This document shows positions 1-64,000 of a DNA stretch of 64,000 nucleotides, piece after piece. The DNA is taken from NCBI GenBank assembly GCA_001657395.1, contig LYSY01000002.1, positions 558,001 through 622,000 on the forward strand, read 5' to 3'. This DNA is from Rhodospirillales bacterium BBD 1991-14 (GTDB lineage: Bacteria > Pseudomonadota > Alphaproteobacteria > Kiloniellales > Kiloniellaceae). Position numbers and translations under genes: made by a program. The notes under the pieces are model-generated. The model searched no databases. It was not told the origin of the DNA and saw nothing but the letters and a program-made list of their open reading frames with translations. The stretch's first letter is position 1. Every line of letters begins with the position of its first letter.

Positions 1-1515
1 ACGACACTGATGTCGCCAAGGCGAAGGGCCCTCAGCGATCTTGCCGAGGGACACCTGCAGACGGTCGAGGCCCTGGCCGCAACGGCAAGCGAGAGCGGGG
101 CCGAGCGGCTGTGGGTCGGCGAAGCGGGCGAGGCGGCGGCGCTCTTTGCCGGCGAGCTGCAGGAGGCTGCCGCCGCGGCCCCGCCGCTCAGCCCGCGGCG
201 CTACCCGGCGGCGCTGGAGGCCCTGATGGCCGGCCGCGCGGTCCGGCCGCGCTTCGGCCTGCATCCGCGCATCGCCATCCTCGGGCCCCTGGAGGCACGG
301 CTGCAGCACGCCGACGTTCTGGTCATGGGCGGTTTGAACGAAGGCACCTGGCCGGCGGAGGTCGAGGCCGGGCCCTGGCTCAGCCGCCCGATGCAAAACG
401 CCTTCGGCCTGCCCCTGCCGGAGCGGCGCATCGGTCTGGCCGCGCATGATTTCTGTCAGGGCTTCTCCGCGCCGCGTGTCTACCTTACACGCGCGGAACG
501 CGTCGATGGCACGCCGACGGTCGCCGCGCGCTGGCTGCGCCGCATCGACGCTCTCTGCAGGGGGCTGGCGCTGCCGGTCGACCTGCGCGGCGAAACGGAG
601 CGCTTGCGCACCTGGGCAGAGGCGCTTGACCGTCCGGCCCGGGTAATGCCCATCGGGAAGCCGGAGCCGCGCCCGCCGCTGAAGGCCCGGCCGCGCGAAC
701 TCTCGGTGACGCGCATCGAAACCTGGATGCGTGACCCCTATGCGCTCTATGCCGGTGAGGTCCTGAAGCTGCGCCCGCTCGATCCCCTGGATGCCGATCC
801 CGGCGCCGCCGAGCGCGGCACGCTTGTTCATGCGGCCCTGGAGCGTTTCCTGCGCGCCTATCCCGACAGCCTGCCGGACACCGCTCACGACGCCCTGATC
901 GAAATCGGCGCCGAAGTCTTCCAGCCCATCAAGGCCAAGCCCGGTGCCTTTGCCTTCTGGTGGCCGCGCTTTCTGCGGATTGCCGCCTGGTTCGTCGCCA
1001 CCGAGCGGGAGCGCCGCGCCGGCCTGCGGCAAAGCTTTGTCGAGATCGCCGGCAGCCTCACCCTGGCGGCCCCGGGGGGTGATTTTCTGTTGAAGGCGAA
1101 GGCCGACCGCATCGATGTCATGAGCGACGGCAGCCTGGCCATCGTCGACTACAAGACCGGCGCACCGCCCAGCGGGAAGATGGTCGAGGCGGGCTTTGCG
1201 CCGCAGTTGCCGCTGGAAGCGGCGATTGCAGAGGCGGGTGGCTTTGCGGGCCTGCCGCAGGCGCCGGTCGGTGAACTCGCGTTCTGGCGGCTTTCCGGCG
1301 GCACACCCCCGGCGACAATCGAACGGGCCGGACGCAGCGCGCCGCAAAATCTCGCGGAAGGCGCGCTCGCCGGTCTTGCGGAACTGGTCGCCGCTTTCGA
1401 TGACCCGGCGACGCCCTATGCCTGCAAGCCGCGCCCGGCCCTGGCGCCGCGCTTCAACGACTACGACCACCTCTCGCGTATCGCCGAGTGGTCGGTGGAG
1501 GCGGAGGAGGCATGA
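1..1515 (+). CDS. addB: AddB, 3' part: nuclease-bearing B subunit of the AddAB helicase-nuclease
   Basis: The reading frame is open to the left edge, so the N-terminal part of the protein is outside the window; 504 residues are visible. AddB pairs with AddA to unwind and resect double-strand breaks before RecA loading. Visible blocks are the helicase-like segment MGGLNEGTWP (about residues 110-119 of the visible part) and a C-terminal PD-(D/E)XK nuclease: RGTLVHAALERF, then DRIDVMSDGSLAIVDYKTG near residues 370-388, with catalytic D, D and K. Its TGA stop overlaps the addA start as ATGA (1512-1515), so the two subunits are translationally coupled. The assignment is firm because AddA follows directly. 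Confidence 0.93.
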   Translation, partial: TTLMSPRRRALSDLAEGHLQTVEALAATASESGAERLWVGEAGEAAALFAGELQEAAAAAPPLSPRRYPAALEALMAGRAVRPRFGLHPRIAILGPLEARLQHADVLVMGGLNEGTWPAEVEAGPWLSRPMQNAFGLPLPERRIGLAAHDFCQGFSAPRVYLTRAERVDGTPTVAARWLRRIDALCRGLALPVDLRGETERLRTWAEALDRPARVMPIGKPEPRPPLKARPRELSVTRIETWMRDPYALYAGEVLKLRPLDPLDADPGAAERGTLVHAALERFLRAYPDSLPDTAHDALIEIGAEVFQPIKAKPGAFAFWWPRFLRIAAWFVATERERRAGLRQSFVEIAGSLTLAAPGGDFLLKAKADRIDVMSDGSLAIVDYKTGAPPSGKMVEAGFAPQLPLEAAIAEAGGFAGLPQAPVGELAFWRLSGGTPPATIERAGRSAPQNLAEGALAGLAELVAAFDDPATPYACKPRPALAPRFNDYDHLSRIAEWSVEAEEA

Positions 1516-4500
1516 GCGCCGCGCCACCGCCCGTCACCGCCGAGCGGGTCGTCGCCGCAGCCACGTCGGCCCAGCGCCAGGCCGCCGATCCCGCCGCCTC
1601 GGTCTGGGTGTCCGCCTCTGCCGGCAGCGGCAAGACCAAGGTGCTGGTGGACCGGGTGCTGGCCCTGCTGCTGAGCGGCAACGACCCGGCAAAGATCCTC
1701 TGCCTCACCTTCACCAAGGCGGCGGCGGCGGAGATGGCCAATCGCCTGTCCGAGCAACTGGCCGGCTGGGTGACGGCAGAGGAGACGGCGCTGCGCGCCA
1801 GCGTCGAGGGCCTCTTGCAGGGCAAGGCGGAGGATGCGGTGCTGCGCCGCGCCCGCGCCCTCTTCGCGCGGGTGCTCGACACCCCCGGCGGCATCAAGAT
1901 CCTCACGATCCATGCCTTCTGCCAGTCGCTGCTTGGACGTTTTCCGCTGGAGGCTTCGGTTGCGCCCCATGCCCAGGTGCTGGACGAGCACGAAGCGGCG
2001 GAGCTGCTGGAAAGCGCGCGGCTGGAGGTGCTGTCCCAGGCCCTGGAAGGCCAGGGACGTCTCTCCCAAGAGATCGGCCTTTTGACCGCCCACCTGCAGG
2101 AAGAGCGCTTCACCGAGGTGGTGCAAAAGCTGATCCACGAGCGCGCCCGCTTTGCCGCGCTCTGCGAAGCCCGCGGTGGCGTGGACCGCCTGGCTCTCGA
2201 CGTTTTCGCCCTGCTCGGCGTCGGCCCCGAGGACACGGTGCAGGCGGTCGAGGCCGCGGCCTGCGAAGACGGCGCCTTCGACCGCGCCGGCCTGCGCCTC
2301 GCCGCCGCGGCCTGGGCCAAGGGTTCCGAGAAGACCGAGCAGCCGAAGTCTGCGCGTCTCGCGGCCTGGCTCGGCAGCGATGCCTCCGCCCGCGCAGAGG
2401 CTTTCGCCGCGCACTGCGACCTCTTCCTCACCAAGGACCGCAAACCCCTCGCCAGACTGTTGACCAAAAAGCCCGCCGCCGAGTTTCCCGGTGCGCTGGA
2501 AGCGCTGGAGAACGAGGCCGCGCGCCTGCAGGCGGTGCTGGAACGCTGCAACGCCGTCACCGTGGCGCGGGCGACGCGGGCGCTCCTCATCCTGGGCGAT
2601 GCGGTGATTGCCGCCTACCAGCGCCACAAGCAGGCGCGGGTTCTGCTCGACTACGACGACCTCATCCACTTCTCCGTCCGGCTGCTGGAACGCCAGGGCG
2701 GCGTGTCCTGGGTGCTCTTCAAACTGGACGGCGGCCTGGATCACATCCTGGTGGACGAGGCGCAGGACACCTCGCCGGACCAGTGGCGCATCGTCGAACT
2801 GTTGACCGGTGACTTCTTCAGCGGCGCCGGCGCGCACGAAGACTCCAAAGCCGAGAGTTCCGCCCAGGCGCGCACGGTCTTTGCCGTCGGCGATCCCAAG
2901 CAGTCGATCTACTCCTTCCAGGGCGCCGACCCGGCGGAGTTTCAGGCGATGCGCAAGCTGTTCCGCGACCGTACCGAGGCCGCCCGCCGGACCTGGCGGC
3001 CGGTCGCCCTGGAGGTCTCCTTTCGCTCCACGGAGGCGGTGCTGCAGACCGTGGATGCCGTCTTCGCCCGGGCGGAGGCGCAGGACGGCGTGCTGTTCGG
3101 CGAGCCCCGCATCCGCCACACCGCCAAGCGCGTCGGTGAGCCGGGCATGGTGGAGATCTGGCCACCGGCGCCGGCGGCGGAGGTGGAGGACCCGGAGCCC
3201 TGGTCGCTGCCTCTGGCCGGCGCCAGCGACAGCCCGGCGCCGCTGCGCCTCGCCCGGCTGATCGCTCAGCGCATCTGGTACTGGACCCAGAGCGACGAGG
3301 GCGCGGAGGATCCGGATTGCCGGCTCGCTGCGCGCGGGCGGCGCCTGCGGCCGGAGGACATCATGATCCTGGTGCGCCGGCGCAACGCCTTCCTGACCGA
3401 ACTGGTGCGCGCCCTGAAGGACCGGGGCGTGCCGGTGGCCGGCGTCGACCGCATGCGCCTGACCGAACAGCTTGCGGTGATGGATCTGGTGGCCCTCGGC
3501 CGGGTGCTGCTGCTGCCTGAGGACGATCTGACCCTGGCGACGGTGCTGAAGGGGCCCTTCGTGGCGTTGGACGAAGAGCAGCTTTTTCAGCTCGCCCACG
3601 GGCGCGGCGATGCCCGTCTCTGGGACCGGCTGCGCAGCTTCGCCGCGGACCGCAGCGGCGATCCGGCCTTTGCCCGCGCGCGGGACTTCCTCACCGCCCT
3701 GGCGGCGCGGGCCGACTTCGTTGCGCCTTTCGAGCTTTACTCGGCGCTGCTGGGTGCCGGGCGCGGGCGCGAAAAGCTGCTGGCACGGCTGGGCCCCGAT
3801 GCCGCCGATCCGATCGAGGAATTCCTCTCTCTCGCTCTGGGTTATGAGCGCGAGAACGCCGCCTCTCTGGAAGGCTTCCTGCACTGGCTGATGGCCGGCG
3901 AGCTGGAGATCAAGCGCGATCTCGAACAGGCGCAAGGCGCCGTACGCCTGATGACCGTGCACGGCTCCAAGGGCCTGGAGGCGCCGGTGGTGATCCTGCC
4001 GGACACCCTGCAACTGCCGCGGCCGGATGACGGGCTGCTGTGGATCGAGGATGCCAAGGGTCCTCCGGCGCTGACGGTCTGGCCGGTGAAGCGCGATTAC
4101 GACCTGCCGATCCTGGGCGAGGCCCGCGCCGCCCGCCAGCGCGCCCAGGAACAGGAATACCGCCGGCTGCTCTATGTCGCCCTCACGCGCGCCGAGGACC
4201 GGCTCTATCTCTGCGGCTGGGAAACCCGGCGCAGGGCCTCCGACGGCAACTGGTACCAGCTTGCCGAATCCGCCCTGGGTGCGCTCGGCGGCGGGGCGCA
4301 GGCGGTCGACTTCGATTTCACCGCCGACATCGGCGCCGAGGGCTGGGCCGGTCCCGGCTGGCGCTTCGCCCGGGGGGAGGCGGCGGATCCAGTGGTGGCA
4401 GAGGCAGCGACGGCGCCGAAGGCCGGACGGCCCGCCCGGACCGACCCGCTGCCGGACTGGGCGCGGCGGGCGGCCCCGGCGGAACCGGCCCCGCCGCAGC

Positions 4501-5090
4501 CCCTGGCCCCCTCGCGGCCGAGCGAAAGCGATCCGCCGCTGCGCTCGCCCCTGCTGCGCAGCACTGCGGCACGCGACGATGGACGGCGCTTCCGCCGTGG
4601 CCGTCTCATCCACCGTCTGCTGCAGACCCTGCCGGACCTGCCGGAGTCCGAGCAGGCCGCCGCCGGGCGGCGCTTTCTGGACAGTCCGCTGCACGACCTT
4701 CAGGACGAGGAAGCGGAGGACCTTCTGCAGGAGACGCTGCGGGTTCTGGCGGACCCGGTCCTGACCCCCCTCTTCGGACCGGGCAGCCGGGCCGAGGTGC
4801 CGCTGGCGGGACTGGTGGAAACCGCTGCCGGAGCAACGGTGATTTCAGGCCAGGTGGATCGCCTTTTGATTGAAGATAGGACGATTTCCCTGGTCGACTT
4901 CAAAAGCCAGCGGCCGGCGCCGGAGACGCCGGAGGCGGTCCCGCCCGTCTATCTCCGGCAAATGGCCGCCTACCGGGCGCTTTTGGCCGGAATCTACCCG
5001 GACCGGGCAGTCCACAGCTACCTGCTGTGGACGGATCAACCCCGCCTCATGCAACTCAGCGATGCGCTGCTGGCAGGTCACGCGCCTTGA
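1512..5090 (+). CDS. addA: AddA, ATP-dependent helicase/nuclease subunit A
   Basis: A 1192-residue UvrD-superfamily helicase with a C-terminal nuclease, acting with AddB in double-strand break repair. Walker A SAGSGKTK lies at residues 36-43, the Walker B-like VDEAQD near 415-420, VGDPKQSIY near 459, the late helicase motif VHGSKGLE near 816, and VALTRAEDRL near 889. The RecB-type nuclease is at the end: GRLIHRLL, then VDRLLIEDRTISLVDFKSQ near 1114-1132. I chose ATG 1512 because it overlaps the addB stop and follows GGAGGAGG; an in-frame start at 1488 would add eight residues, mostly glycine. Length fits alphaproteobacterial AddA. Confidence 0.96.
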   Translation: MSAAPPPVTAERVVAAATSAQRQAADPAASVWVSASAGSGKTKVLVDRVLALLLSGNDPAKILCLTFTKAAAAEMANRLSEQLAGWVTAEETALRASVEGLLQGKAEDAVLRRARALFARVLDTPGGIKILTIHAFCQSLLGRFPLEASVAPHAQVLDEHEAAELLESARLEVLSQALEGQGRLSQEIGLLTAHLQEERFTEVVQKLIHERARFAALCEARGGVDRLALDVFALLGVGPEDTVQAVEAAACEDGAFDRAGLRLAAAAWAKGSEKTEQPKSARLAAWLGSDASARAEAFAAHCDLFLTKDRKPLARLLTKKPAAEFPGALEALENEAARLQAVLERCNAVTVARATRALLILGDAVIAAYQRHKQARVLLDYDDLIHFSVRLLERQGGVSWVLFKLDGGLDHILVDEAQDTSPDQWRIVELLTGDFFSGAGAHEDSKAESSAQARTVFAVGDPKQSIYSFQGADPAEFQAMRKLFRDRTEAARRTWRPVALEVSFRSTEAVLQTVDAVFARAEAQDGVLFGEPRIRHTAKRVGEPGMVEIWPPAPAAEVEDPEPWSLPLAGASDSPAPLRLARLIAQRIWYWTQSDEGAEDPDCRLAARGRRLRPEDIMILVRRRNAFLTELVRALKDRGVPVAGVDRMRLTEQLAVMDLVALGRVLLLPEDDLTLATVLKGPFVALDEEQLFQLAHGRGDARLWDRLRSFAADRSGDPAFARARDFLTALAARADFVAPFELYSALLGAGRGREKLLARLGPDAADPIEEFLSLALGYERENAASLEGFLHWLMAGELEIKRDLEQAQGAVRLMTVHGSKGLEAPVVILPDTLQLPRPDDGLLWIEDAKGPPALTVWPVKRDYDLPILGEARAARQRAQEQEYRRLLYVALTRAEDRLYLCGWETRRRASDGNWYQLAESALGALGGGAQAVDFDFTADIGAEGWAGPGWRFARGEAADPVVAEAATAPKAGRPARTDPLPDWARRAAPAEPAPPQPLAPSRPSESDPPLRSPLLRSTAARDDGRRFRRGRLIHRLLQTLPDLPESEQAAAGRRFLDSPLHDLQDEEAEDLLQETLRVLADPVLTPLFGPGSRAEVPLAGLVETAAGATVISGQVDRLLIEDRTISLVDFKSQRPAPETPEAVPPVYLRQMAAYRALLAGIYPDRAVHSYLLWTDQPRLMQLSDALLAGHAP

Positions 5091-5186
5091 CGCTCCGCCA
5101 CGCGGCTCCCTACATTGGCGCTCAAGGCAATAGCGAGTCCGGGGCTTCCCGAAGCCCCGCCGCCCCACCGCTATAGGGATGTTTCC

Positions 5187-5540
5187 ATGACAACGACGAC
5201 TGCGACAACGACCTCCGCCTCCGCGACGACGGCGACCAACGACGGGACCTTCGAGCAGGATGTTCTTCAGGCTGAAGGCCCGGTTCTGGTCGACTTCTGG
5301 GCCGAATGGTGCGGCCCCTGCAAGATGATCGCACCGGCCCTGGAGGAGATCGCCAGCGAGATGGATGGCCGTATCACCGTCGCCAAGCTGAACATCGACG
5401 ACAACCCCCATACGCCGCAGAAGTACGGCGTGCGGGGTATTCCAACCCTGATGCTGTTCAAGGATGGGCAGGTCGCCGCGACCAAGGTTGGCGCGGTCGG
5501 CAAGACCCAGTTGCTGGAATGGGTTGAATCCGTGGTGTGA
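5187..5540 (+). CDS. trxA: Thioredoxin
   Basis: A 117-residue thioredoxin, the cytoplasmic dithiol-disulfide reductant. The redox motif WCGPCK is at residues 41-46, preceded by VLVDFWAE, and the cis-proline segment GIPTLMLF follows. The N-terminus carries a Thr/Ala/Ser-rich extension of about 17 residues before the fold begins (TFEQDV), longer than in E. coli TrxA. ATG 5187 is preferred; an upstream in-frame start at 5115 would add a proline-rich leader not seen in the family. It lies 96 bp after addA and ends at a strong intrinsic terminator. Confidence 0.95.
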
Positions 5541-5613
5541 GCCCCTACATAGCTAGGTACAGTACAGAGACACGTATAGCTCCCAAATACGGTTTTCCCC
5601 AGTAAGATGCCCC

Positions 5614-5645
5614 AAAAGCCCCGCTGTCCCCCCGGCGGGGCTTTT
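5614..5645 (+). terminator. Rho-independent terminator of trxA
   Basis: An 11-bp perfect stem (AAAAGCCCCGC 5614-5624 pairing with GCGGGGCTTTT 5635-5645) with a 10-nt loop, followed by TCTTT. It sits about 75 nt after the trxA stop and closes the addB-addA-trxA run. Confidence 0.9.
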
Positions 5646-5831
5646 TCTTTGGGGCCTGGCGATGCCGGCTCCGCAAGAGAGAAATCTCCGCCCGGGCTGT
5701 CTTGCCTATTTGTGATGCCTTGACAGCATGAGGGGGAGCGACGATGGTCGCGCCTCGATTTTGGATCACCGCGAGAGTGCAGCCGCGTGGCGCAGGAGCC
5801 GCGCCGCCGGCAAGAAGGGCAAAGGATCGCC

Positions 5832-6221
5832 GTGGGGAAGGTCAAGTACGACTGTTTGAAGTGTCCGGGCTATTGCTGCTCCTATCCGAATATCCATGCG
5901 AAGCCCAAGGACATCAGGCGCCTGGCCGAGCATTTCGGAATCACGCCGGAGGAAGCGCAGAAGCGCTTCACGAAAAAGGGCTACAAGGAAGACGGCCAGA
6001 AGAAGGCGCCGCGGGTGCTGCGTCACCAGAAGGACGAGCACTACGGAACCATCTGCCGCTTTTTCGATACCGAGAAGCGGCGCTGCACGGTCTATGAAGC
6101 GCGCCCGAAGATCTGCCGGGAGTTTCCGGGCCGCAAGCGCTGCGGCTACTACGAGTTCCTCAGCTTTGAACGCGAAGCCCAGGAAGACCCGGACTACGTC
6201 GCCACGACCTACAACTTCTAG
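5832..6221 (+). CDS. YkgJ-type cysteine-cluster protein (putative Zn/Fe chelating)
   Basis: A small cysteine-rich protein of 129 residues resembling the YkgJ/CxxCxxCC family, thought to bind zinc or iron; the cellular role is unknown. Cysteines C8, C11, C15 and C16 (CLKCPGYCC) are followed by TICRFF, RRCTVYEARPKICREFP and KRCGYYEF, the usual pattern. GTG 5832 is chosen because AAAGGA lies 5 nt upstream; an earlier in-frame GTG at 5787 would add 15 basic residues with a weaker ribosome site. It stands alone between the trxA terminator and the convergent D-aminoacylase gene. Confidence 0.8.
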   Translation: MGKVKYDCLKCPGYCCSYPNIHAKPKDIRRLAEHFGITPEEAQKRFTKKGYKEDGQKKAPRVLRHQKDEHYGTICRFFDTEKRRCTVYEARPKICREFPGRKRCGYYEFLSFEREAQEDPDYVATTYNF

Positions 6222-6279
6222 CGCTTTCGCGGATTGACGGCAGCGGGCTGGAGCCGCTTCGACGCAAGTCTAAAACAGC

Positions 6280-7875
6280 TTAGCGCGGCCGCAGCACGGT
6301 GCCGCTGTCGACCTCCGTGCGGGCACCGTCGCGCATGGCGAAGCGCCCGTTCACCAGCACATGGGCGATGCCCGTGGCATAGCGCCTCGGTTCCTTCAGA
6401 TCGAAGTGGCTGGCGATGCCCGCCGCATCGAAGACCGTGATGTCCGCGAAGTTTCCGTCGGTCAGCCGGCCGCGGTCGCGCAGACCGAGGCGGTCGGCCG
6501 GCAGCGCGGTGAGGCGCCGCAGCCCTTCTTCAAGCGACAGCACCTTGTGGTCGCGCACGTAGTGCTGCAGGAAGCGCGCCGCCCAGCCGTAGCCGCTGAG
6601 CGAGCCGATGGAGTGTTTCAGACAGCCGTAGGGCGCGAGCGCCAGGGTGTCGGAGATCACCGCGCAGTCGGTGCCTGCGAGGGCGAGCCGGATGTCGTCC
6701 TCCGAGAAGGAATGCGATGTCCACATCAGGTGGTTCATCGCATCGCCTTCTTCCTCCAGCAGCAGATCCAATGCCGCGTCGTAGGGGTCGCAGCCGCGCT
6801 TGGCGCCGATCTCGGCCAGGGTGAGGCCGACGAGGGCGTGGTTGGCCTCCGACTGCATCAGCACGATCTCCTCCCAGCGTCCGTCGCTGACCAGGCGCCA
6901 CATGGGCCGCGGATTGCGTTTGATGCGGGCGCGGGTTTCTTCGTCCTGCAGGCGCGCGCGCACGGCCTCCGGTCCGCCCTCCTGCGCCCACTGGGGCAGG
7001 ATCGCCATGACCCTTGTGTGCGACCAGTCGTGGGGAATGACGTCGCAGGCCAGGTCCACGCCCTGGCGCTTGGCCTGATCGATCATTTCCAGGCTGTGGG
7101 CCATGGCGTGGGGCGGCGCGCCGTACTTGGGCTGGATGTGGGAGATCTGGAGGCGCGCGCCGGACACGCGTGCTGTGGCAATGGCCTCGCCGAAGCCGAG
7201 GTCGTAGAAGAGATCGCGGTTGCGCACATGGGTGGCATAGAGCCGGTCCCGCGACGCGGCCACGCGGCAGAGCCGGGCCAACTGGTCGGGGGTCGCCAGG
7301 CTGCCGGGCCAGTACTCCAGGCCCGAGGAAAAGCCGTAGGCGCCCTCGTCCAGGCTGCAGCCCAGCAGTTCGGCCATGGCCTCGACTTCTTCGTCGCGCG
7401 CCGGGCGCAGGGCATCGCCCAGCACTGCGCGGTGAATGGTGCCGTGGCCGACGAAGGCGGCGACGTTGACGCCGAGCGGCTTGCCGTCAAGGTGGTCGAG
7501 GTATTCCCCGAAGCTCAGCCAGTCGGGCTCGACGGCGCCGGGCAGATAGCCGGGCGCCATCAGCTCGATGTCGCGGCGGCTGCGTGCCGGCGCGCAGGAG
7601 ACGCCGCACTGGCCGACGACCTCCGTCGTCACGCCCTGATGCACCTGGCTTTCCGCACGTCCGTTGGCGGCCAGGGTGAAGTCGGAGTGGGTGTGCAGAT
7701 CGATGAAGCCCGGGGAGACGGCAAGCCCGCGCACGCAAACCCGTTCCCGTGCCGCGCTTTCGGAGAGGTCGCCGATGGCGGCGATGCGGGTGCCGGCGAT
7801 GCCGATGTCGGCCTCGATCGGTGGCGTGCCGTTGCCGTCGTAGACTGTGCCGCCTTCCAGAACGATATCCAGCAT
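6280..7875 (-). CDS. N-acyl-D-amino-acid deacylase (D-aminoacylase) family amidohydrolase
   Basis: A 531-residue amidohydrolase of the D-aminoacylase type, which hydrolyses N-acyl-D-amino acids. The metal-site HTH motif is at residues 61-63 (FIDLHTHSDF), the cysteine ligand characteristic of D-aminoacylases at C90 (VGQCGVSC), and further ligand candidates in YATHVRNRD and QISHIQPKYG. The start at 7875 gives the usual MLDIVLEGGTVYDG opening; an upstream in-frame start at 7953 overlaps dctM and would add 26 basic residues. It is the last gene of the operon after dctP-dctQ-dctM, suggesting the transporter brings in the acylated amino acid or a related carboxylate. Exact substrate is inference. 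Confidence 0.85.
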   Translation of the reverse strand: MLDIVLEGGTVYDGNGTPPIEADIGIAGTRIAAIGDLSESAARERVCVRGLAVSPGFIDLHTHSDFTLAANGRAESQVHQGVTTEVVGQCGVSCAPARSRRDIELMAPGYLPGAVEPDWLSFGEYLDHLDGKPLGVNVAAFVGHGTIHRAVLGDALRPARDEEVEAMAELLGCSLDEGAYGFSSGLEYWPGSLATPDQLARLCRVAASRDRLYATHVRNRDLFYDLGFGEAIATARVSGARLQISHIQPKYGAPPHAMAHSLEMIDQAKRQGVDLACDVIPHDWSHTRVMAILPQWAQEGGPEAVRARLQDEETRARIKRNPRPMWRLVSDGRWEEIVLMQSEANHALVGLTLAEIGAKRGCDPYDAALDLLLEEEGDAMNHLMWTSHSFSEDDIRLALAGTDCAVISDTLALAPYGCLKHSIGSLSGYGWAARFLQHYVRDHKVLSLEEGLRRLTALPADRLGLRDRGRLTDGNFADITVFDAAGIASHFDLKEPRRYATGIAHVLVNGRFAMRDGARTEVDSGTVLRPR

Positions 7876-7924
7876 CTCTCGTGGTCTTTCTTTTCTTGCC
7901 TTTGTTCTTTTGGCCCTGGCCGGC

Positions 7925-9217
7925 TCAGTAGGTGGCGACGCCGTAGAAGGCATTGGGCAGCCACAGCGTGGCCTCGGGAATGAAGATCATGAACAGCAGC
8001 CCCACCACGTAGGCCAGGATGAAGGGCAGCACGGCGACCGAGACCTGTTCGATGGTGATGCCGGAAATACGCGAGGCGACGTTGAGGTTGCCGCCCAGCG
8101 GCGGCGTCAGGAAACCGATCTCGCAGGTCATCACGGTGAAGACGCCGAACAGCACCGGGTCGACGCCCAGGCTCTCGACCAGCGGCAGGAAGACCGAGGT
8201 GAAGAGAATAATCTGCGCCAGCGACTCCATGAAGGTGCCGATGATGATGTAGAAGATCCCGATGAAGATCATGATCAGGATCGGGCTGTCGGTGATGGCG
8301 GTGATCGAGGTCTCCACTGCCGCCGGCACGTCGTAAAAGGCGGAGAGCTGGCCGAAGGCCAGGGTCGGCGTCAGCAGAATCAGGAGGCCGGCCATCAGCG
8401 CGGTGAAGCGCAGGCTTTCCAGGATCTTTCTCGCCGTCAGTTGCTTGTAGACGTAGCGGCCGACGAAGAGGGCATAGAACACCGCCACGGCTGCCGCTTC
8501 GGTCGGCGTGAAGGCGCCGCCGTAGATGCCGCCGAGGATCAGCACCGGTGCGCCGATGGCCCACTTGCCGTCCCAGAGTGCCTTCAGGAATGGCGTCCAG
8601 GAGAAGCGTTCGCCGGTGCCGCCATAGCCCTTGCGGCGGGCGATGATGTAGGTGGTGATCATCAGCAGAATGGTCACCAGGATGCCCGGCACGACGCCGG
8701 CCAGGAAGAGGCGCGGAATCGAGGTCTCCGAAACCAGGCCGTAGATGATCATCAGGTTGCTGGGCGGTATGACGCTGCCCAGCGCCCCGGCGGAGGCGGC
8801 GATGGCGGCGGCGAAGGGCACCGAGTAGCCCTCGCGGCGCATGGCCGGAATGGTCACCGAGCCGATGGCCGCCGTGGTTGCCGGCCCGGAGCCGGAGAGC
8901 GCGGCAAACAGCATGCAGGCGAAGACGGTGACGAGGCCCAGACTGCCGCGGTAGGCGCCGACCAGATTGGTGGCGATCCCGATCAGCCGTTCGGCCATGC
9001 CGCCGACCTCCATCAGGCGCCCGGCCAGCACGAAGAGCGGAATGGTCAGCAGCGGAAAGGGCGTCAGGCTGGTGTAGCCGGTCTGCGCCATCAGGGTGTA
9101 GGGAATGTCGATCAGGAAGAGCGCCAGGATCGTGCTGATGCCCACCGCTGCGAAGAGCGGCAGCCCGATCAGGGTCAGCACCGTGAAGACGAGGGCGATG
9201 AGGACGAGATCGTTCAT
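7925..9217 (-). CDS. dctM: TRAP transporter large permease (DctM)
   Basis: A 430-residue polytopic inner-membrane protein with about 12 hydrophobic segments, the sodium- or proton-coupled transport subunit of a TRAP carboxylate importer. Family motifs include PLFVLAGRLMEVGGMAERLI, ALSGSGPATTAAIGSVTIPAM and the LTPPLGGNLNVASRISG block. It follows dctQ with a 3-bp gap and ends 49 bp before the D-aminoacylase start. Substrate cannot be read from the sequence. Confidence 0.94.
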   Translation of the reverse strand: MNDLVLIALVFTVLTLIGLPLFAAVGISTILALFLIDIPYTLMAQTGYTSLTPFPLLTIPLFVLAGRLMEVGGMAERLIGIATNLVGAYRGSLGLVTVFACMLFAALSGSGPATTAAIGSVTIPAMRREGYSVPFAAAIAASAGALGSVIPPSNLMIIYGLVSETSIPRLFLAGVVPGILVTILLMITTYIIARRKGYGGTGERFSWTPFLKALWDGKWAIGAPVLILGGIYGGAFTPTEAAAVAVFYALFVGRYVYKQLTARKILESLRFTALMAGLLILLTPTLAFGQLSAFYDVPAAVETSITAITDSPILIMIFIGIFYIIIGTFMESLAQIILFTSVFLPLVESLGVDPVLFGVFTVMTCEIGFLTPPLGGNLNVASRISGITIEQVSVAVLPFILAYVVGLLFMIFIPEATLWLPNAFYGVATY

Positions 9218-9220
9218 CGC

Positions 9221-9751
9221 TCAGGTCTCCGGCGTTTCGCGGTTGTGTTCCGGGCGCATGCCCGGAATGCCGCGCCGACCGCCGCGCCACCACCCGGCAT
9301 AGAGCTGCAGCAGGCGGATGATCATCAGCGTGTAGCCGATGAAGACGATGGACTGCGGATAGAACTCGTTGATGCCCAGGCGCGGTGTCGTGGAGGTGAA
9401 GGTCCAGAGCACCTCCAGGTAATCGATGCTGATCTTCACCATGAAGATCGAGAAGCCGAGCCAGATGACGTCGGCGAGGATCACCACGCCGGTGGCCGCC
9501 TTCGTCGGCAGCAGCATCACCCCGGCCATGATGCGGATATGGAAGCGCTCGCGCACGCAGAGCACGGCACCCATGTAGACCGCCCAGACCATGGCGATGG
9601 CGGCGACCTCCTCCGACCATTGCAGGGCGGAGTTGAAGCCGTAGCGCATGATGACCTGCAGGAAGACGCAGATCGCGACGACGGCGAGGCCGAAGCAGGA
9701 CAACGCCTCCTCGAAGTGCCGTTCGACCTGCCGCAGCATGTGCAGAACCAT
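9221..9751 (-). CDS. dctQ: TRAP transporter small permease (DctQ)
   Basis: A 176-residue, four-helix membrane subunit that partners DctM. The typical QVIMRYGFNSALQWSEEVA motif follows the first helix, and a basic C-terminal tail ends the protein. GGAGGC lies upstream of the ATG, directly after a 9-bp stem-loop (9768-9791). A terminator-like hairpin further upstream (9806-9844) separates it from dctP, so the permeases may be made at lower level than the binding protein. Confidence 0.92.
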   Translation of the reverse strand: MVLHMLRQVERHFEEALSCFGLAVVAICVFLQVIMRYGFNSALQWSEEVAAIAMVWAVYMGAVLCVRERFHIRIMAGVMLLPTKAATGVVILADVIWLGFSIFMVKISIDYLEVLWTFTSTTPRLGINEFYPQSIVFIGYTLMIIRLLQLYAGWWRGGRRGIPGMRPEHNRETPET

Positions 9752-9767
9752 CCAGCCTGCCTCCGTT

Positions 9768-9791
9768 CCGTCACCCTGCGACGGGTGACGG
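9768..9791 (-). other. Stem-loop just upstream of dctQ
   Basis: A perfect 9-bp inverted repeat (CCGTCACCC 9768-9776, GGGTGACGG 9783-9791) with a 6-nt loop, ending a few bases before the dctQ ribosome binding site. It could protect a 5' end after processing or affect dctQ translation. Confidence 0.6.
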
Positions 9792-9805
9792 CGCTACAGT
9801 TTGTG

Positions 9806-9844
9806 AAAAAGTCGGGCGGGAAAACCCGGAGGCGATCCCGCCCG
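9806..9844 (-). terminator. Intercistronic terminator-like hairpin between dctP and dctQ
   Basis: On the minus strand CGGGCGGGA and TCCCGCCCG form a 9-bp stem with a 14-nt loop, followed by ACTTTTTC. It begins 30 nt after the dctP stop. Inside an operon this would give partial termination, favouring excess binding protein over permease. Confidence 0.65.
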
Positions 9845-9874
9845 GCAGTCGACAGGAATGAGGTCTGATGGGGG

Positions 9875-10885
9875 CTAGTCCGCGGCGGCCTGGATCTCGT
9901 CGACCAGCGCCTTGAATTCGTCGCCGCGGTCAGCGGCGAACTGCTGCTGCACCTCCTGCGCGGCGGCGATGAAGGGCCCGCGCTCCGGGCGCGTGATCGA
10001 CATGCCGCCCTCGGTGGAAAGCCAGGTCCGGATTTCCTCGATCTCGGCGACCTTCACCTGGGTGTGGTACGCGCCGGCTTCCTGTGCGGCGCGCAGCACC
10101 GCCGCCTTCTGATCCTCGTCCAGCTTGTTCATGAACCGGTTGGAAGCGAAGACCGGCGCGAAGCCGGCGAAGTGATCGAGAATGATCAGGTGCTTGGCGA
10201 ACTCGAAAAACTTCATCTCGCGGATCACCGAGGTGCCGTTGTCGCCGCCGTCGATGGTGCCGGTCTGCAGCGCGGTGGGCGTTTCCGACCAGGCCAGCGG
10301 CACCGGCTCGGCACCGAAGGCCTCGAAGGTCGCGAGCATTACCTGGTTCTTGGGCACGCGCAGCTTCAGCCCGGCCAGGTCCTCGATGGTGTTGACCGGG
10401 CGGCGGGAGTTGAACATGTCGCGGTAGCCGGGGCCGCCGAAGGTGAGCAGATGTACGCCGGTGTCGGCCTGGATCTTGTCACGGATCTTCTGGCCCACCG
10501 GCCCGCCGGAGACCTTTAGGATGTGGTCGGTGTTCTGGAAGATGTAGGGCAGCACGAAGACGTCCATCAGCGGCCAGTGCGGCGAGACGTTGTTCTGCGA
10601 AATGAAATAGCCGTCGACGGTGCCGAGCTGCAGGGCCTTGAAGGCGTCGTCCTCGGTGGAGATCTGCGCGCAGCAGCGCAGCTTCACGTCGACCGTGCCG
10701 TTGGAGTATTTCTCGGCCAGTTCCTCGAACTTGGCGGCCAGAATGCCGTAGTCGCTTTCCAGCGGCGTCGCCCAGCCCAGGTTCATCACCACGGTGTCGG
10801 CGGCCTGCGTCCGTTCGGCCAGCCCCATACCCAAGGCGAAGACCGCCGCCGCTGCCAGCGCAGCGCCTCTCGTTCCCCAATCCAT
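9875..10885 (-). CDS. dctP: TRAP transporter periplasmic substrate-binding protein (DctP)
   Basis: A 336-residue secreted solute receptor. A signal peptide spans about residues 1-28 (cleavage after ERTQA). The DctP signature is present: LKLRVPKNQVMLATFEAFGA with the carboxylate-binding arginine, PVPLAWSETPTALQTGTIDGGDNG, and later FAPVFASNRF. It is the first gene of the TRAP/D-aminoacylase operon and is divergent from the LysR gene across a 100-bp gap containing a dyad. Ligand unknown; the adjacent deacylase suggests an N-acyl amino acid or similar carboxylate. Confidence 0.93.
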   Translation of the reverse strand: MDWGTRGAALAAAAVFALGMGLAERTQAADTVVMNLGWATPLESDYGILAAKFEELAEKYSNGTVDVKLRCCAQISTEDDAFKALQLGTVDGYFISQNNVSPHWPLMDVFVLPYIFQNTDHILKVSGGPVGQKIRDKIQADTGVHLLTFGGPGYRDMFNSRRPVNTIEDLAGLKLRVPKNQVMLATFEAFGAEPVPLAWSETPTALQTGTIDGGDNGTSVIREMKFFEFAKHLIILDHFAGFAPVFASNRFMNKLDEDQKAAVLRAAQEAGAYHTQVKVAEIEEIRTWLSTEGGMSITRPERGPFIAAAQEVQQQFAADRGDEFKALVDEIQAAAD

Positions 10886-10952
10886 CTCTCTGCTCCCTGT
10901 TTTATGGGTTTGTCAGAAAAGCTTAGTCCCGGCGTAATGCGGTGTATAATAG

Positions 10953-10969
10953 CAATCATGCCCTGATTG
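10953..10969. promoter_or_regulatory. Dyad operator candidate between dctP and lysR
   Basis: CAATCA-TGCCC-TGATTG is a perfect 6-bp inverted repeat with 5-bp spacer, 16 bp before the LysR start. A consensus -10 TATAAT lies just upstream at 10945-10950 on +, so a bound regulator would cover the start point of its own gene, as in LysR autorepression. Confidence 0.5.
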
Positions 10970-10985
10970 ATGCCGGAGTTGCATC

Positions 10986-11885
10986 ATGCATATCGGTATG
11001 CGCCATATCAGATACTTCGCCGCGGTCGCCGAGGAGCTGCATTTCCGCCGCGCCGCGGAGCGCCTGAACGTCAGCCAGCCGGCGCTCAGCCGCGCCATCC
11101 GCCATATCGAGCAGGAGATCGGCGTCAGCCTTTTCGAGCGCAGCAACCGCCATGTCGCCCTGACCCGCGCCGGCGCCACCTTCCTGCGCGGCTGCTCGGC
11201 GGCGCTGGCCTATATGGACGGGGCCGTCGACCAGGCCCAGAAGACCGCCGCCGGGGAAAAGGGTCATCTCGTGGTCGGCTACACCGACATCGCCATCGCC
11301 GGGCGGCTGCCGCAGATCCTGAAGTCCTTCCGCCAGCGCTATCCGGAAGTGACGCTGGAGCCGCGCCACGACTATACCCGCGCGCAATTGAACGCCGTCG
11401 AGTCCGGCACCCTGGACGTCGGCTTCGTCACCGGCCCGGTGGCAGAGGATGGGCTCGACTCCCTGGCTGTGCAGCACGACGGTTTCATCGTCGTGCTCTA
11501 TGGCACGCACCCCCTGGCAAAGCAGCGGGAGATCGCACTGACCGATCTGGCCGGCGAGCCCTTCGTGCTGGGCACGACCGCCAACTGGACCTACTACCAC
11601 GACCATCTCTACCGGCTCTGCCGGGCCGCCGGCTTCGAGCCATGGGTCGTGCAGCAGGCGTCCAACAGCGAGGGGATCTTCGGGCTGATCGCCTGCGAGA
11701 TGGGGATCTCCGTTCAGGCCACCTCAATCGAGAACTGCCTGCGCAGGGGACTGAAGACGCGGCCCCTGAAAGACTGTGCGGCGACGGTGCCGACGGTGGC
11801 CGTCTGGAACCAGGACACCCTCTCGCCGGTCAAGCAGCGCTTCATCGATTTCCTGGCGGAAGAGGCGGAAGAACTGGCCGGCTGA
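10986..11885 (+). CDS. LysR-family transcriptional regulator
   Basis: A 299-residue LysR regulator. The N-terminal winged helix-turn-helix reads MRHIRYFAAVAEELHFRRAAERLNVSQPALSRAIRHIEQEIG, followed by LFERSNRHVALTRAG and a coinducer-binding domain from about residue 90. Starts at 10986 or 10998 (MRHIRYF) are both possible. Divergent from dctP, it is the likely local regulator of the TRAP/D-aminoacylase operon; that link is inferred from position. Confidence 0.92.
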   Translation: MHIGMRHIRYFAAVAEELHFRRAAERLNVSQPALSRAIRHIEQEIGVSLFERSNRHVALTRAGATFLRGCSAALAYMDGAVDQAQKTAAGEKGHLVVGYTDIAIAGRLPQILKSFRQRYPEVTLEPRHDYTRAQLNAVESGTLDVGFVTGPVAEDGLDSLAVQHDGFIVVLYGTHPLAKQREIALTDLAGEPFVLGTTANWTYYHDHLYRLCRAAGFEPWVVQQASNSEGIFGLIACEMGISVQATSIENCLRRGLKTRPLKDCAATVPTVAVWNQDTLSPVKQRFIDFLAEEAEELAG

Positions 11886-11916
11886 GTTGCCACCGTGCGT
11901 GAACACCGGAACGTAA

Positions 11917-12023
11917 GTCATCCCGGACTTGGTCCGGGATCCATCGTTCCGCCTGTCAGGTGCTCTTCAGGCCGCACCGTGACGGCTGCCGGCATGGACC
12001 CCGGATCAAGTCCGGGGCGACGA
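11917..12023. repeat. Dispersed alphaproteobacterial inverted-repeat element
   Basis: The left arm opens GTCATCCCGGACTTGGTCCG (11917-11936) and continues to about 11946; the right arm (11992-12023) is its imperfect complement, containing CCCCGGATCAAGTCCGGGG and ending CGACGA. Each arm is itself a small hairpin (CCCGGACTTGGTCCGGG). This matches, from memory, a repeat commonly scattered between genes in alphaproteobacteria. It lies between the LysR gene and the folC stop. Confidence 0.75.
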
Positions 12024-12060
12024 CCGGTGAGAGCGGTCGGGGCGGCGCATTTGAGACGCT

Positions 12061-13437
12061 TCAGCCGTTGTCGCGCAGCACCTGGCCGGCGAGGTAGAGG
12101 GAGCCGCAGATGAGGATGCGGCCGGGTGTCGCGGTGCTTCGGAGGATGGCCTGAAGGGCGTCGGCGACGGCGGCGGCGGGCGCGGCCTCGAGGCCGGCCT
12201 GAGTGGCGCGCGCGGCGGCCTCCTCGGCGCTGAGGCTGGCCTTCTCGCCGGGGATGGCGACGGCTTTCAGGTCCTTTGCGAGCGGTGCCAAAGGCTCCAG
12301 GAAGCCCTCCGCCCCCTTGGTGTTCAGCATGCCGTAGATCAGGTGCAGCGGGCGGTCGTGCCAGGCCTTGAGCGTCTCGGCCAGCGCGGCGCCGGCGTCC
12401 GGATTGTGGCCGCCGTCCAGCCAGAGCTCCCAGCCCTGCGGCAGCGCCTCCGCCAGGGGGCCGAGGGTCAGGCGCTGCAGACGGCCCGGCCAGTCGGCGG
12501 ACGTCAGGCCTCTATCGATGGCGTCGTCGTCCAGGCCGAAGCCCTCCAGGCGGCGCGCGCAGGCCACCGCGAGGGCGGCGTTGGCGACCTGGTGCGGGCC
12601 CGGCAGATTGGGTCGGGGGCAGTCGCGAAGGCCGTTCGCGTCCTCGAAACGGAAGCCCTCCGGTCTCGGGGTGAAGCGCCAGTCCCGGCCATGGCGGTGC
12701 AGAGGCGCCCCCACCCTTTCCGCCGCTGCCTCGATCGCCGCCAGGGCCTCGTGGGGTTGCGGGCCGACGACGCAGGGCACGCCGGGCTTCAGGATGCCCG
12801 CCTTCTCCCCGGCGATGGCGGCCAGGGTGTCGCCGAGATACTGCTGGTGGTCCAGGCCGATGGGGGTGATGGCGGTCAGCAGGGGCTTTTCGAGGACGTT
12901 GGTGGCGTCCAGACGTCCGCCGAGGCCGGTTTCCAGGAGCAGGACGTCTGCGCCTTCTTTGCCCACTGCGCCCCCTTTACCCTCGTTTTCTTCGGCGAAG
13001 GCGAGGAAGGCGGCGGCGGTGGTCACCTCGAAGAAGGTGATGGGCTCCGGCCCGTTGGCCTCCTCGCAGCGCTCAAGCAGCGCGATCAGCGCGGCCTCGT
13101 CGATCAGCCCGCCGGCGAGGCGGATGCGTTCGTGAAAGCGCACGAGATGGGGCGAGGTATAGGCCTGTACCCGCCGTCCGCCGGCTTCCAGCATCGCCCG
13201 CAGGAAGGCCAGCAGAGAGCCCTTGCCGTTGGTGCCGGCGACATGGATCACCGGGGGAAGGCGCCGCTCGGGATGCCCCAGCCGTTCCAGCAGGCGCTCC
13301 ACCCGGCCGAGAGAGAGGTCGATGATCTTCGGGTGGAGACGGGTCAGCCGCTCCAGCACCGCATCGCTGGTCTTGGAGTCAGGAGGCCGGGGGTGGGCGC
13401 CGCGCGCGGCGGCGGCCCCGTCAGGTCCGGACGTCAC
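12061..13437 (-). CDS. folC: Bifunctional dihydrofolate synthase/folylpolyglutamate synthase
   Basis: A 458-residue Mur-ligase-like enzyme that adds glutamate to dihydropteroate and tetrahydrofolate. The P-loop HVAGTNGKGS is at residues 65-74, followed by YTSPHLVRFHERIRL, GLGGRLDATNV and GLDHQQYLGDT, all FolC signatures. I place the start at GTG 13437: GGAAGAGG lies 5 nt upstream and it overlaps the end of accD by 17 bp, whereas an earlier start at 13530 would overlap accD extensively with a low-complexity arginine-rich leader. It is last in the trpF-trpB-trpA-accD-folC run. Confidence 0.92.
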   Translation of the reverse strand: MTSGPDGAAAARGAHPRPPDSKTSDAVLERLTRLHPKIIDLSLGRVERLLERLGHPERRLPPVIHVAGTNGKGSLLAFLRAMLEAGGRRVQAYTSPHLVRFHERIRLAGGLIDEAALIALLERCEEANGPEPITFFEVTTAAAFLAFAEENEGKGGAVGKEGADVLLLETGLGGRLDATNVLEKPLLTAITPIGLDHQQYLGDTLAAIAGEKAGILKPGVPCVVGPQPHEALAAIEAAAERVGAPLHRHGRDWRFTPRPEGFRFEDANGLRDCPRPNLPGPHQVANAALAVACARRLEGFGLDDDAIDRGLTSADWPGRLQRLTLGPLAEALPQGWELWLDGGHNPDAGAALAETLKAWHDRPLHLIYGMLNTKGAEGFLEPLAPLAKDLKAVAIPGEKASLSAEEAAARATQAGLEAAPAAAVADALQAILRSTATPGRILICGSLYLAGQVLRDNG

Positions 13438-14383
13438 TGCCCTCTTCCGCCGGCACTGGCGGGATCTCCGGCTCCGGCTCGTCCTCCGGCGCGCCCTCGT
13501 CGCCCACCGGCAGGGTGACGACCTCGGCACTGGGGGTCTTGTCGCGCAGCAGTCCCAGGATCCGCGCCAGGGTGTCGCGCATCTCCGCGCGGGTCACCAC
13601 CATGTCCACCATGCCGTGGTCCAGCAGGTACTCGGCGCGCTGGAAGCCGTCTGGCAGGGACTCGCGGATCGTCTCCTCGATCACCCGCTGGCCGGCGAAG
13701 CCGATGATGGCACCGGGCTCGGCCAGGGCCACGTCACCCAGCATCGCGAAGGAGGCGGAAACGCCGCCGGTCGTGGGATCGGTCAGCACGACGACGTAGG
13801 GCAGCCCCGCTTCCTTGACGATCTCCACCGCCGCCACCGAGCGCGGCATCTGCATGAGGGAGAGAATGCCCTCCTGCATGCGCGCGCCGCCGGATGCGGG
13901 AATGACGATCAGCGCGGCCTCCTGGAGCGCCGCCAGCCGCGCGGCGGCCAGCAGGCCCTCGCCCACGGCAATCCCCATGGAGCCGCCCATGAAGGCGAAG
14001 TTGAAGACGGCGATGACGGTGGGGTAGCCGCCCAGCGTGCCGTGGGCGACGATGATTGCCTCGTCGCCGTCGTTCTTGGCCTGGGCCTCGCGCAGGCGGT
14101 CGGTATAGCGCTTGCGGTCGCGGAAGCGCAGCGGGTCCAGCGGCACTTCCGGCAGCTCGATGGTCTTGAACGCGCCCTCGTCGAACAGCATCTCCAGGCG
14201 CCGGCGCGCGGAAATGCGCATGTGATAGCCGCAGTGCGGGCAAACCCGAAGGTTCGACTCCAGCTCGCGATGAAAGATCATCTGGCTGCAGCTCGGGCAC
14301 TTTTCCCAGAGGTTCTCCGGCACGTCCGGCTTGGTCACCAGGGCGCGGATCTTCGGCCTGACGTAGTTGGTGATCCAGTTCAT
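13421..14383 (-). CDS. accD: Acetyl-CoA carboxylase carboxyltransferase subunit beta
   Basis: A 320-residue carboxyltransferase beta subunit, working with AccA to make malonyl-CoA. The N-terminal zinc ribbon has C29, C32, C48 and C51 (CPSC...CPHC). The crotonase-like core includes the SGGARMQEG and DPTTGGVSASFAMLGD oxyanion segments. A proline/glutamate-rich C-terminal tail of about 35 residues (GAPEDEPEPEIPPVP) extends past the core. It lies 26 bp after trpA and overlaps folC, the common alphaproteobacterial arrangement. Confidence 0.96.
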   Translation of the reverse strand: MNWITNYVRPKIRALVTKPDVPENLWEKCPSCSQMIFHRELESNLRVCPHCGYHMRISARRRLEMLFDEGAFKTIELPEVPLDPLRFRDRKRYTDRLREAQAKNDGDEAIIVAHGTLGGYPTVIAVFNFAFMGGSMGIAVGEGLLAAARLAALQEAALIVIPASGGARMQEGILSLMQMPRSVAAVEIVKEAGLPYVVVLTDPTTGGVSASFAMLGDVALAEPGAIIGFAGQRVIEETIRESLPDGFQRAEYLLDHGMVDMVVTRAEMRDTLARILGLLRDKTPSAEVVTLPVGDEGAPEDEPEPEIPPVPAEEGSDVRT

Positions 14384-14409
14384 GAGGCGATACCTCCGGG
14401 GTTAGACTG

Positions 14410-15246
14410 TTAGGCCGCGCGGTTGCCGCGCACGCCGTCGGCCAGGGATTCGACGAAGGCCAGCACCTTGGCCACCAGCCCGGGCCTGGCCTTGCCGTCC
14501 GCGTCCAGCTCCGCCTTGATGGCGTCGACGATGGCCGAGCCGACGACGGCGGCGTCGGCGGCCTGGGAGATCGCGGCGGCGGCTTCCGGCGTGCGGATGC
14601 CGAAGCCGACGGCGATCGGCAGCTCGGTGTGGCGGCGCAGGCGCGCCACCGCTTCGCGCACATGGTCCACCGGCACCGCCTTGGTTCCGGTGATGCCCAT
14701 GATGGAGACATAGTAGACGAAGCCGCTGGTGTTGCGCAGCACCACCGGCAGGCGCGCATCGTCGGTGGTGGGCGTGGCCAGGCGCACCCAGTGGATACCC
14801 GCTTTGAGCGCCGGCAGGCAGAGCTCCTCGTCTTCCTCCGGCGGCAGGTCGACCATGATCAGCCCGTCGACGCCCGCATCCTTCGCGTCGGTGACGAAGC
14901 GTTCGACGCCGTAGCTGTAGATGGGGTTGTAGTAGCCCATCAGGATGATCGGCGTGTCGGCATCGCCGGCGCGGAAGGCGCGCACGGTCTCCAGCGTCTT
15001 CGCCAGGGTCATGCCGGCCTTCAGGGCGCGCAGGCTGGAGGCCTGGATCGGCGGCCCCTCCGCCATGGGATCGGAAAACGGCATGCCGAGTTCGATCAGG
15101 TCGGCACCGGCGCCGGGCAGGCCTTTCACCAGTTCCAGCGCCGTCTCCGGGTCCGGATCGCCGGCGGTGACGAAGGTGACCAGGGCGCCGCGGCCCTCCG
15201 CCTTCAGGGCGGCGAAGCGCCGCTCGATTCTGCTCTCTGCGCTCAC
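14410..15246 (-). CDS. trpA: Tryptophan synthase alpha chain
   Basis: A 278-residue TIM barrel that cleaves indole-3-glycerol phosphate and channels indole to TrpB. The catalytic glutamate is E52 in [11 protein letters not shown], the catalytic aspartate lies in the YNPIYSYG...[11 protein letters not shown] region, and the phosphate-binding GFGIRTPEA is near the C-terminus. The start is GTG, 13 bp after the trpB stop. Confidence 0.96.
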
Positions 15247-15259
15247 AGCTTCACACCCC

Positions 15260-16492
15260 TCAAAGCTTCACGCCGAGGGCTTCGGCCACCGTGAAGACGT
15301 CCTTGTCGCCGCGCCCGCACATGTTCATGACCAGCAGCGCATCGCGGTCCATCTCCGGCGCCAGCTTGCGCACATGGGCCAGGGCATGGGCCGGCTCCAG
15401 CGCCGGAATGATGCCCTCGACCCGCGAGCAGAGCTGGAAGGCCTCCAGCGCCTCTGTATCGGTGGCGGAGACGTATTCGGCGCGGCCGATGTCGTTGAGC
15501 CAGGAATGCTCCGGCCCGATGCCCGGATAGTCGAGCCCGGCGGAGATTGAATGGGCATCGATGATCTGGCCGTCGTCGTCCTGCAGCAGGTAGGTGCGGT
15601 TGCCGTGCAGCACGCCGGGGCGCCCGCCGGTCAGCGAGGCGGCATGCTCGCCGGTCGGGATGCCGCGTCCGGCCGCTTCGACGCCGACGATGCGCACCTC
15701 CTTGTCGTCGAGGAAGGGGTGGAACAGCCCCATGGCGTTGGAGCCGCCGCCGATGCAGGCGACCAGGGCGTCGGGCAGGCGGCCCTCGGCCTCGTTCATC
15801 TGCTCGCGCACCTCGCGCCCGATGACCGACTGGAAGTCGCGCACCATGGCCGGATAGGGGTGCGGTCCTGCGACCGTGCCGATGATGTAGAAGGTGTTCT
15901 CGACGTTGGCGACCCAGTCGCGCAGCGCGTCGTTCATGGCGTCCTTCAGCGTCCCGGTGCCGCTGGTCACCGGCTTCACCTCGGCACCCAGCAGCTTCAT
16001 GCGGAAGACGTTGGGGGCCTGCCGCTCGATGTCGGTGGCGCCCATGTAGACCACGCAGGGCAGGTTGAAGAGCGCGCAGAAGGTGGCGGTGGCCACGCCG
16101 TGCTGGCCGGCCCCGGTCTCCGCGATGATGCGGGTCTTGCCCATGCGCCGGGCCAGCAGGATCTGCCCCAGCACGTTGTTGGCCTTGTGGGAGCCGGTGT
16201 GGTTCAGCTCGTCGCGCTTGAAGTAGAGCTTCGCGCCCTTGTCCGGGGCAGCCTCCTTGCGCAGCTCCTCGGTCAGGCGCTCGGCGAAGTAGAGCGGGCT
16301 CGGCCGCCCGACGTAGTGCTTGGCGTAGTAGTCGTACTCGCTCTGGAAGCTCGGGTCCTTTTGGGCGGCGGTGTAGGCGCGCTCGACGTCCAGGATCAGC
16401 GGCATCAGCGTCTCGGCGACGAAGCGGCCGCCGAAAAGCCCGAAGTGGCCGGCCTCGTCCGGGCCGGCGCGGAAAGTGTTCAGCGTTCCCAT
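15260..16492 (-). CDS. trpB: Tryptophan synthase beta chain
   Basis: A 410-residue PLP enzyme that joins indole and serine. The PLP lysine is K103 in HTGSHKANN, with the GGGSNAMG phosphate cup and the [14 protein letters not shown] loop downstream. ATG 16492 gives the normal [27 protein letters not shown] opening; an in-frame extension to 16705 is basic and non-homologous. trpF lies 148 bp upstream on the same strand; that gap is GC-rich and holds a GCCGCCCCCGGGCGGC hairpin. Confidence 0.96.
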
Positions 16493-16640
16493 GGGGGACG
16501 TTCTGTCCTTGTTCGCAGCGTTTCTTAGTGATGAAGGGCGGAGATTGCCCCAAACGCGCCGCTGCCGCAATGCCCGCGCGCGCGCCGTTTCCGGCGGATT
16601 GCCGCCCCCGGGCGGCCCAGGGTCGGCGCGGCGGGGTCTG

Positions 16641-17288
16641 CTAGAGCGCTTTCGCTGCGGCGAGAAAGACCCTGATTTTTTCAGGGTTTTTCTCGCCGGG
16701 CGCATCCTCGACGCCGGAGGCGACGTCGAGCGCCGGCGCGGCGGTCGTGGCGACCGCCTCGGCCATGTTCTCCGACGTCAGGCCGCCGGCCAGCATCCAG
16801 GGCAGCGGCCAGGTCCGGCCCTTCAGGATCGACCAGTCGAAGGCCAGCGCATTGCCGCCGGGCAGCGCCTCTTTCATCTCCGCCGGCGGCTTGGCGTCGA
16901 ACAGCAGGCGGTCGGCCACGGCGAGGAAGGGCTCGGCGGCCTCCAGGTCGCCGGCCTGGCGCAGCTTCACCACCTTCATCACCGGCAGCCCGAAGCGCGC
17001 CTTCACCGCGGCCACCCGTTCCGGCGTTTCGGACCCGTGAAGCTGCAGCAGGTCCAATGGGACTTCTTTCAGGATGGCCTCGATCGTAGCGTCGTCGGCA
17101 TCGACCAGCAGACCTGTCTTGACGATGCCTTCCGGCACCCGGGCGGCCAGCACCGCCGCATCCCCCGGCGTCACCGCGCGGGGGCTTGGCGGATAGAAGT
17201 TCAGCCCGATAAAGGCCGCGCCGGCCTGCACCGCCGCGTCCATCGCCTCCGGCGTCGAGATGCCGCAGATTTTTACGTCAACGCTCAT
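16641..17288 (-). CDS. trpF: Phosphoribosylanthranilate isomerase
   Basis: A 215-residue TIM barrel catalysing the Amadori rearrangement of phosphoribosylanthranilate. The catalytic cysteine is C7 in VKICGIS; a general-acid aspartate sits in LLVDADDA; and [20 protein letters not shown] and [10 protein letters not shown] are present. The last third of the gene contains a long imperfect palindrome (16659-16697) within the codons for [13 protein letters not shown]. It is separated from the last gene of the membrane-protein array by 71 bp. Confidence 0.95.
16659..16697 (-). other. Long hairpin inside the 3' end of trpF
   Basis: GGCGAGAAAGACCCTGA (16659-16675) pairs with 16681-16697 over 17 bp with one mismatch and a 5-nt T loop. 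A second small hairpin with the AGCG-AAAG-CGCT core follows directly at the stop codon. It lies within translated codons, so it can form only behind the last ribosome; it may mark a 3' end or a processing site between trpF and trpB. Confidence 0.55.
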
Positions 17289-17359
17289 TTCCCATCCGGT
17301 CGCTTGGCTCCTGGGCGCCGGATTAGGGCGACTGACGGCAGCAGAGTCAACCGCCTGGT

Positions 17360-18154
17360 CTAATCGAATACCGCCAGCGTTCGGTCATCCGGTTCGCTCT
17401 GCCAGCCAGTGATGTGCCGATAGACGAAAGCGAAGACAGCAAGCTTCACGGCGTAGCTTGCGTAGTTGCCCAGTGTTGCCGGCAGCGCGAGCACCGCCGC
17501 CGGTGCCCGGAGATCGCCCACCATGTCGTAGGAGGTCTCGGTGAGGAACGAACCGAGAGACGTCAGGCAGACCGAGGTGAAGGTCAGAAAGGCAAACATC
17601 TTCATCAGCGTTGACCATCCGATCATCCGCCAGGCCCAGAGAGGCCCGCCCGGCTGCCGCACAGCCAGGGCACAAAACGCCAATGCCAGGCTGTAGTGGA
17701 AAAGGTCGATGGCCAGGGCCGTCGAGAGGGTCAACAAGGGGCCGGCGGCTTCTCCGAGGGCCGGCCATTGCGACAGCATGGCCTCAGTGACGTCTTCGTG
17801 AGCCAGGAGTGCCAGGTAGATCACCAGCATGTAGCCGAAGAAGATCGAATGCGCGCGGCTCCAGCGCGGCAACCACTGCACCTTTCGTCCACTGGGCGAC
17901 AGCAGGAACGACAACCAGGCGACTGCGAAAAGGGTCGTCATCGCATTGTCAACACCGACCGCAAGGGCGGACAGCGCAAAACGGTCTGCCGGGATGTATG
18001 GCAGCAGCGAAAAACCAGCGACCGTGATCAAAACCGGCATCGCCAGCGCCTTTAGAAGCGGAATGAAGTCTCGGAGCAATGCCGAAAGGCCCGCTTTTGC
18101 CATTGCCATAAACGGCGGACTCTTCTGGTTCGCCGAGGTCACCGAGCCATTCAC
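17360..18154 (-). CDS. Polytopic membrane protein, array member 8 (divergent paralogue)
   Basis: A 264-residue protein with about six hydrophobic segments and no recognised function. It is the last gene of the eight-gene array. It keeps parts of the family blocks: W80 (VAWLSFLL), FFGY at 105-108, WAWRM near 173-177, and the C-terminal GW (251) followed by LAVFD instead of LERFE. The R-L...P-A motif is lost. GTG 18154 is chosen because it overlaps the upstream stop as GTGA; longer starts overlap that gene in a low-complexity frame. It could equally be called a conserved hypothetical membrane protein. Confidence 0.72.
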   Translation of the reverse strand: MNGSVTSANQKSPPFMAMAKAGLSALLRDFIPLLKALAMPVLITVAGFSLLPYIPADRFALSALAVGVDNAMTTLFAVAWLSFLLSPSGRKVQWLPRWSRAHSIFFGYMLVIYLALLAHEDVTEAMLSQWPALGEAAGPLLTLSTALAIDLFHYSLALAFCALAVRQPGGPLWAWRMIGWSTLMKMFAFLTFTSVCLTSLGSFLTETSYDMVGDLRAPAAVLALPATLGNYASYAVKLAVFAFVYRHITGWQSEPDDRTLAVFD

Positions 18155-18963
18155 TCGAAGCGCTCCAGGATTTCCTGCTGGTTGCCGGCCCAGCCGGTCA
18201 GGCTTTGGAGGGCGTGGACGAAGGCGGCGGCGGACACACCGTAGAGGACGTACGTCAGGGCCTGCTCCGCCGCCAGGCCGATCCAGAAGGACGCGCCGCT
18301 GGCCGTTTCGGCCAGGAGAGCGGGCAGGGCGTCGGGAAAGAAGATCTGCGTCAGGACAATGCCGATCACCGCTGCGCCAAAGATCGGGGTGGCGATCAGC
18401 GCGAAGACGACGAGCAGCCGCCATCCGTTCCCTCTGGTCTGACGCCAGGAGGTTTCGAGCCGGCCGGGCTCGTCGATGGAGATCCAGAGGAAGGCAAAGG
18501 CGAAGCGGATGTTCAGGTAGAACGCAAGGACCAGCAGGAGGACGGCAAGGATGATCTGCGCGGTCGATCCCAACCCCTGCTCAGGCAGTTCGATGACGAA
18601 AAGGGCGGGGAAGGACAAGGCGCCCAAAAACCAGGCGTAGCCCAGGTAGGGGGCCAGCCGCCGGCCCGGACGGGGCAGCAGGCGCGGCCGGGCGTCCGGC
18701 GTTCCGAGCAGCAGGTGCCGGTACCAGGCCACCTGAAAGACCGCCGCGATCATGATGTCCAGCAGACTGTGCAGCATGGTGAGGCTGCGCCGCTCCGGCG
18801 CATCGGCCATGACCGCTGCGACAAGAAGCGACAGCGCGAGAGGCAGCGCTGCCGCCGTCAGGAAGGCCCGGAAGTTGCGCGCGGTTTCGCCAAAGCCGGC
18901 CCGCACGGCCGGCCAGATCGCAAGTTTGAGCGGCGGCAAAACGGCGTTGTCGGATGCACTCAT
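18151..18963 (-). CDS. Polytopic membrane protein, array member 7
   Basis: A 270-residue inner-membrane protein with about six helices, not recognised. Family blocks: W80-x-R82 in VAWYRHLLLG, LGY near 107-109, R153-F in NIRFAFAFLWISIDEP, S172-W173-R in ETSWRQTRGN, and the tail GW(258)AGNQQEILERFE. Its ATG overlaps the stop of member 6 as ATGA and its stop overlaps the start of member 8, so translation is coupled on both sides. The SWRQTRGN segment recalls a motif seen in several bacterial membrane families of unknown function, but I cannot name one with confidence. Confidence 0.75.
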   Translation of the reverse strand: MSASDNAVLPPLKLAIWPAVRAGFGETARNFRAFLTAAALPLALSLLVAAVMADAPERRSLTMLHSLLDIMIAAVFQVAWYRHLLLGTPDARPRLLPRPGRRLAPYLGYAWFLGALSFPALFVIELPEQGLGSTAQIILAVLLLVLAFYLNIRFAFAFLWISIDEPGRLETSWRQTRGNGWRLLVVFALIATPIFGAAVIGIVLTQIFFPDALPALLAETASGASFWIGLAAEQALTYVLYGVSAAAFVHALQSLTGWAGNQQEILERFE

Positions 18964-19895
18964 TCGAAGCGTCCGATGAAGGCTTCCTGCGCTTCGTTCT
19001 CATGGACGTAAGTGCGCAGGAAAAAGCTGGCGCCCAGCGCCATGGCGGCGAGTGCGACAACGGCAGAGGGAAGCTGCAGCAGGCGCCAGGTCAGGAGAAA
19101 CTCGAACGACGGCCAGCCGCGTGCTCTATAGACCGTTTCAAGCGTCCGCGGATCCAGATAGAGACTGTCGACGTGGCCCTGCAAGACTGTCATGGCGTAG
19201 ACCGGCAGCCAGAACAGCAGCGCCCAAAGCGTGACGAGCCTCAGGGCCTGTCCCTTCGTCAAGCGCAAAGCCGCCGTGAGGCGCAACGGCTCACCCGCCG
19301 CCGCGGCTGCAAACAGTGGCGCCAGGCGCCCGACGATGAGGACTTCGAGAAGCACGGCAAAGACCACAGTGACAAGACCAAACACCAGGTAGAACATCTG
19401 CCACCATTCAAGCGTTTCGGTCAGGCCCATGTCGCTCGGTAAGATCAGGTCGGTGAAGCCGTACAGCATTGCGTAGTGAGTCAGAATCACCACCGCTAAG
19501 GTGGTCAGCGAACTGATCATCAGGAGCGGTGCAAGCGCGACGACGCGCGGGTCGCGCCGCGACCAAAACAGGGTCGGCCGGACGTCCCGCTGCTTTCTGG
19601 CAGCGATGAGGAACTGGATCCAGTGACTGCAGAAGACCATGACTGCGATGAGAAGCAGACCCTGCTCGATGATCAGGTCCAGGCGTCCTCTTTGCATCGG
19701 TGCGAGGAGGTAGACGGGATGCACCTGGGCTGCGGCCCGCAGCAGCATCGGATAGAGCGCGATGTTGAGGACCGGCAGCAGTAGGTACAGCAGCAGCGGA
19801 AAGGCCGCGATCCTGGCGAACGGCCAGAGGTTCGCGAACAGCGTCGCGTAGGCTTCGGCGATGGTGGGGCCGAGAGGGATCTTCCGGCGAAGCAA
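18960..19895 (-). CDS. Polytopic membrane protein, array member 6 (divergent)
   Basis: A 311-residue membrane protein with six or more hydrophobic segments and no assigned function. The N-terminal TIAEAYATLFANLWPFARIAAFPLLLYLL block matches its neighbours. W-x-R is replaced by SHWIQFLIAARK, and the R-L...P-A motif by GRLAPLFAAAAAGEPLRLTAALRLTKGQ; the terminal RFE is kept (EAFIGRFE). The only in-frame start after the preceding stop is TTG 19895, 14 nt after member 5 ends, with a weak ribosome site. Confidence 0.7.
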   Translation of the reverse strand: MLRRKIPLGPTIAEAYATLFANLWPFARIAAFPLLLYLLLPVLNIALYPMLLRAAAQVHPVYLLAPMQRGRLDLIIEQGLLLIAVMVFCSHWIQFLIAARKQRDVRPTLFWSRRDPRVVALAPLLMISSLTTLAVVILTHYAMLYGFTDLILPSDMGLTETLEWWQMFYLVFGLVTVVFAVLLEVLIVGRLAPLFAAAAAGEPLRLTAALRLTKGQALRLVTLWALLFWLPVYAMTVLQGHVDSLYLDPRTLETVYRARGWPSFEFLLTWRLLQLPSAVVALAAMALGASFFLRTYVHENEAQEAFIGRFE

Positions 19896-19909
19896 AGAGG
19901 CTACATCCG

Positions 19910-20761
19910 CTACTCAAAGCGCTGCAGGACGTTGCGGTCGGGGGCGGGAACCCAGCCGGTGGTGCTGCGGAAGGCGAAGGCCAGCAGCGCGAAGAGGGCG
20001 GCCTGATGCAGGAAGATGGTCGCGTGATAGAACAGGAACGCGATGAGCTGCCAGCCCGGACTGTCCGACCAGCTCGGGCTGTAGAACCACAGCAGCCAGG
20101 GCCCCAGCACCGCGATCACGGCGATGAGGAAGAGGCGCCCGGCCAGCGGCTGGGTGTGGCGCCAGGACTCGGCAAAGCCGTAATGCTCGTCCACCGCCAC
20201 CGCCGGCAGCACGAAGGAGAGGCGCAGCTGGATGTAGAACAGCGGCAGGTAGACCGCCCAGTAGACCAGGTCGTCCGAAAGCAGACCGGTGCCTTCCCCG
20301 TCCTCGAAGGGGGCATTGAAGGAGTCTGCCTGCGGTCCGCCCTCGGGGGCCGTTTCCATGGCGCCGAGACCGCCTGCCTCCAGCCAGAGCTGCAGGAAGA
20401 CCAGCGGCAGGGTGATGAGGGAGATCAGGAAGTTGAACTTCAGGAAGGTCCAGTGGCGCTCGCCGAAGTTGGAGAACACGGTCAGCGGCTGGGCCGCCGG
20501 ACCCAGCAGCAGAAGGCGCAGCCAGGGCACGCCCAGCATGGTGGTGGGGACCGCCAGGAAGAGATACCAGAGCACGTAGGCGCTGGGAGACTGTATCTGG
20601 GTGCTGGCGATCACGAGAAAGATGATCGACAGGGCAACCGGCAGGGAAAGGCACCACAGCAGGGACCCGGCGTGGCGGTACAGCGCGCTGTAGACCTCGG
20701 CGACTGTGGCTGCAAAGGGGAGCGGCCCGGTGGCTTCCTGCGGCGGCTCGCTGCTGATCAT
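19910..20761 (-). CDS. Polytopic membrane protein, array member 5
   Basis: A 283-residue membrane protein of unknown function with about six helices. Family blocks: W80-x-R82 (VPWLRLLLLG), W104, R180-L181...P186-A187 in RLSFVLPAVAVDE, S199-W200-R (ESWRHTQ), and the tail GW(270)VPAPDRNVLQRFE. A hydrophilic insertion of about 35 residues rich in E, D and G (residues 128-164) sits between helices and probably forms a loop. The ATG overlaps the stop of member 4 as ATGA. Confidence 0.75.
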   Translation of the reverse strand: MISSEPPQEATGPLPFAATVAEVYSALYRHAGSLLWCLSLPVALSIIFLVIASTQIQSPSAYVLWYLFLAVPTTMLGVPWLRLLLLGPAAQPLTVFSNFGERHWTFLKFNFLISLITLPLVFLQLWLEAGGLGAMETAPEGGPQADSFNAPFEDGEGTGLLSDDLVYWAVYLPLFYIQLRLSFVLPAVAVDEHYGFAESWRHTQPLAGRLFLIAVIAVLGPWLLWFYSPSWSDSPGWQLIAFLFYHATIFLHQAALFALLAFAFRSTTGWVPAPDRNVLQRFE

Positions 20762-21633
20762 TCAAAACGCTCCAGAATATCCTTGCGCGCGGTCTGGCCG
20801 AGACCCGTCAGTTCGCTGTAGGCCAGCGAGAACACGGTGATGATCACGGCAAAGCCTCCAAGCTGAAGGACTGACCAGACCGAAGCTATCACAGTCCACA
20901 CGATCCAGTGCGTCTGATCCGAAGTGCCTTCGGACGGCAGGAACCCGATTGCCGCCTCCAGTCTGAAGAGAAGCACGATCATGAGGCCGGTTGCAGCCGT
21001 CACGGACACGCTGGCTGCGACGGCGGCACCGTAGAGCGGCCGGCTTTGGCCCGCCGTCAGCCGCCAGGACTGCCGCAGGCTGCAGCGCTGGCCCAAGGCC
21101 GTTGCCGGGAACACGAGTGAGAGCCTGGAGGCCGGATACCCCAGGGCAAGGCAGGCCAGGATGACGACGATGACTCCGGGCAAAGAGAAGACTGCCCATG
21201 GGATCCAATAGACGTCGGAGAACGGACTTATCCCAAACAACGCACCATAGTAGGCGGCGACGATCAACAGCAGCGGCAGGAGGACCAGGGCCCCCACAAG
21301 AGCTGCATAGCCGAGAGTGACGCCCAGACACCGCAGCGTTACCGAGGCGCCCGGGGCTGCTGCGCCCAAGTCCAGCAAGAGGCGCCGGTGCCAGAGGATA
21401 CTGAGCAGGATGTAGGGCAGAAAGCTGGCCAGGTGGAGCGGCAACTCTGTGCGCGGATCGGATTCAACAAGAAAGAGGCCGAGCATTCCCAGGGCGAGCG
21501 CCAGACCGAGCGGCAACGCAAGCACTTTCGCGAAGCGCAAGGGCCGGGAGAAGACTTCCCGGTAGGCGCCGCCGACCAGTTTGCCGATCGCCAGCCGCTC
21601 CTGGGCTGCGGGGTCGGCCGCGATCTGGCTCAC
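20758..21633 (-). CDS. Polytopic membrane protein, array member 4
   Basis: A 291-residue membrane protein of unknown function. Family blocks: W81-H-R83 in ILWHRRLLLD, GY near 108, R170-L171...P176-A177 in SRLSLVFPATALGQ, S189-W190-R (QSWRLTAGQ), and the tail TGLGQTARKDILERFE, where the usual GW is GL. It starts with GTG, overlapped as GTGA with the stop of member 3, and its own stop overlaps member 5. About six hydrophobic segments. Confidence 0.75.
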   Translation of the reverse strand: MSQIAADPAAQERLAIGKLVGGAYREVFSRPLRFAKVLALPLGLALALGMLGLFLVESDPRTELPLHLASFLPYILLSILWHRRLLLDLGAAAPGASVTLRCLGVTLGYAALVGALVLLPLLLIVAAYYGALFGISPFSDVYWIPWAVFSLPGVIVVILACLALGYPASRLSLVFPATALGQRCSLRQSWRLTAGQSRPLYGAAVAASVSVTAATGLMIVLLFRLEAAIGFLPSEGTSDQTHWIVWTVIASVWSVLQLGGFAVIITVFSLAYSELTGLGQTARKDILERFE

Positions 21634-22517
21634 TCGAAGCGTTCCAGGATGTCTTCGCGCGCCGCGCCCCAGCCGCTGAGCCGGGAAAAGGCGTAGGCAT
21701 AGGCGCCGGTGAGGAGCCCGAAGCCGAGATATGCGAGGACGGTGCTCACGAGCACGCCGGGAAGGGCGGCGAGCACGATGTCCCCCAGGCCGGCGGCGGT
21801 GGCCTGTTCGATCAGCACCGCTTCCGAGACGCCGGTGCCGATGTGGATCTGCTGGCCGGTGATTGCCGAGGCAATACCGCCGATCACAGCAAGCAGGATG
21901 CAGAGAACACCGAAAACGGCGAAGAGCTTCAGCGCCTGTGCCCCGCGGGCTGCGCGCCAGGCGTTGCCCAGGCCCCAGTGGTGACCGATGGCGATGGCCG
22001 GAAAGATCAGGCTGAGGCGCGCGGCGACGTAGAGCAGAAGCAGGCCGGCCAGCAATCCGACCCCGAAAATCCAGTTGCCTGCCTGCAGCGTTCCTCCCGC
22101 GAAGCTTCTTGGGTTCCCCGCATAGATGAGGCCGACGACGACGGCAGCCATAAGGGCCGCCAGAACGCTGACAAGGATGATCATCAGAATGCTGTAGCCG
22201 AAATAGCGCCAGCCGCGGCCGTCCAGGAGGGGACGCGGCAGCAGCCGCGGCTCTTCATTCAGCAGAAGCGCGCGATTGAGAGCCACGCCCAGGACCGCAT
22301 AGGGCAGCAGTTCGACGACGGTGAAGGCAAGGTCGAGCAGCGGGAGCGTCAGGATCACCGGGATCGACAGGACCGCCAGGGTGAGCGACGCTGCAAAGGG
22401 CAGCAGCGCCGCCCTGACGAAGCGGCTGAAGCCGGCGAAGACGCAGGCGAAGGCAGCGGCCAGCGCGGCGCCGAAGCGGATCTGCCGGCGCCCTTCCGCC
22501 AGCTCGTCGTGACTCAT
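21630..22517 (-). CDS. Polytopic membrane protein, array member 3
   Basis: A 295-residue membrane protein of unknown function. Family blocks: R82 in VALNRALLLN (the preceding W is L), W103 and FGY 106-108, R167-L168...P173-A174 in RLSLIFPAIAIGHH, A186-W187-R, and the tail GW(283)GAAREDILERFE. About six helices. It is preceded by a 132-bp gap after member 2, so a separate start of transcription is possible there, and is coupled by GTGA to member 4. Confidence 0.75.
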   Translation of the reverse strand: MSHDELAEGRRQIRFGAALAAAFACVFAGFSRFVRAALLPFAASLTLAVLSIPVILTLPLLDLAFTVVELLPYAVLGVALNRALLLNEEPRLLPRPLLDGRGWRYFGYSILMIILVSVLAALMAAVVVGLIYAGNPRSFAGGTLQAGNWIFGVGLLAGLLLLYVAARLSLIFPAIAIGHHWGLGNAWRAARGAQALKLFAVFGVLCILLAVIGGIASAITGQQIHIGTGVSEAVLIEQATAAGLGDIVLAALPGVLVSTVLAYLGFGLLTGAYAYAFSRLSGWGAAREDILERFE

Positions 22518-22649
22518 GGAGCGGCCCTCTCCCCGTTTCGGTCTCCCCCAACCGGAACGATAGCAGGTGCCGTCTCATTCGACCAAGACAAAGCCCTGGG
22601 GCAGGCTGCTGTCGTGAGGTGAAAGGGCGGAGCCTTGGCGCGGGGGCGC

Positions 22650-23549
22650 TCAGTCGAAGCGCCTCAGCACCTCCTCGCTCGCCTCGCTCCAGCCGCTGAA
22701 CTGGGCGTAGACCTTGGCGACCGCGGCTGCGACAAGGGCGAAAGCGATGTATTGGACCGCCAGGGAGAAGATCATGGTCGGTCCGAAGAAAAGCACCATG
22801 GCGCCAAAGTTCAACGACCCGTCCTGGCCGGTCAGGCCGCCGCCGGGCTGCCCGACATCGAGCATCGAGACGAACAGGCCGGTGAGGAAACTGCCGAAGA
22901 GCATGACCGCGGCGATAACCGGAAGCACGACCAGGATCATGGCCGCGAAGAACCGCAGGCTGTTGCCGCGGGTCATGCGCCAGGACCCGGCAAGGCCCAG
23001 CCGCTGATCGACGCTGACCGCGGGAAACACCAGCGCCAGGCGCAGCGAGATGTAGAGCATTAGGAAGTAAAGCAGGAAACTTGCCGGGACCAGCCAGAGC
23101 ACCTGGGCCGTCAGAGCCATCGGATCCAGATCCGCCACGGCTTCTCCGGCGAGGAAGGCGATACCGAAGCTTGCGGCGAAGAGCAGCAGGAACGGCAGGA
23201 TGAACAACAGCGCGTGGACCAGCAGGTAGCCGAAGTAGGTCCAGGTCCGCCTGCCGAACAAAGGCCTGGGTATTGCCCCGCTGCGCCGCCCGATCAGGAC
23301 GATGCGGCCCCAGGCGATCCCGAAGATGACGAGGGGCAGAAGGCCGAGAAGCTGAACGGCGACGTCCAGGGCAAAGTGGATGTTCTCTACGGCAAGCGCG
23401 AAGATGGCGATCGCGATGCCGAGGACAAAAGGCAGCGCCGCTGCCTTGCAAAGCGGCCAGAAGCCTCCGAACACGGCTCCATAGGCGCCACTGACGGTGG
23501 CCGCAATGCCCAGCTTGGGCCGCGGCGGCTGAGTTTCCTGCAGGGTCAA
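22650..23549 (-). CDS. Polytopic membrane protein, array member 2
   Basis: A 299-residue membrane protein of unknown function and the clearest example of the family: TVSGAYGAVFGGFWPLCKAAALPF at the N-terminus, W80-x-R82 (IAWGRIVLIG), W103 and FGY 106-108, R170-L171...P176-A177 in RLALVFPAVSVDQ, S189-W190-R in GSWRMTRGN, and the tail GW(287)SEASEEVLRRFD. The likely start is TTG 23549, with AAGGA 8 nt upstream. The AT-rich stretch upstream (about 23560-23630) could hold its promoter. Confidence 0.75.
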   Translation of the reverse strand: MTLQETQPPRPKLGIAATVSGAYGAVFGGFWPLCKAAALPFVLGIAIAIFALAVENIHFALDVAVQLLGLLPLVIFGIAWGRIVLIGRRSGAIPRPLFGRRTWTYFGYLLVHALLFILPFLLLFAASFGIAFLAGEAVADLDPMALTAQVLWLVPASFLLYFLMLYISLRLALVFPAVSVDQRLGLAGSWRMTRGNSLRFFAAMILVVLPVIAAVMLFGSFLTGLFVSMLDVGQPGGGLTGQDGSLNFGAMVLFFGPTMIFSLAVQYIAFALVAAAVAKVYAQFSGWSEASEEVLRRFD

Positions 23550-23650
23550 GTCTCGGATCCTTAATGCGCTAAATCAATCAATGGATAAATCTGCGAAGTC
23601 TTATTCTATCAAAAGAGGAGGACGGCAAGAGAAAGACCGGCTCTGACAGG

Positions 23651-23678
23651 TCTTGGCACCCGAGTCTTGGCACCCGAG
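23651..23678. repeat. 14-bp exact tandem duplication
   Basis: TCTTGGCACCCGAG occurs twice head to tail (23651-23664, 23665-23678) in the gap between array members 1 and 2. No ORF or known element explains it. Confidence 0.9.
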
Positions 23679-23787
23679 CGGGCGCCCGATCACACGTCCG
23701 GCGCGCTCATCGCGGTGTCATGCCGGGTTCACGCGTTCCGGGCCATCATCACCCACGGCGATGTGTCGGGGCGGAGATGGCGACGGT

Positions 23788-24735
23788 TCAGGACGTCTCG
23801 TCGTTTTCCCTGCCGGCGGGGGGCTGGGTGCTTGGCAGGTTGCCGGTCGTGCCGGGCACCCAGCCGGTGCAGGTGCGGAAGGCAAAGCTGAGCAGGGTGA
23901 AGACCACGGCGAAGGCGAGGAAGTTGGCGACCGCCTGGATCAGGTTGAACACGATGACACCCAGGATCGAGGGCGGCTCGCTCGGGCTTACGGCAGCCGC
24001 CGGCCCTTCCGCAGGCATCTCCTCCCCCGGCATCGGCACCGTCGGAACCAGGTCCGCCATGGACAGCCCGAAGAACAGCTGCAGGAGAACGAGGGAGATG
24101 GCGATCTGCGCGACGGTGAGCGGCAGCGCGACCGCGGCGAGGGCGGCGGTCAGGCGCAGCCCCTGGCCGGCAGTGTGCTGCCAGGAGAGGCCGAGCCCGT
24201 AGGTCTCCCCGGCCGCCGCGGCCGGCAGAACGAAGCCCAGGCGCGCCAGGGCGTAGATCATGCCGGCAAACATCACCAGCAATACCAGGATCACGCCCGG
24301 CCCAACCTGTCCCGCGGGTCCCATCAGGCCGAAGATCGCGGCAAGCACGGAGCCGATGAACGTCAGCGGAACCGCCATCAGCATCATGGTGAGCGCAAGG
24401 AAGGCACTGAAGCCGAAAAAGCGCCAATGGACCTCGCCCCAGGAGAGACTCTTGGCCGGCAGGGCCGCGGGACCGAAGAGGATAATCCGGCACCAGTTCA
24501 CCCCGAAGTGACAGGTGGCGGCGAAGCTCACCAGGATCAGGAAGAAACTGACGCCACCGCCCGCAGGCAGAACCAGCGAAATGATCCAGGCTCCGATCAA
24601 CAGAGCCACGGCACCCTTGGCGGCTTGCGCGACCAGGGCCAGACGGCCGAAGACGGCGGCGAAACTGGCCATGACCGTGGCCGCGATGGGAACCTCGGCG
24701 ACCGGTCCGGACGGGGGGGATTGCTGTGCCGCCAT
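23788..24735 (-). CDS. Polytopic membrane protein, array member 1
   Basis: A 315-residue membrane protein of unknown function, first in the array. Family blocks: W81-x-R83 (VNWCRIILFG), W104 and FGF 107-109, R165-L166...P171-A172 in RLGFVLPAAAAGE, S184-W185 (LSWQHTAGQG), and GW(291-292). Its C-terminus differs from the others: LERFE is replaced by a polar tail, NLPSTQPPAGRENDETS. A proline/glutamate-rich loop lies near residues 228-255. It starts 3 bp after the pyrF stop, so it is co-transcribed with pyrF. Confidence 0.75.
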   Translation of the reverse strand: MAAQQSPPSGPVAEVPIAATVMASFAAVFGRLALVAQAAKGAVALLIGAWIISLVLPAGGGVSFFLILVSFAATCHFGVNWCRIILFGPAALPAKSLSWGEVHWRFFGFSAFLALTMMLMAVPLTFIGSVLAAIFGLMGPAGQVGPGVILVLLVMFAGMIYALARLGFVLPAAAAGETYGLGLSWQHTAGQGLRLTAALAAVALPLTVAQIAISLVLLQLFFGLSMADLVPTVPMPGEEMPAEGPAAAVSPSEPPSILGVIVFNLIQAVANFLAFAVVFTLLSFAFRTCTGWVPGTTGNLPSTQPPAGRENDETS

Positions 24736-24738
24736 GCG

Positions 24739-25542
24739 CTACCCGGCCTGCGCCTTTTCGGAACGGCCGGCCGTGTCGGCGGCGCTTCGGCTGCCTTGTC
24801 CGGCGTCTGCGGCCACCTCTTCGACAATGCGCTGGGCCGCGGCGCGCGGGTCGCCGGCGGCATTGATCGGACGGCCGATGACGATGTGGTCGGCGCCGGC
24901 GGCGATGGCCTGCGCAGGCGTCATGACCCGCTTCTGGTCGCCGCTGGCCGCCCAGCTCGGCCTGATGCCGGGGACGACCAGCAGAAAGCCCGGCCCGCAG
25001 GCTTCGCGCAGCGCCACAATCTCCTGCGGTGCACACACCACGCCGTCCAGGCCGCTGTCCTGTGTAAGGCGGGCCAGCCGCAGCACCTGGTCCGCGGCGG
25101 GGCCGCGCTGCCCGACCTCCTCCAGGTCGGCGGCGTCGAGGCTGGTGAGCACCGTGACGCCGATCACCTTCGGCCGCTCGACGCCCAGGTCCTCGGCGGT
25201 CTCCCGCGCGGCCTGTGCGGCGGCCTGCATCATGGCCCGCCCGCCGGAGGCATGGACGTTCAGGATGGCCGGGCGCAGGTGCACTGCGGCCCGGACCGCG
25301 CCGGCGACGGTGTTCGGGATGTCGTGGAACTTCAGATCCAGGAACAGCGGTGCCCCGCCGGCAGCCAGGCGGACCCCGTCGGGTCCCTGGGCGGTGAACA
25401 GCTCCTTGCCGATCTTGACTCCGCCGACGACGCCCAGCACGGCCTTGGACAGCGCCGCCGCGCGTTCGATGTCGGGTGTGTCCAGAGCGGCAAAGATACG
25501 ATCCTGCGGGGCGATCGTGCCGTCTTGTGATGGTGTGGTCAT
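24739..25542 (-). CDS. pyrF: Orotidine 5'-phosphate decarboxylase
   Basis: A 267-residue TIM barrel catalysing the last step of UMP synthesis. The catalytic D-K-x-x-D is D69, K71 and D74 in LFLDLKFHDIPNT, followed by VHASGG and the phosphate-binding LLVVPGIRP and IVIGRPI segments. A C-terminal extension of about 25 residues (DAGQGSRSAADTAGRSEKAQAG) is polar and not part of the core. It leads directly into the membrane-protein array. Confidence 0.95.
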   Translation of the reverse strand: MTTPSQDGTIAPQDRIFAALDTPDIERAAALSKAVLGVVGGVKIGKELFTAQGPDGVRLAAGGAPLFLDLKFHDIPNTVAGAVRAAVHLRPAILNVHASGGRAMMQAAAQAARETAEDLGVERPKVIGVTVLTSLDAADLEEVGQRGPAADQVLRLARLTQDSGLDGVVCAPQEIVALREACGPGFLLVVPGIRPSWAASGDQKRVMTPAQAIAAGADHIVIGRPINAAGDPRAAAQRIVEEVAADAGQGSRSAADTAGRSEKAQAG

Positions 25543-25621
25543 AAGCTCTACCTAGCAGAGCCGCGCGCGCTCGGCCAGAGGCAGTGAGTGGCCTCGGCGA
25601 TGCCTTCTGCCGCCGCCGGCA

Positions 25622-26740
25622 TCAGTCCTCTTCAAGCCGGCCGCCGCGCCCCTCGGCCCAGTCGCGGAAAGCCTCGAAAGGGCGCTCGCCGGTCGCGGTC
25701 TTCGCCAGTTCCTCGCCCATGACAGCGCCGAACTTGAACATATGGCCGCTGCAGCCGCCGATCACCGTGACCCCGCCGTTGCGTTCGGCAACGAAGCGCT
25801 CGTCGGGGGAGACGCCGTAGGGACAGACGCGCCCGCGCAGGATCGTGTAGTCGTCGAAATCCCTCAGCACATCGCGAAAGGCGGCGGCGACCGCGGCTGC
25901 TTCGTCCTTGCCCAGCGACTCCAGACTGTCCGGGTCGCCCGGCCGGCGGTGAGTGCCGCTGCCGAACTTCAGCTCGCTTCCCTCCGCCGGCGGCGCGGCG
26001 TAGATGTCGGCGGCATTGGAAAGATGAACCATCGCCGGGGCGGCGGCCCAGGCCTCCGCATGGTGTTCCGGCGGCTCCAGATAGGCGACGACCTGGCGGT
26101 GCGGCACGGCGCGGCGGGCCAGCTCCGGGAACAGCTTGGCGGTCCAGGCGCCGGCGGCGACGACGATGGCTTCGGCGCTTTCGCGGCTGCCGTCGTCCAG
26201 GCTCACGCAGCCGGCGGCGGGGTCGACGCTGACGATCCGGGTCTCTTCGCGCAGGCGAACGCCCCGCTGGCGCAGATAGCGGATCAGGGACTCGACGATA
26301 CGGTCCGCGAACAGCAGGCCGCCGCGGCGGTTGAACAGGCCCCAGGCCTCCTGCGGTACGGTCAGGAAGGGATAGCGCGCATGGATGTCGCCGGCATCGA
26401 AGGTTTCATAGTCGAGCCCCAGCGCATCGAGGGTGACGCGGGAGAGATCGGTCCAGTCGTTTTCCTCCGTTGAGACCGCAAGGCTGCCGATCTCTGCATA
26501 GGGGGTCTCGCCGAGGTCGTCCCACAGGCGGTCCCAGGCCGCCAGGGCGTCGATCACCATGGCGCAATACCCCCGCTGATCGGCATAGGGCAGGCGGATC
26601 AGACGGTGCTGGTCGTAGGAGGCGCCGCCCTCGTGCGGCAGGGGTCCCTGCTCGAAGAGCACGGGGTCATGGCCCTGGCGCACGAGAGCCCAGGCCGTTG
26701 CCAGGCCGACGATGCCGCCGCCGACGACCAGTACTTTCAT
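25622..26740 (-). CDS. Monomeric sarcosine oxidase/N-methyltryptophan oxidase-like FAD enzyme
   Basis: A 372-residue FAD-dependent amine oxidoreductase of the MSOX/MTOX group. The dinucleotide-binding GGGIVGLATA is at residues 7-16, FEQGPLPHEGGASYDQHRLIR forms the ribose/flavin region, and C306 in GRVCPYGVSPDERF aligns with the cysteine that carries covalent FAD. The flavin-binding CSGHMFKFGAVMGEELA follows. It probably oxidises an N-methylated or secondary amino acid to imine and H2O2. The start is at the end of a remarkable array of repeated start sites (26733-26802). The next gene upstream on the strand is a cyclodeaminase-like enzyme. Confidence 0.88.
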   Translation of the reverse strand: MKVLVVGGGIVGLATAWALVRQGHDPVLFEQGPLPHEGGASYDQHRLIRLPYADQRGYCAMVIDALAAWDRLWDDLGETPYAEIGSLAVSTEENDWTDLSRVTLDALGLDYETFDAGDIHARYPFLTVPQEAWGLFNRRGGLLFADRIVESLIRYLRQRGVRLREETRIVSVDPAAGCVSLDDGSRESAEAIVVAAGAWTAKLFPELARRAVPHRQVVAYLEPPEHHAEAWAAAPAMVHLSNAADIYAAPPAEGSELKFGSGTHRRPGDPDSLESLGKDEAAAVAAAFRDVLRDFDDYTILRGRVCPYGVSPDERFVAERNGGVTVIGGCSGHMFKFGAVMGEELAKTATGERPFEAFRDWAEGRGGRLEED

Positions 26741-26802
26741 GGCAGCACCTTCATAGCAGTACCTTCATGGCAACATCTTCATGGTATGGCCTTCATGGTA
26801 TC
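26733..26802 (-). repeat. Five 14-bp repeats forming four chained 5-codon upstream ORFs
   Basis: On the minus strand ATG occurs at exactly 14-nt intervals: first bases at 26796, 26782, 26768, 26754 and 26740, the last being the oxidase start. The first four each open a frame of five codons (MKAIP, MKMLP, MKVLL, MKVLP) then TGA, and every TGA overlaps the next ATG as ATGA. Copies carry AAGG or a purine-rich equivalent 7 nt before the next ATG, and the first uORF has AAAGG 7 nt upstream. The repeated peptide MKVL is the oxidase's own N-terminus (MKVLVVGGG), so the array looks like tandem duplication of the gene's start region. Confidence 0.85.
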
Positions 26803-26871
26803 GCCTTTAGGGGCTCCGCCTTCGCGTGACCGGTCCCCCTCCCTGGAGCATGCCTGCCCCGGGGGTGGCCC

Positions 26872-26919
26872 GGCCAGCAGGAATTCCGGCCAGCGGGAAA
26901 TGCGGCCAGCGGGAAATGC
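26872..26919. repeat. 16-bp tandem repeat, three copies
   Basis: Units at 26872-26887 (GGCCAGCAGGAATTCC), 26888-26903 and 26904-26919 (both GGCCAGCGGGAAATGC). The array ends two bases before the stop codon complement of the cyclodeaminase gene, so it is that gene's immediate 3' flank. Confidence 0.88.
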
Positions 26920-26921
26920 GA

Positions 26922-27857
26922 TCAGCCCCGCTCGTGCACCAACTGGGCGGCCGCCAGGTCTTCGATCGCGGTACCGACCGACTTGAAAGCCGTGATCTGA
27001 TCGTAGAAGCGCCGGCCGCTGCGCTCGCCGCGGGTCAGTTCGAACAGATCGCCGGCGATGTCCTCTTCGCTCAGCGTTCCCGCCTCTATGGCGAGCAGGA
27101 TGTCCCCGGCTTCGCTGAGCGCCCCGGCGCGGGTGTCGACGAAGACCCTTGCCCGTTCCATGACCCGATCATCGCTCTCGCGCATGTCCGGGCGGAAGGC
27201 GCCGACCAGATCCAGGTGCTGGCCGGGCTGCAGCCAGTCGCCGTGGATCAGCGGGTCGCGGCTCAAGGTGGCGCAGGAGATCACGTGGGCACCGCGGGCC
27301 GCCGCTTCCAGATCGTCGGTCGCCTCCACCCGGAAATCCCGGCGGTTGAGCCGCCGGGCCAGCTTCTCGGCCTTGTCCGGATTGCGCCCCCAGATCAGCA
27401 CGTTGCAGATCGGCCGCACAGCGGCGTGGGCCATGATCAACTGCGGCGCCATGGCGCCGGTGCCCACCATCAGGAGCCGTTCGCTGTCCGGCCGCGAGAG
27501 GTATTTCGCCGCCAGAGCCGATGCGGCGGCGGTTCGCTTGACCGTCAGCGTCGGACCGTCGACCAGCGCCAGCGGCGAGCCGGTCTTGCCGTCCAGCAGG
27601 ACATAGATGCCCATGACCGCCGGCAGGCTGCGGGCGCCGTTGTCGGGAAAGATGGTGACCATCTTGACGCCGACGTGGCGGTCCACCTGCCAGGCGGGCA
27701 TCAGCAGCAGCGTGCCGGTGCTGGCGCCGGTGACCTCGACGTCGTGGTGATGGCGGACCGGGACCTTGATGTCGCGCCGGAAGGCCTGTCGGAGTCGCTC
27801 GATCAGGCTCGGATAGTCCAGGGCCGCTTCCACCTCCGCCGAGGAGATGATCCGCAT
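26922..27857 (-). CDS. Ornithine cyclodeaminase/mu-crystallin family protein
   Basis: A 311-residue NAD(P)-dependent protein of the ornithine cyclodeaminase/alanine dehydrogenase/ketimine reductase family. Signatures: GVKMVTIFPDN with K65, VDGPTLTVKRTAAASALAAKYL, the nucleotide-binding VGTGAMAPQL at 131-140, and VGAFRPDMRE with the catalytic aspartate near 218. ATG 27857 shares a base with the upstream lapA stop (TAATG). Together with the downstream amine oxidase it suggests amino-acid or imino-acid metabolism; the exact substrate is not readable. Confidence 0.87.
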   Translation of the reverse strand: MRIISSAEVEAALDYPSLIERLRQAFRRDIKVPVRHHHDVEVTGASTGTLLLMPAWQVDRHVGVKMVTIFPDNGARSLPAVMGIYVLLDGKTGSPLALVDGPTLTVKRTAAASALAAKYLSRPDSERLLMVGTGAMAPQLIMAHAAVRPICNVLIWGRNPDKAEKLARRLNRRDFRVEATDDLEAAARGAHVISCATLSRDPLIHGDWLQPGQHLDLVGAFRPDMRESDDRVMERARVFVDTRAGALSEAGDILLAIEAGTLSEEDIAGDLFELTRGERSGRRFYDQITAFKSVGTAIEDLAAAQLVHERG

Positions 27858-28252
27858 TACGGGCTTCCGGCTGCCGCGGGAAGCCTCGGGGTCTGGTCGG
27901 CGGCGGGGGAGGATGAGGGGGCCGCCGGGGCGGGCGACGGCAAGCCGGCGGCGCCCGGCGCACCCTGGGCGGCGGTGCTGCGCTTCAGGTTTGTCAGCTC
28001 GCGCTCCAGCACGGCGGCGCGCTGCTGGGCCTGGCGGGCGCGGGCGCGCGCCGCGCCGAAGCGCAGCCACATCAGAAAGGCGCCGACGACGAAACCGAAC
28101 AGGAGGCAGGCCAGGACGACAAGGGAAAAAGGCAGTGCCTGCTGGATCTCAAACGGCCAGAAATCGATCACCACCGGGTCGCGGTTGGCCACGGTGAAGA
28201 CGATAAACACCGGGGTCAGCAACAAGGTCATGAACCAGAAGATGTACCGCAC
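27857..28252 (-). CDS. lapA: LapA domain (DUF1049) membrane protein
   Basis: A 131-residue protein with two N-terminal helices (about 3-21 and 41-64), the motif VANRDPVVIDFWPF between them, an arginine-rich coiled coil (about 66-95), and a Pro/Ala-rich tail. LapA-type proteins assist LPS assembly or its regulation at the inner membrane. GTG 28252 is chosen for the GGTGG upstream; a TTG at 28267 is the alternative. Position after ihfB-rpsA is the usual one. Confidence 0.82.
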   Translation of the reverse strand: MRYIFWFMTLLLTPVFIVFTVANRDPVVIDFWPFEIQQALPFSLVVLACLLFGFVVGAFLMWLRFGAARARARQAQQRAAVLERELTNLKRSTAAQGAPGAAGLPSPAPAAPSSSPAADQTPRLPAAAGSP

Positions 28253-28375
28253 GGCAGAACCACCCAACCTTTCGGAAGCTCAAGCCCTGCAGTCTAGAGC
28301 ATGTCCGCGTGCTTCGCGAGACCGTCGTGGACGGGCGAAAGCGCTTGCGGCAACGCTACACCGGTGCGGGCCTGA

Positions 28376-28399
28376 TGCCGGCGTTCCAGGACGCCGGCA
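28376..28399 (-). other. Stem-loop downstream of ihfB
   Basis: TGCCGGCGT (28376-28384) pairs with ACGCCGGCA (28391-28399) around a 6-nt loop, 12 bp past the ihfB stop. There is no T-run on the minus strand, so it is a 3' stabiliser or weak terminator at best. Confidence 0.5.
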
Positions 28400-28410
28400 C
28401 CGGAACCGTT

Positions 28411-28698
28411 TCAGCCCTCGCGCCCGTTCAGGCGTTCGCGCAGCTGTTTTCCGGTCTTGAAGAACGGCACGTGTTTCTCCGAGACGTTCACCGCAGCGCC
28501 GGTGCGTGGATTACGCCCGATCCGCGCTTCGCGCTTCTTCACCGAGAAGGCGCCAAAGCCTCTGAGCTCGACCCGGTCCCCCCGGGAAAGCGCTTCGGAG
28601 ATCTCATCGAAAATCGTCGTAACAATACGTTCCACATCACGATGATAGAGATGCGGATTCAAATCAGCGATATGCTGGATCAATTCCGATTTCGTCAT
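28411..28698 (-). CDS. ihfB: Integration host factor subunit beta
   Basis: A 95-residue DNA-bending protein that pairs with IhfA. It has the HU/IHF fold: [26 protein letters not shown], then [25 protein letters not shown], with the intercalating proline of the beta arm in [10 protein letters not shown] 28698 gives the standard length; an in-frame extension upstream to 28890 is unrelated. It follows rpsA, as in most proteobacteria. Confidence 0.95.
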
Positions 28699-29076
28699 AA
28701 CGACACATTTCCCCTCCCGACCGCGGCAATGGTCGGGTGTCCCCTGCCCGTTTGCCTCCCGCAGCTCGCCGATCCGCACCGCTGTTCTCTCAAGGCTATT
28801 GCGCCTTGTTGTGCTCTGGCATCCCTGCCAACCAGACTGCGGCGACGGAACCCGCGCTGCCCTTGAGCGCTGCCTTCCGGCGGTTTTCATCTCAAGTACC
28901 CAAAACGTTGCCAGAGGACGCGCACGGCGTCAAGGTAAGTCTTTCAGAACAAAGGTTTTTTTGCTGCGTCCCTTGGTCTGTCCCGCGGAGACCGCGGCCT
29001 TCCAAAGAAAATGCGGCCCGCCGGGGATCGGCGGGCCGCAAGACAAGTCTTACGAAACGGTTGGGCCGCTGCCGGC
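28699..29076. other. Noncoding gap between ihfB start and rpsA stop
   Basis: 378 bp without a credible gene. The rpsA terminator lies at 29003-29040. The rest should hold the ihfB promoter, but I could not identify a convincing -35/-10 pair: a TTGACG on the minus strand (28933-28928) has no matching -10. Confidence 0.6.
29003..29040 (-). terminator. Rho-independent terminator of rpsA
   Basis: TGCGGCCCGCC (29012-29022) and GGCGGGCCGCA (29030-29040) form an 11-bp perfect stem with a 7-nt loop; on the minus strand it is followed by TTTTCTTT. It lies 37 nt after the rpsA stop. Confidence 0.88.
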
Positions 29077-30810
29077 TCAGCCGTCCTTCTTTTCCTCGCC
29101 TTCGGCCTTGGCACGGGCCTCGGAGATGGCGGCGCCCAGGATGTCGCCCAGGCTGGCGCCCGACTCGGTGGAGCCGTACTCCGCCACAGCTTCTTTTTCC
29201 TCGGCGATCTCGCGCTGCTTGATCGACAGGGCGATCTTGCGTGTCTTGGGATCGATGGCGGTGATCCGCGCGTCGACCTTCTCGCCGATGGCAAAGCGGC
29301 TGGGCTGCTGCTCGCTGCGGTCACGCGACAGCTCGGCCTTGCGGATGAAGCCGATGGCGCCGTCGCCGATCTGCACCTCGATACCGTTGTCGACGACCTG
29401 GTGCACCGTGCAGGTGACCACGTCGCCCTTCTTCAGGTTCTCGGTGGAGCCGGCGAAGGGATCGTCGCCGAGCTGCTTGATGCCCAGGCTGACGCGCTCC
29501 TTCTCCACATCGACGTCCAGCACCTTGACCTTGACGCTGTCGCCCTTGCTGTACTGCTTGACCGCTTCCTCGCCGGAAAGGCTCCAGTCGAGATCGGAGA
29601 GGTGAACCATGCCGTCGATCTCGCCCGGCAGGCCGACGAAGAGACCGAACTCGGTGATGTTCTTGATCTCGCCTTCCAGTTCGCTGCCCGAGGCATGGCT
29701 TTCCAGGAAAGCCTCCCAGGGGTTCGAACCGCACTGCTTCAGGCCCAGGCTGATGCGGCGCTTCTGCTCGTCGACGTCGAGGATCATGACCTCGACCTCC
29801 TGAGAGGTAGAGACGATCTTGCCCGGATGGACGTTCTTCTTGGTCCAGCTCATCTCGGAGACGTGGACCAGGCCCTCGATGCCGGCCTCGAGCTCCACGA
29901 AAGCACCATAGTCGGTGATGTTGGTGACGCGGCCCATGAACTTGGTGCCCACCGGGTACTTGGCGCCGACGCCTTCCCAGGGATCGGCCTCAAGCTGCTT
30001 CATGCCCAGGCTGATGCGCTGGGTTTCGGAGTTGAAGCGGATAACCTGGACGTTCACCTGCTGGCCGATGGACAGCACCTCGGTCGGGTGGTTGATGCGC
30101 TTCCAGGAGATGTCGGTGACGTGCAGCAGGCCGTCCACACCGCCGAGATCGACGAAGGCGCCGTAGTCGGTGATGTTCTTCACCACACCCTGGAGGACCT
30201 GGCCCTCCTTCAGGTTGGCGACCAGCTCGGAGCGCTGCTCGGCGCGGGTTTCCTCCAGGACGGCGCGGCGGGAGACCACGATGTTGCCGCGCGAGCGGTC
30301 CATCTTGAGGATCTGGAAAGGCTGCGGCGTGCCCATCAGGGGGCTGACGTCGCGCACCGGGCGGATGTCCACCTGGCTGCCGGGCAGGAAGGCCACGGCG
30401 CCGGAAAGGTCGACGGTAAATCCGCCCTTCACGCGGCCGAAGATGGTTCCGGTGACGCGCTCGTTGCTGTCGAAGGCTTTGGCAAGCTGGGTCCAGGCTT
30501 CCTCGCGCTTGGCCTTCTCACGGCTCAGCATGGCCTCGCCGTTCTTGTTCTCCATGCGCTCGAGGTAGACCTCCACCTCGTCGCCGACTTTCATCTCCGG
30601 CACCTGGCCGGCTTCGGCGAATTCTTTCAGCGCGACGCGGCCCTCCGACTTCAGGCCGACGTCCACAATGGCGGAGTCGCCTTCGATCGATACGATCGTA
30701 CCGCGCAGGACCTTGCCTTCAAGGGAGTCGTCAGTGCCAAGGGATTCATCAAGGAGGGCGGCAAAACTCTCACCCGCCGCCGGGGCATTCTCGCTGGCTG
30801 CTTCAGCCAT
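29077..30810 (-). CDS. rpsA: 30S ribosomal protein S1
   Basis: A 577-residue protein with six S1 (OB-fold) repeats, binding mRNA on the 30S subunit. Repeats begin at about residues 42 (GTIVSIEGDSAIVDVGLKSEG), 128 (GTIFGRVKGGFTVDLSG), 213 (GVVKNITDYGAFVDLGG), 300 (GRVTNITDYGAFVELEAG), 387 (GEIKNITEFGLFVGLPG) and 474 (CTVHQVVDNGIEVQIGDG). MAEAASE at 30810 is the natural start, with AAAGGA upstream; a start nine codons earlier is less likely. The leader upstream is structured and includes a perfect palindrome (30897-30910). Confidence 0.97.
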   Translation of the reverse strand: MAEAASENAPAAGESFAALLDESLGTDDSLEGKVLRGTIVSIEGDSAIVDVGLKSEGRVALKEFAEAGQVPEMKVGDEVEVYLERMENKNGEAMLSREKAKREEAWTQLAKAFDSNERVTGTIFGRVKGGFTVDLSGAVAFLPGSQVDIRPVRDVSPLMGTPQPFQILKMDRSRGNIVVSRRAVLEETRAEQRSELVANLKEGQVLQGVVKNITDYGAFVDLGGVDGLLHVTDISWKRINHPTEVLSIGQQVNVQVIRFNSETQRISLGMKQLEADPWEGVGAKYPVGTKFMGRVTNITDYGAFVELEAGIEGLVHVSEMSWTKKNVHPGKIVSTSQEVEVMILDVDEQKRRISLGLKQCGSNPWEAFLESHASGSELEGEIKNITEFGLFVGLPGEIDGMVHLSDLDWSLSGEEAVKQYSKGDSVKVKVLDVDVEKERVSLGIKQLGDDPFAGSTENLKKGDVVTCTVHQVVDNGIEVQIGDGAIGFIRKAELSRDRSEQQPSRFAIGEKVDARITAIDPKTRKIALSIKQREIAEEKEAVAEYGSTESGASLGDILGAAISEARAKAEGEEKKDG

Positions 30811-30896
30811 TCGGTTCGTCCTTTCTCGTCTCTGCACTATCCAGGCCGGGCGGTTGCACCCGCCGGTCTTCCCGGGACCATCCCGGGCACCACTCT

Positions 30897-30910
30897 AGTT
30901 TTGCAAAACT
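30897..30910. promoter_or_regulatory. Perfect 14-bp palindrome upstream of rpsA
   Basis: AGTTTTGCAAAACT is fully self-complementary and lies 86 bp before the rpsA start, in the cmk-rpsA gap. GC-rich hairpins (GGCGG...CCGCC and CCCGGG...CCCGGG) follow between it and the ribosome site. It could be a dimeric-regulator site near the rpsA promoter. Confidence 0.45.
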
Positions 30911-31026
30911 CCGTGGGACGCGGCTGGGTTTTCCGCGTGATCCTCTACGTCCTGTCGGATCCATCCCCAAAATCAGCGATCCGCACGGCCGACCCTGACG
31001 CTCTGCGACTGCGCTGGGGCCGGTCC

Positions 31027-31692
31027 CTAGGTGGCGGGGCCGGGCAGCTTCAGACGCTTTTCGATCTCGGCCATCGCGGCTGCGAAGGCCTGGTCGGCAT
31101 CCATCTCGCTGGTATCGAGCCGCAAGGCATCTGCCGCGGCCTTTAACGGGGCGGTCGCCCGCCCGCTGTCGCGCGCGTCCCGTTCGCGCAAGTCCTGCAA
31201 AACGCGGGCGTATATACTCTTCTCCCCGCGTTCAAGCAACTCTTTATGGCGCCGCTGGGCGCGGGCCTCCATGGAGGCTGTTAGGAACAATTTCACATCC
31301 GCATCGGGACAGACCACCGTCCCGATGTCGCGACCGTCCAGGACCGCCCCGCCCCGCGGCCCTTCGGGGCCCGCCGGCGGCTCTGCCGCAAAGCGGTGCT
31401 GGAAGGCCAACAGGGCCTCGCGCACGGCCTGATTGGCGGCAACCTTGGAGGCCGCCTGCCCGACCGCCTCGCGGCGCAGATCGCCGCGCTCCAGGTCCGC
31501 CGGGGTCAGCGCGACCGCCGCGGCGACCGCCGCGTCATGGTTCTCCGGGTCGTCGCCGGCGGCCAGCACCTTGGCGGCCACCGCGCGGTAGATGGAGCCG
31601 GTGTCCAGGTAAGCGAAGCTGAGGGCCGCGGCCAGCCGCCGCGCCAGGGTGCCCTTGCCGGCAGCCACCGGTCCGTCGACAGCGATGATCAT
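31027..31692 (-). CDS. cmk: Cytidylate kinase
   Basis: A 221-residue kinase phosphorylating CMP and dCMP. The P-loop GPVAAGKGT is at residues 7-15, followed by YLDTGSIYRAVA, the GRDIGTVVCPDADVKLFLTAS block, and R/D motifs in RRHKELLERG and ERDARDSGRATAPL. Position aroA-cmk-rpsA-ihfB is the conserved arrangement. The gap to rpsA is 216 bp. Confidence 0.95.
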   Translation of the reverse strand: MIIAVDGPVAAGKGTLARRLAAALSFAYLDTGSIYRAVAAKVLAAGDDPENHDAAVAAAVALTPADLERGDLRREAVGQAASKVAANQAVREALLAFQHRFAAEPPAGPEGPRGGAVLDGRDIGTVVCPDADVKLFLTASMEARAQRRHKELLERGEKSIYARVLQDLRERDARDSGRATAPLKAAADALRLDTSEMDADQAFAAAMAEIEKRLKLPGPAT

Positions 31693-31761
31693 AGGACGGG
31701 GGTCATTGCCCGCTGTATCGCGCGGCGACTGCAGCCTGCGCGGTGCTCTTGTGGACCCGGT

Positions 31762-33093
31762 TCAGACATCGCCCAGCTGCGCGCCCAGGCCTTGCATCAG
31801 GGCGGTGAAGTCCGGAAAGGAGGTGGCGATCGGCGTGGCGTCGTCGATCTGCACGGGCCGCTCGCTGGCCAGCCCAAGGACCAGGAAGCTCATGGCGATG
31901 CGGTGGTCCAATTCGGTCTGGATCGGCTGGTTGTTGCCGCCCGGCGGCCGACCGTTCACCCCGTCGACCACCAGGCTGTCGGGCCCTTCCTCGACGGTCA
32001 CACTGCAGAGGGTAAGGCCGCGGGCGACGGCGGCCAGGCGGTCGCTTTCCTTGACCCTCAGTTCTCCGAGCCCCTGCATCACGGTGCGCCCCTCCGCGGC
32101 CGCCGCCGCCATGGCCAGCACCGGGTACTCGTCGATCATCGAGGGCGCGCGCTCGGCGGGCACGGTGACGCCGTGCAGGGCGGAGCCGCGCACCAGCAGA
32201 TCGGCGACCGGTTCGCCGCCCACCTCCCGCGCGTTCTCGATGGAAATGTCGCCGCCCATCTCCTGCAGGGTGGTGACCAAGCCGCTGCGCTGCGGGTTCA
32301 TGCCGACCCCCGGCAGGCGCACCTCCGATCCCGGCAGCAGCAGGGCCGCCACCAGCGGGAAGGCCGCCGAAGAGGGGTCGGCCGGAACCACGACGGGCTT
32401 TCCGGTCAGCTCCGGCTGGCCGGAAAGCACGATCTCGTGGGCGCTGCCGTTCGCCAGCGCGATCTCGTTCTGGCGCAGGTTCGCGCCGAAGTAGGCCAGC
32501 ATGCGTTCGCTATGGTCGCGCGTCGCCTCCCGTTCCACCACCCGGGTCTCGCCGGGGGCGTTGAGGCCGGCCAGCAGCACCGCCGACTTCACCTGGGCCG
32601 AGGGCACCGGCAGCTCATAGTCGAGCGGCAAGGGGTCGCGGCTGCCCACCACGGTCACCGGCAGGCGCCCGCCTTCGCGCGCGATGAAGGTGGCGCCGCA
32701 GGCCGAGAGCGGATCGGTCACCCGCGCCATCGGCCGGCTGCGCAGGGAGGCATCGCCGGTAACCACGGCGGTCAGCGGATGGCTCGCCAGGATGCCCAGC
32801 AGCAGCCGCGCCCCGGTGCCCGAGTTGCCCATGTCGATGACGTTTTCCGGTTCGCTCAGACCGCCGATACCGCGCCCCCAGATGTGCCAGCGCCCGGCCT
32901 CGTCGCGCTCGATCTCGGCGCCCAGGGCGCGCATCGCCTCTGCAGTGCAGAGCACGTCTTCGCCCTCCAGCAGGCCATCGACCGTGGTCTCGCCACAGGC
33001 GAGCGCCCCCAGCATGAGCGCGCGGTGCGAGATCGACTTGTCGCCCGGCAGCCGGACCGTGCCGGTCAGGGCATCACTCGGTTGCGCCGTCAT
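31762..33093 (-). CDS. aroA: 3-phosphoshikimate 1-carboxyvinyltransferase (EPSP synthase)
   Basis: A 443-residue two-domain enzyme of the shikimate pathway. [17 protein letters not shown] (residues 15-31, with K19) binds substrate; [12 protein letters not shown] and [15 protein letters not shown] follow, and a catalytic aspartate is in [14 protein letters not shown], with [10 protein letters not shown] downstream. ATG 33093 is preferred; an in-frame extension of 72 residues to 33309 is not homologous. First gene of the aroA-cmk-rpsA-ihfB strand run, divergent from the TIGR02300 gene. Confidence 0.95.
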
Positions 33094-33335
33094 AGGATGC
33101 ACCGCCGCGTGCTCGCCTGTTGCACCGTGGGCTTGCAAGCTTTGGGGTTGCACTTGAACGTCTTCCTCTATCGTGCGCCACGTGTCGCGGTTCGATGCCG
33201 GGAGGTGCGCTGCCGCCGAGACGCTATGACCTGCCCCCGGGAGCATCACCGAATTACCTTTTGACAGCGATGCACGATCATGGCAATTGCCAAACCCGGG
33301 ACCAGACATTCAGAAGATCCTTGGAGGACGCGCTG

Positions 33336-33719
33336 GTGGCTAATCCGAAGTGGGGGACCAAGCGCATCTGTCAGAGTTGTGGGGCGAAGTTCTACGACCT
33401 GCGGAAATCACCGATCATCTGCCCCTCCTGTGGGGTGGAGTTCGATCCTGAAGCTCTGTTGAAGTCGCGCCGTCCGCGCTCGGCGCCGAAGCCCGAGCCT
33501 GCGCCGAAGGCGAAGGCGAAGGCGAAGAAGGCTGCCCCTGAGGGTGACGAGGAGGCGGCGGAGGACGACGACATCGACCTCGAAGACGCCGAGGCCGATG
33601 CGATGATCAAAGAGGCGGGCGACGACGAGGACGAGGACTTCATCGAAGACACCTCGGACCTGGGCGACGACGACGACATGGCTGAGGTCGTGGTGAAGGA
33701 AGACAAAGACGACACCTGA
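33336..33719 (+). CDS. TIGR02300 family protein (FYDLN acid domain)
   Basis: A 127-residue protein with an N-terminal zinc ribbon (C12, C15, C29, C32: CQSCGAKFYDL...CPSCGVEFDP), an Ala/Lys/Pro-rich linker, and a highly acidic C-terminal half (runs of D and E from about residue 68). The family is widespread in alphaproteobacteria and of unknown function. GTG 33336 is the start: GGAGG lies 8 nt upstream and the sequence MANPKWGTKRICQ is the family N-terminus. Confidence 0.92.
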   Translation: MANPKWGTKRICQSCGAKFYDLRKSPIICPSCGVEFDPEALLKSRRPRSAPKPEPAPKAKAKAKKAAPEGDEEAAEDDDIDLEDAEADAMIKEAGDDEDEDFIEDTSDLGDDDDMAEVVVKEDKDDT

Positions 33720-33852
33720 AGCAAAGCCCCGCGGCAGACCGGCTTTGGCCGACGAGTTGGCAGACGGGCGCGGCAGCCGTTAGCGATCCGCTAACCGGGC
33801 CCGGGCTACGTCATGCCCGTCCACAGGGCATCCGCGCCGCGGCCGGGCCGTC

Positions 33853-33895
33853 GGCGCCAGGGCCGGGGTTTGTGGCGCCAGGGCGGGGGTTTTGT
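33853..33895. repeat. 21-bp imperfect tandem duplication
   Basis: GGCGCCAGGGCCGGGGTTTG at 33853-33872 is repeated from 33874 with one substitution and one extra T. It lies in the 288-bp noncoding stretch between the TIGR02300 gene and the tRNA, where I see nothing else. Confidence 0.75.
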
Positions 33896-34007
33896 CACGA
33901 GATTTTCCTTGCCTTGCGGCGGCGGGATACCTAATTTCCCGCGCACAGCCGGTCCGGGGCCCGGGAACCCAGCGTTCCTGCCGCCCATGACGGTCCGGCT
34001 TCCCTAA

Positions 34008-34083
<76 letters not shown>

Positions 34084-34089
34084 GTTTCC

Positions 34090-34120
34090 AAAACCCCCGG
34101 CCGGCCCGGGGGTTTTGCCT
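34090..34120. terminator. Bidirectional terminator between tRNA-Ala and tctB
   Basis: AAAACCCCCGG (34090-34100) pairs with CCGGGGGTTTT (34106-34116) around a 5-nt loop. The T-run on each strand is part of the stem base, so it can end both the tRNA (+) and the tctCAB transcript (-). Confidence 0.85.
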
Positions 34121-34141
34121 TTCTGAGCGGCCTCCGCCCCT

Positions 34142-34636
34142 TCAGGGCACCGCGATCTTCAGGACCCAGACGAAGAGGCTGTAGAAGCCGCCGACCAGCA
34201 CGGCGCCGGCCAGCACGTGCAGCAGCGCGGCGGTGAGGCTCATGCGCTCCCGGTAGGTCACCAGTCCCACGGCGGCGAGGCCGAGCCCGGCGGTCACCAG
34301 GAAGCCGAGGGGCTTCAGCAGCAGCGCCCAGGCCATCAGGGCTATGGCGATCCCGGCGAGGCGCGGCCGATCGACCCGCGGCGCCTCAAGGACCTCCGTC
34401 GAGACCTCCGGGCCTTCGGACTTCGGTGCCGGTTCCGTGGCTGCCGCCCGGCGCTGGCGCAGCAGGCTGCGCAGGGCGAGGCCGAGGGCCGCCAGGATCA
34501 GCAGGATCGCCGCCGTGCGCGGAAAGACGGCGCCGAGTTCCGACATATCCCCGGTGCGCGACAGTGCGAAGACGCCGAGGCCCAGGGCCAGGGCGGCGGC
34601 CAGCAGGTCGGCGATGCGCGAGTCGGCTCTATCCAT
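34142..34636 (-). CDS. tctB: Tripartite tricarboxylate transporter small membrane subunit (TctB)
   Basis: A 164-residue protein with four hydrophobic segments (about 8-24, 36-56, 96-128, 137-160) and a charged linker at 60-92, matching the small TctB subunit. It lies 5 bp after tctA in the tctC-tctA-tctB operon. Substrate is unknown. Confidence 0.85.
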   Translation of the reverse strand: MDRADSRIADLLAAALALGLGVFALSRTGDMSELGAVFPRTAAILLILAALGLALRSLLRQRRAAATEPAPKSEGPEVSTEVLEAPRVDRPRLAGIAIALMAWALLLKPLGFLVTAGLGLAAVGLVTYRERMSLTAALLHVLAGAVLVGGFYSLFVWVLKIAVP

Positions 34637-34641
34637 CTGGT

Positions 34642-36150
34642 CTATCCATCGGAACCCGCCTTCTCCAGGCGGCGGCGGCGCGCCTTGGCCACCAGCGGCC
34701 AGACCAGGGTCAGGAGGATCAGGGCGATGATCGCCAGCGAGATCGGGCGCCCGAAGAACATCGCCGGGATGTTGCCCTGGGCGCCGCCGATGAGCCAGGC
34801 CTGCACGAAACCCGCCTCGGCGATGGGCCCGAGGATGAGGCCGAGGACGATGGGCGAGGCGGCGAGGCCGATGCGCGCCAGCAGCCAGCCGGCCAGGCCC
34901 AGGCTCACCATCATGAGGACGTGCACGACGTTGGACTCGATGGCGTAGGAGCCGATCACGGTGAGCAGCGCGATGGCCGGCGCCAGGGCGGTCTTGGGCA
35001 CGGAGATGATGAGGCGGAAGGCATAGCGTCCGACCACCAGGCCGGTGGGCAGCATCAGAAGCGTGGCGATGATCAGGCCGAGGACGAAGGTGTAGACGAT
35101 GTCGCCCTGCTGGGTGAAGAGCTGCGGGCCGGTGCGGATGCCCTGGACCAGCAGCGCGCCGAGGATGATGGCATCGGGCGGGGTGCCCGGGATGCCCAGC
35201 ACCAGGGTCGGGATGAAGCCGCCGCCGACGGTGGCGGAGTTGGCGGCCTCCGAAGCGATGACCCCGTCCTTGGCGCCCTTGCCGAAGCGCTCGGACTCCG
35301 GCGAACTGCGCTTGGCCTCGGCGTAGGACACCAGTCCGGCCACCGAGCCGCCGGCGGCCGGCAGGATGCCCACAGCGGTGCCGATCACGGCCGAGCGGAC
35401 GAGGTTGAACTTGGAGCGCCAGACGGTGCCCAGGGCCTCGATCAGGCGGAAGCCGGCCATGCGCTCGCTGCGCCGCTCCAGGTGGGCTTCCGGGCGGATC
35501 ACCAGATCGATCAGCACGGGAATGCAGTAGAGGCCGATCATCGCGGGAATGATCGGGATGCCGCCCAGCAACTGGGTCTGGCCGAAGGTGTAGCGCACGT
35601 CGCCGCCCACCACCGCCGAACCGACGGTGGACAGCAGCAGCCCGATGCAGCCGCCGATCAGCCCCTTCAGGGTGTTGCCCGCCGACAGCGTGGCGATCAG
35701 CGAGAGCCCGAAAATGGCCAGCCAGAAATACTCCACCGGCCCGAAGGCGAGCGCGATCTGCGACAGCGGCGGGGCGAGAAACAGCAGCGCCAGGGCTCCC
35801 ACCAGGCCGCCGACGACGGAGGCGAGGCAGGACAGGGTCACCGCCAGGTCGCCGTGACCGCTCTTGGCCAGGGGAAAGCCGTCCATGGCGGTGGCGATGG
35901 CCGCGGGCGTGCCCGGCGTGTTCACCAGGATCGCCGCATAGGCGCCGCCGTAGATGGCCCCGGTGTAGACCGCCCCCAGCGCGATCAGCCCGGAGGCCGG
36001 GTCCATGGTGAAGGTGAAGGGCACCAGCACGGCGACCGCCATGGTCGCCGAGAGGCCGGGCAGCGCGCCGATGATCGTTCCCGCCATCACCCCGCAGAGG
36101 GCAAGGGCCAAGTTCAGCGGCGAGAGCGCCGCAAACAGGGACTCGAGCAT
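34642..36150 (-). CDS. tctA: Tripartite tricarboxylate transporter large membrane subunit (TctA)
   Basis: A 502-residue permease with about 12 helices. Family motifs: GVMAGTIIGALPGLSATMAVAVLVPFTF, GAIYGGAYAAILVNTPGTPAAIATAMDGFPLA, and the repeat-half GVIASEAANSATVGGGFIPTLVLGIPGTPPDAIILGALLVQGI. It couples carboxylate uptake to a cation gradient. It is 41 bp after tctC and 5 bp before tctB. Confidence 0.95.
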   Translation of the reverse strand: MLESLFAALSPLNLALALCGVMAGTIIGALPGLSATMAVAVLVPFTFTMDPASGLIALGAVYTGAIYGGAYAAILVNTPGTPAAIATAMDGFPLAKSGHGDLAVTLSCLASVVGGLVGALALLFLAPPLSQIALAFGPVEYFWLAIFGLSLIATLSAGNTLKGLIGGCIGLLLSTVGSAVVGGDVRYTFGQTQLLGGIPIIPAMIGLYCIPVLIDLVIRPEAHLERRSERMAGFRLIEALGTVWRSKFNLVRSAVIGTAVGILPAAGGSVAGLVSYAEAKRSSPESERFGKGAKDGVIASEAANSATVGGGFIPTLVLGIPGTPPDAIILGALLVQGIRTGPQLFTQQGDIVYTFVLGLIIATLLMLPTGLVVGRYAFRLIISVPKTALAPAIALLTVIGSYAIESNVVHVLMMVSLGLAGWLLARIGLAASPIVLGLILGPIAEAGFVQAWLIGGAQGNIPAMFFGRPISLAIIALILLTLVWPLVAKARRRRLEKAGSDG

Positions 36151-36191
36151 CGGCGCGCGCCGGACTTAGATCAGGACTTTCGGCCTGCGCG

Positions 36192-37157
36192 TCAGTTGGC
36201 CGCCTTCAGCGCCTCGATGGCCGAGGCGTACTCGGCCCGGCGGTCGGCGATGAACTGATCGACCTTGTCGTGCGGAATGTCGGTCACGACGTAGCCGTTC
36301 TCCTCCATCTTCTGCCGGAACTCCGGCTTGGCGTTGATCTCGCCGATGATGGCCGAGAGCCGGGCGCGGACCTCTGCCGGGGCGTCCTGCGGCAGGGTGA
36401 CGCCGCGGTAGGCGCCGGCCACGTAGTCGAAGCCCAGTTCCTTGAAGGTCGGCACGTCGGGATAGGCGGCGACGCGTTCTTCCGTCGCGATGGCCAGCAC
36501 CCGCACCTGATCTCCGGCCTTGATGCCCTGGGTAGTGTAGCTCATGGCAGCCTTCACCTGGCCGCCCAGCAGTGCGGCGATGGAGGGGGCGGAGCCCTTG
36601 AAGGGAATGTAGGTGGACTTGGTGCCCGCCATCTGGTCGAAGCGCACGGTGGCCAGATGGTTGGCCGAATTGGTGCCGGAGCCGGAGAAGGTGGTGGCGC
36701 CCGGGTTGGCCTTGGCGTCGTCGATCAGATCCTGCAGCGTCTGATAGGGGCTGTCGGCGCGCACCAGGATCGCATCGGGGGTGTAGTGGAAGACGAAGGC
36801 CGGCGTCACGTCCTCGGTCTGGTAGCCGACGTCTTTCATGGCCGGCTGCAGGATTGCGTGGGGGAAGTTCACGTTCATGATGGTGTAGCCGTCGGCCTCG
36901 AAGCCGTTCAGCTGGGCCCAGGCGGTGGCCCCGCCGGCGCCGGGCTTGTACTGGATCACCACGTCCTCGCCCGTCACTTCCTTGAAGTAGGGCTCCTGGA
37001 AACGTGCGGTGACGTCGGACTCGCCGCCCGGATTGTAGGGGACGATGTAGGTCACGGGCTTGCTGGGATAGTCGGCGGCGATGGCGGCGGGCGCCAGCAG
37101 CGCGGTTGCCAAGGCGAGCGCAGCGGCCGGTGCGGCTGCGGCAGCAAGAATGCGCAT
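36192..37157 (-). CDS. tctC: Tripartite tricarboxylate transporter substrate-binding protein (TctC/Bug)
   Basis: A 321-residue periplasmic receptor with a signal peptide at about residues 1-27 (cleavage after APAAIA). Bug-family landmarks: YPSKPVTYIVPYNPGGESDVTAR, YKPGAGGATAW, and VGYQ...AFVFHYTPDAILVRADSPYQTLQDLID. It is the first gene of the transporter operon and divergent from a LysR gene. Nearby tartrate-dehydrogenase-like and dehalogenase genes suggest a small hydroxy- or halo-carboxylate ligand; that is inference. Confidence 0.93.
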   Translation of the reverse strand: MRILAAAAAPAAALALATALLAPAAIAADYPSKPVTYIVPYNPGGESDVTARFQEPYFKEVTGEDVVIQYKPGAGGATAWAQLNGFEADGYTIMNVNFPHAILQPAMKDVGYQTEDVTPAFVFHYTPDAILVRADSPYQTLQDLIDDAKANPGATTFSGSGTNSANHLATVRFDQMAGTKSTYIPFKGSAPSIAALLGGQVKAAMSYTTQGIKAGDQVRVLAIATEERVAAYPDVPTFKELGFDYVAGAYRGVTLPQDAPAEVRARLSAIIGEINAKPEFRQKMEENGYVVTDIPHDKVDQFIADRRAEYASAIEALKAAN

Positions 37158-37224
37158 TGAATTCCTCCCTATTGGATAGATTGTTGCTCTTTTACGGTCG
37201 GGCGATGCTATGCGGCGGTCGTCC

Positions 37225-37256
37225 GGGGATTGAGAAGAATTTATTGAACAATCCCC
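37225..37256. promoter_or_regulatory. Dyad operator candidate between tctC and lysR
   Basis: GGGGATTG (37225-37232) and CAATCCCC (37249-37256) form a perfect 8-bp inverted repeat with a 16-bp AT-rich spacer, in the divergent gap 47 bp before the LysR gene. Spacing fits a site for a LysR-type regulator. Confidence 0.5.
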
Positions 37257-37302
37257 CTGAAGAATTCAAGTTGACGCGTTCTCTAGTCCAATCGATGCCT
37301 CA

Positions 37303-38187
37303 ATGGAACTTAAGCAACTGCGCATATTCCTGGCGGTCGCAGACGAACTGCATTTCGGCCGCGCCGCCGAGCGGCTGCACATGGCGCAGCCGGCGCTCTC
37401 CGCCCAGGTCCGCGGGCTGGAGGACGAGTTGGGCGTGCGCCTGTTCCTGCGCACCACCCGCCGGGTCAGCCTGACCCGCGCCGGCGAGAGCTTCCTGCCG
37501 GAGGCGCGGGCCACCCTGGCGCAGGCGGAGGCTGCCGCGGTGGCAGCGCGCACCGTCGCCGGCGAGGGGGCCGAACTGCTGAAGGTCGGCGGCGTCGACT
37601 CCGCGACCGCCGGGCTGCTGCCGCAGGTGGTGCGCCGCTTCCGCCGCGACAATCCCGAGGTCGAGATCAAGGTGAACGAGATGCTCTCGGCTCCGGCGCT
37701 GCACGCTTTATCCAACCGTCACCTGGACATAGCCTTTGTCCGGGTCTGGCCCAAGGACAGCCATCTGGCCGCCCGCCACGTGCTGACCGAACCCATCGTC
37801 GCCGCGCTGCCGGCCGATCATCCCCTGGCCGCGCGGGAGGCCGTGCCGGCCCAGGAGATCGCCAAGGAACCGCTGGTCATCCCGGCGCGCTCCCACCGCC
37901 CGATCCTCTTCGACGTGGTACACGACTACTTCCGCAGCCGCGGCTACGAACCGCGCATTCTGCAGGAAGCCAACGAGCGCCACGTCATCATCGCCATGGT
38001 GGCCGCGGGCCTCGGCGTCTCCCTGGTGCCGGAATGGGTCACCCAGTTCCGCCGCGACGACGTGGTCTACCGCCCGCTTGCGGGCGGCGGCCCGCTGGTG
38101 GAGGTCTACGTCGTCTGGCGCGAACGCGAGGTGATGCAGAGCGCCCTCAGCTTCCTCGACTATCTGCCGGCGCCTCAAGCGGAGTGA
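37303..38187 (+). CDS. LysR-family transcriptional regulator
   Basis: A 294-residue LysR protein: MELKQLRIFLAVADELHFGRAAERLHMAQPALSAQVRGLEDELGVRLFLRTTRRVSLTRAGESF is the winged helix domain, followed by a ligand domain from about residue 90. It is divergent from tctCAB and upstream, same strand, of the dehalogenase and tartrate-dehydrogenase genes, so it may control both. Its target is inferred from position. Confidence 0.92.
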   Translation: MELKQLRIFLAVADELHFGRAAERLHMAQPALSAQVRGLEDELGVRLFLRTTRRVSLTRAGESFLPEARATLAQAEAAAVAARTVAGEGAELLKVGGVDSATAGLLPQVVRRFRRDNPEVEIKVNEMLSAPALHALSNRHLDIAFVRVWPKDSHLAARHVLTEPIVAALPADHPLAAREAVPAQEIAKEPLVIPARSHRPILFDVVHDYFRSRGYEPRILQEANERHVIIAMVAAGLGVSLVPEWVTQFRRDDVVYRPLAGGGPLVEVYVVWREREVMQSALSFLDYLPAPQAE

Positions 38188-38280
38188 CGGCCGTTGGGTT
38201 CTCAGACGTTCGATTAATAACCTGAGGCGATCAATGGCGGCGATTGGACTTGCCGCCGCCGCTTCGCTACCCAAAAAGCC

Positions 38281-39159
38281 ATGTTCGACGGCTTCACACG
38301 CTTTGACCTGCCCGGCGACGGCGCGACGATCCACGGCGTCGCCGGCGGGGCGGGGCCGCCGCTGCTGCTGCTGCACGGCAATCCCCAGACCCATGCCATG
38401 TGGCACAAGGTGGCGCCGCGGCTGGCGCAGGACTTCACCGTCGTCGCCACCGACCTGCGCGGCTATGGCCGCTCCTCCAAGCCGCCGAGCGATGCCGAAC
38501 ACGCCGCCTACTCCAAGCGCGCCATGGCGGCCGACATGGTCGCGGTGATGGAGCGGCTCGGCCATCAGCGCTTTCACATCGGCGCCCACGACCGCGGCGC
38601 CCGGGTCGCCCACCGCCTGGCGCTGGACTGGCCGCAGCGGGTCGAACGCCTGGCGGTGCTGGACATCGCGCCGACGCGCGAGATGTACCGCGGCACGACC
38701 GAGGCCTTCGCCCGCGCCTACTGGCACTGGTTCTTCATGATCCAGAAGGCGCCCCTGCCGGAGCAGATGATGGCGGCCGATCCGGAGGGCTTCTGGCGCT
38801 GGCGCTGCGGCGCCGGGGCTGCCGGCATGGGCCCGTTCAGCGCCGAGGCGCTGGAGGACTATCTGGCCGCCTTTCGCGACCCGGCCACCATCCATGCGAC
38901 CTGCGAGGACTACCGCGCCTCCGCCGGGATCGACATCCGCCACGACGACGAGGACGGCGGCCGCAAAGTCGCCTGCCCGCTGCTGGCGCTGTGGTCCGCC
39001 GGCGGCGCCGTCGACCGCTGTTTCGACGTGCTGGAACTCTGGCGCCGGCGTGCCGAGGATGTGCGCGGCGGCCCTCTGCCCGGCGGCCATTATCTTGCCG
39101 AGGAATGTCCCGATGCCGTGCTGGACGCCTTCCTCGCGTTTTTCAAAGGACAGGATTGA
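38281..39159 (+). CDS. Alpha/beta hydrolase, haloacetate (fluoroacetate) dehalogenase-like
   Basis: A 292-residue alpha/beta hydrolase. The nucleophile is an aspartate, D104 in AHDRGARVAHRLALDWP, and R105 and R108 match the carboxylate-binding arginines of fluoroacetate dehalogenase. The acid D128 (AVLDIAPT), the halide-pocket W148/W150 (YWHWFF), ATCEDYRA (about 206-213) and the catalytic H270 (GGHYLAEE) also align. Family members hydrolyse haloacetates to glycolate; epoxide hydrolases are the nearest alternative but lack this arginine pair. Its stop overlaps the next start (TGATG). Confidence 0.85.
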   Translation: MFDGFTRFDLPGDGATIHGVAGGAGPPLLLLHGNPQTHAMWHKVAPRLAQDFTVVATDLRGYGRSSKPPSDAEHAAYSKRAMAADMVAVMERLGHQRFHIGAHDRGARVAHRLALDWPQRVERLAVLDIAPTREMYRGTTEAFARAYWHWFFMIQKAPLPEQMMAADPEGFWRWRCGAGAAGMGPFSAEALEDYLAAFRDPATIHATCEDYRASAGIDIRHDDEDGGRKVACPLLALWSAGGAVDRCFDVLELWRRRAEDVRGGPLPGGHYLAEECPDAVLDAFLAFFKGQD

Positions 39160-40226
39160 TGACAGGAAAAACATACCGCATCGCCGTCATTCCCGGCGAC
39201 GGCATCGGCCAGGAGGTGATCCCGGTCGGCCAGCGCGCCGCCGAGGCGGTCGCCGACGTGCATGGCTTCGCCATTGAATGGCAGAGCTTCGACTGGTCCT
39301 GCCAGCGCTATGCCGAGACCGGGCGCATGATGCCGGAGGACGGCATCGAAGAGGTCAAGGGCTTCGATGCGATCTACCTGGGCGCCGTCGGCTGGCCGGG
39401 CGTGCCGGACCACGTCTCCCTCTGGGGCCTGCTGATCCCGCTGCGCCGCGAGCTCGACCTCTATGCCAACGTGCGGCCGGTGCGCCTGCTGCAGGGCATC
39501 ACCTCGCCGCTGGCCGGCCGTGGTCCGGAAGACATCGACTTCATCGTCGTGCGCGAGAACGTCGAGGGCGAGTACTCCGAGGTCGGCGGGCGCCTTTACC
39601 ACGGCTCCGACCACGAGATGGCTTCCCAGCTTTCCATCTTCACGCGCCGCGGTGTCGACCGCATTCTCGACTACGCCTTCGAGCTGGCGCGCAAGCGCAA
39701 ACGCAGGCACGTGACCTCGGCGACCAAGTCCAACGGCATCGTGCACACCATGCCCTACTGGGACGAGCGCTTCGCCGCCGCTGCGGCGCGCTTCCCCGAC
39801 ATCGAAACCGCGCAGTACCACATCGACATCCTGACCGCGCACTTCGTGCAGCACCCGGACTGGTTCGATGTGGTGGTCGCCTCCAATCTCTTCGGCGACA
39901 TCCTCTCCGACCTCGGTCCGGCCGTGGCCGGCTCCATCGGCATCGCGCCGGCGGCCAACCTGAATCCGACGCGGGAGTTCCCGTCGCTCTTCGAGCCGGT
40001 GCACGGCTCGGCGCCGGATATCGCGGGCCAGGGGATCGCCAACCCCATCGCCGCCGTCTGGACCGCGGCCATGATGCTGGACCACCTGGGCGAAAGCGCA
40101 GCGGCGGCGGCGCTGGAGCGCGCCATGGAGGCCGCACTGGCCGACCCGGCGACACGCACCCGCGATCTCGGCGGCAGCGCCGACACCAAGGCCTGCGGCG
40201 AGGCGGTGCTGCGCGCCATCCGCTAG
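39159..40226 (+). CDS. Tartrate dehydrogenase/D-malate dehydrogenase-like decarboxylating enzyme
   Basis: A 355-residue member of the isocitrate/isopropylmalate dehydrogenase family. IAVIPGDGIGQEVIP starts the fold; WPGVPDHVSLWGLLIPLRRELDLYANVRPVR is the tartrate/D-malate subtype pattern; VRENVEGEYSEVGGR and TKSNGIVHTMPYWDERF supply catalytic Tyr and Lys; VVASNLFGDILSDLGPAVAGSIG carries the metal-binding aspartates; and EPVHGSAPDIAGQGIANP is the NAD site. It is translationally coupled to the dehalogenase-like gene. D-malate, tartrate or a similar substrate is likely. Confidence 0.88.
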   Translation: MTGKTYRIAVIPGDGIGQEVIPVGQRAAEAVADVHGFAIEWQSFDWSCQRYAETGRMMPEDGIEEVKGFDAIYLGAVGWPGVPDHVSLWGLLIPLRRELDLYANVRPVRLLQGITSPLAGRGPEDIDFIVVRENVEGEYSEVGGRLYHGSDHEMASQLSIFTRRGVDRILDYAFELARKRKRRHVTSATKSNGIVHTMPYWDERFAAAAARFPDIETAQYHIDILTAHFVQHPDWFDVVVASNLFGDILSDLGPAVAGSIGIAPAANLNPTREFPSLFEPVHGSAPDIAGQGIANPIAAVWTAAMMLDHLGESAAAAALERAMEAALADPATRTRDLGGSADTKACGEAVLRAIR

Positions 40227-40255
40227 CAGGGCGGAGTCTTCGGGACGGTCTCTGC

Positions 40256-40315
40256 GGGGCGCGACACCCCGGGGCGCGACACCCCCGATGACCAACACCA
40301 GGGGCGCGACACATT
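40256..40315. repeat. 15-bp repeat array downstream of the tartrate-dehydrogenase gene
   Basis: GGGGCGCGACAC begins at 40256, 40271 and 40301, all on a 15-bp register, with a degenerate unit at 40286. It lies in the 163-bp gap before the DUF2946-like gene. Confidence 0.8.
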
Positions 40316-40389
40316 GTCCCGGTGAGGCCGTCCGACGCCGCGCCTAGACTGCCGGATCGAACAGGGGATCAGGCAGGCTCCGGAGCTTT

Positions 40390-40860
40390 ATGGTGATCGC
40401 GCCGGTATCCGGCAGGCGGAGAACGAACGGGCGTAGCCGCACCGCAACGCCGCGGCAGTGGGCCGCCGCGGTGATCGCCTTTGTGCTGGTCGCGCGGCTG
40501 CTGCTGCCCTGCCTGCCGGCCCATGCAATGCCGGGCACCCCCGGCGGCAGCGACGACTTCTTCCTGCTGTGCACACCCAACGGCATCGTCGACCTGCGCA
40601 GCCTCGATCCCGCGGCCGGCGGCTTCGGCGAGAGCGAGCAGTCGCCGGATGAACCTTCGCCGGCCGACGGCGACACCTTCCGCACCTGCCCCGGGGCCTG
40701 CACCTTCACGCTGTCCCCGCCGCTTGTCGGCGATGCCTATGCGCTTGCGTCTCCGGCGCTGGGCAAACCCCTTCTCGTCCTGCCGGCGGACCTGGCGGCG
40801 GCCCGGGATTGGCTGCATCACTCCCTGGCCGCGCGCGCACCGCCCCCTCCCCAAAGCTGA
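40390..40860 (+). CDS. DUF2946-like secreted/membrane protein of the copper module
   Basis: A 156-residue protein with a basic N-terminus, one hydrophobic segment (about 22-41) that could be a signal anchor, and four cysteines (C41, then LLCTPNG, RTCPGAC). The ending ARAPPPP and the LCTPNG motif resemble DUF2946, a family often found beside copper and TonB/PepSY genes. No catalytic motif is visible. It ends 62 bp before the PepSY gene. Assignment to DUF2946 is tentative. Confidence 0.65.
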   Translation: MVIAPVSGRRRTNGRSRTATPRQWAAAVIAFVLVARLLLPCLPAHAMPGTPGGSDDFFLLCTPNGIVDLRSLDPAAGGFGESEQSPDEPSPADGDTFRTCPGACTFTLSPPLVGDAYALASPALGKPLLVLPADLAAARDWLHHSLAARAPPPPQS

Positions 40861-40922
40861 CCTTCGCTTCAACCGCACCACTCAGCTTCGGCGGCTTTGG
40901 CCGCCGCAAAGGGAACCGTCTC

Positions 40923-42353
40923 ATGGACACCTCTTCCGTCTCGGCGGAGTCTGCAGCCTCTGCAGAGCCCCGCGATTCGACTTCCGCGTTTTCGCGCAAG
41001 TTCTACCTCGCCGCCTGGCGCTGGCATTTCTACGCCGGGCTCTTCGTCATCCCCTTCCTGCTCATGCTGGCCGTGACCGGCCTCATCATGGTCTATTTCA
41101 ACTCGGTGGAAACGCGCTTCGGCGAACGGCTCTATGTCGTGCCGCAGGAGCAGATGACCACCGCCGTCGCCCAGGCCCGGGCCGCCCTCGACGTCCATCC
41201 CGGCGGAACCGTCAGCCAGTACATGCCGCCGCCGGCCGCCGACCGCACCGCCCTGGTCCGGGTGAAGGTGGACGATCTCAGCATGATCGTCGCCGTCGAC
41301 CCCTACACCAACGAGGTGCTGTCGTCGATCGACAAGGACTCGACCTGGTACTACTTCGCCAGCGATATCCACGGCACACTGCTGATCGGCGACCTGGGCG
41401 ACCGCCTGATCGAGATCGCCGCCGGCCTTGCCGTCGTGATGGTGGTCACCGGCCTCTATCTCTGGTGGCCGCGCGACGGAACCGGCCTTGCGCGGGCGCT
41501 CCTTCCCCGGCTCAGCGCGCGAGGCCGGACGCTGTGGAAGGAGCTGCATGTCAGCATCGGGTTCTATCTCTCGCTGCTGCTGGTATTCTTCCTGATCTCC
41601 GGCCTTGCCTGGGCCGGCATCTGGGGCGGTCAGTTCGTTCAGGCCTGGAGCACCTTTCCGGCGGAGAAGTGGGACAACGTCCCGCTGTCGGATGAGACCC
41701 ATGCCAGCATGAACCACGGTGCGCTGAAGGAGGTGCCCTGGGGCCTGGAGCAGACGCCGCTGCCGTCTTCGGGATCGCAGGCCGGTGCAGCCGGCGTGCC
41801 CGAGGGAACCGCTGTCAACCTCACCAGCGTGGTGGATTTGGCGCGGGCGATCGGCTTCGAAAAGCAGTTCCGCATCAACCTGCCGGAGGGCGCCGAAGGC
41901 GTCTACACGATCTCCGCCGATTCCATGGACGGCGATACCGAGACCCCGACCGGCGACCGCACCGTCCACGTCGATCAATACACCGGCAAAGTGCTGGCCG
42001 AGGTGGGATACGACGACTACGCCCTTGCCGCCAAGGCCATGGCCGTGGGCATTGCGCTGCACCAGGGCGACATGGGCCTGTGGAACACGGCGCTGAACGC
42101 GCTGTTCTGTCTGGCGGTCGTCTTCCTCTGCATCAGCGGCGTGGTGATGTGGTGGAAGCGTCGCCCGAGCGGGACCGCCCGCCTGGCCGCACCGCCGTTG
42201 CCGGCAAACCTGCCGCTGTGGAAAGGCGCCGTCTTTCTGATGCTCCTGCTGTCCCTGGCGTTCCCGCTTGTCGGACTCACGTTGCTGACGGTGCTGGCGC
42301 TGGATCTGTTGCTGCTGTCGCGGATTCCGCCGCTGAAGCGGGCGTTGCAGTAG
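40923..42353 (+). CDS. PepSY-associated transmembrane protein
   Basis: A 476-residue protein with four or five helices: RWHFYAGLFVIPFLLMLAVTGLIMVYF opens the PepSY_TM fold, HGTLLIGDLGDRLIEIAAGLAVVMVVTGLYLWWPR and LHVSIGFYLSLLLVFFLISGLAW follow, and a periplasmic PepSY domain (about 295-385) includes VHVDQYTGKVLAEVGYDDY. The family is linked to metal/siderophore reduction or copper handling. ATG 40923 gives the natural N-terminus; upstream in-frame starts overlap the previous gene. Confidence 0.88.
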   Translation: MDTSSVSAESAASAEPRDSTSAFSRKFYLAAWRWHFYAGLFVIPFLLMLAVTGLIMVYFNSVETRFGERLYVVPQEQMTTAVAQARAALDVHPGGTVSQYMPPPAADRTALVRVKVDDLSMIVAVDPYTNEVLSSIDKDSTWYYFASDIHGTLLIGDLGDRLIEIAAGLAVVMVVTGLYLWWPRDGTGLARALLPRLSARGRTLWKELHVSIGFYLSLLLVFFLISGLAWAGIWGGQFVQAWSTFPAEKWDNVPLSDETHASMNHGALKEVPWGLEQTPLPSSGSQAGAAGVPEGTAVNLTSVVDLARAIGFEKQFRINLPEGAEGVYTISADSMDGDTETPTGDRTVHVDQYTGKVLAEVGYDDYALAAKAMAVGIALHQGDMGLWNTALNALFCLAVVFLCISGVVMWWKRRPSGTARLAAPPLPANLPLWKGAVFLMLLLSLAFPLVGLTLLTVLALDLLLLSRIPPLKRALQ

Positions 42354-42363
42354 GCACTCGCAA

Positions 42364-42396
42364 CCTCCGGGCTGGCGGGAATAGCCCGCCCGGAGG
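42364..42396 (+). other. Stem-loop downstream of the PepSY gene
   Basis: CCTCCGGGC (42364-42372) pairs with GCCCGGAGG (42388-42396), enclosing a second GGCGGG-AATAG-CCCGCC hairpin. There is no T-run, so it is a weak or factor-dependent terminator upstream of the copC promoter. Confidence 0.5.
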
Positions 42397-42413
42397 ACCG
42401 GCCTCCCTGAAAC

Positions 42414-42446
42414 TTGACCTTCCCGCAAGGGGAAGGCTGATACACT
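42414..42446 (+). promoter_or_regulatory. CueR/HmrR-type copper-responsive promoter upstream of copC
   Basis: A -35 TTGACC (42414-42419) is overlapped by the dyad CCTTCCC-GCAAG-GGGAAGG (42418-42436), and a -10-like GATACA/TACACT lies at 42439-42446. A long spacer with a CCTTCC...GGAAGG dyad is the hallmark of MerR-family copper sensors such as CueR. copC starts 47 bp downstream. Confidence 0.75.
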
Positions 42447-42492
42447 GCCGTTTCGAGCCCGACCAAGACCCTGCTGAGGAGCTGCGCCAGCC

Positions 42493-42885
42493 ATGCCGAT
42501 CATCCGCTCCTGGACCGGCGTTCCGGTTCTTGCCGCAGTCATGATCCTCATGGCTGCAACGGTCTTCCTGCCGGCGGGCTTCGCCTATGCACATTCGAAA
42601 GCGCCCAAGGTGACACCGGCGGACGGCAGTGCGTTGGCCGAGGCGCCCAAGGAAGTGGCGCTGACCTTCGAAGAGGCGGTGCGGCTGACGTCCCTGCGGC
42701 TTTTCGATGCAGCAGATGACGAAATCGCGTTGCCCGCCAAGCGCAGCCTCGAAGCGGCGCGCGAACGCCGCATTCCCCTGCCGCCGCTGGGGGCTGGGCG
42801 CTATCGCGTGGAGTGGCGCGTGCTCTCCGCCGACGGCCATCCGGTGAGCGGCGCATTCCACTTCACCATCGCCCCGGCGCCGTAA
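42493..42885 (+). CDS. copC: CopC-domain periplasmic copper-binding protein
   Basis: A 130-residue secreted protein. The signal peptide ends AYA|H, so H34 becomes the N-terminal histidine; with D114 and H116 in SADGHPVSG it completes the Cu(II) brace of CopC. The core reads KVTPADGSALAEAPKEVALTFEE and YRVEWRVLSADGHPVSGAFHFTI. It is the first gene after the CueR-type promoter and 3 bp before copD. Confidence 0.93.
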   Translation: MPIIRSWTGVPVLAAVMILMAATVFLPAGFAYAHSKAPKVTPADGSALAEAPKEVALTFEEAVRLTSLRLFDAADDEIALPAKRSLEAARERRIPLPPLGAGRYRVEWRVLSADGHPVSGAFHFTIAPAP

Positions 42886-42888
42886 CGG

Positions 42889-43782
42889 TTGCCGTCAGGC
42901 GGGGCCGGGTCTCCCTTGTCTTCCGTGGAAGCCTTCAATCTAATCGCCAAGCTGCTGTCCTACGGGGCGGCCCTGGCGGCGACCGGCGCGCTTTCCTTCA
43001 TCGTTGTCTTTCGTGCCTTTCTCGCCGACCACGATGTCGTGATGGTCAGACGGTATGCTGCGGTTCTTTTGGCGATCGCGGCTCCGGCATCGCTGGCCAC
43101 ACTCTACGCCACCGTCGCACTGCTCAACGGCGCCGGGCTTGCCGGCGGCTTCGACTCCGAACTCTGGGCGCTGGTCGCCGGGACGGCGGCGGGCGACGCC
43201 GTCTGGCTGCGTCTCGGCGGCCTGGCCCTTCTGTTCGCTGGGCTTCTGATTGCGCGGCTGCGACTGCCGACTCTCCTCGCCGGGGGGCTGCTGGTCGCGT
43301 GGTCCTTCGGTCTCGTCGGCCACGTTCAGGATGGTCCGAACGCCCTGTGGCTCCACGCCCTCCTGACCCTGCATCTGGCGGCGGTCGCCTTTTGGATCGG
43401 CAGCCTCTGGCCGCTGTTGCGGATTGCGGGCGCGCCGGAGGCCGCGCGGGTGGCGGCGGTGATGCAGCGCTTCGGGCGCGTCGCTGCGGCCTGTGTCGCC
43501 TGTCTGCTGCTGGCAGGGATCCTTCTCGCCGCGCTGCTTCTCGGGGGCGTCGCGCCGCTCGTGACCACGGCCTACGGCTGGGTGCTGCTGGCCAAGCTGG
43601 CACTGGTTGTTGGGCTGCTGGGCCTTGCCGCACTCAACAAGTGGCGTCTGGTTCCGATGATCGCCGCCGGCACTCCCGGCGCGGCGCTACGGCTGCGGCG
43701 TTCGATCGCTGCGGAGATCGCCCTCGTGACCGCCATCCTGCTGGCAACAGCCGTGCTGACGTCAGCCGTCTCACCGCCCTGA
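42889..43782 (+). CDS. copD: CopD-domain copper transport membrane protein
   Basis: A protein of up to 297 residues with eight predicted helices, matching CopD, which takes copper from CopC across the inner membrane. Family features include GDAVWLRLGGLALLFAGLL, a periplasmic-side histidine pair (VGHVQDGPNALWLHALLTLHLAAVAFWIGSLWPL), and ALNKWRLVP. The start is unsure: TTG 42889, TTG 42916 and GTG 42925 all lack a strong ribosome site; coupling to copC may drive it. Confidence 0.88.
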   Translation: MPSGGAGSPLSSVEAFNLIAKLLSYGAALAATGALSFIVVFRAFLADHDVVMVRRYAAVLLAIAAPASLATLYATVALLNGAGLAGGFDSELWALVAGTAAGDAVWLRLGGLALLFAGLLIARLRLPTLLAGGLLVAWSFGLVGHVQDGPNALWLHALLTLHLAAVAFWIGSLWPLLRIAGAPEAARVAAVMQRFGRVAAACVACLLLAGILLAALLLGGVAPLVTTAYGWVLLAKLALVVGLLGLAALNKWRLVPMIAAGTPGAALRLRRSIAAEIALVTAILLATAVLTSAVSPP

Positions 43783-43883
43783 CGCGCCATAGAGCGGACC
43801 TGCCCTCGTGGGTCAACTTGACCTTCCAGCGGCTGGAACCCCCAGGCTTTGCCCGGACTGAAACCAAAGGCGGGCGAGTGGGG

Positions 43884-44360
43884 ATGAGCAGTGTCAAACG
43901 GCGGCGGGTGACGATCGCCCTTGTTGCGTTGATCCTGGCTGCCGGACTGGCCGGCACCCTCTCGGTATTTCAGGAGCAGGCGGCCGGCGGGATCGATCCG
44001 GATGACGTCCGGCTGGTGGCGCTGGGCCGCGAAGTCTATGCCGCCGAATGCGCCGTCTGCCACGGCGCCAATCTGGAAGGGCAGGCCAACTGGCGCCAGC
44101 GCCGCGCCGACGGGCGCCTGCCGGCGCCGCCGCACGATCCCAGCGGCCACACCTGGCACCATCCCGACGTCCAGCTTTTCGCGCTTACCAAGTACGGGCC
44201 TGCGGCTATTGCCGGCGGCGCCTACGAAAGCGACATGCCGGCCTATGAGGGCGTGCTCAGCGACGAGGAGATCTGGGCCGTGCTGTCCTATATCAAAAGC
44301 CGTTGGCCTGCTCCGGTGCGGGCGCGGCATGACGAGATCAACCGCGCGGCGCGGGGCTGA
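43884..44360 (+). CDS. Membrane-anchored class I cytochrome c
   Basis: A 158-residue protein with an uncleaved or cleavable N-terminal helix (about 8-28) and one heme site, C56-A-V-C-H60; the distal ligand is probably M118 in ESDMPAYEG. The fold ends LSDEEIWAVLSYIKSRWP. A histidine-rich segment (DPSGHTWHHPDVQ, about 85-97) is unusual and could bind metal. It lies 101 bp after copD. It may transfer electrons for copper oxidation or reduction. Confidence 0.88.
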   Translation: MSSVKRRRVTIALVALILAAGLAGTLSVFQEQAAGGIDPDDVRLVALGREVYAAECAVCHGANLEGQANWRQRRADGRLPAPPHDPSGHTWHHPDVQLFALTKYGPAAIAGGAYESDMPAYEGVLSDEEIWAVLSYIKSRWPAPVRARHDEINRAARG

Positions 44361-44393
44361 GACCCCCTCGCTCTACGGGAAAGGACCTTGGTC

Positions 44394-44954
44394 ATGGTCA
44401 AAGCCGTTCTGGTCGCCGTTGCTCTGTTCCTCGTTCCGGGCGTCGCCGTCGCGGCGCAGGGTGCAAGCCCCTACGCCGGCTGGCAGGACCGCCCCATCAA
44501 GGCGCTGTCGCCCCAGCAGATCGAGGACCTGAGCGCCGGGCGCGGGATGGGCCTCGCACTGGCCGCGGAACTGAACGGCTACCCGGGACCGCGCCACGTG
44601 CTGGACCTGGCCGAGGCGCTGGGCCTGTCGCCGTCGCAGCGCGGGGCCGTCGAAAGTCTCTTTGCAGAGATGCAGTCCGAAGCGCAGGGATTGGGCCGTG
44701 AGATCCTGATGCGCGAAGCACAGCTCGATGCTGCCTTTCGCGAAGGCGCGGTCACCGAAGAAGGCTTGCGCGGCGAGGTCACCGCCCTGGGCGACCTGCA
44801 GGGCCGCCTGCGTTTTGCCCATCTGCGCTACCATCTCAGCACCCGGGCCTTGTTGAACGATCAGCAGATTGCGCTCTATGACCGCTTGCGCGGCTACAGC
44901 ACGGAGGCGGGCGAAGGACCTGCGCCTGTCCACGAGCATCACGGCAGGCACTGA
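44394..44954 (+). CDS. Spy/CpxP-like periplasmic protein of the copper module
   Basis: A 186-residue secreted protein, signal peptide about residues 1-22 (VAVAA). The helical body contains two LTxxQ-like motifs: LGLSPSQRGAVESLFAEM (about 74-91) and LLNDQQIALYDRLRGY (about 154-169), as in Spy/CpxP chaperones and metal-resistance proteins. The C-terminus HEHHGRH could bind copper. ATG 44394 has AAGGA 8 nt upstream. Last gene of the copC-copD-cytochrome run. Confidence 0.75.
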   Translation: MVKAVLVAVALFLVPGVAVAAQGASPYAGWQDRPIKALSPQQIEDLSAGRGMGLALAAELNGYPGPRHVLDLAEALGLSPSQRGAVESLFAEMQSEAQGLGREILMREAQLDAAFREGAVTEEGLRGEVTALGDLQGRLRFAHLRYHLSTRALLNDQQIALYDRLRGYSTEAGEGPAPVHEHHGRH

Positions 44955-44965
44955 AGGCGCGGCGG

Positions 44966-46915
44966 TCAGCCCTTGTGCCAGACGGCCAGATCGTGGCCGG
45001 CGATCTCCCGCCCGCCCAGCACGAAGACGCTGCCCTCCGGCGCCGGCGCCGGCAGCGGCTTGTCGCCGTAATTGAAGGCGAAGGTCAGGTCGCCCAGGCG
45101 ACGCAGCCGCAGCGCGTCGTCGAGCCGCTGGACCGGCAGGCCGCGGGCCTCGGCCAGGGCGGCCAGGTAATCGGTCAGGAAATCCTCTTCCGGCCAGAAG
45201 CCCAGGTAGTGGGTGCTGCCCTGTGACAGGATCGCGGCTTCGCCGTCAGGGAAGCGGGCCTGCGTCTCCGCCGCCGCGCTCTCCAGGCGCTCGCGCCAGA
45301 GGCCGATGCTGTAGCCCTTGTTGCCCCAGGTGATCTGATCGTGCACCGCGGGCGGCAGGCTCTCCACCCGGGTCACCTGCATGTCGATCAGTTGGCGCAG
45401 GGGGCCGGGCGGCAGGCCGTCTGGAATCTGGAAGCTCTCGGTCTTCGACCCGCTGCGCGGGCCGAGGACGACGGCGGCATCGCTCTCCGCCAGCGCCGCG
45501 ACGGCACCGCTGCGTAGGACGGGCAGGCTGGGGACGGCGACCAGGGCATAGCCGTCGAGCGGCGCCCCCGCCGGCAGGATGTCGACGTCCAGCCCCAGCC
45601 GCCTGAGGCAGCGGTAGAAGCGGTGGGCGAGATCCTTGTAGTTGAAGCCCAGGCCCTGCGGCTGGATCTGGAAGGTCCAGACGGCTTCGTAGTCGAACAC
45701 CAGGGCGGCCGGCGCCTGATGGCGTTTGCCGAGCGAGTCCGAAAGGGCTGCGATTTCCTGGCCAACCTGGCGGGCCTCTTCGCCGCCCTGATCCAGCGCG
45801 CCGTCGGGGCGGTTGAGGCCGGCGTGCATCTGCTCCTGCGCGAAGGGCGCCTGACGCCAGCGGAAATAGGACACCACCTCGGCGCCGTGGGCGAAGGCCT
45901 CCCAGGTCCACAGCCGCACCATGCCCTTGGCGGGCGCCGGGTTGAAGTCGGCCCAGTTCACCGGGCCCGGCTGTTGCTCCATCACCCACCAGCGCGCCGT
46001 GCCCATGCCGCGGCAGAGGTCGTGGTGAAAGGCGGCGACGTCCGGGTGGCCGGAGCGCGCCCAGCGCTTCTTGTCTTCGGCGGGCATGGGCAGGCGCTGG
46101 TCGGTATGGCCCAGCGGATAGCTGTCCCAGGACACGACATCCAGATCGCGCGCCAGAGGGTAGTGATCGAACTCGGTGAAAAAGCCCATGAAGTTGTGCG
46201 CCAGGAAGCGCCCGGGCGAGAGGCGGCGCAGAATCCCCGCCTGCAGGCGGTTGTAAACGGCGACCTGGTCGGAGGCGAAGCGGCGGTAGTCCAGCAGGTG
46301 CGATGGGTTGGCCTCGGTCACCGTCAGGTTGGGCAGGTCCACTTCATGAAAGCCGCCGTAGGTCTGGCTCCAGAAGGCGGTGCCCCAGGCTTCGTTCAGG
46401 CGCTCGATCGTCTGGTATCGATCATGCAGCCAGTTGCGAAAGGCCGGCAGGCAATGCGGCACGTAGGACAGCACCGTGTTGTGGCAGCCGTACTCGTTGT
46501 CGATCTGCCAGCCGGCGACGGCGGGATGGTTGCCGTAGCGCGCGCCCATGGCCTCGACGATGCGCTGCGTTTCCTCCCACCAGGCCGGGCTCGAAAAGCA
46601 GTAGTGACGCCGTGCCCCGAAACGCAGTACGCGGCCGCGTTCGTCGGCGGGCAGGATTTCCGGGCGCTCGTCGACCAGCCACTTCGGCGGTGTTGCCGTC
46701 GGTGTGCCGAGCACGACCTTAAGGCCGGCGGCCGAAAGGGTCTCGATCGCGCGGTCGAGCCAGCCCCACTCGAAGGCATCGCGCCGCGGCTCCATGAAGC
46801 TCCAGGCGAACTCGCCGATGCGCACGTAGGTGATGCCGAGCGCCGCCATGGCGGCGGCGTCCTCGGCCCAGCGGCTCTCCGGCCAGTGTTCCGGGTAGTA
46901 GCAGACGCCAAGCAT
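44966..46915 (-). CDS. Beta-galactosidase, glycoside hydrolase family 42
   Basis: A 649-residue cytoplasmic enzyme (no signal peptide) hydrolysing beta-galactosides. The opening [41 protein letters not shown] is typical of GH42. Acid/base E141 lies in WQIDNEYG, nucleophile E313 in [13 protein letters not shown]. The trimerisation and C-terminal domains follow ([13 protein letters not shown]). It begins 5 bp after the GH36 gene. Confidence 0.94.
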
Positions 46916-46920
46916 TCCGC

Positions 46921-49059
46921 TCAGACCTTCTCCAGATGTATCAGGGCAATGGACTGCGGACGGACGAGCCCGAAGTGCAGGCCGCCCTCTGCCAACAGCC
47001 GGCCAGACAACACGATTTGGCCGTCAAGCCAAGCCCGTAAATCGTTCAGGTAATCGCCGAGCGCTTCTGGCGCGGGCGGCAGCAGCGTGACCCGGTAGTC
47101 GGCATCCGGATCGAAGCCGGGCAGCCGCAGCGGTGCCGGCCGCGGGGGCAGCGGCGGCTCCAGACAGACCAGCGCGGCGAGCCCTTCCGACGCGTCCCGG
47201 GCGATGCTGAGCCAGGCCTGGCCCCTCGCTCCCATAAAGGGCAGGCGATAGAGCAGGCCGCCATGAAGGAGCGGTCGGAAGCGCTTGTAGAGCGCGATCC
47301 AGGCTTTCAATGAGTCGTGTTCCGCGGCGCTCAGCTCGGCCAGGTCGAACTCCAGCCCGAAGTGCCCGAAGAGGGCCGTGCCGGCCCGGAAGTCGAGGCT
47401 GAAGCGGCGCCCGGCGGTGTGGCTGGCGGCGGGGCCGACATGGGCGCCCAGGACCTCCGGCGGAAAGAACAGGCTGGCGCCGCGCTGGATGGTCTGGCGT
47501 GCCAGGGCATCGTTGTTGTCGCTGGTCCAGAGGCGCTCGCTGCGGCGCAGGACCGCATAGTCTGCGCGCCCGCCGCCGGAGGCGCAGGACTCGATCTCCA
47601 CCTGCGGGTGGGCGCCCCGCAGCCGGTCGAGCAGGGCGTAGAAGGCCAAGGTCTGGCGCCGCGCCGCCGGATGTCCTTGGGCATCGCCCGCCGGGGCCAG
47701 GTCGCGGTTGTGGTCCCACTTCAGATAGGCGATGGCGTGGTCCGACAGCAGCCGGTCGAGCCAGGCGAAGAGGTGATCGGAGACCTCCGCCCGGGTCAGG
47801 TCGAGCACGAGCTGGTGCCGCCCGGTCGGGCGCGCGTGACCGGGCAGCGCGAGCACCCAGTCCGGGTGCGCGCGGTAGAGATCGCTGTCGGGGTTGATCA
47901 TCTCCGGCTCGACCCAGAGACCGAAGTCCATGCCGAGGTCTGTGATTCTGGCGATCAGCGGGTCGAGCCCCTGCGGATACTTGGTCGCGTCGACCTGCCA
48001 GTCGCCGAGGCCGGACTCCGCGCTGACACGGCCCGGAAACCAGCCGTCGTCCAGCACGAAGCGTTCGACCCCCAGCGCGGCAGCCTGTTCGGCGAGGGCG
48101 AAGAGCTTCTCCTCGCTGTGGTCGAAGTAGATCGCCTCCCAGGAATTATAGTGCACGCGGCGCGGCTGCGCGGCAACGCCGGTCGGCAGAACCGCATCGC
48201 GCAGGAAGGCATGGAAGCGCTGGGAGAGATCGTTCAGTCCGGCTGATGACCAGGCCGCGTGCACCCAGGGGCTTTCGTAGCGCTCCCCTTCACCCAGGAC
48301 CACCTCCCCCGGCAGCAGCAACTCGCCGAGCTGCACTTGATGGCCGGCGTCGGGCTGGTGGTCGATCAGCAGGCGGTGATTGCCGCTCCAGGCGAGGTGA
48401 AAGCCGTAGACGCTGCCCTCCAGGTCGTCGAAACCCCGGCTGCCGACGATGCAGCCGGGAAAGCTGGCGTGGCTGGTGCGGCCGCGGCGGTTCTCCTGGG
48501 CGATCTGTCCGGCACCCAGCGCGATGCGGCGGACCGTGAACTCGCTGCTCCAGGCGCCGCGCAGCAGCAGGGTTTCCTCCGCGTCTTCCGGCAGGTCGAA
48601 GGCGGCCCCGGCCAGCCAGGTGAGGTCATAGGCTCCGGCGGCGCGGTTGGTCAGGACCGAGCGCCGCGAGACAACGCCGCTGGTCGCATGCAGCCGGATG
48701 TCGAGCCTGAGGGCGAGGCCCGCCCGCGGCTCTTCCAGGTGGAGGCGCAGGGCACCGTCTTCCTGCGCGATCTCGCGCAGCTCGAAGGCAGTGGCCCAGT
48801 CGTTCCGTTCGCGATGTCCCTCCAGCCCCGGTGCACCGAAAAAACCAAGCCCTGCTTCCGGCAGCAGGCTGACCGGCGGCGGACTGTCCAGGATGGCGTG
48901 CTGGCGCAGGCGCGGCTGTGCCGCGGCGGCGAGCGTTTCGGGGTTGATGCCTGTCGGCAGGGTGGCGCCCCAGTGAAGGCAGAGCGGTATCCCCGGACCG
49001 CGACAGTCGAGCAGCAGACTGCTGTCCGCACCGTCGAGGCGGACGAAGGAGGGCGGCAT
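46921..49059 (-). CDS. Alpha-galactosidase, glycoside hydrolase family 36
   Basis: A 712-residue enzyme removing alpha-linked galactose from raffinose-type sugars. The nucleophile is D449 in YLKWDHNRD, the acid/base D514 in LWTSDNNDA, and [15 protein letters not shown] lies between. [11 protein letters not shown] and [22 protein letters not shown] are GH36 hallmarks. No signal peptide. ATG 49059 has GAGGA upstream and begins 8 bp after the permease stop; a longer in-frame start would overlap that gene. Confidence 0.95.
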
Positions 49060-49067
49060 GGCGGTCC

Positions 49068-49919
49068 TCAGCCTTTTGTCGCGCCCAGGGTGAGCCCGGC
49101 GATGAAGTGGCGTTGCATGGCGAAGAACATGATGACCGGCGGCAGGGCGGCCACCAGGGAGCCGGCTGAGATGAGCTGCCAGGAGGCGACCCACTGCCCG
49201 CGCAGCGCGGCCAGACCCACGGTCACCGGCCGCACCTCGTCGCTCTGCACCAGCACCAATGCCCAGAAGTAGTCGTTCCAGATGAAGGTGAAGACCAGCA
49301 CCGCCAGAGCTGCGCAGGCCGGGCGCACCAGCGGCACGACGACATGCCAGAAGACCTCGAACTCGGTCGCCCCTTCCACCCGCGCCGCTTCGATCAGCTC
49401 ATGGGGCAGGGCCTGGATGAAGTTGCGCATGAACAGGGTGCAGAAGCCGGTCTGGAAGGCGATGTGGAAGAGGATCAGCGACCAGTAGGTGTCGTACATG
49501 CCCAGTTGGACCATCAGGTCGCGCACCGGGATCATGAGGATCTGGAAGGGAATGAAGTTGCCCGCGATGAACATCGCAAAGAGCAGGAGGTTGCCGCGGA
49601 AATTGTACTTGGCCAGGGCGAAGCCGGCCATGGCCGAGATGGCAACCGTGATCGCCACCGTCGGCAGGGTGACGATGACGCTGTTCATCAGGTAGAGCGT
49701 CATCGGCGTCGCGGTGAAGACGGTGGTGTAGTTTTCCAGGATCTGCCATTCGGTCGGCAGGCCCCAGTAGTTGCCCTGGGTGATGTCGTTGAGCGAGCGC
49801 ATGGAGGTCAGCATCACGGCGACCAGCGGCAGCAGCCAGACGATCAGCGCGATGGGAAGCGAGATCTTGTAACCCAGGGCGACGCCCGCCGGCGCCTTTT
49901 GGATGGCGGTCGGATACAT
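49068..49919 (-). CDS. Sugar ABC transporter permease (MalG-type)
   Basis: A 283-residue inner-membrane protein with six helices. The EAA loop reads LIEAARVEGATEFEVFWHVVVPLVRP, the site of contact with the ATPase. It starts in a TGATG overlap with the upstream permease and is followed 8 bp later by the alpha-galactosidase, so an alpha-galactoside is the likely cargo. Confidence 0.93.
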   Translation of the reverse strand: MYPTAIQKAPAGVALGYKISLPIALIVWLLPLVAVMLTSMRSLNDITQGNYWGLPTEWQILENYTTVFTATPMTLYLMNSVIVTLPTVAITVAISAMAGFALAKYNFRGNLLLFAMFIAGNFIPFQILMIPVRDLMVQLGMYDTYWSLILFHIAFQTGFCTLFMRNFIQALPHELIEAARVEGATEFEVFWHVVVPLVRPACAALAVLVFTFIWNDYFWALVLVQSDEVRPVTVGLAALRGQWVASWQLISAGSLVAALPPVIMFFAMQRHFIAGLTLGATKG

Positions 49920-50839
49920 CAGCCGCTCCTGCGTTCCTGTTTCAGCATACGGTAGAGGAAGAAGGCGATGTAGATGTCCATGATCAGGAACAGGACCGTC
50001 GCCACCGCCGCGCCGTAACCCATGCGGTAATTGAAGAGCGACTGCTCGTACATGTAATAGGCCAGCACGGTGGAACTGCCGAAGGGCCCGCCGGCGGTCA
50101 TGATGGCCACCAGGTCGAAGCTCCTGAGCGCGCCGATGACCGTCACCACCACGGCGATGAAGGTGGCGGGCCGGAGCTGCGGCAGGATGATGTGGTAGAG
50201 CATCGACCAGCCCTTGGCGTTGTCGATGCGCGCGGCCTCGATGACTTCGCCGTCGAGGTTATTGAGACCGGTAAGATAGAGGATCATGCAATAGGCGGTC
50301 TGCGGCCAGAGCCCGGCCACCACGATCCCGTAGGTGACGAAACGCTCGTCGGAGAGTACCGGCACGGGTTCGCCGCCGAACGCGCCGAGCACCTCGCCCA
50401 GCAGGCCGAAGCTGGGATCGTAGAACCAGGCGAAGACCAGGCCGACCACCACCTGGCTGATGACGAAGGGGAAGAAGAAAAGCGATTTGACGAGGCGGAT
50501 GCCCCAGACTTTCTGGTTCAGGTAGAGCGCGATCGCCAGGCCGATAACCGGCGACAGCATGAACAGCACCAGCCAGATGACGTTGTTCCACAGCGCCACG
50601 TAAAACAGTTCATCGTCGAAGAGCTCGGCGTAGTTTGCGAAGCCGATCCAGACCTTGTCGCCCAGCCCGTCCCACTCATGGAAAGAGATCCAGATGCTCT
50701 GGATGATCGGGTTGACCACGAAGACCAGGAACATGATGAAGGCCGGCGCCAGAAACAGGATCGGCGCGATCTTCGTCTGGTTGCGATACCAGTAGGAGCT
50801 TCGGCCACGAAGCTCGGCGAGGCTTGCCTGGGCGTTCAT
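49919..50839 (-). CDS. Sugar ABC transporter permease (MalF/UgpA-type)
   Basis: A 306-residue permease with six helices. The EAA motif is EVIEAARIDNAKGWSMLYHIILPQLRP, and the N-terminal part has the MalF-like PAFIMFLVFVVNPIIQSIWISFHEWDG block. It pairs with the MalG-type permease downstream. The gap to the binding-protein gene is 74 bp. Confidence 0.93.
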   Translation of the reverse strand: MNAQASLAELRGRSSYWYRNQTKIAPILFLAPAFIMFLVFVVNPIIQSIWISFHEWDGLGDKVWIGFANYAELFDDELFYVALWNNVIWLVLFMLSPVIGLAIALYLNQKVWGIRLVKSLFFFPFVISQVVVGLVFAWFYDPSFGLLGEVLGAFGGEPVPVLSDERFVTYGIVVAGLWPQTAYCMILYLTGLNNLDGEVIEAARIDNAKGWSMLYHIILPQLRPATFIAVVVTVIGALRSFDLVAIMTAGGPFGSSTVLAYYMYEQSLFNYRMGYGAAVATVLFLIMDIYIAFFLYRMLKQERRSG

Positions 50840-50913
50840 TCCCCCTCCACAGGCTTTTTTGTGGACCGGGGCCGGTCGCTTCCCTCCTGCATCCGGCCCC
50901 GGTCAGAACGGAC

Positions 50914-52158
50914 CTACTGTTTGAAGATCCTTTGGCGCGACTTCTCGAGGCGGTCGAGGATGCGGTCCAGGCGGTCGGGCTTCACCATGAACTCCTGGAA
51001 TCCCTGCATGCCGAGCTTGGCCATCTCGGGGTCGGTGTCGCGGTCGTAGAACTGCGCCAGGCCTTCCGACTCCGACAGCATGGTGAAGCCGGCCTGCAGG
51101 AAGCGGTCGTCCTTGACGGTCGCTTCCTTGTTGGGCGGCAGGCGCTCCAGCACCTTGTTCATGGCGGTCTGGTTGTCGGCCCGCGCGACAAAGGCGAGGA
51201 ACTTGCGGGCATCCTCCTTGTTCTGCGCACGCGCGGGGATGTGCACCGTGTCGATGGGCGCATCTTCGTACATCGGCACATCGGGGTTGATGACCGGGAA
51301 CTGGAAGAAGTCCATCTTGTCGGCGATCTCAGCCGGGAAGAAGGGCACGAAGAAGTTGCCGATGAGATACATCGCGGCCTTGCCCTGGAACACGAAGGGC
51401 TGCGCCTCCTGCCAGGAATAGGTGGCGTGGTTCTCCAGGAAGTGTCCGGCATCGACCATCTGGCGCCACTTGTCGAAAACCGCGCGGACCCGGTCGTCGG
51501 TGTAGGGCACTTTGCCGTCCATCAGTTCGAGATGAAACGGCAGCCCGTTGACCCGCAGGTTCAGGTAGTCGAACCAGCCGCCGGCGGTCCAGAGATACTT
51601 GGTGCCGATCGCAATGGGGGTGACGCCGCCGGCCTTCAGCTTCTCGTTCACCGCCATGAACTCGTCCCAGGTTTTGGGCGCGGTCAGGCCCATCTCCTCG
51701 AAGATGTCGCGGCGGTAATAGACGCCCCACTGGTAGTAGCTCCAGGGCACGCCGTACTGCTTGCCGTCGACGGTCATGGCCGAGAGGCTTGACGGCATGG
51801 CATCCTTCAGGCCGTTCGCTTCCCAGACGTCGCTCACATCCTCCAGCAGGTTGCGGTCGACGAAGGTCTTCATGCGGTTGCCGGCGAACCAGGTGATGAC
51901 GTCCGGCGCCTGGGAGGAGAGGAAGTTGCGCACCGAGGTCTTGAAGCCTTCGTGATCGAAGACGTTCAGCTTCACCTCGATGTCGGGGTTTTCCGCCTCG
52001 AAGCGCTCGATCAGTTCCTCGAATGCCTGCTTGGGGGCGGGATCGGAGGTTCCGGCATTGATGACCAGCGTGCCCGCCGTCGCGGTCTGGGCCGTCAGGG
52101 CCAACCCGAATGCCAAGCTGCCGGCCAGCGTTGCCAGCCGCCGTAGAGAGCGTGTCAC
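50914..52158 (-). CDS. Sugar ABC transporter substrate-binding protein
   Basis: A periplasmic receptor of 414 residues. Signal peptide about residues 1-27 (ALTAQTATA), then TLVINAGTSDPAPKQAFEELIERFEAENPDIEVKLN, FLSSQAPDVITWFAGNRMKTFVD and YGVPWSYYQWGVYYRRDIFEEMGL, the family-1 extracellular solute-binding pattern. GTG 52158 has GGAGG 6 nt upstream; ATG 52164 is two codons earlier but abuts the ribosome site. No ATPase gene accompanies the operon in this window. Confidence 0.92.
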   Translation of the reverse strand: MTRSLRRLATLAGSLAFGLALTAQTATAGTLVINAGTSDPAPKQAFEELIERFEAENPDIEVKLNVFDHEGFKTSVRNFLSSQAPDVITWFAGNRMKTFVDRNLLEDVSDVWEANGLKDAMPSSLSAMTVDGKQYGVPWSYYQWGVYYRRDIFEEMGLTAPKTWDEFMAVNEKLKAGGVTPIAIGTKYLWTAGGWFDYLNLRVNGLPFHLELMDGKVPYTDDRVRAVFDKWRQMVDAGHFLENHATYSWQEAQPFVFQGKAAMYLIGNFFVPFFPAEIADKMDFFQFPVINPDVPMYEDAPIDTVHIPARAQNKEDARKFLAFVARADNQTAMNKVLERLPPNKEATVKDDRFLQAGFTMLSESEGLAQFYDRDTDPEMAKLGMQGFQEFMVKPDRLDRILDRLEKSRQRIFKQ

Positions 52159-52164
52159 CGTCAT

Positions 52165-52514
52165 CCTCCCAGTTCGTTGTTTCCTTTTCTCGGCACAGCT
52201 TAAAGTGGCCGTTGCGCGCAATGGTAGACCCTTCCCGGGTGCCTGCAAATGATCTTCTTTGGATTTGTGGGGGACCAATCTGTGTCGCGCCTGGCCTGTG
52301 ACGGCGAAACCGGGCGCGCCACAGCCTGCCGCCAAGCGTCATGGCTGCCCGCCGGCGGTATCACAATCGCGTCACAGCCTTGGACAGGCCCGCCGGCCTG
52401 GAGGTTTTACCGTTCGCGTGTTGCGGCGCATCGGGCAGGCAGCGCAACGCTGCCGATGAGCCGCCAGCACCCATCAAAGTGATCCCAAATGGCCGGAACA
52501 TGCTCTAGAGTTCA
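52165..52514. other. Noncoding gap upstream of the sugar ABC operon
   Basis: 350 bp with no credible gene between the divergent binding-protein and phosphoesterase genes. It should contain the ABC operon promoter and perhaps an operator, but I found no clear -35/-10 or strong dyad. A TCTAGAGCATG element lies at its right end (52499-52509), shared with 28293-28303. Confidence 0.5.
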
Positions 52515-53318
52515 ATGCGTTGGAACGATGCAGAGCGCTCAGCGATGTCCCGTATAGTCGTCGATGCCGGCCCCTGGCAGGCCGCGCCACGCGCGCTGCC
52601 GGCCTGGAAGGCGATCTTCGCCATCGGCGACGTGCACTCCCATGCCGACCATCTCTGGACGCTGCATGAACGCATCAGCGGCATCATCGCGCTGGAGCAC
52701 GATGCCCGCGACGTCTCCGTGGTCTGGCTCGGCGACTATGTGGACCGCGGCTGGGAGCCGCTGCAGACCTTGGATCTGGTGGCCGCCGGCCTCGGCCGGC
52801 CCGAAGTCAGCGAGGTCAAGCTTCTGGGCAACCACGAGCGCTACCTCATCGATGCCGCCACGGGCCGCGACCTTTCGCTGCCGCGTCTGCTGAACTGGTG
52901 GCGTTATGGCGGCGAGGAAACCCTGAAGTGCCTGGCCCCGGACGCGGAGATCGACAATCCGCAGACGGTCGGCGCGGCCCTCTTCGAGTCCCTGGGAGAC
53001 GAGCGCCTCGCCTTTCTGGAGGCCCTGCCCCTGCAGCACCGTATCGGCGACTACGTCTTCGTCCATGCCGGCCTCAATCCGGACCGGCGCCTGGACGACC
53101 AGGACGAAGAGGACCTGCTGTGGATCCGCGAGCCTTTTCTCAGCGGCTGGGACTGGCCCCATCCGGTCACGGTTGTGCACGGCCACACCCCCGACGGGCC
53201 CATTGCCCTGCAGCACCGCATCGGGATCGACAGCGGCGTCTTCGCCAGCGGCTCCCTCAGCGCCGTGGAGATCCGCGGTGGGGAACTGCGGTTTCTGACC
53301 ACCCGCATCGAACAGTAG
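52515..53318 (+). CDS. Metallophosphoesterase (calcineurin-like, ApaH/PrpA type)
   Basis: A 267-residue binuclear-metal phosphatase of the Ser/Thr phosphatase/ApaH group. Ligands: D39 and H41 (IGDVHSH), D74 (WLGDYVDRG), N106 and H107 (LGNHE), a histidine in FVHAGLNP and the histidine in VHGHTP. No signal peptide. ATG 52515 or ATG 52545 (MSRIVVDAG) could start it. Substrate, whether phosphoprotein or dinucleoside polyphosphate, cannot be told. Confidence 0.88.
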   Translation: MRWNDAERSAMSRIVVDAGPWQAAPRALPAWKAIFAIGDVHSHADHLWTLHERISGIIALEHDARDVSVVWLGDYVDRGWEPLQTLDLVAAGLGRPEVSEVKLLGNHERYLIDAATGRDLSLPRLLNWWRYGGEETLKCLAPDAEIDNPQTVGAALFESLGDERLAFLEALPLQHRIGDYVFVHAGLNPDRRLDDQDEEDLLWIREPFLSGWDWPHPVTVVHGHTPDGPIALQHRIGIDSGVFASGSLSAVEIRGGELRFLTTRIEQ

Positions 53319-53370
53319 AGAGGCGCCGGCCCCGGTTCTGGACTAAATTCCCACAACCCAGCGTTCCGGA

Positions 53371-53413
53371 CTTGATGGTCCCCGGTTTGATGGCTCTCGG
53401 TTTGATGGTCGTC
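53371..53413. repeat. 15-bp tandem repeat, three copies
   Basis: CTTGATGGTCCCC (53371-53383), GGTTTGATGGCTCTC (53384-53398) and GGTTTGATGGTCGTC (53399-53413) form a degenerate 15-bp array in the gap after the phosphoesterase gene. Confidence 0.75.
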
Positions 53414-53460
53414 GGCTTGGAAGCCGTATCCGGGGTGACAGAGGCCTGCTCAAAGCGGCC

Positions 53461-53484
53461 ACAGTCTTAAGCGCAGTCTTAAGC
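53461..53484. repeat. 12-bp tandem duplication
   Basis: ACAGTCTTAAGC is followed directly by GCAGTCTTAAGC. It lies 116 bp before the EAL-protein start. Confidence 0.75.
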
Positions 53485-53599
53485 AAAGACTAAGTGTTTT
53501 GCCCTAGATTGATGCGATTATGTCGCCGCTCTGCGTTGGGTTGTTTTGGATGCCCAGGCCTTGCGCAGTCGTCGAAACGCCCAGTCCCAGAAGGCCGGA

Positions 53600-55342
53600 A
53601 TGGACCAATCCAAACAGAAGCGAGACGCGGAGGCGGCCAAGCCCGACTCCGAGCCGCTGCGCGCGCAGCGCGACCGCTTTCTGGCTTTCGCTTTTGCGGC
53701 TTCGGACCTGTTGCTGGAAATCGGCGACGACAGCCTGATCCGCTACGCCCTGGGGGCTACGAGCCAGCTTCTCGGCCGCGCGCCGGAGGAGATGATCGGC
53801 CTGGGCTGGCTGGAGCTCTTCGCACCCGAAGACAGGCCGATCCTTGTCGCCAAGATCGGTGGCCTGACCGCCGGCAGGCGCTGCGGCCCTCTGCTGGCCA
53901 CCATGATGACGGCAGAGGCCGCGGCCGGCCAATCCGCCGAGGCTGAGGCCCGGGGCGCCGGGACCGGGATCAAGGTCATCTTCAATGCCTGCCGCATCCC
54001 TGACCACGAAAAAGTCGTCTACTGCACCATTACGGTGGCCAACGCCGCTTCGGCCAAGCAGGCGCGCGCTGCCGCCCAGCGGACCGACGGCGGCCTGCTG
54101 CAGCGCGAAGCCTTCGAGGCCGCAGCGGTGGAGACCCTGGAGGCCGCCCGGGCCGCCGGCGAAGACGTGGAGTTCACCTTTATCGAGCTGGTCGATGCCG
54201 AGCCCTTCCGCGAGCGCGTGGGCCTGGACCGCTGGCATGCCTTCTGCGCCGATGCAGGGGCGGTGATGCGCGAAGGGTCCATCGACAGCGACTCGGCCGG
54301 CGCCATCGCCCAGGACCGTTTCGGTATCGTTCACGCGGCCGGCGCCGCGACGGGCATGGAGGTGCGCCGCCAGCTGCAGGAGCTGGCCCGGGCCTTCGAT
54401 CCGGTCGGCGGCGGGCTGGCGGTCGAACAGGCCACCATCGGCGCCGGCGCCGAGGAGCTGACCAGCGAGGAGGCCGCCCAGGCCGTGGTCTATGCCATCA
54501 ACAAGGTCGCCTCCAACGGGACAGCCAAGATGGCCTTCTCCAACCTCAGTGCCAGTTTCCACGAGCAGGTCTCGGAGACCCAGGAGCGGATCTCCGCCTT
54601 CAAGGCGGTGGTCTCCGAGAACCGCTTCGACTTCGCCTTCCAGCCGATCGTCGACCTCGCCACCCGCGAGATCTCGCACTTCGAAGCCCTGACCCGCTTC
54701 GCCAAGGGCGAATCGCCGTACCAGACCATCGTTTTCGCCGAGGAAGTCGGCCTCATCCAGGACTTCGACCTCGCCTGCACCCGGCGTGCCTTCGACTACC
54801 TGGCGGAGCGGGTGGACCACTCTCCGGTCAGTCTCGCCGTCAACCTCTCGGGCCAGTCGCTGCAGAACGACGCCTTCATCGACGCCCTGATGGCCTTGAG
54901 CACCGAGAACAAGGACCTGGCCGGCCGCCTGATGTTCGAGGCGACCGAGTCCTCGCGGATCTACGATCTTGAGCGCGTCGGCAACGTCTTCCAGACCCTC
55001 AAGGGCCTGGGCTTCTCCATGTGCCTGGACGATTTCGGGGCGGGGGCCGCGTCCTTCCAGTACCTGCGGGCGCTGGAGGTGGACTATGTGAAGATCGACG
55101 GCACCTACACCCGCAGGCTGCTGACGTCGGACCGCGATTCTCTGATGCTGCGCAACCTCTGCGACCTCTGCCGCGATCTGCGGATCAAGACCATCGCCGA
55201 GATGATCGAACTGGAGGATCAGGTCGCCAAGCTGCGCGATCTCGGCGTGCACATGGGCCAGGGCTACCTCCTGGGACCGCCGGCACCCCAGCCGGTGTTC
55301 TCCGGTGGTGCCGAGGTGGGCGGCGCCCGCCGCCGCGCCTGA
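53600..55342 (+). CDS. EAL-domain cyclic-di-GMP phosphodiesterase with N-terminal sensor-like region
   Basis: A 580-residue protein. An N-terminal PAS-like region (about 30-130: FAASDLLLEIGDDSLIRYALGATSQLLGRAPEEMIGLGWLELF) is followed by a middle region lacking GGDEF and a C-terminal EAL domain from about residue 345. The EAL signature appears as FEALTRF (about 361-367), with LAVNLSGQSL, FEATES, LDDFGAG (about 476), VKIDG, IAEMIE and QGYLLGPP, so the catalytic residues look complete. ATG 53600 has AAGG upstream; a TTG at 53546 is the alternative. Stand-alone gene, no hydrophobic segments seen. Confidence 0.88.
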   Translation: MDQSKQKRDAEAAKPDSEPLRAQRDRFLAFAFAASDLLLEIGDDSLIRYALGATSQLLGRAPEEMIGLGWLELFAPEDRPILVAKIGGLTAGRRCGPLLATMMTAEAAAGQSAEAEARGAGTGIKVIFNACRIPDHEKVVYCTITVANAASAKQARAAAQRTDGGLLQREAFEAAAVETLEAARAAGEDVEFTFIELVDAEPFRERVGLDRWHAFCADAGAVMREGSIDSDSAGAIAQDRFGIVHAAGAATGMEVRRQLQELARAFDPVGGGLAVEQATIGAGAEELTSEEAAQAVVYAINKVASNGTAKMAFSNLSASFHEQVSETQERISAFKAVVSENRFDFAFQPIVDLATREISHFEALTRFAKGESPYQTIVFAEEVGLIQDFDLACTRRAFDYLAERVDHSPVSLAVNLSGQSLQNDAFIDALMALSTENKDLAGRLMFEATESSRIYDLERVGNVFQTLKGLGFSMCLDDFGAGAASFQYLRALEVDYVKIDGTYTRRLLTSDRDSLMLRNLCDLCRDLRIKTIAEMIELEDQVAKLRDLGVHMGQGYLLGPPAPQPVFSGGAEVGGARRRA

Positions 55343-55432
55343 TCCGGGCCGGACGCGCGTCTCCGGGGTTTCCCAGCGCGAATCACCGTCTAAAGGAAAT
55401 TTATCCTAGATTCCCCCGGGGAACGCTGGCGG

Positions 55433-55464
55433 CTTGATCGCTGCCCGCCGCCTCCCCAAATATA
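55433..55464 (+). promoter_or_regulatory. Sigma-32-like heat-shock promoter of hsp20
   Basis: CTTGATC (55433-55439), 14-bp spacer, CCCCAAATATA (55454-55464). This matches the heat-shock consensus CTTGAAA-N(11-16)-CCCCATnT closely. It would give an untranslated leader of roughly 110 nt before the hsp20 ATG. Confidence 0.65.
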
Positions 55465-55545
55465 GTCCAGGCGGTGCCTTGCCAGGGCCGTCGGCAAGGG
55501 ATGACCAGACCGGTATCCCCGTATTGCCTAGAAGACGACGGCTGA

Positions 55546-55568
55546 CCTTGCTCGCGATGTAGAGGAGG
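55546..55568 (+). promoter_or_regulatory. ROSE-like RNA thermometer at the hsp20 ribosome site
   Basis: CCTTGCT (55546-55552) lies 8 nt before AGAGGAGG (55561-55568). The UUGCU anti-ribosome-site motif pairing imperfectly with AGGAG is the conserved last hairpin of ROSE elements in alphaproteobacterial small heat-shock genes. Confidence 0.6.
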
Positions 55569-55579
55569 AAAAACCGCAG

Positions 55580-56038
55580 ATGACACGCCTGTCGCTTTTC
55601 AACAGCCCGCTGCTGCTCGGATTTGAGGAGTTCGAGCGGGCCGTTGACCGAATTTCCAAAACCGCCGACGGCTATCCGCCCTATAACGTCGAGCAGCTCG
55701 CCGAGCACCGCCTGCGTATCACCCTGGCGGTGGCCGGCTTTGCCGAGGAAGACCTCGCCGTCCAGATCGAGGACAACCAGCTGGTCATCCGCGGCAAGCA
55801 GCAGGACGATGCGCAGCGCAACTATCTGCACCGCGGGATTGCGGCGCGCCAGTTCCAGCGCTCCTTCGTTCTGGCCGAAGGGATCGAAGTCACCGCCGCA
55901 TTACTGGAAAAGGGCCTGCTCCATATCGATCTGGAGCGTCCGCTGGTGCAGCCGCAGGTCCGCAAGATCAAGATCGACAGCAAGGAGTCTCAGTCAGGGG
56001 AGTCGCCATCCATTCAGGATATTCGGAAAGGAGAGTAA
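55580..56038 (+). CDS. Hsp20 family small heat-shock protein
   Basis: A 152-residue alpha-crystallin chaperone. The N-terminal arm (MTRLSLFNSPLLLGFEEFERAVDRI) is of the IbpA type; the crystallin domain spans about 34-130 (YNVEQLAEHRLRITLAVAGFAEEDLAVQIEDNQLVIRGKQ, then LHRGIAARQFQRSFVLAEGIEVTAALLEKGLLHIDLER). The C-terminal IxI-like KIKID follows. It is paired with a DUF1150 gene 3 bp downstream. Confidence 0.94.
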   Translation: MTRLSLFNSPLLLGFEEFERAVDRISKTADGYPPYNVEQLAEHRLRITLAVAGFAEEDLAVQIEDNQLVIRGKQQDDAQRNYLHRGIAARQFQRSFVLAEGIEVTAALLEKGLLHIDLERPLVQPQVRKIKIDSKESQSGESPSIQDIRKGE

Positions 56039-56041
56039 GAC

Positions 56042-56257
56042 ATGAACGAACTGACAGCCGTTCGCGAACTCTCGCCCCAGGACTTTCTCTTGCTGGGCGT
56101 CAACGACTTGGCCTACGTGAAGAAGACGCGCCAGGAAGGCAAAGAGGTCTATCTGGTGTTTTCCGCCGACGGAACCCAGATCGCCACGATGTCCGATCAC
56201 GATATCGCCTTTGCGGCCGTGCGCCAGAACGGCATGGAGCCGCTCAGCGTTCACTGA
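56042..56257 (+). CDS. DUF1150 family protein
   Basis: A 71-residue protein with the DUF1150 pattern: LSPQDFLLLGVNDLAYVKK, then YLVFSADGTQIATMSDHDIAFAAVRQNGMEPLSVH. Function unknown. Its pairing with hsp20 is typical in alphaproteobacteria and suggests heat-shock co-expression. A hairpin terminator follows. Confidence 0.92.
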   Translation: MNELTAVRELSPQDFLLLGVNDLAYVKKTRQEGKEVYLVFSADGTQIATMSDHDIAFAAVRQNGMEPLSVH

Positions 56258-56296
56258 CCGTTTTTCGCTGACCATTCGAGATTGCTAAAACCAATG

Positions 56297-56321
56297 ACGG
56301 CCCCGCAGACTGCGGGGCCGT
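56297..56321. terminator. Hairpin terminator between DUF1150 and ptsN
   Basis: ACGGCCCCGCA (56297-56307) and TGCGGGGCCGT (56311-56321) form an 11-bp stem with a 3-nt loop between convergent genes. T-runs are short on both sides, so termination may be partial. Confidence 0.75.
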
Positions 56322-56349
56322 TGTCACGTGCACAGGTCGCCGGCGCCTG

Positions 56350-56814
56350 TCAGGCGGCGTGGCTGGCCGCGCCCTGGGTCAAGAGTGCGTAGATGGCATC
56401 GGCGTTGTCGGTGCCGCGCAGCTTGTCGCAGATCGCCCGGTCGCGGAACAGGCGCGACACCCGGGCCAGGGCTTTCAGATGATCGGCCCCCGCAGTCTCC
56501 GGGGCCAGCAGCACGAAGATCAGGTCGACCGGCTGTTCGTCTATGGCATCGAAATCGATGGGGTTTTCCAGCCGTGCGAAAAGGCCGTAGAGGCGCTCAA
56601 GCTCCGGAAGCTTGCCGTGCGGAATGCCGATACCGTGGCCCACGCCGGTGGTGCCCAGGCGTTCGCGTTCGATGAGCACCTCGAACACGGCCCGCTCCGG
56701 TTGTCCGGTCAGCTCCGCCGCCTTCTTTGCCAGTTCCTGAAGCGCCTGCTTCTTGCTGGTCACGCGAAGGCTCGCAACAACGCTTTCCGGGTCGATAAGA
56801 TCGGATAGTTCCAT
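56350..56814 (-). CDS. ptsN: PTS IIA-like nitrogen-regulatory protein (EIIA-Ntr)
   Basis: A 154-residue phosphocarrier of the nitrogen PTS. The phosphorylated histidine is H66 in GVGHGIGIPHGKLPEL. N-terminus MELSDLIDPESVVASLRVTSKKQALQELA is typical. It is 54 bp after hpf in the rpoN-hpf-ptsN arrangement found across proteobacteria. Confidence 0.95.
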   Translation of the reverse strand: MELSDLIDPESVVASLRVTSKKQALQELAKKAAELTGQPERAVFEVLIERERLGTTGVGHGIGIPHGKLPELERLYGLFARLENPIDFDAIDEQPVDLIFVLLAPETAGADHLKALARVSRLFRDRAICDKLRGTDNADAIYALLTQGAASHAA

Positions 56815-56868
56815 CAGTAACTCTTGGGTTTTGCCTGACCGCCCCGCCCGCCGTTGGCCCTTGCGGGC

Positions 56869-57459
56869 CTACTCTTTGCGGTTTCCGCGGGGATCGATCC
56901 AGCCGATATTGCCGTCGCTGCGCCGGTACACCATGTTCAGGCCGCCGTGCGCCGAGTTGCGAAACATCATTGCCGGAAGATTGCCAAGGTCCATGTGCAT
57001 TACAGCCTCGCTGACCGTCAGTGCAGGGATCTCCGTTGCCATCTCCGCGACCACAATGGGTTGATTGTCGCCGCCACTGTCTTCACCGGTTTCTTCATCG
57101 CCTTCGCCGGCCAGAATGTACTGCTGTGCCGGCAGCGACGCGCCGTCGGCATTCGCGACCTTGTTGTTGTGGTCGCGCAGACGGCGCTTGTAGCGGCGCA
57201 GCCGTGTCGACAGCCGTTCTGCCGCCGCATCGAAGGCCGGGTAAGGCTCGTTGGCCTCGCCCTGCGCTTCCAGCTTTATGCCACGCCCTACGTGGGCCGA
57301 TACAACCGCGCGGTAGAGATGCGCTTCCCGCGACAGGGTCACCGCACAATCGATGGCATCCCCGAAATACTTGTCGAGAATGCGAGAGAGGCTTTCATCA
57401 ACGTGCGTTCGCAGCGCGTCACCGACGTCAAGCTGCTGGCCCTTAACAGAGAGCTGCAT
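56869..57459 (-). CDS. hpf: Ribosome hibernation promoting factor, long form
   Basis: A 196-residue long HPF that dimerises 70S ribosomes in stationary phase. The N-terminal domain (MQLSVKGQQLDVGDALRTHVDESLSRILDKYFGDAIDCAVTLSREA) binds the decoding region; the C-terminal domain (MHMDLGNLPAMMFRNSAHGGLNMVYRRSDGNIGWIDP) mediates dimerisation. ATG 57459 gives the family N-terminus; GTG 57465 is two codons upstream. 164 bp after rpoN. Confidence 0.93.
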   Translation of the reverse strand: MQLSVKGQQLDVGDALRTHVDESLSRILDKYFGDAIDCAVTLSREAHLYRAVVSAHVGRGIKLEAQGEANEPYPAFDAAAERLSTRLRRYKRRLRDHNNKVANADGASLPAQQYILAGEGDEETGEDSGGDNQPIVVAEMATEIPALTVSEAVMHMDLGNLPAMMFRNSAHGGLNMVYRRSDGNIGWIDPRGNRKE

Positions 57460-57623
57460 GATCACTTTTATGGATTGTAACGAGGTGGCTCACCACCCGC
57501 ATAGCATAGCCCCTTCCTCAGGGCGGGCGCAACATAGAGACGGGCCCGATGGCTGTCAATAGCCTCTCGGGGCCGACTCACCAAGGCCTAGATATCGGGT
57601 CGCCACGATGGCGAATCAATAGG

Positions 57624-59234
57624 TTAAGATTGGTTAACGCTGGCCGATTTCTCACGCCGGCGCTGCACAGAGGATGGAATTCGCATGGCCTCGCGGTACT
57701 TGGCCACGGTGCGCCTGGCAATGTCGACCCCGTCCTTGCGCAGCAGTTCGACGATGGTGTCGTCGGAGAGGATCTTCTTGCGGCTTTCCCCGTCGATCAG
57801 CAGCTTTATGCGGTGGCGCACCGCCTCGGCGGAATGGGCGGTGCCGTCGGCTCCGGCGATGGAGGCGGTGAAGAAGTACTTCAATTCGAAGGTGCCGCGC
57901 GGCGTGGCAATGTATTTGTTGGAGGTCACCCGACTTACGGTTGATTCGTGCATCTCGATGGCCGAGGCGATGTCCCGCAGGGTGAGGGGCTTCATGTGCT
58001 CCACCCCCTTTTGAAAGAAGGCGTCCTGCTGGCGCACGATCTCGCTCGAGACCTTGAGAATGGTTGTGGCGCGCTGGTGCAGGGCTTTCACCAGCCAATT
58101 GGCCGACTGCAGGCGCTCGCTGAGGTACTCCCGCTCCTTCTTGGAACGGACCTGGGTGGTGATATGGGCGTAGTAGTCCGTGTTCACCAGGACCCGGGGC
58201 AGGGTTTCGGCGTTGAGTTCCACCACCCAGCCGCCCTTGCGGTCCGGGCGCAGCAGCACGTCGGGAATGACAGGCTGGGCCACCGAGCCGTCGAAGGTGA
58301 GCGCCGGGCGCGGGTCGAGGGCTTTGATCTCCCCGATCATATCGGCCAGGTCCTCCTGATCGACGCCGCAGAGTTTTTTCAGCCGCGCCAGATCGCCCTT
58401 GGCCAGGAGTTCCAGGTTTTCGACCAGCGCCTGCATAGCCGGGTCGTAGCGGTCGCGTTCTTTCAGCTGCAGCGCCAGACACTCCGCCAGGGAGCGGGCG
58501 AAAATCCCGCTCGGCTCGAAGCGTTGCACCTTCGCCAGGGTTTCCTCGATGATCGTCGCCGGACAGCCGAGCAGCTCCGCGAGGCCGCCCAGGTCCTCCG
58601 GCAGGTAGCCGTTGTCGTCGAGCAGGTCGATCAGCGCCGCGCCGATGGCGCGTTCCACGGGATCTGCGATTTCCAGCAGCAATTGGTCGGAGAGGTGCTG
58701 GCGCAGACTCACTTCATCCGACAACCGCTGCTCCAGCGAAAAGTCGTAGTCGTCGCCGCGCGCACCGCCCAGGCCGCGGTTGGAAAAGGCCGCCTCCTCG
58801 CCGCCGCCCTCCCAGGACGCACCATGGGTGAAGACGTTTTCGTAGTCGGTGTCCAGCGGGTCGTCGCCGCGTTCGGGCAGCTGCTCGGCGTTGGCGCGGT
58901 CCAGGCTGTCGCCGCCTTCGTGTGCGGCAACGGGCTCACCAAGGCCGCTGTCTTGGTCTGCCGCGCCGCTGTCGCCTGGCGTCTCTGCTGATGTGAAGGG
59001 TGTTTCGGTCGCGGGGTCGAGCGCAGCCTCCTGCTGGTCCACCGCCGGTGGCTCTAGCAGGGCGTCGGTGCTGCCGTCCTCGCGTTCAAGCAGAGGATTC
59101 TGCTCGATCTCTCTGTCAACTTCTGCCGCCAGTTCCAGATTGGAAAGCTGCAACAGCTTGATGGCCTGCTGCAGCTGCGGCGTCATGACCAGAGATTGGC
59201 GCTGGCGCAGTTCCAATCTTTGTGTCGCCGCCAT
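57624..59234 (-). CDS. rpoN: RNA polymerase sigma-54 factor
   Basis: A 536-residue sigma-54. Region I is LELRQRQSLVMTPQLQQAIKLLQLSNLELAAEVDREIEQNPLLE (about 6-49); region II is long and acidic (about 50-155); the core-binding and HTH regions follow (HESTVSRVTSNKYIATPRGTFELKYFF); the RpoN box ARRTVAKYRE lies at about 506-515. ATG 59234 is right; the in-frame extension to 59318 overlaps the end of lptB. Confidence 0.96.
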   Translation of the reverse strand: MAATQRLELRQRQSLVMTPQLQQAIKLLQLSNLELAAEVDREIEQNPLLEREDGSTDALLEPPAVDQQEAALDPATETPFTSAETPGDSGAADQDSGLGEPVAAHEGGDSLDRANAEQLPERGDDPLDTDYENVFTHGASWEGGGEEAAFSNRGLGGARGDDYDFSLEQRLSDEVSLRQHLSDQLLLEIADPVERAIGAALIDLLDDNGYLPEDLGGLAELLGCPATIIEETLAKVQRFEPSGIFARSLAECLALQLKERDRYDPAMQALVENLELLAKGDLARLKKLCGVDQEDLADMIGEIKALDPRPALTFDGSVAQPVIPDVLLRPDRKGGWVVELNAETLPRVLVNTDYYAHITTQVRSKKEREYLSERLQSANWLVKALHQRATTILKVSSEIVRQQDAFFQKGVEHMKPLTLRDIASAIEMHESTVSRVTSNKYIATPRGTFELKYFFTASIAGADGTAHSAEAVRHRIKLLIDGESRKKILSDDTIVELLRKDGVDIARRTVAKYREAMRIPSSVQRRREKSASVNQS

Positions 59235-59247
59235 ACTGCTTAACCTT

Positions 59248-60060
59248 TTAGAGGCTAAACCTTTCGCCCAGGTAAACGCGGCGGACATCCTCGTGGGCCA
59301 CGATGGCGTCCGGTTCACCCTCCATCAGTACCACACCGTCGTGAATGATGTAGGCGCGGTCGACGATGTCCAGGGTTTCGCGGACGTTGTGATCGGTGAT
59401 CAGCACACCGATTCCGCGGTCCTTGAGGTGAGAGACGAGATCGCGGATGTCCCCGACGGCGATGGGGTCGATACCGGCCAGCGGTTCGTCGAGCAGGATG
59501 AAGCTCGGCTGCGAGGCCAGCGCCCGGGCGATCTCGACGCGGCGGCGCTCGCCGCCCGACAGCGCCACCGAGGGCGTGCGCCGCAGATGGGTGATGGAGA
59601 ATTCGGCCAGCAGGTTTTCCAGCGCCACTTCGCGCTTCTCGCGCACCGGTTCGATCACCTCCAGCACGCCGCGGATGTTCTGCTCGACCGTGAGGCCGCG
59701 AAAGATCGAGGCCTCCTGCGGCAGGTAGCCGATGCCGAGACGCGCGCGGCGGTACATCGGCATGTCGGTGATGTCATGGCCGTCGAAGGTGACCCAGCCG
59801 TAGTCCGGGGCGATCAGGCCGGTGACGATGTAGAAACAGGTGGTCTTGCCGGCGCCGTTGGGGCCCAGCAGCCCGACCGCCTCGCCGCGCTGCAGCGACA
59901 GGCTGACGCCGCGCAGGACCGGGCGCTTCTTGAAGCTCTTGCCGATGTTGACCGCCATGAGGCCGGCGTTGTCCGCGACCAAGCGCGGCCCTTCCGCGTT
60001 GGCGGCCGGGCTGTCCGGCTGCTGCGGCTCCTGCCGCGGGCCTCCGCTCTCAGCGTTCAC
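59248..60060 (-). CDS. lptB: LPS export ABC transporter ATP-binding protein LptB
   Basis: A 270-residue ATPase powering lipopolysaccharide export with LptF/G. Walker [10 protein letters not shown] at 66-74, signature LSGGERRR near 168, Walker [13 protein letters not shown] near 190, switch histidine in LITDHNVRE. About 30 extra polar residues precede the normal start of the fold ([18 protein letters not shown]). Start GTG 60060 has AGGGGG upstream. 13 bp before rpoN. Confidence 0.95.
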
Positions 60061-60199
60061 CAGGATTTTCCCCCTAAACGACCCATCGCATTCCTGTTAC
60101 ACCAAATTCGCCCCGCCACCAAGGCCGCGGTCGCCCGCCGGGGGCGGGACCCGCTTATAACAGCGCCGCCGGAAGGATGCTGAAGGCAGCGGTGCCGCT

Positions 60200-61180
60200 T
60201 CAAGAGCCGCTGCCTGCCGCGCCGTCTTCTGCAGTGCCGCCGTCGGTCGCGCCGCCGTCCGTGAGGGGCGCTTCCTCGACGGCTTCCTCTTCCGCGTTCT
60301 CCGCCGTCGGGTCATTGGGCTTGGACTTGGGCAGGACGATGGCCGAAACCCGTCCGCTCGGCTGATCGCTGCCCGGCGCAGCGCCCAACAGCTTGCTGAC
60401 GCCGGTCGCCATGTTGACCTCGGCATACTTGCCGTCGAGCTGGTTTTCGCCCTGCGTGATCTTTACGTCGCCGGTCAGGGTCGCCAGTTCGCGGTCGACG
60501 AAATAGGTTCCCTCGCTGCCGCGCGCGTACTCCTTGGCGGTCAGGATCTCGACATTGCCCTCGGCGTCGATGCGCCGGACTTCCATCTGGTTCTCGGCGT
60601 TCTCGACGAAGTTGGCGGTGAGAACGTCGGCGCGGATCTGCTTGTCTTCGTGATAGGCGCGGGCGTTGCCGCGGGCCACGGCCTGCTGCTTGGTCTCCCA
60701 GTACTCCAGGCTGTCGCGGGCGGTGAGCCGGTCTTTCTCGCCTTCAAGGCGCAGGTCCTCGCCGGTCATGGTGAAGACCTGCTTGTCGATGTCGTACTGT
60801 CCCTTGTCGCCGTAGACGATGCCCTCGGGGGAGTGGATCTCAACGTTGCCGGTTGCTTCCAGCAGGAAGATCTCGCTGTTGCCCTCTTCAGAGTCCCGGT
60901 AGTAGGCGGTCAGCACTTCTGCCCGCACCTCCACATCGCCGCTGGCGGCGCGGGCATTGCCCCTGGCGATGTAGGTCTTGTCGTTGCGGTTCCACTCGAT
61001 GCCTTCTTCGGCGTTGATCTCCAGCGGTTCGTCGCTTTCCTGGAGATTGCCGATGGCCTGGGCCGCTGCGCTCTGCGGCTGCAGGGCAAAGGCCAAGGCG
61101 AGAACGGCGGCCAAGACGAGGCCGGCAGCCAGGATGCCGGTCTTGCCCAGGCGGCGGTCGTGTTGGGCGGCGGTCGTCAT
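60200..61180 (-). CDS. lptA: LptA/OstA periplasmic LPS transport protein
   Basis: A 326-residue secreted protein, signal peptide about residues 1-40 (ALQPQSAAAQA). The beta-jellyroll begins LEINAEEGIEWNRNDKTYIARGNARAASGDVEVRAEVLTAYY and repeats that pattern near 170 and 220 (QAVARGNARAYHEDKQIRADVLTANF). An acidic, glycine-rich tail (about 290-326) extends beyond the usual domain. ATGA overlap with lptC. Confidence 0.92.
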   Translation of the reverse strand: MTTAAQHDRRLGKTGILAAGLVLAAVLALAFALQPQSAAAQAIGNLQESDEPLEINAEEGIEWNRNDKTYIARGNARAASGDVEVRAEVLTAYYRDSEEGNSEIFLLEATGNVEIHSPEGIVYGDKGQYDIDKQVFTMTGEDLRLEGEKDRLTARDSLEYWETKQQAVARGNARAYHEDKQIRADVLTANFVENAENQMEVRRIDAEGNVEILTAKEYARGSEGTYFVDRELATLTGDVKITQGENQLDGKYAEVNMATGVSKLLGAAPGSDQPSGRVSAIVLPKSKPNDPTAENAEEEAVEEAPLTDGGATDGGTAEDGAAGSGS

Positions 61181-61875
61181 TGCAGGCTCTCTTCCGCATC
61201 GGGGTAGATCAGCATACGGCTTTTGCCGGTAAAGATGATGATCTGACCCCGTTCCCTCAAGATAAAGCCTTCCGACTGCAGTTCGCCGGCCGGGCCCTGG
61301 CCGCTGACTGCGGCGTCGCCGGCGGCGCTGCCGTCGTTCAGATCGACGCGGGCGGTCTCGGTGGTGATCTCGAAGCCCTTGTCGTGGGTGAGATGCACGG
61401 TCCCGTTCAGGTCCAGGATCTCAACCTCCCGATTGTAGTGCCCGGTGCGCGCGGAAAGCGCGACGATGGCGCCTTCGGTGGTCTCGATGTTGGCGCGGGG
61501 ATGCTGCAGTTCGACCACGTCTTCGTTGTCCGGCACCTGGCTGGCCATGTCGGCGATCACGTTGAAGGGCTGGTTGTTTTCGTCGACCCCGCTGTAGTGC
61601 GCATTCAACATGCTGAGGGTCTTGGCCTGTTCCTCGGCGATCTTTGAGAAGTCGATGCCAAGGCTGCGCTGGTCGGGGATGATCTGCGGCCAGGCGATCA
61701 CAAGCAGCACCAGACCGGTCGCCAGAGCCGGCAGCAGCAGCTTCATCGATGTGACGAAAAGACTGTAGCGGTTGCGTCCGGAAAGGCGCGGCGGCTGGAG
61801 CGCTCCCCCCGCTGCAGTGCCGGGGGAGGCTTGCTTGGTCTCGCCGCCGATGGTCCCGATTGCCGCGTCTGCCAT
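61177..61875 (-). CDS. lptC: LPS export system protein LptC
   Basis: A 232-residue bitopic protein with one helix (about 45-64: LLLPALATGLVLLVIAWPQII) and a periplasmic jellyroll: GVDENNQPFNVIADMASQVPDNEDVVELQHPRANIETTEGAIVALSARTGHYNREVEILDLNGTVHLTHDKGFEITTETARVDL. It bridges LptB2FG to LptA. 14 bp after kdsD, overlapped with lptA. Confidence 0.92.
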   Translation of the reverse strand: MADAAIGTIGGETKQASPGTAAGGALQPPRLSGRNRYSLFVTSMKLLLPALATGLVLLVIAWPQIIPDQRSLGIDFSKIAEEQAKTLSMLNAHYSGVDENNQPFNVIADMASQVPDNEDVVELQHPRANIETTEGAIVALSARTGHYNREVEILDLNGTVHLTHDKGFEITTETARVDLNDGSAAGDAAVSGQGPAGELQSEGFILRERGQIIIFTGKSRMLIYPDAEESLQ

Positions 61876-61889
61876 GGCCGCCCCTGCGC

Positions 61890-62924
61890 TCAGACCACGC
61901 CCGCGCGCAGGCAGTCGTGCATGTGAAGGATCCCGACCGGAACATCCGGCGAGGCTTCCTCATCCACCACGAAGACGCAGAGGAAGGGCGGGCTGCTGGT
62001 GTTCATGAAGGCCACCGCTTCGGCCGCCAGGGCGGAGGCGCGGATGGTGCGCGGCGAGGCGGTCATGACGTCCTTCGCCTTGCAGCTCAGCAGCGCGTCG
62101 TCCATGTGGCGGCGCAGATCGCCGTCCGTGATGATTCCGATCAGGCGGCCGGCTTCGTCGACGATGCCGACGCAGCCGAAGTGGCCCTCGGTCATGATGA
62201 GGATCGCTTCCGACATCACGGTGTCGGGGGAACAGAGCGGCAGGGTCTCGCGCCCGTGCATCAGCTCGCTGACGCGCAGCAGGCGCTTGCCGAGCGTGCC
62301 GCCCGGATGCAGCAGGCGGAAATCGCTGGCGGAAAAGCCCTTGCGGTCCAGCAGGGTCACCGCCAAGGCGTCGCCGAGAGCCAGCATCATGGTGGTGGAG
62401 GTGGTCGGCGCCAGCCCCATGGGGCAGGCCTCCGGCGCCGCCGGCAGGATCAGCGGTACATCGGCGGCTTCAGCCAGCGCGCTCTCCGCCTTGGCGGTCA
62501 TGGCGATCATCGGGATCGAGAAGCGCTTGGCGTAGGTGATGATGTCGCTCAGCTCCAGCGTGTTGCCGGAGTTCGACAGGGCGATCACCGCGTCCTGGTC
62601 GGTGACCATGCCCAGATCGCCGTGGCTGGCTTCCCCGGGGTGGACGAACTGGGCCGGCGTACCGGTCGAGGCCAGTGTGGCCACGATCTTGCGGGCGATG
62701 TGGCCGCTCTTGCCCATCCCCGTCACCACGACCCGGCCCTTGACGCCGGCCAGCAGCTCGACGGCTTCGATGAAACGGCCGTCCAGGCTGCGCGCCAGGG
62801 TGTTCAGCGCCTCGGCTTCCACCGACAGCACGCGTGCCGCCACAGCCAAATCCGGGTTCTCTGCGCCGGGGTTTTGCGATTCGTCGAAACTCGCGGTCGG
62901 GCAGGGTTCTGCTTGTGCCTTCAT
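61890..62924 (-). CDS. kdsD: Arabinose-5-phosphate isomerase (KdsD/KpsF)
   Basis: A 344-residue enzyme making arabinose 5-phosphate for Kdo. The SIS domain includes VVVTGMGKSGHIARKIVATLASTGTPAQFVHPGEASHGDLGM and ALSNSGNTLELSDII; two CBS domains follow from about residue 212 (MHGRETLPLCSPDTVMSEAILIMTEGHFGCVGIVDEAGRLIGIITDGDLRRHM). ATG 62924 is preferred; TTG 62945 is seven codons upstream. Head of the kdsD-lptC-lptA run. Confidence 0.94.
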   Translation of the reverse strand: MKAQAEPCPTASFDESQNPGAENPDLAVAARVLSVEAEALNTLARSLDGRFIEAVELLAGVKGRVVVTGMGKSGHIARKIVATLASTGTPAQFVHPGEASHGDLGMVTDQDAVIALSNSGNTLELSDIITYAKRFSIPMIAMTAKAESALAEAADVPLILPAAPEACPMGLAPTTSTTMMLALGDALAVTLLDRKGFSASDFRLLHPGGTLGKRLLRVSELMHGRETLPLCSPDTVMSEAILIMTEGHFGCVGIVDEAGRLIGIITDGDLRRHMDDALLSCKAKDVMTASPRTIRASALAAEAVAFMNTSSPPFLCVFVVDEEASPDVPVGILHMHDCLRAGVV

Positions 62925-63372
62925 ATCTTCACTTCTTGACGCCAACGTTCAGCCGCGGGTTTCCGGCATCGGGGCGCCCGCCGGGCCCCGGATCAAATCG
63001 GTCTGTGCAACCAGGCCTGCCAACTGCGGATCCGCCACGGCCTTCGCCGCAGGCCGCCTGCCGATCCTTACGATGCGGGGCTGCACCCTATCCCCTCTCT
63101 GCTCCCGACAGAGCGACCCTGCCTGGTTGCCGGCCCTCCGGTCGGGGCTCCAGGCTCGAGGATGGCTGCTGCCGATTCGCCTGAATCGAAGGGATAGCAC
63201 TCCTTTCCGGCTTCTACCAGACCTGCCGGACGCCCGGATCGTCCCAGGATCTTCCCCTGATGTTCCCCGGCCCCGGGTTCGAAGACCCCGTCGAGAGGCG
63301 GCCAACACTCTGCGGCCGACACTCTGCAACTGACACTCTGCGGCCGGCTTGGCGCACCTGTTCGGTTGCCGG
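62925..63372. other. Noncoding gap between kdsD and rnd
   Basis: 448 bp with no credible gene; frames read here are short or proline/arginine-rich. It contains a three-copy 14-bp repeat (63299-63340). The kdsD promoter should be in the left part but I cannot point to it. Confidence 0.55.
63299..63340. repeat. 14-bp tandem repeat, three copies
   Basis: CGGCCAACACTCTG (63299-63312), CGGCCGACACTCTG (63313-63326) and CAACTGACACTCTG (63327-63340), followed by a partial CGGCCG. It lies 33 bp from the rnd stop. Confidence 0.85.
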
Positions 63373-63993
63373 CTAGTGAGCCAGGATGTCGACCTCGGCC
63401 CAGCCCGCCAGATCCAGTTCGGCCCGCGTCGGCAGAAACCGGAAGCAGGCCTCGGCCAGAGCCAGACGGCCCTCACGTTCCAGCATGCCGTCCAACTTGG
63501 CCCTCAAGCGGTGCAGATACAAGACGTCGGAAGCCGCATAGGCAAGCTGTTCCTGGCTCAGCTCGCCGGCGCCCCAGTCCGAGGATTGCTGCTGCTTGGA
63601 GATCTCGACCCCGATCAGTTCGCGGCAGAGGTCTTTCAGACCGTGGCGGTCAGTGTAGGTCCGCACCAGCTTGGAGGCGATCTTGGTGCAGTAGATCGGG
63701 CGGCAGTCGACACCCAGATACTGCCGGATCACCGCGACGTCGAAGCGGGCGAAGTGGAAGAGCTTGGTGACCTGCGGGTCCGCAAGCAGGGCCTTCAGGT
63801 TGGGGGCGTCGTAGTTCCCCTTGGCGAACTGGACAAGGTGGCAAACGCCGTCGCCGCCGGAAAGCTGAACCAGGCAGAGCCGGTCGCGGGCCACGGCCAG
63901 CCCCATGGTCTCGCTGTCGACCGCTACCGATCCGTCGAAGCTGACATCGGCCGGCAGGTCGCCGCGGTGAAGATGGATTTCCGGGTTTGGCAC
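63373..63993 (-). CDS. rnd: Ribonuclease D-like 3'-5' exonuclease (short form)
   Basis: A 206-residue DEDD exonuclease without the HRDC domains of E. coli RNase D, the short form usual in alphaproteobacteria. D26 and E28 (VAVDSETMGL) start Exo I; HFARFDVAVIRQYL carries the Exo II aspartate; YAASDVLYLHRL holds the Exo III Tyr and Asp. GTG 63993 is seven bases from the right edge, so the start cannot be checked against upstream sequence and the gene may begin beyond it. Confidence 0.88.
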   Translation of the reverse strand: MPNPEIHLHRGDLPADVSFDGSVAVDSETMGLAVARDRLCLVQLSGGDGVCHLVQFAKGNYDAPNLKALLADPQVTKLFHFARFDVAVIRQYLGVDCRPIYCTKIASKLVRTYTDRHGLKDLCRELIGVEISKQQQSSDWGAGELSQEQLAYAASDVLYLHRLRAKLDGMLEREGRLALAEACFRFLPTRAELDLAGWAEVDILAH

Positions 63994-64000
63994 GGTCCGC

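Follow-up and report, generated by a model that had tools for sequence, protein, structure and literature searches.

The start of a FAD-dependent oxidoreductase gene in Rhodospirillales bacterium BBD 1991-14 (GCA_001657395.1) is preceded by four five-codon ORFs in tandem, each closing on the next start, and comparable chains occur at further gene starts and gene junctions in this genome and its relatives. We lean towards reading them as tandem duplications of ATGA starts or gene junctions, kept mainly in the phase that would permit a ribosome to step along them by termination-reinitiation. That the duplications are kept mainly in the relay phase is well supported by the sequence comparisons below, with modest phase controls, and a relay function of the micro-ORF chains is likely.

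The window, i.e. the whole stretch of 64,000 nt analyzed (contig LYSY01000002.1, positions 558,001 to 622,000 of the forward strand), carries on its minus strand ATGs at 26796, 26782, 26768, 26754, and 26740, in exact 14-nt steps by inspection of the sequence. The first four open 18-nt ORFs, each with a TGA sharing 4 nt (ATGA) with the following ATG, and the fifth (26740) is the start of a 372-aa ORF (25622-26740) matching PF01266 DAO (Pfam, E 3e-49). An earlier sequence-only reading of the window had described this arrangement of five ATGs, four chained micro-ORFs, and the oxidase start, and all of it is borne out. The features of the region are:

26922..27857, minus strand: ornithine cyclodeaminase/mu-crystallin family gene (PF02423, Pfam), upstream and co-directed
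26871..26926, minus strand: tandem repeat of 16 bp lacking an ATG, located in the gap that also holds the oxidase chain; present once in the sister species (G001)
26804..26808, minus strand: SD-like AAAGG, 7 nt 5' of the first ATG of the chain, with a putative SD function
26779..26796, minus strand: micro-ORF 1, ATGAAGGCCATACCATGA, MKAIP and stop
26765..26782, minus strand: micro-ORF 2, ATGAAGATGTTGCCATGA, MKMLP and stop
26751..26768, minus strand: micro-ORF 3, ATGAAGGTACTGCTATGA, MKVLL and stop
26737..26754, minus strand: micro-ORF 4, ATGAAGGTGCTGCCATGA, MKVLP and stop, terminating on the oxidase ATG
25622..26740, minus strand: FAD-dependent oxidoreductase gene (PF01266 DAO, Pfam), 372 aa, with an ATGA start compared with relatives

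Tandem Repeats Finder detects the oxidase array (period 14, 3.5 copies, score 70). The stretch preceding the first ATG (AAAGGCGATACC) matches the AAGG-N7 of micro-ORFs 1, 3, and 4, micro-ORF 2 having AAGA, so the repeat begins one unit earlier and its unit comprises an SD-like core, a 7-nt spacer, and ATG. The repeated unit is better read as a complete copied start site, AAGG-N7-ATG. The AAGG inside micro-ORF 4, the predicted SD of the oxidase, lies 7 nt ahead of its ATG. With equal base use, five ATGA at a fixed spacing (20 fixed bases) are expected about 1e-7 times in 64 kb on both strands, and the array is real and beyond chance. The reading-frame chain follows automatically when an ATGA start is copied with a 3n+2 period, and therefore does not count as separate evidence for design.

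Seven other members of the genus were searched and support the oxidase start at 26740: their proteins begin with MKVL, MKVI, MRVL, or MKII at the equivalent position. The micro-peptides had been described as MKVLL/MKVLP copies of the enzyme's own N-terminus, which is correct for micro-ORFs 3 and 4 and not for the first two (MKAIP and MKMLP). The likeness to the N-terminus is present, but as a by-product of the copying of the start region, the peptides of other loci being unrelated; no shared peptide was found between loci among the compared chains. A function of the micro-peptides was rejected as the main reading, since they differ between loci and drift within an array.

Elsewhere in the window, a lone micro-ORF at 31689-31706 on the minus strand (ATGACCCCCGTCCTATGA, MTPVL and stop) terminates on the ATG of an ORF at 31692 (MIIAVDGPVAAGKGT...), the spacing being again 14; we take this ORF to be cytidylate-kinase-like. 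At 5179-5190 on the plus strand, the micro-ORF ATGTTTCCATGA (MFP and stop) closes on the ATG of an ORF called at 5187, in an 8-nt step. Further 14-bp tandem repeats, with a unit without ATGA, are found at 63298-63346 and 23650-23678.

In total, 41 genomes were investigated: the bacterium's own (G000) and those of relatives from its genus (7), family (15), and order (18). Three ATGAs at a spacing of 14 occur in G000 in four places besides the oxidase array, three of them preceding ORFs and one (L001) not:

L002: 14-nt chain before an acyltransferase gene; the DUF218 gene upstream ends on the first ATGA
L003: 14-nt chain before a DUF188 gene; the upstream frame has no Pfam hit
L004: 14-nt chain before an ORF without Pfam hit, kept in G001; the CxxCxxCC gene upstream ends on the first ATGA

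The same genome also has 17-nt chains before BatA-, M81-, and BPD-type genes, and the units of its other chains are unrelated to those of the oxidase array. The view of the oxidase array as a singleton was rejected in light of the further chains in this genome and its relatives. By eye, a TGATG-type chain of period 14 is observed in G000 at about 8394-8440 of L083 (G000:C15:328394, minus strand), with MPND, MPND, and MLND, each followed by a stop, before MLKGEARR; it is the 1-nt-overlap version of the ATGA chain.

The 3-fold ATGA-N10 pattern (period 14) has matches in 26 of the 41 genomes, 69 against 13 for the reversed-pattern control; these matches overlap within arrays and merge into 57 places, and a dispersed sequence in G002 accounts for five of the 69. 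This is a near-identical 32-nt sequence with three ATGAs in each copy (C2:19792, C4:118608, C4:155993, C13:83851, and C25:16770), which may be part of a dispersed or mobile element. For ATGC at spacing 14 there were 21 matches against 8 for the reversed control in the 41 genomes. Other ATGA periods gave 25 against 4 (period 11), 23 against 3 (13), 37 against 3 (17), and 59 against 20 (16), where 32 of the 59 come from one 8-bp repeat, only one of whose rows entered the count of places. Period 15 is the most widespread among the matches listed, being found in at least 39 of the 41 genomes, as expected from in-frame repeats inside proteins. Among these matches there is an array with eight ATGAs (L210, G010:C4:254651-254759, ATGACTCTGCCCTTA), in-frame if at a start. 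After merging, tandem places for periods 11, 13, 14, 16, and 17 number 3, 9, 38, 18, and 19, respectively, where a place counts as tandem only if its free positions are at least 60% alike, three intact ATGAs were demanded in every class, and some places are orthologues in G000 and G001.

Flanks were obtained for 86 of the 87. Among the ORFs opening at the last ATG, 46 have at least 60 aa and 45 of these were searched with Pfam, shorter ORFs being taken as negative. Hits were found for 19 of 38 places of period 14, 11 of 19 of period 17, 5 of 18 of period 16 (one with a doubtful start), 1 of 9 of period 13, and none of 3 of period 11. Periods 14 and 17 together thus differ from 13 and 16 (30/57 vs 6/27, Fisher p 0.010), a contrast softened because, with a 3n+1 period as well, a set of three copies ends in phase if reading begins at the first ATG. 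Neighboring units include at least one identical pair in 9 of 57 places of periods 14 and 17 and in 15 of 27 of periods 13 and 16 (p 0.0005), which would be expected if in-phase arrays last longer.

Upstream frames of at least 60 codons were scanned with Pfam in 25 of 41 cases, with 16 hits. Eleven 14- or 17-bp arrays bridge two Pfam-hit genes, the upstream frame terminating on the first ATGA:

Bridged pairs: DUF218/acyltransferase, DctP/ABC, PNPOx/cation efflux, FixG/FixH, NiFe hydrogenase small/large, DctQ/DctM
Bridged pairs, continued: DUF58/BatA, LysR/M81, BPD/BPD, BPD/OppC-type, SDR/DAO

The NiFe hydrogenase small/large, DctQ/DctM, and FixG/FixH pairs are of a kind that is often coupled. 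There are exceptions: a 13-bp array (L151) bridges deformylase and COQ9 genes, both with Pfam hits, and two 14-bp arrays (L045 and L171) come after a Pfam gene yet open no gene.

A 5-fold ATGA-N10 scan of public genomes found at least 113 stretches, of which the 80 listed (L227-L306) were examined. Among the matches listed, 73 of 87 five-fold arrays have a unit with 7-bp self-similarity, mainly in records titled cyanobacteria or Bacteroidota; a few of these period-7 arrays also precede long ORFs (L259, L263, and L266). A contig titled Actinomycetota (L257, 3333-3434) has eight ATGAs and seven micro-ORFs between histidine kinase and FGGY kinase genes (Pfam), and in L287 the array stands before an ABC1-domain gene, as confirmed by Pfam. 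A phylum sample of 200 genomes yielded the 4-fold pattern in 13, roughly half of which have period-7 repeats by eye.

The phase of upstream ATGs was analyzed with gene starts in G000 from a simple in-house caller, which made at least one wrong-strand call (window 23761-25530) and would swallow upstream ATGs lying in frame; phases 2 and 1 are therefore the pair that can be compared fairly. In 2.4 Mb of G000 there are 2052 usable genes, 647 of them with an ATGA start; the nearest upstream ATGA within 5-26 nt of these starts is in phases 0/1/2 in 6/6/26 cases, 14 being the commonest distance (7). After removal of -4 overlaps and of frames open for at least 40 codons, 329 genes gave 6/1/15 for the nearest upstream ATGA and 14/16/43 for any upstream ATG. 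Within 1.6 Mb of G000, start regions that have a single similar copy upstream carry it in phases 0/1/2 in 6/1/7 cases. ATGC, ATGG, and ATGT starts serve as a contrast, as no stop sits on the start, and their upstream ATGs have phases of 23/15/30, 31/33/36, and 5/11/10; the difference between ATGA and other starts is modest (p 0.02 to 0.04). When all upstream ATGAs within 5-40 nt are considered, and not the nearest alone, the phases are only 10/22/33; intergenic ATGAs not called as starts lean likewise (37/38/54). In coding frames, ATG-A was counted 344 vs 210 times, a bias opposite to the prior expectation. A shuffle test (relay 76 vs 32 expected) was dropped since Met codons near the ends of upstream genes with a -4 overlap had been scored as relays; the 329-gene count, with such genes removed, takes its place.

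A phase bias could also arise if 3n+2 duplications at ATGA starts were merely harmless and out-of-frame ones were purged, the micro-ORFs remaining idle and the last ATG alone making the enzyme. We find such a neutral by-product quite possible, although we doubt it. It agrees with the automatic origin of the chain from the period, with the confinement of the oxidase array to two of eight species, and with the 16-bp ATG-less repeat in the same gap, which is single in the sister species. Short tandem repeats among 1374 genes are also in line with it, since 26 occur at starts, 39 at ends, and 47 and 29 at two internal control points, those at the control points being mostly multiples of 3. However, for a frame filter to act, the inner ATGs must already be in use; units that have diverged while keeping ATGA are commoner in 3n+2 than in 3n+1 arrays, and the phase bias includes upstream ATGAs of little tandem similarity.

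The sister species G001, with 94-97% protein identity to G000 at three loci, has an oxidase chain with spacings of 14, 5, 14, and 14 instead of 14, 14, 14, and 14, and all four of its upstream ATGs still read to a stop on a chain ATGA. No chain is present in the oxidase leaders of G002-G005 and G007, and G006 has one 17-nt step (by eye); as seven of eight genus members lack the array or have a different one, the gene does not need it. The chain at L004/L060 consists of 2 micro-ORFs in G000 but of 4 in G001, and that of the M81 locus has spacings of 17, 17, and 17 in G000 and 17, 17, and 14 in G001, G004 having one 8-nt step after the upstream stop. The acyltransferase, BatA, and PBP-like chains have equal unit numbers in G000 and G001, with some first starts being GTGA instead of ATGA. 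At the acyltransferase junction, a plain ATGA overlap is observed in G002 and G003, the upstream gene of G003 having a Met near its end, and the chain in G000 and G001. This interspecies pattern agrees with the expectation for an ATGA start or junction that was duplicated in place. The stepping by termination-reinitiation proposed in the sequence-only reading fits the 3n+2 bias of upstream ATGs and ATGAs at ATGA-start genes, and is further supported by unit number or spacing differing between these two species at 3 of 6 compared loci; the movement of the ribosome itself is a presumption.

The loci that differ (oxidase, L004/L060, and M81) could also be taken as a sign that unit number sets the level of translation, slippage switching it between strains. 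A precedent is found in the accessible text of PMC2734929, where the expression level of M. tuberculosis fpg is reported to go along with the length of the VNTR located upstream. We judge this rheostat unlikely, considering that the acyltransferase, BatA, and PBP-like loci keep their unit number and that the units of the oxidase array are diverged. Diverged repeat units slow slippage. It is highly improbable that the repeat has another role in DNA or RNA, as a set of binding sites for regulators or as a folded leader RNA: regulators can bind to direct repeats, but the RNA fold of 26690-26840 is not unusual (z 0.20), a consensus scan of 26700-27000 gave no match to a sigma-70-like promoter or terminator, and the units vary by locus while ATGA and spacing are kept (in a search that itself demanded ATGA).

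We still lean towards duplication followed by retention in the relay phase. Ordinary short duplication would copy the start site (SD-like core, spacer, and ATGA) in tandem and, at a 3n+2 spacing, the extra start would open a micro-ORF with its TGA on the next ATG. A ribosome loading on any copy would terminate at the next start, reinitiate, and reach the gene in the right frame. Loading probably takes place at the first ATG (AAAGG-N7) and at the inner AAGG cores, and a free-standing five-codon ORF would have to serve as a step; very short ORFs can lose peptidyl-tRNA. Since the oxidase chain begins 125 nt past the stop of the PF02423 gene, it would have to be loaded anew, and would act as a landing strip and not a bridge. 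At junction arrays, the relay would carry coupling over at least 28 nt. In the E. coli pairs described in the available part of PMC10666635, a 14-nt gap left about 60% of reinitiation in one pair and less than 20% in another, and a 38-nt gap cost 80-100%, so arrays parting genes by at least 28 nt should lose much of their coupling without a relay. According to the same partial source, the last 15 nt of an upstream gene, fused to a long reporter, sufficed for reinitiation; both these and the distance experiments used long fused upstream ORFs, whereas the oxidase array has ORFs of five codons.

If the relay works, a junction could absorb an insertion of at least 14 nt and keep translational coupling, which weakens or fails at distances of at least 14 nt in the tested pairs (PMC10666635, accessible text). 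This would account for the ability of coupled genes to drift apart while staying coupled, and natural substrates would become available for measuring serial termination-reinitiation, with the efficiency per step obtained from 1, 2, 4, or 7 units. The tandem-repeat loci able to vary expression would also gain a simple class of sites. A broader idea, which we consider somewhat unlikely, is that ATGA junctions are duplication-tolerant, a 3n+2 duplication sparing both genes and adding a micro-ORF. Relays would then be constantly made and lost at the operon junctions of these bacteria, and unit number could be a heritable stoichiometry dial for adjacent subunits, as in the hydrogenase, TRAP transporter, Opp-type permease, and FixG/FixH.

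Among known systems, attenuator leader peptides and regulatory uORFs share with the oxidase leader a short ORF ahead of the gene; unlike attenuators, this leader has no terminator- or antiterminator-like hairpin or unusual fold detected by the consensus scan and the fold test. The BCD of synthetic biology is a single short leader ORF carrying the SD of the gene, with its stop overlapping the start of the gene. Micro-ORF 4 resembles it in being a short ORF that contains the SD of the gene (here predicted) and has a stop overlapping the gene start, but a BCD is one designed leader ORF, while the oxidase array is natural and serial. With termination-reinitiation at overlapping gene pairs (ATGA, TGATG), the arrays have the 4-nt stop-start overlap in common. 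Coupling in the accessible portions of PMC6728339 and PMC10666635 involves two full genes, whereas here micro-ORFs of 5-6 codons lie between.

Among the papers listed by full-text literature searches, with subscription journals mostly outside their coverage, none dealt, judging by title or opening of the abstract, with naturally occurring tandem chains of short ORFs linked by ATGA, the mycobacterial repeats excepted. The sequence-only reading knew of no described example, but a parallel exists in the MIRUs of mycobacteria, and the arrangement recurs in the same genome and its relatives. According to the excerpted text of PMC12548453, which reviews translational coupling, start codons are where MIRUs insert, and the ORF within the repeat is coupled at -4 nt; their insertion is held to be tolerable through this -4 coupling (Supply et al. 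1997, as cited in the available parts of PMC12548453 and PMC2734929). They measure 40-100 bp, occupy 41 sites in H37Rv, of which 12 are polymorphic, and are thought to be mobile (PMC2734929, same text). As far as these partial sources describe them, MIRUs are like the oxidase array in having a short ORF within the repeat that overlaps the next start by 4 nt, and like the junction arrays found here in lying between genes. Their copy number varies between isolates; here, the variation in unit number or spacing is between sister species. The unit of 40-100 bp compares with 14 bp in the oxidase array and mostly 14 or 17 bp in the others. Moreover, MIRUs are one dispersed sequence family, whereas the chains of G000 consist of locus-specific, unrelated units, which most likely arose on the spot since they vary from locus to locus and look like the start or junction beside them. 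The arrays share the logic of MIRUs, but not their unit size, dispersed distribution, or presumed mobility, and what is new in comparison with them is the very short and locally made units, the many loci, and the phase bias.
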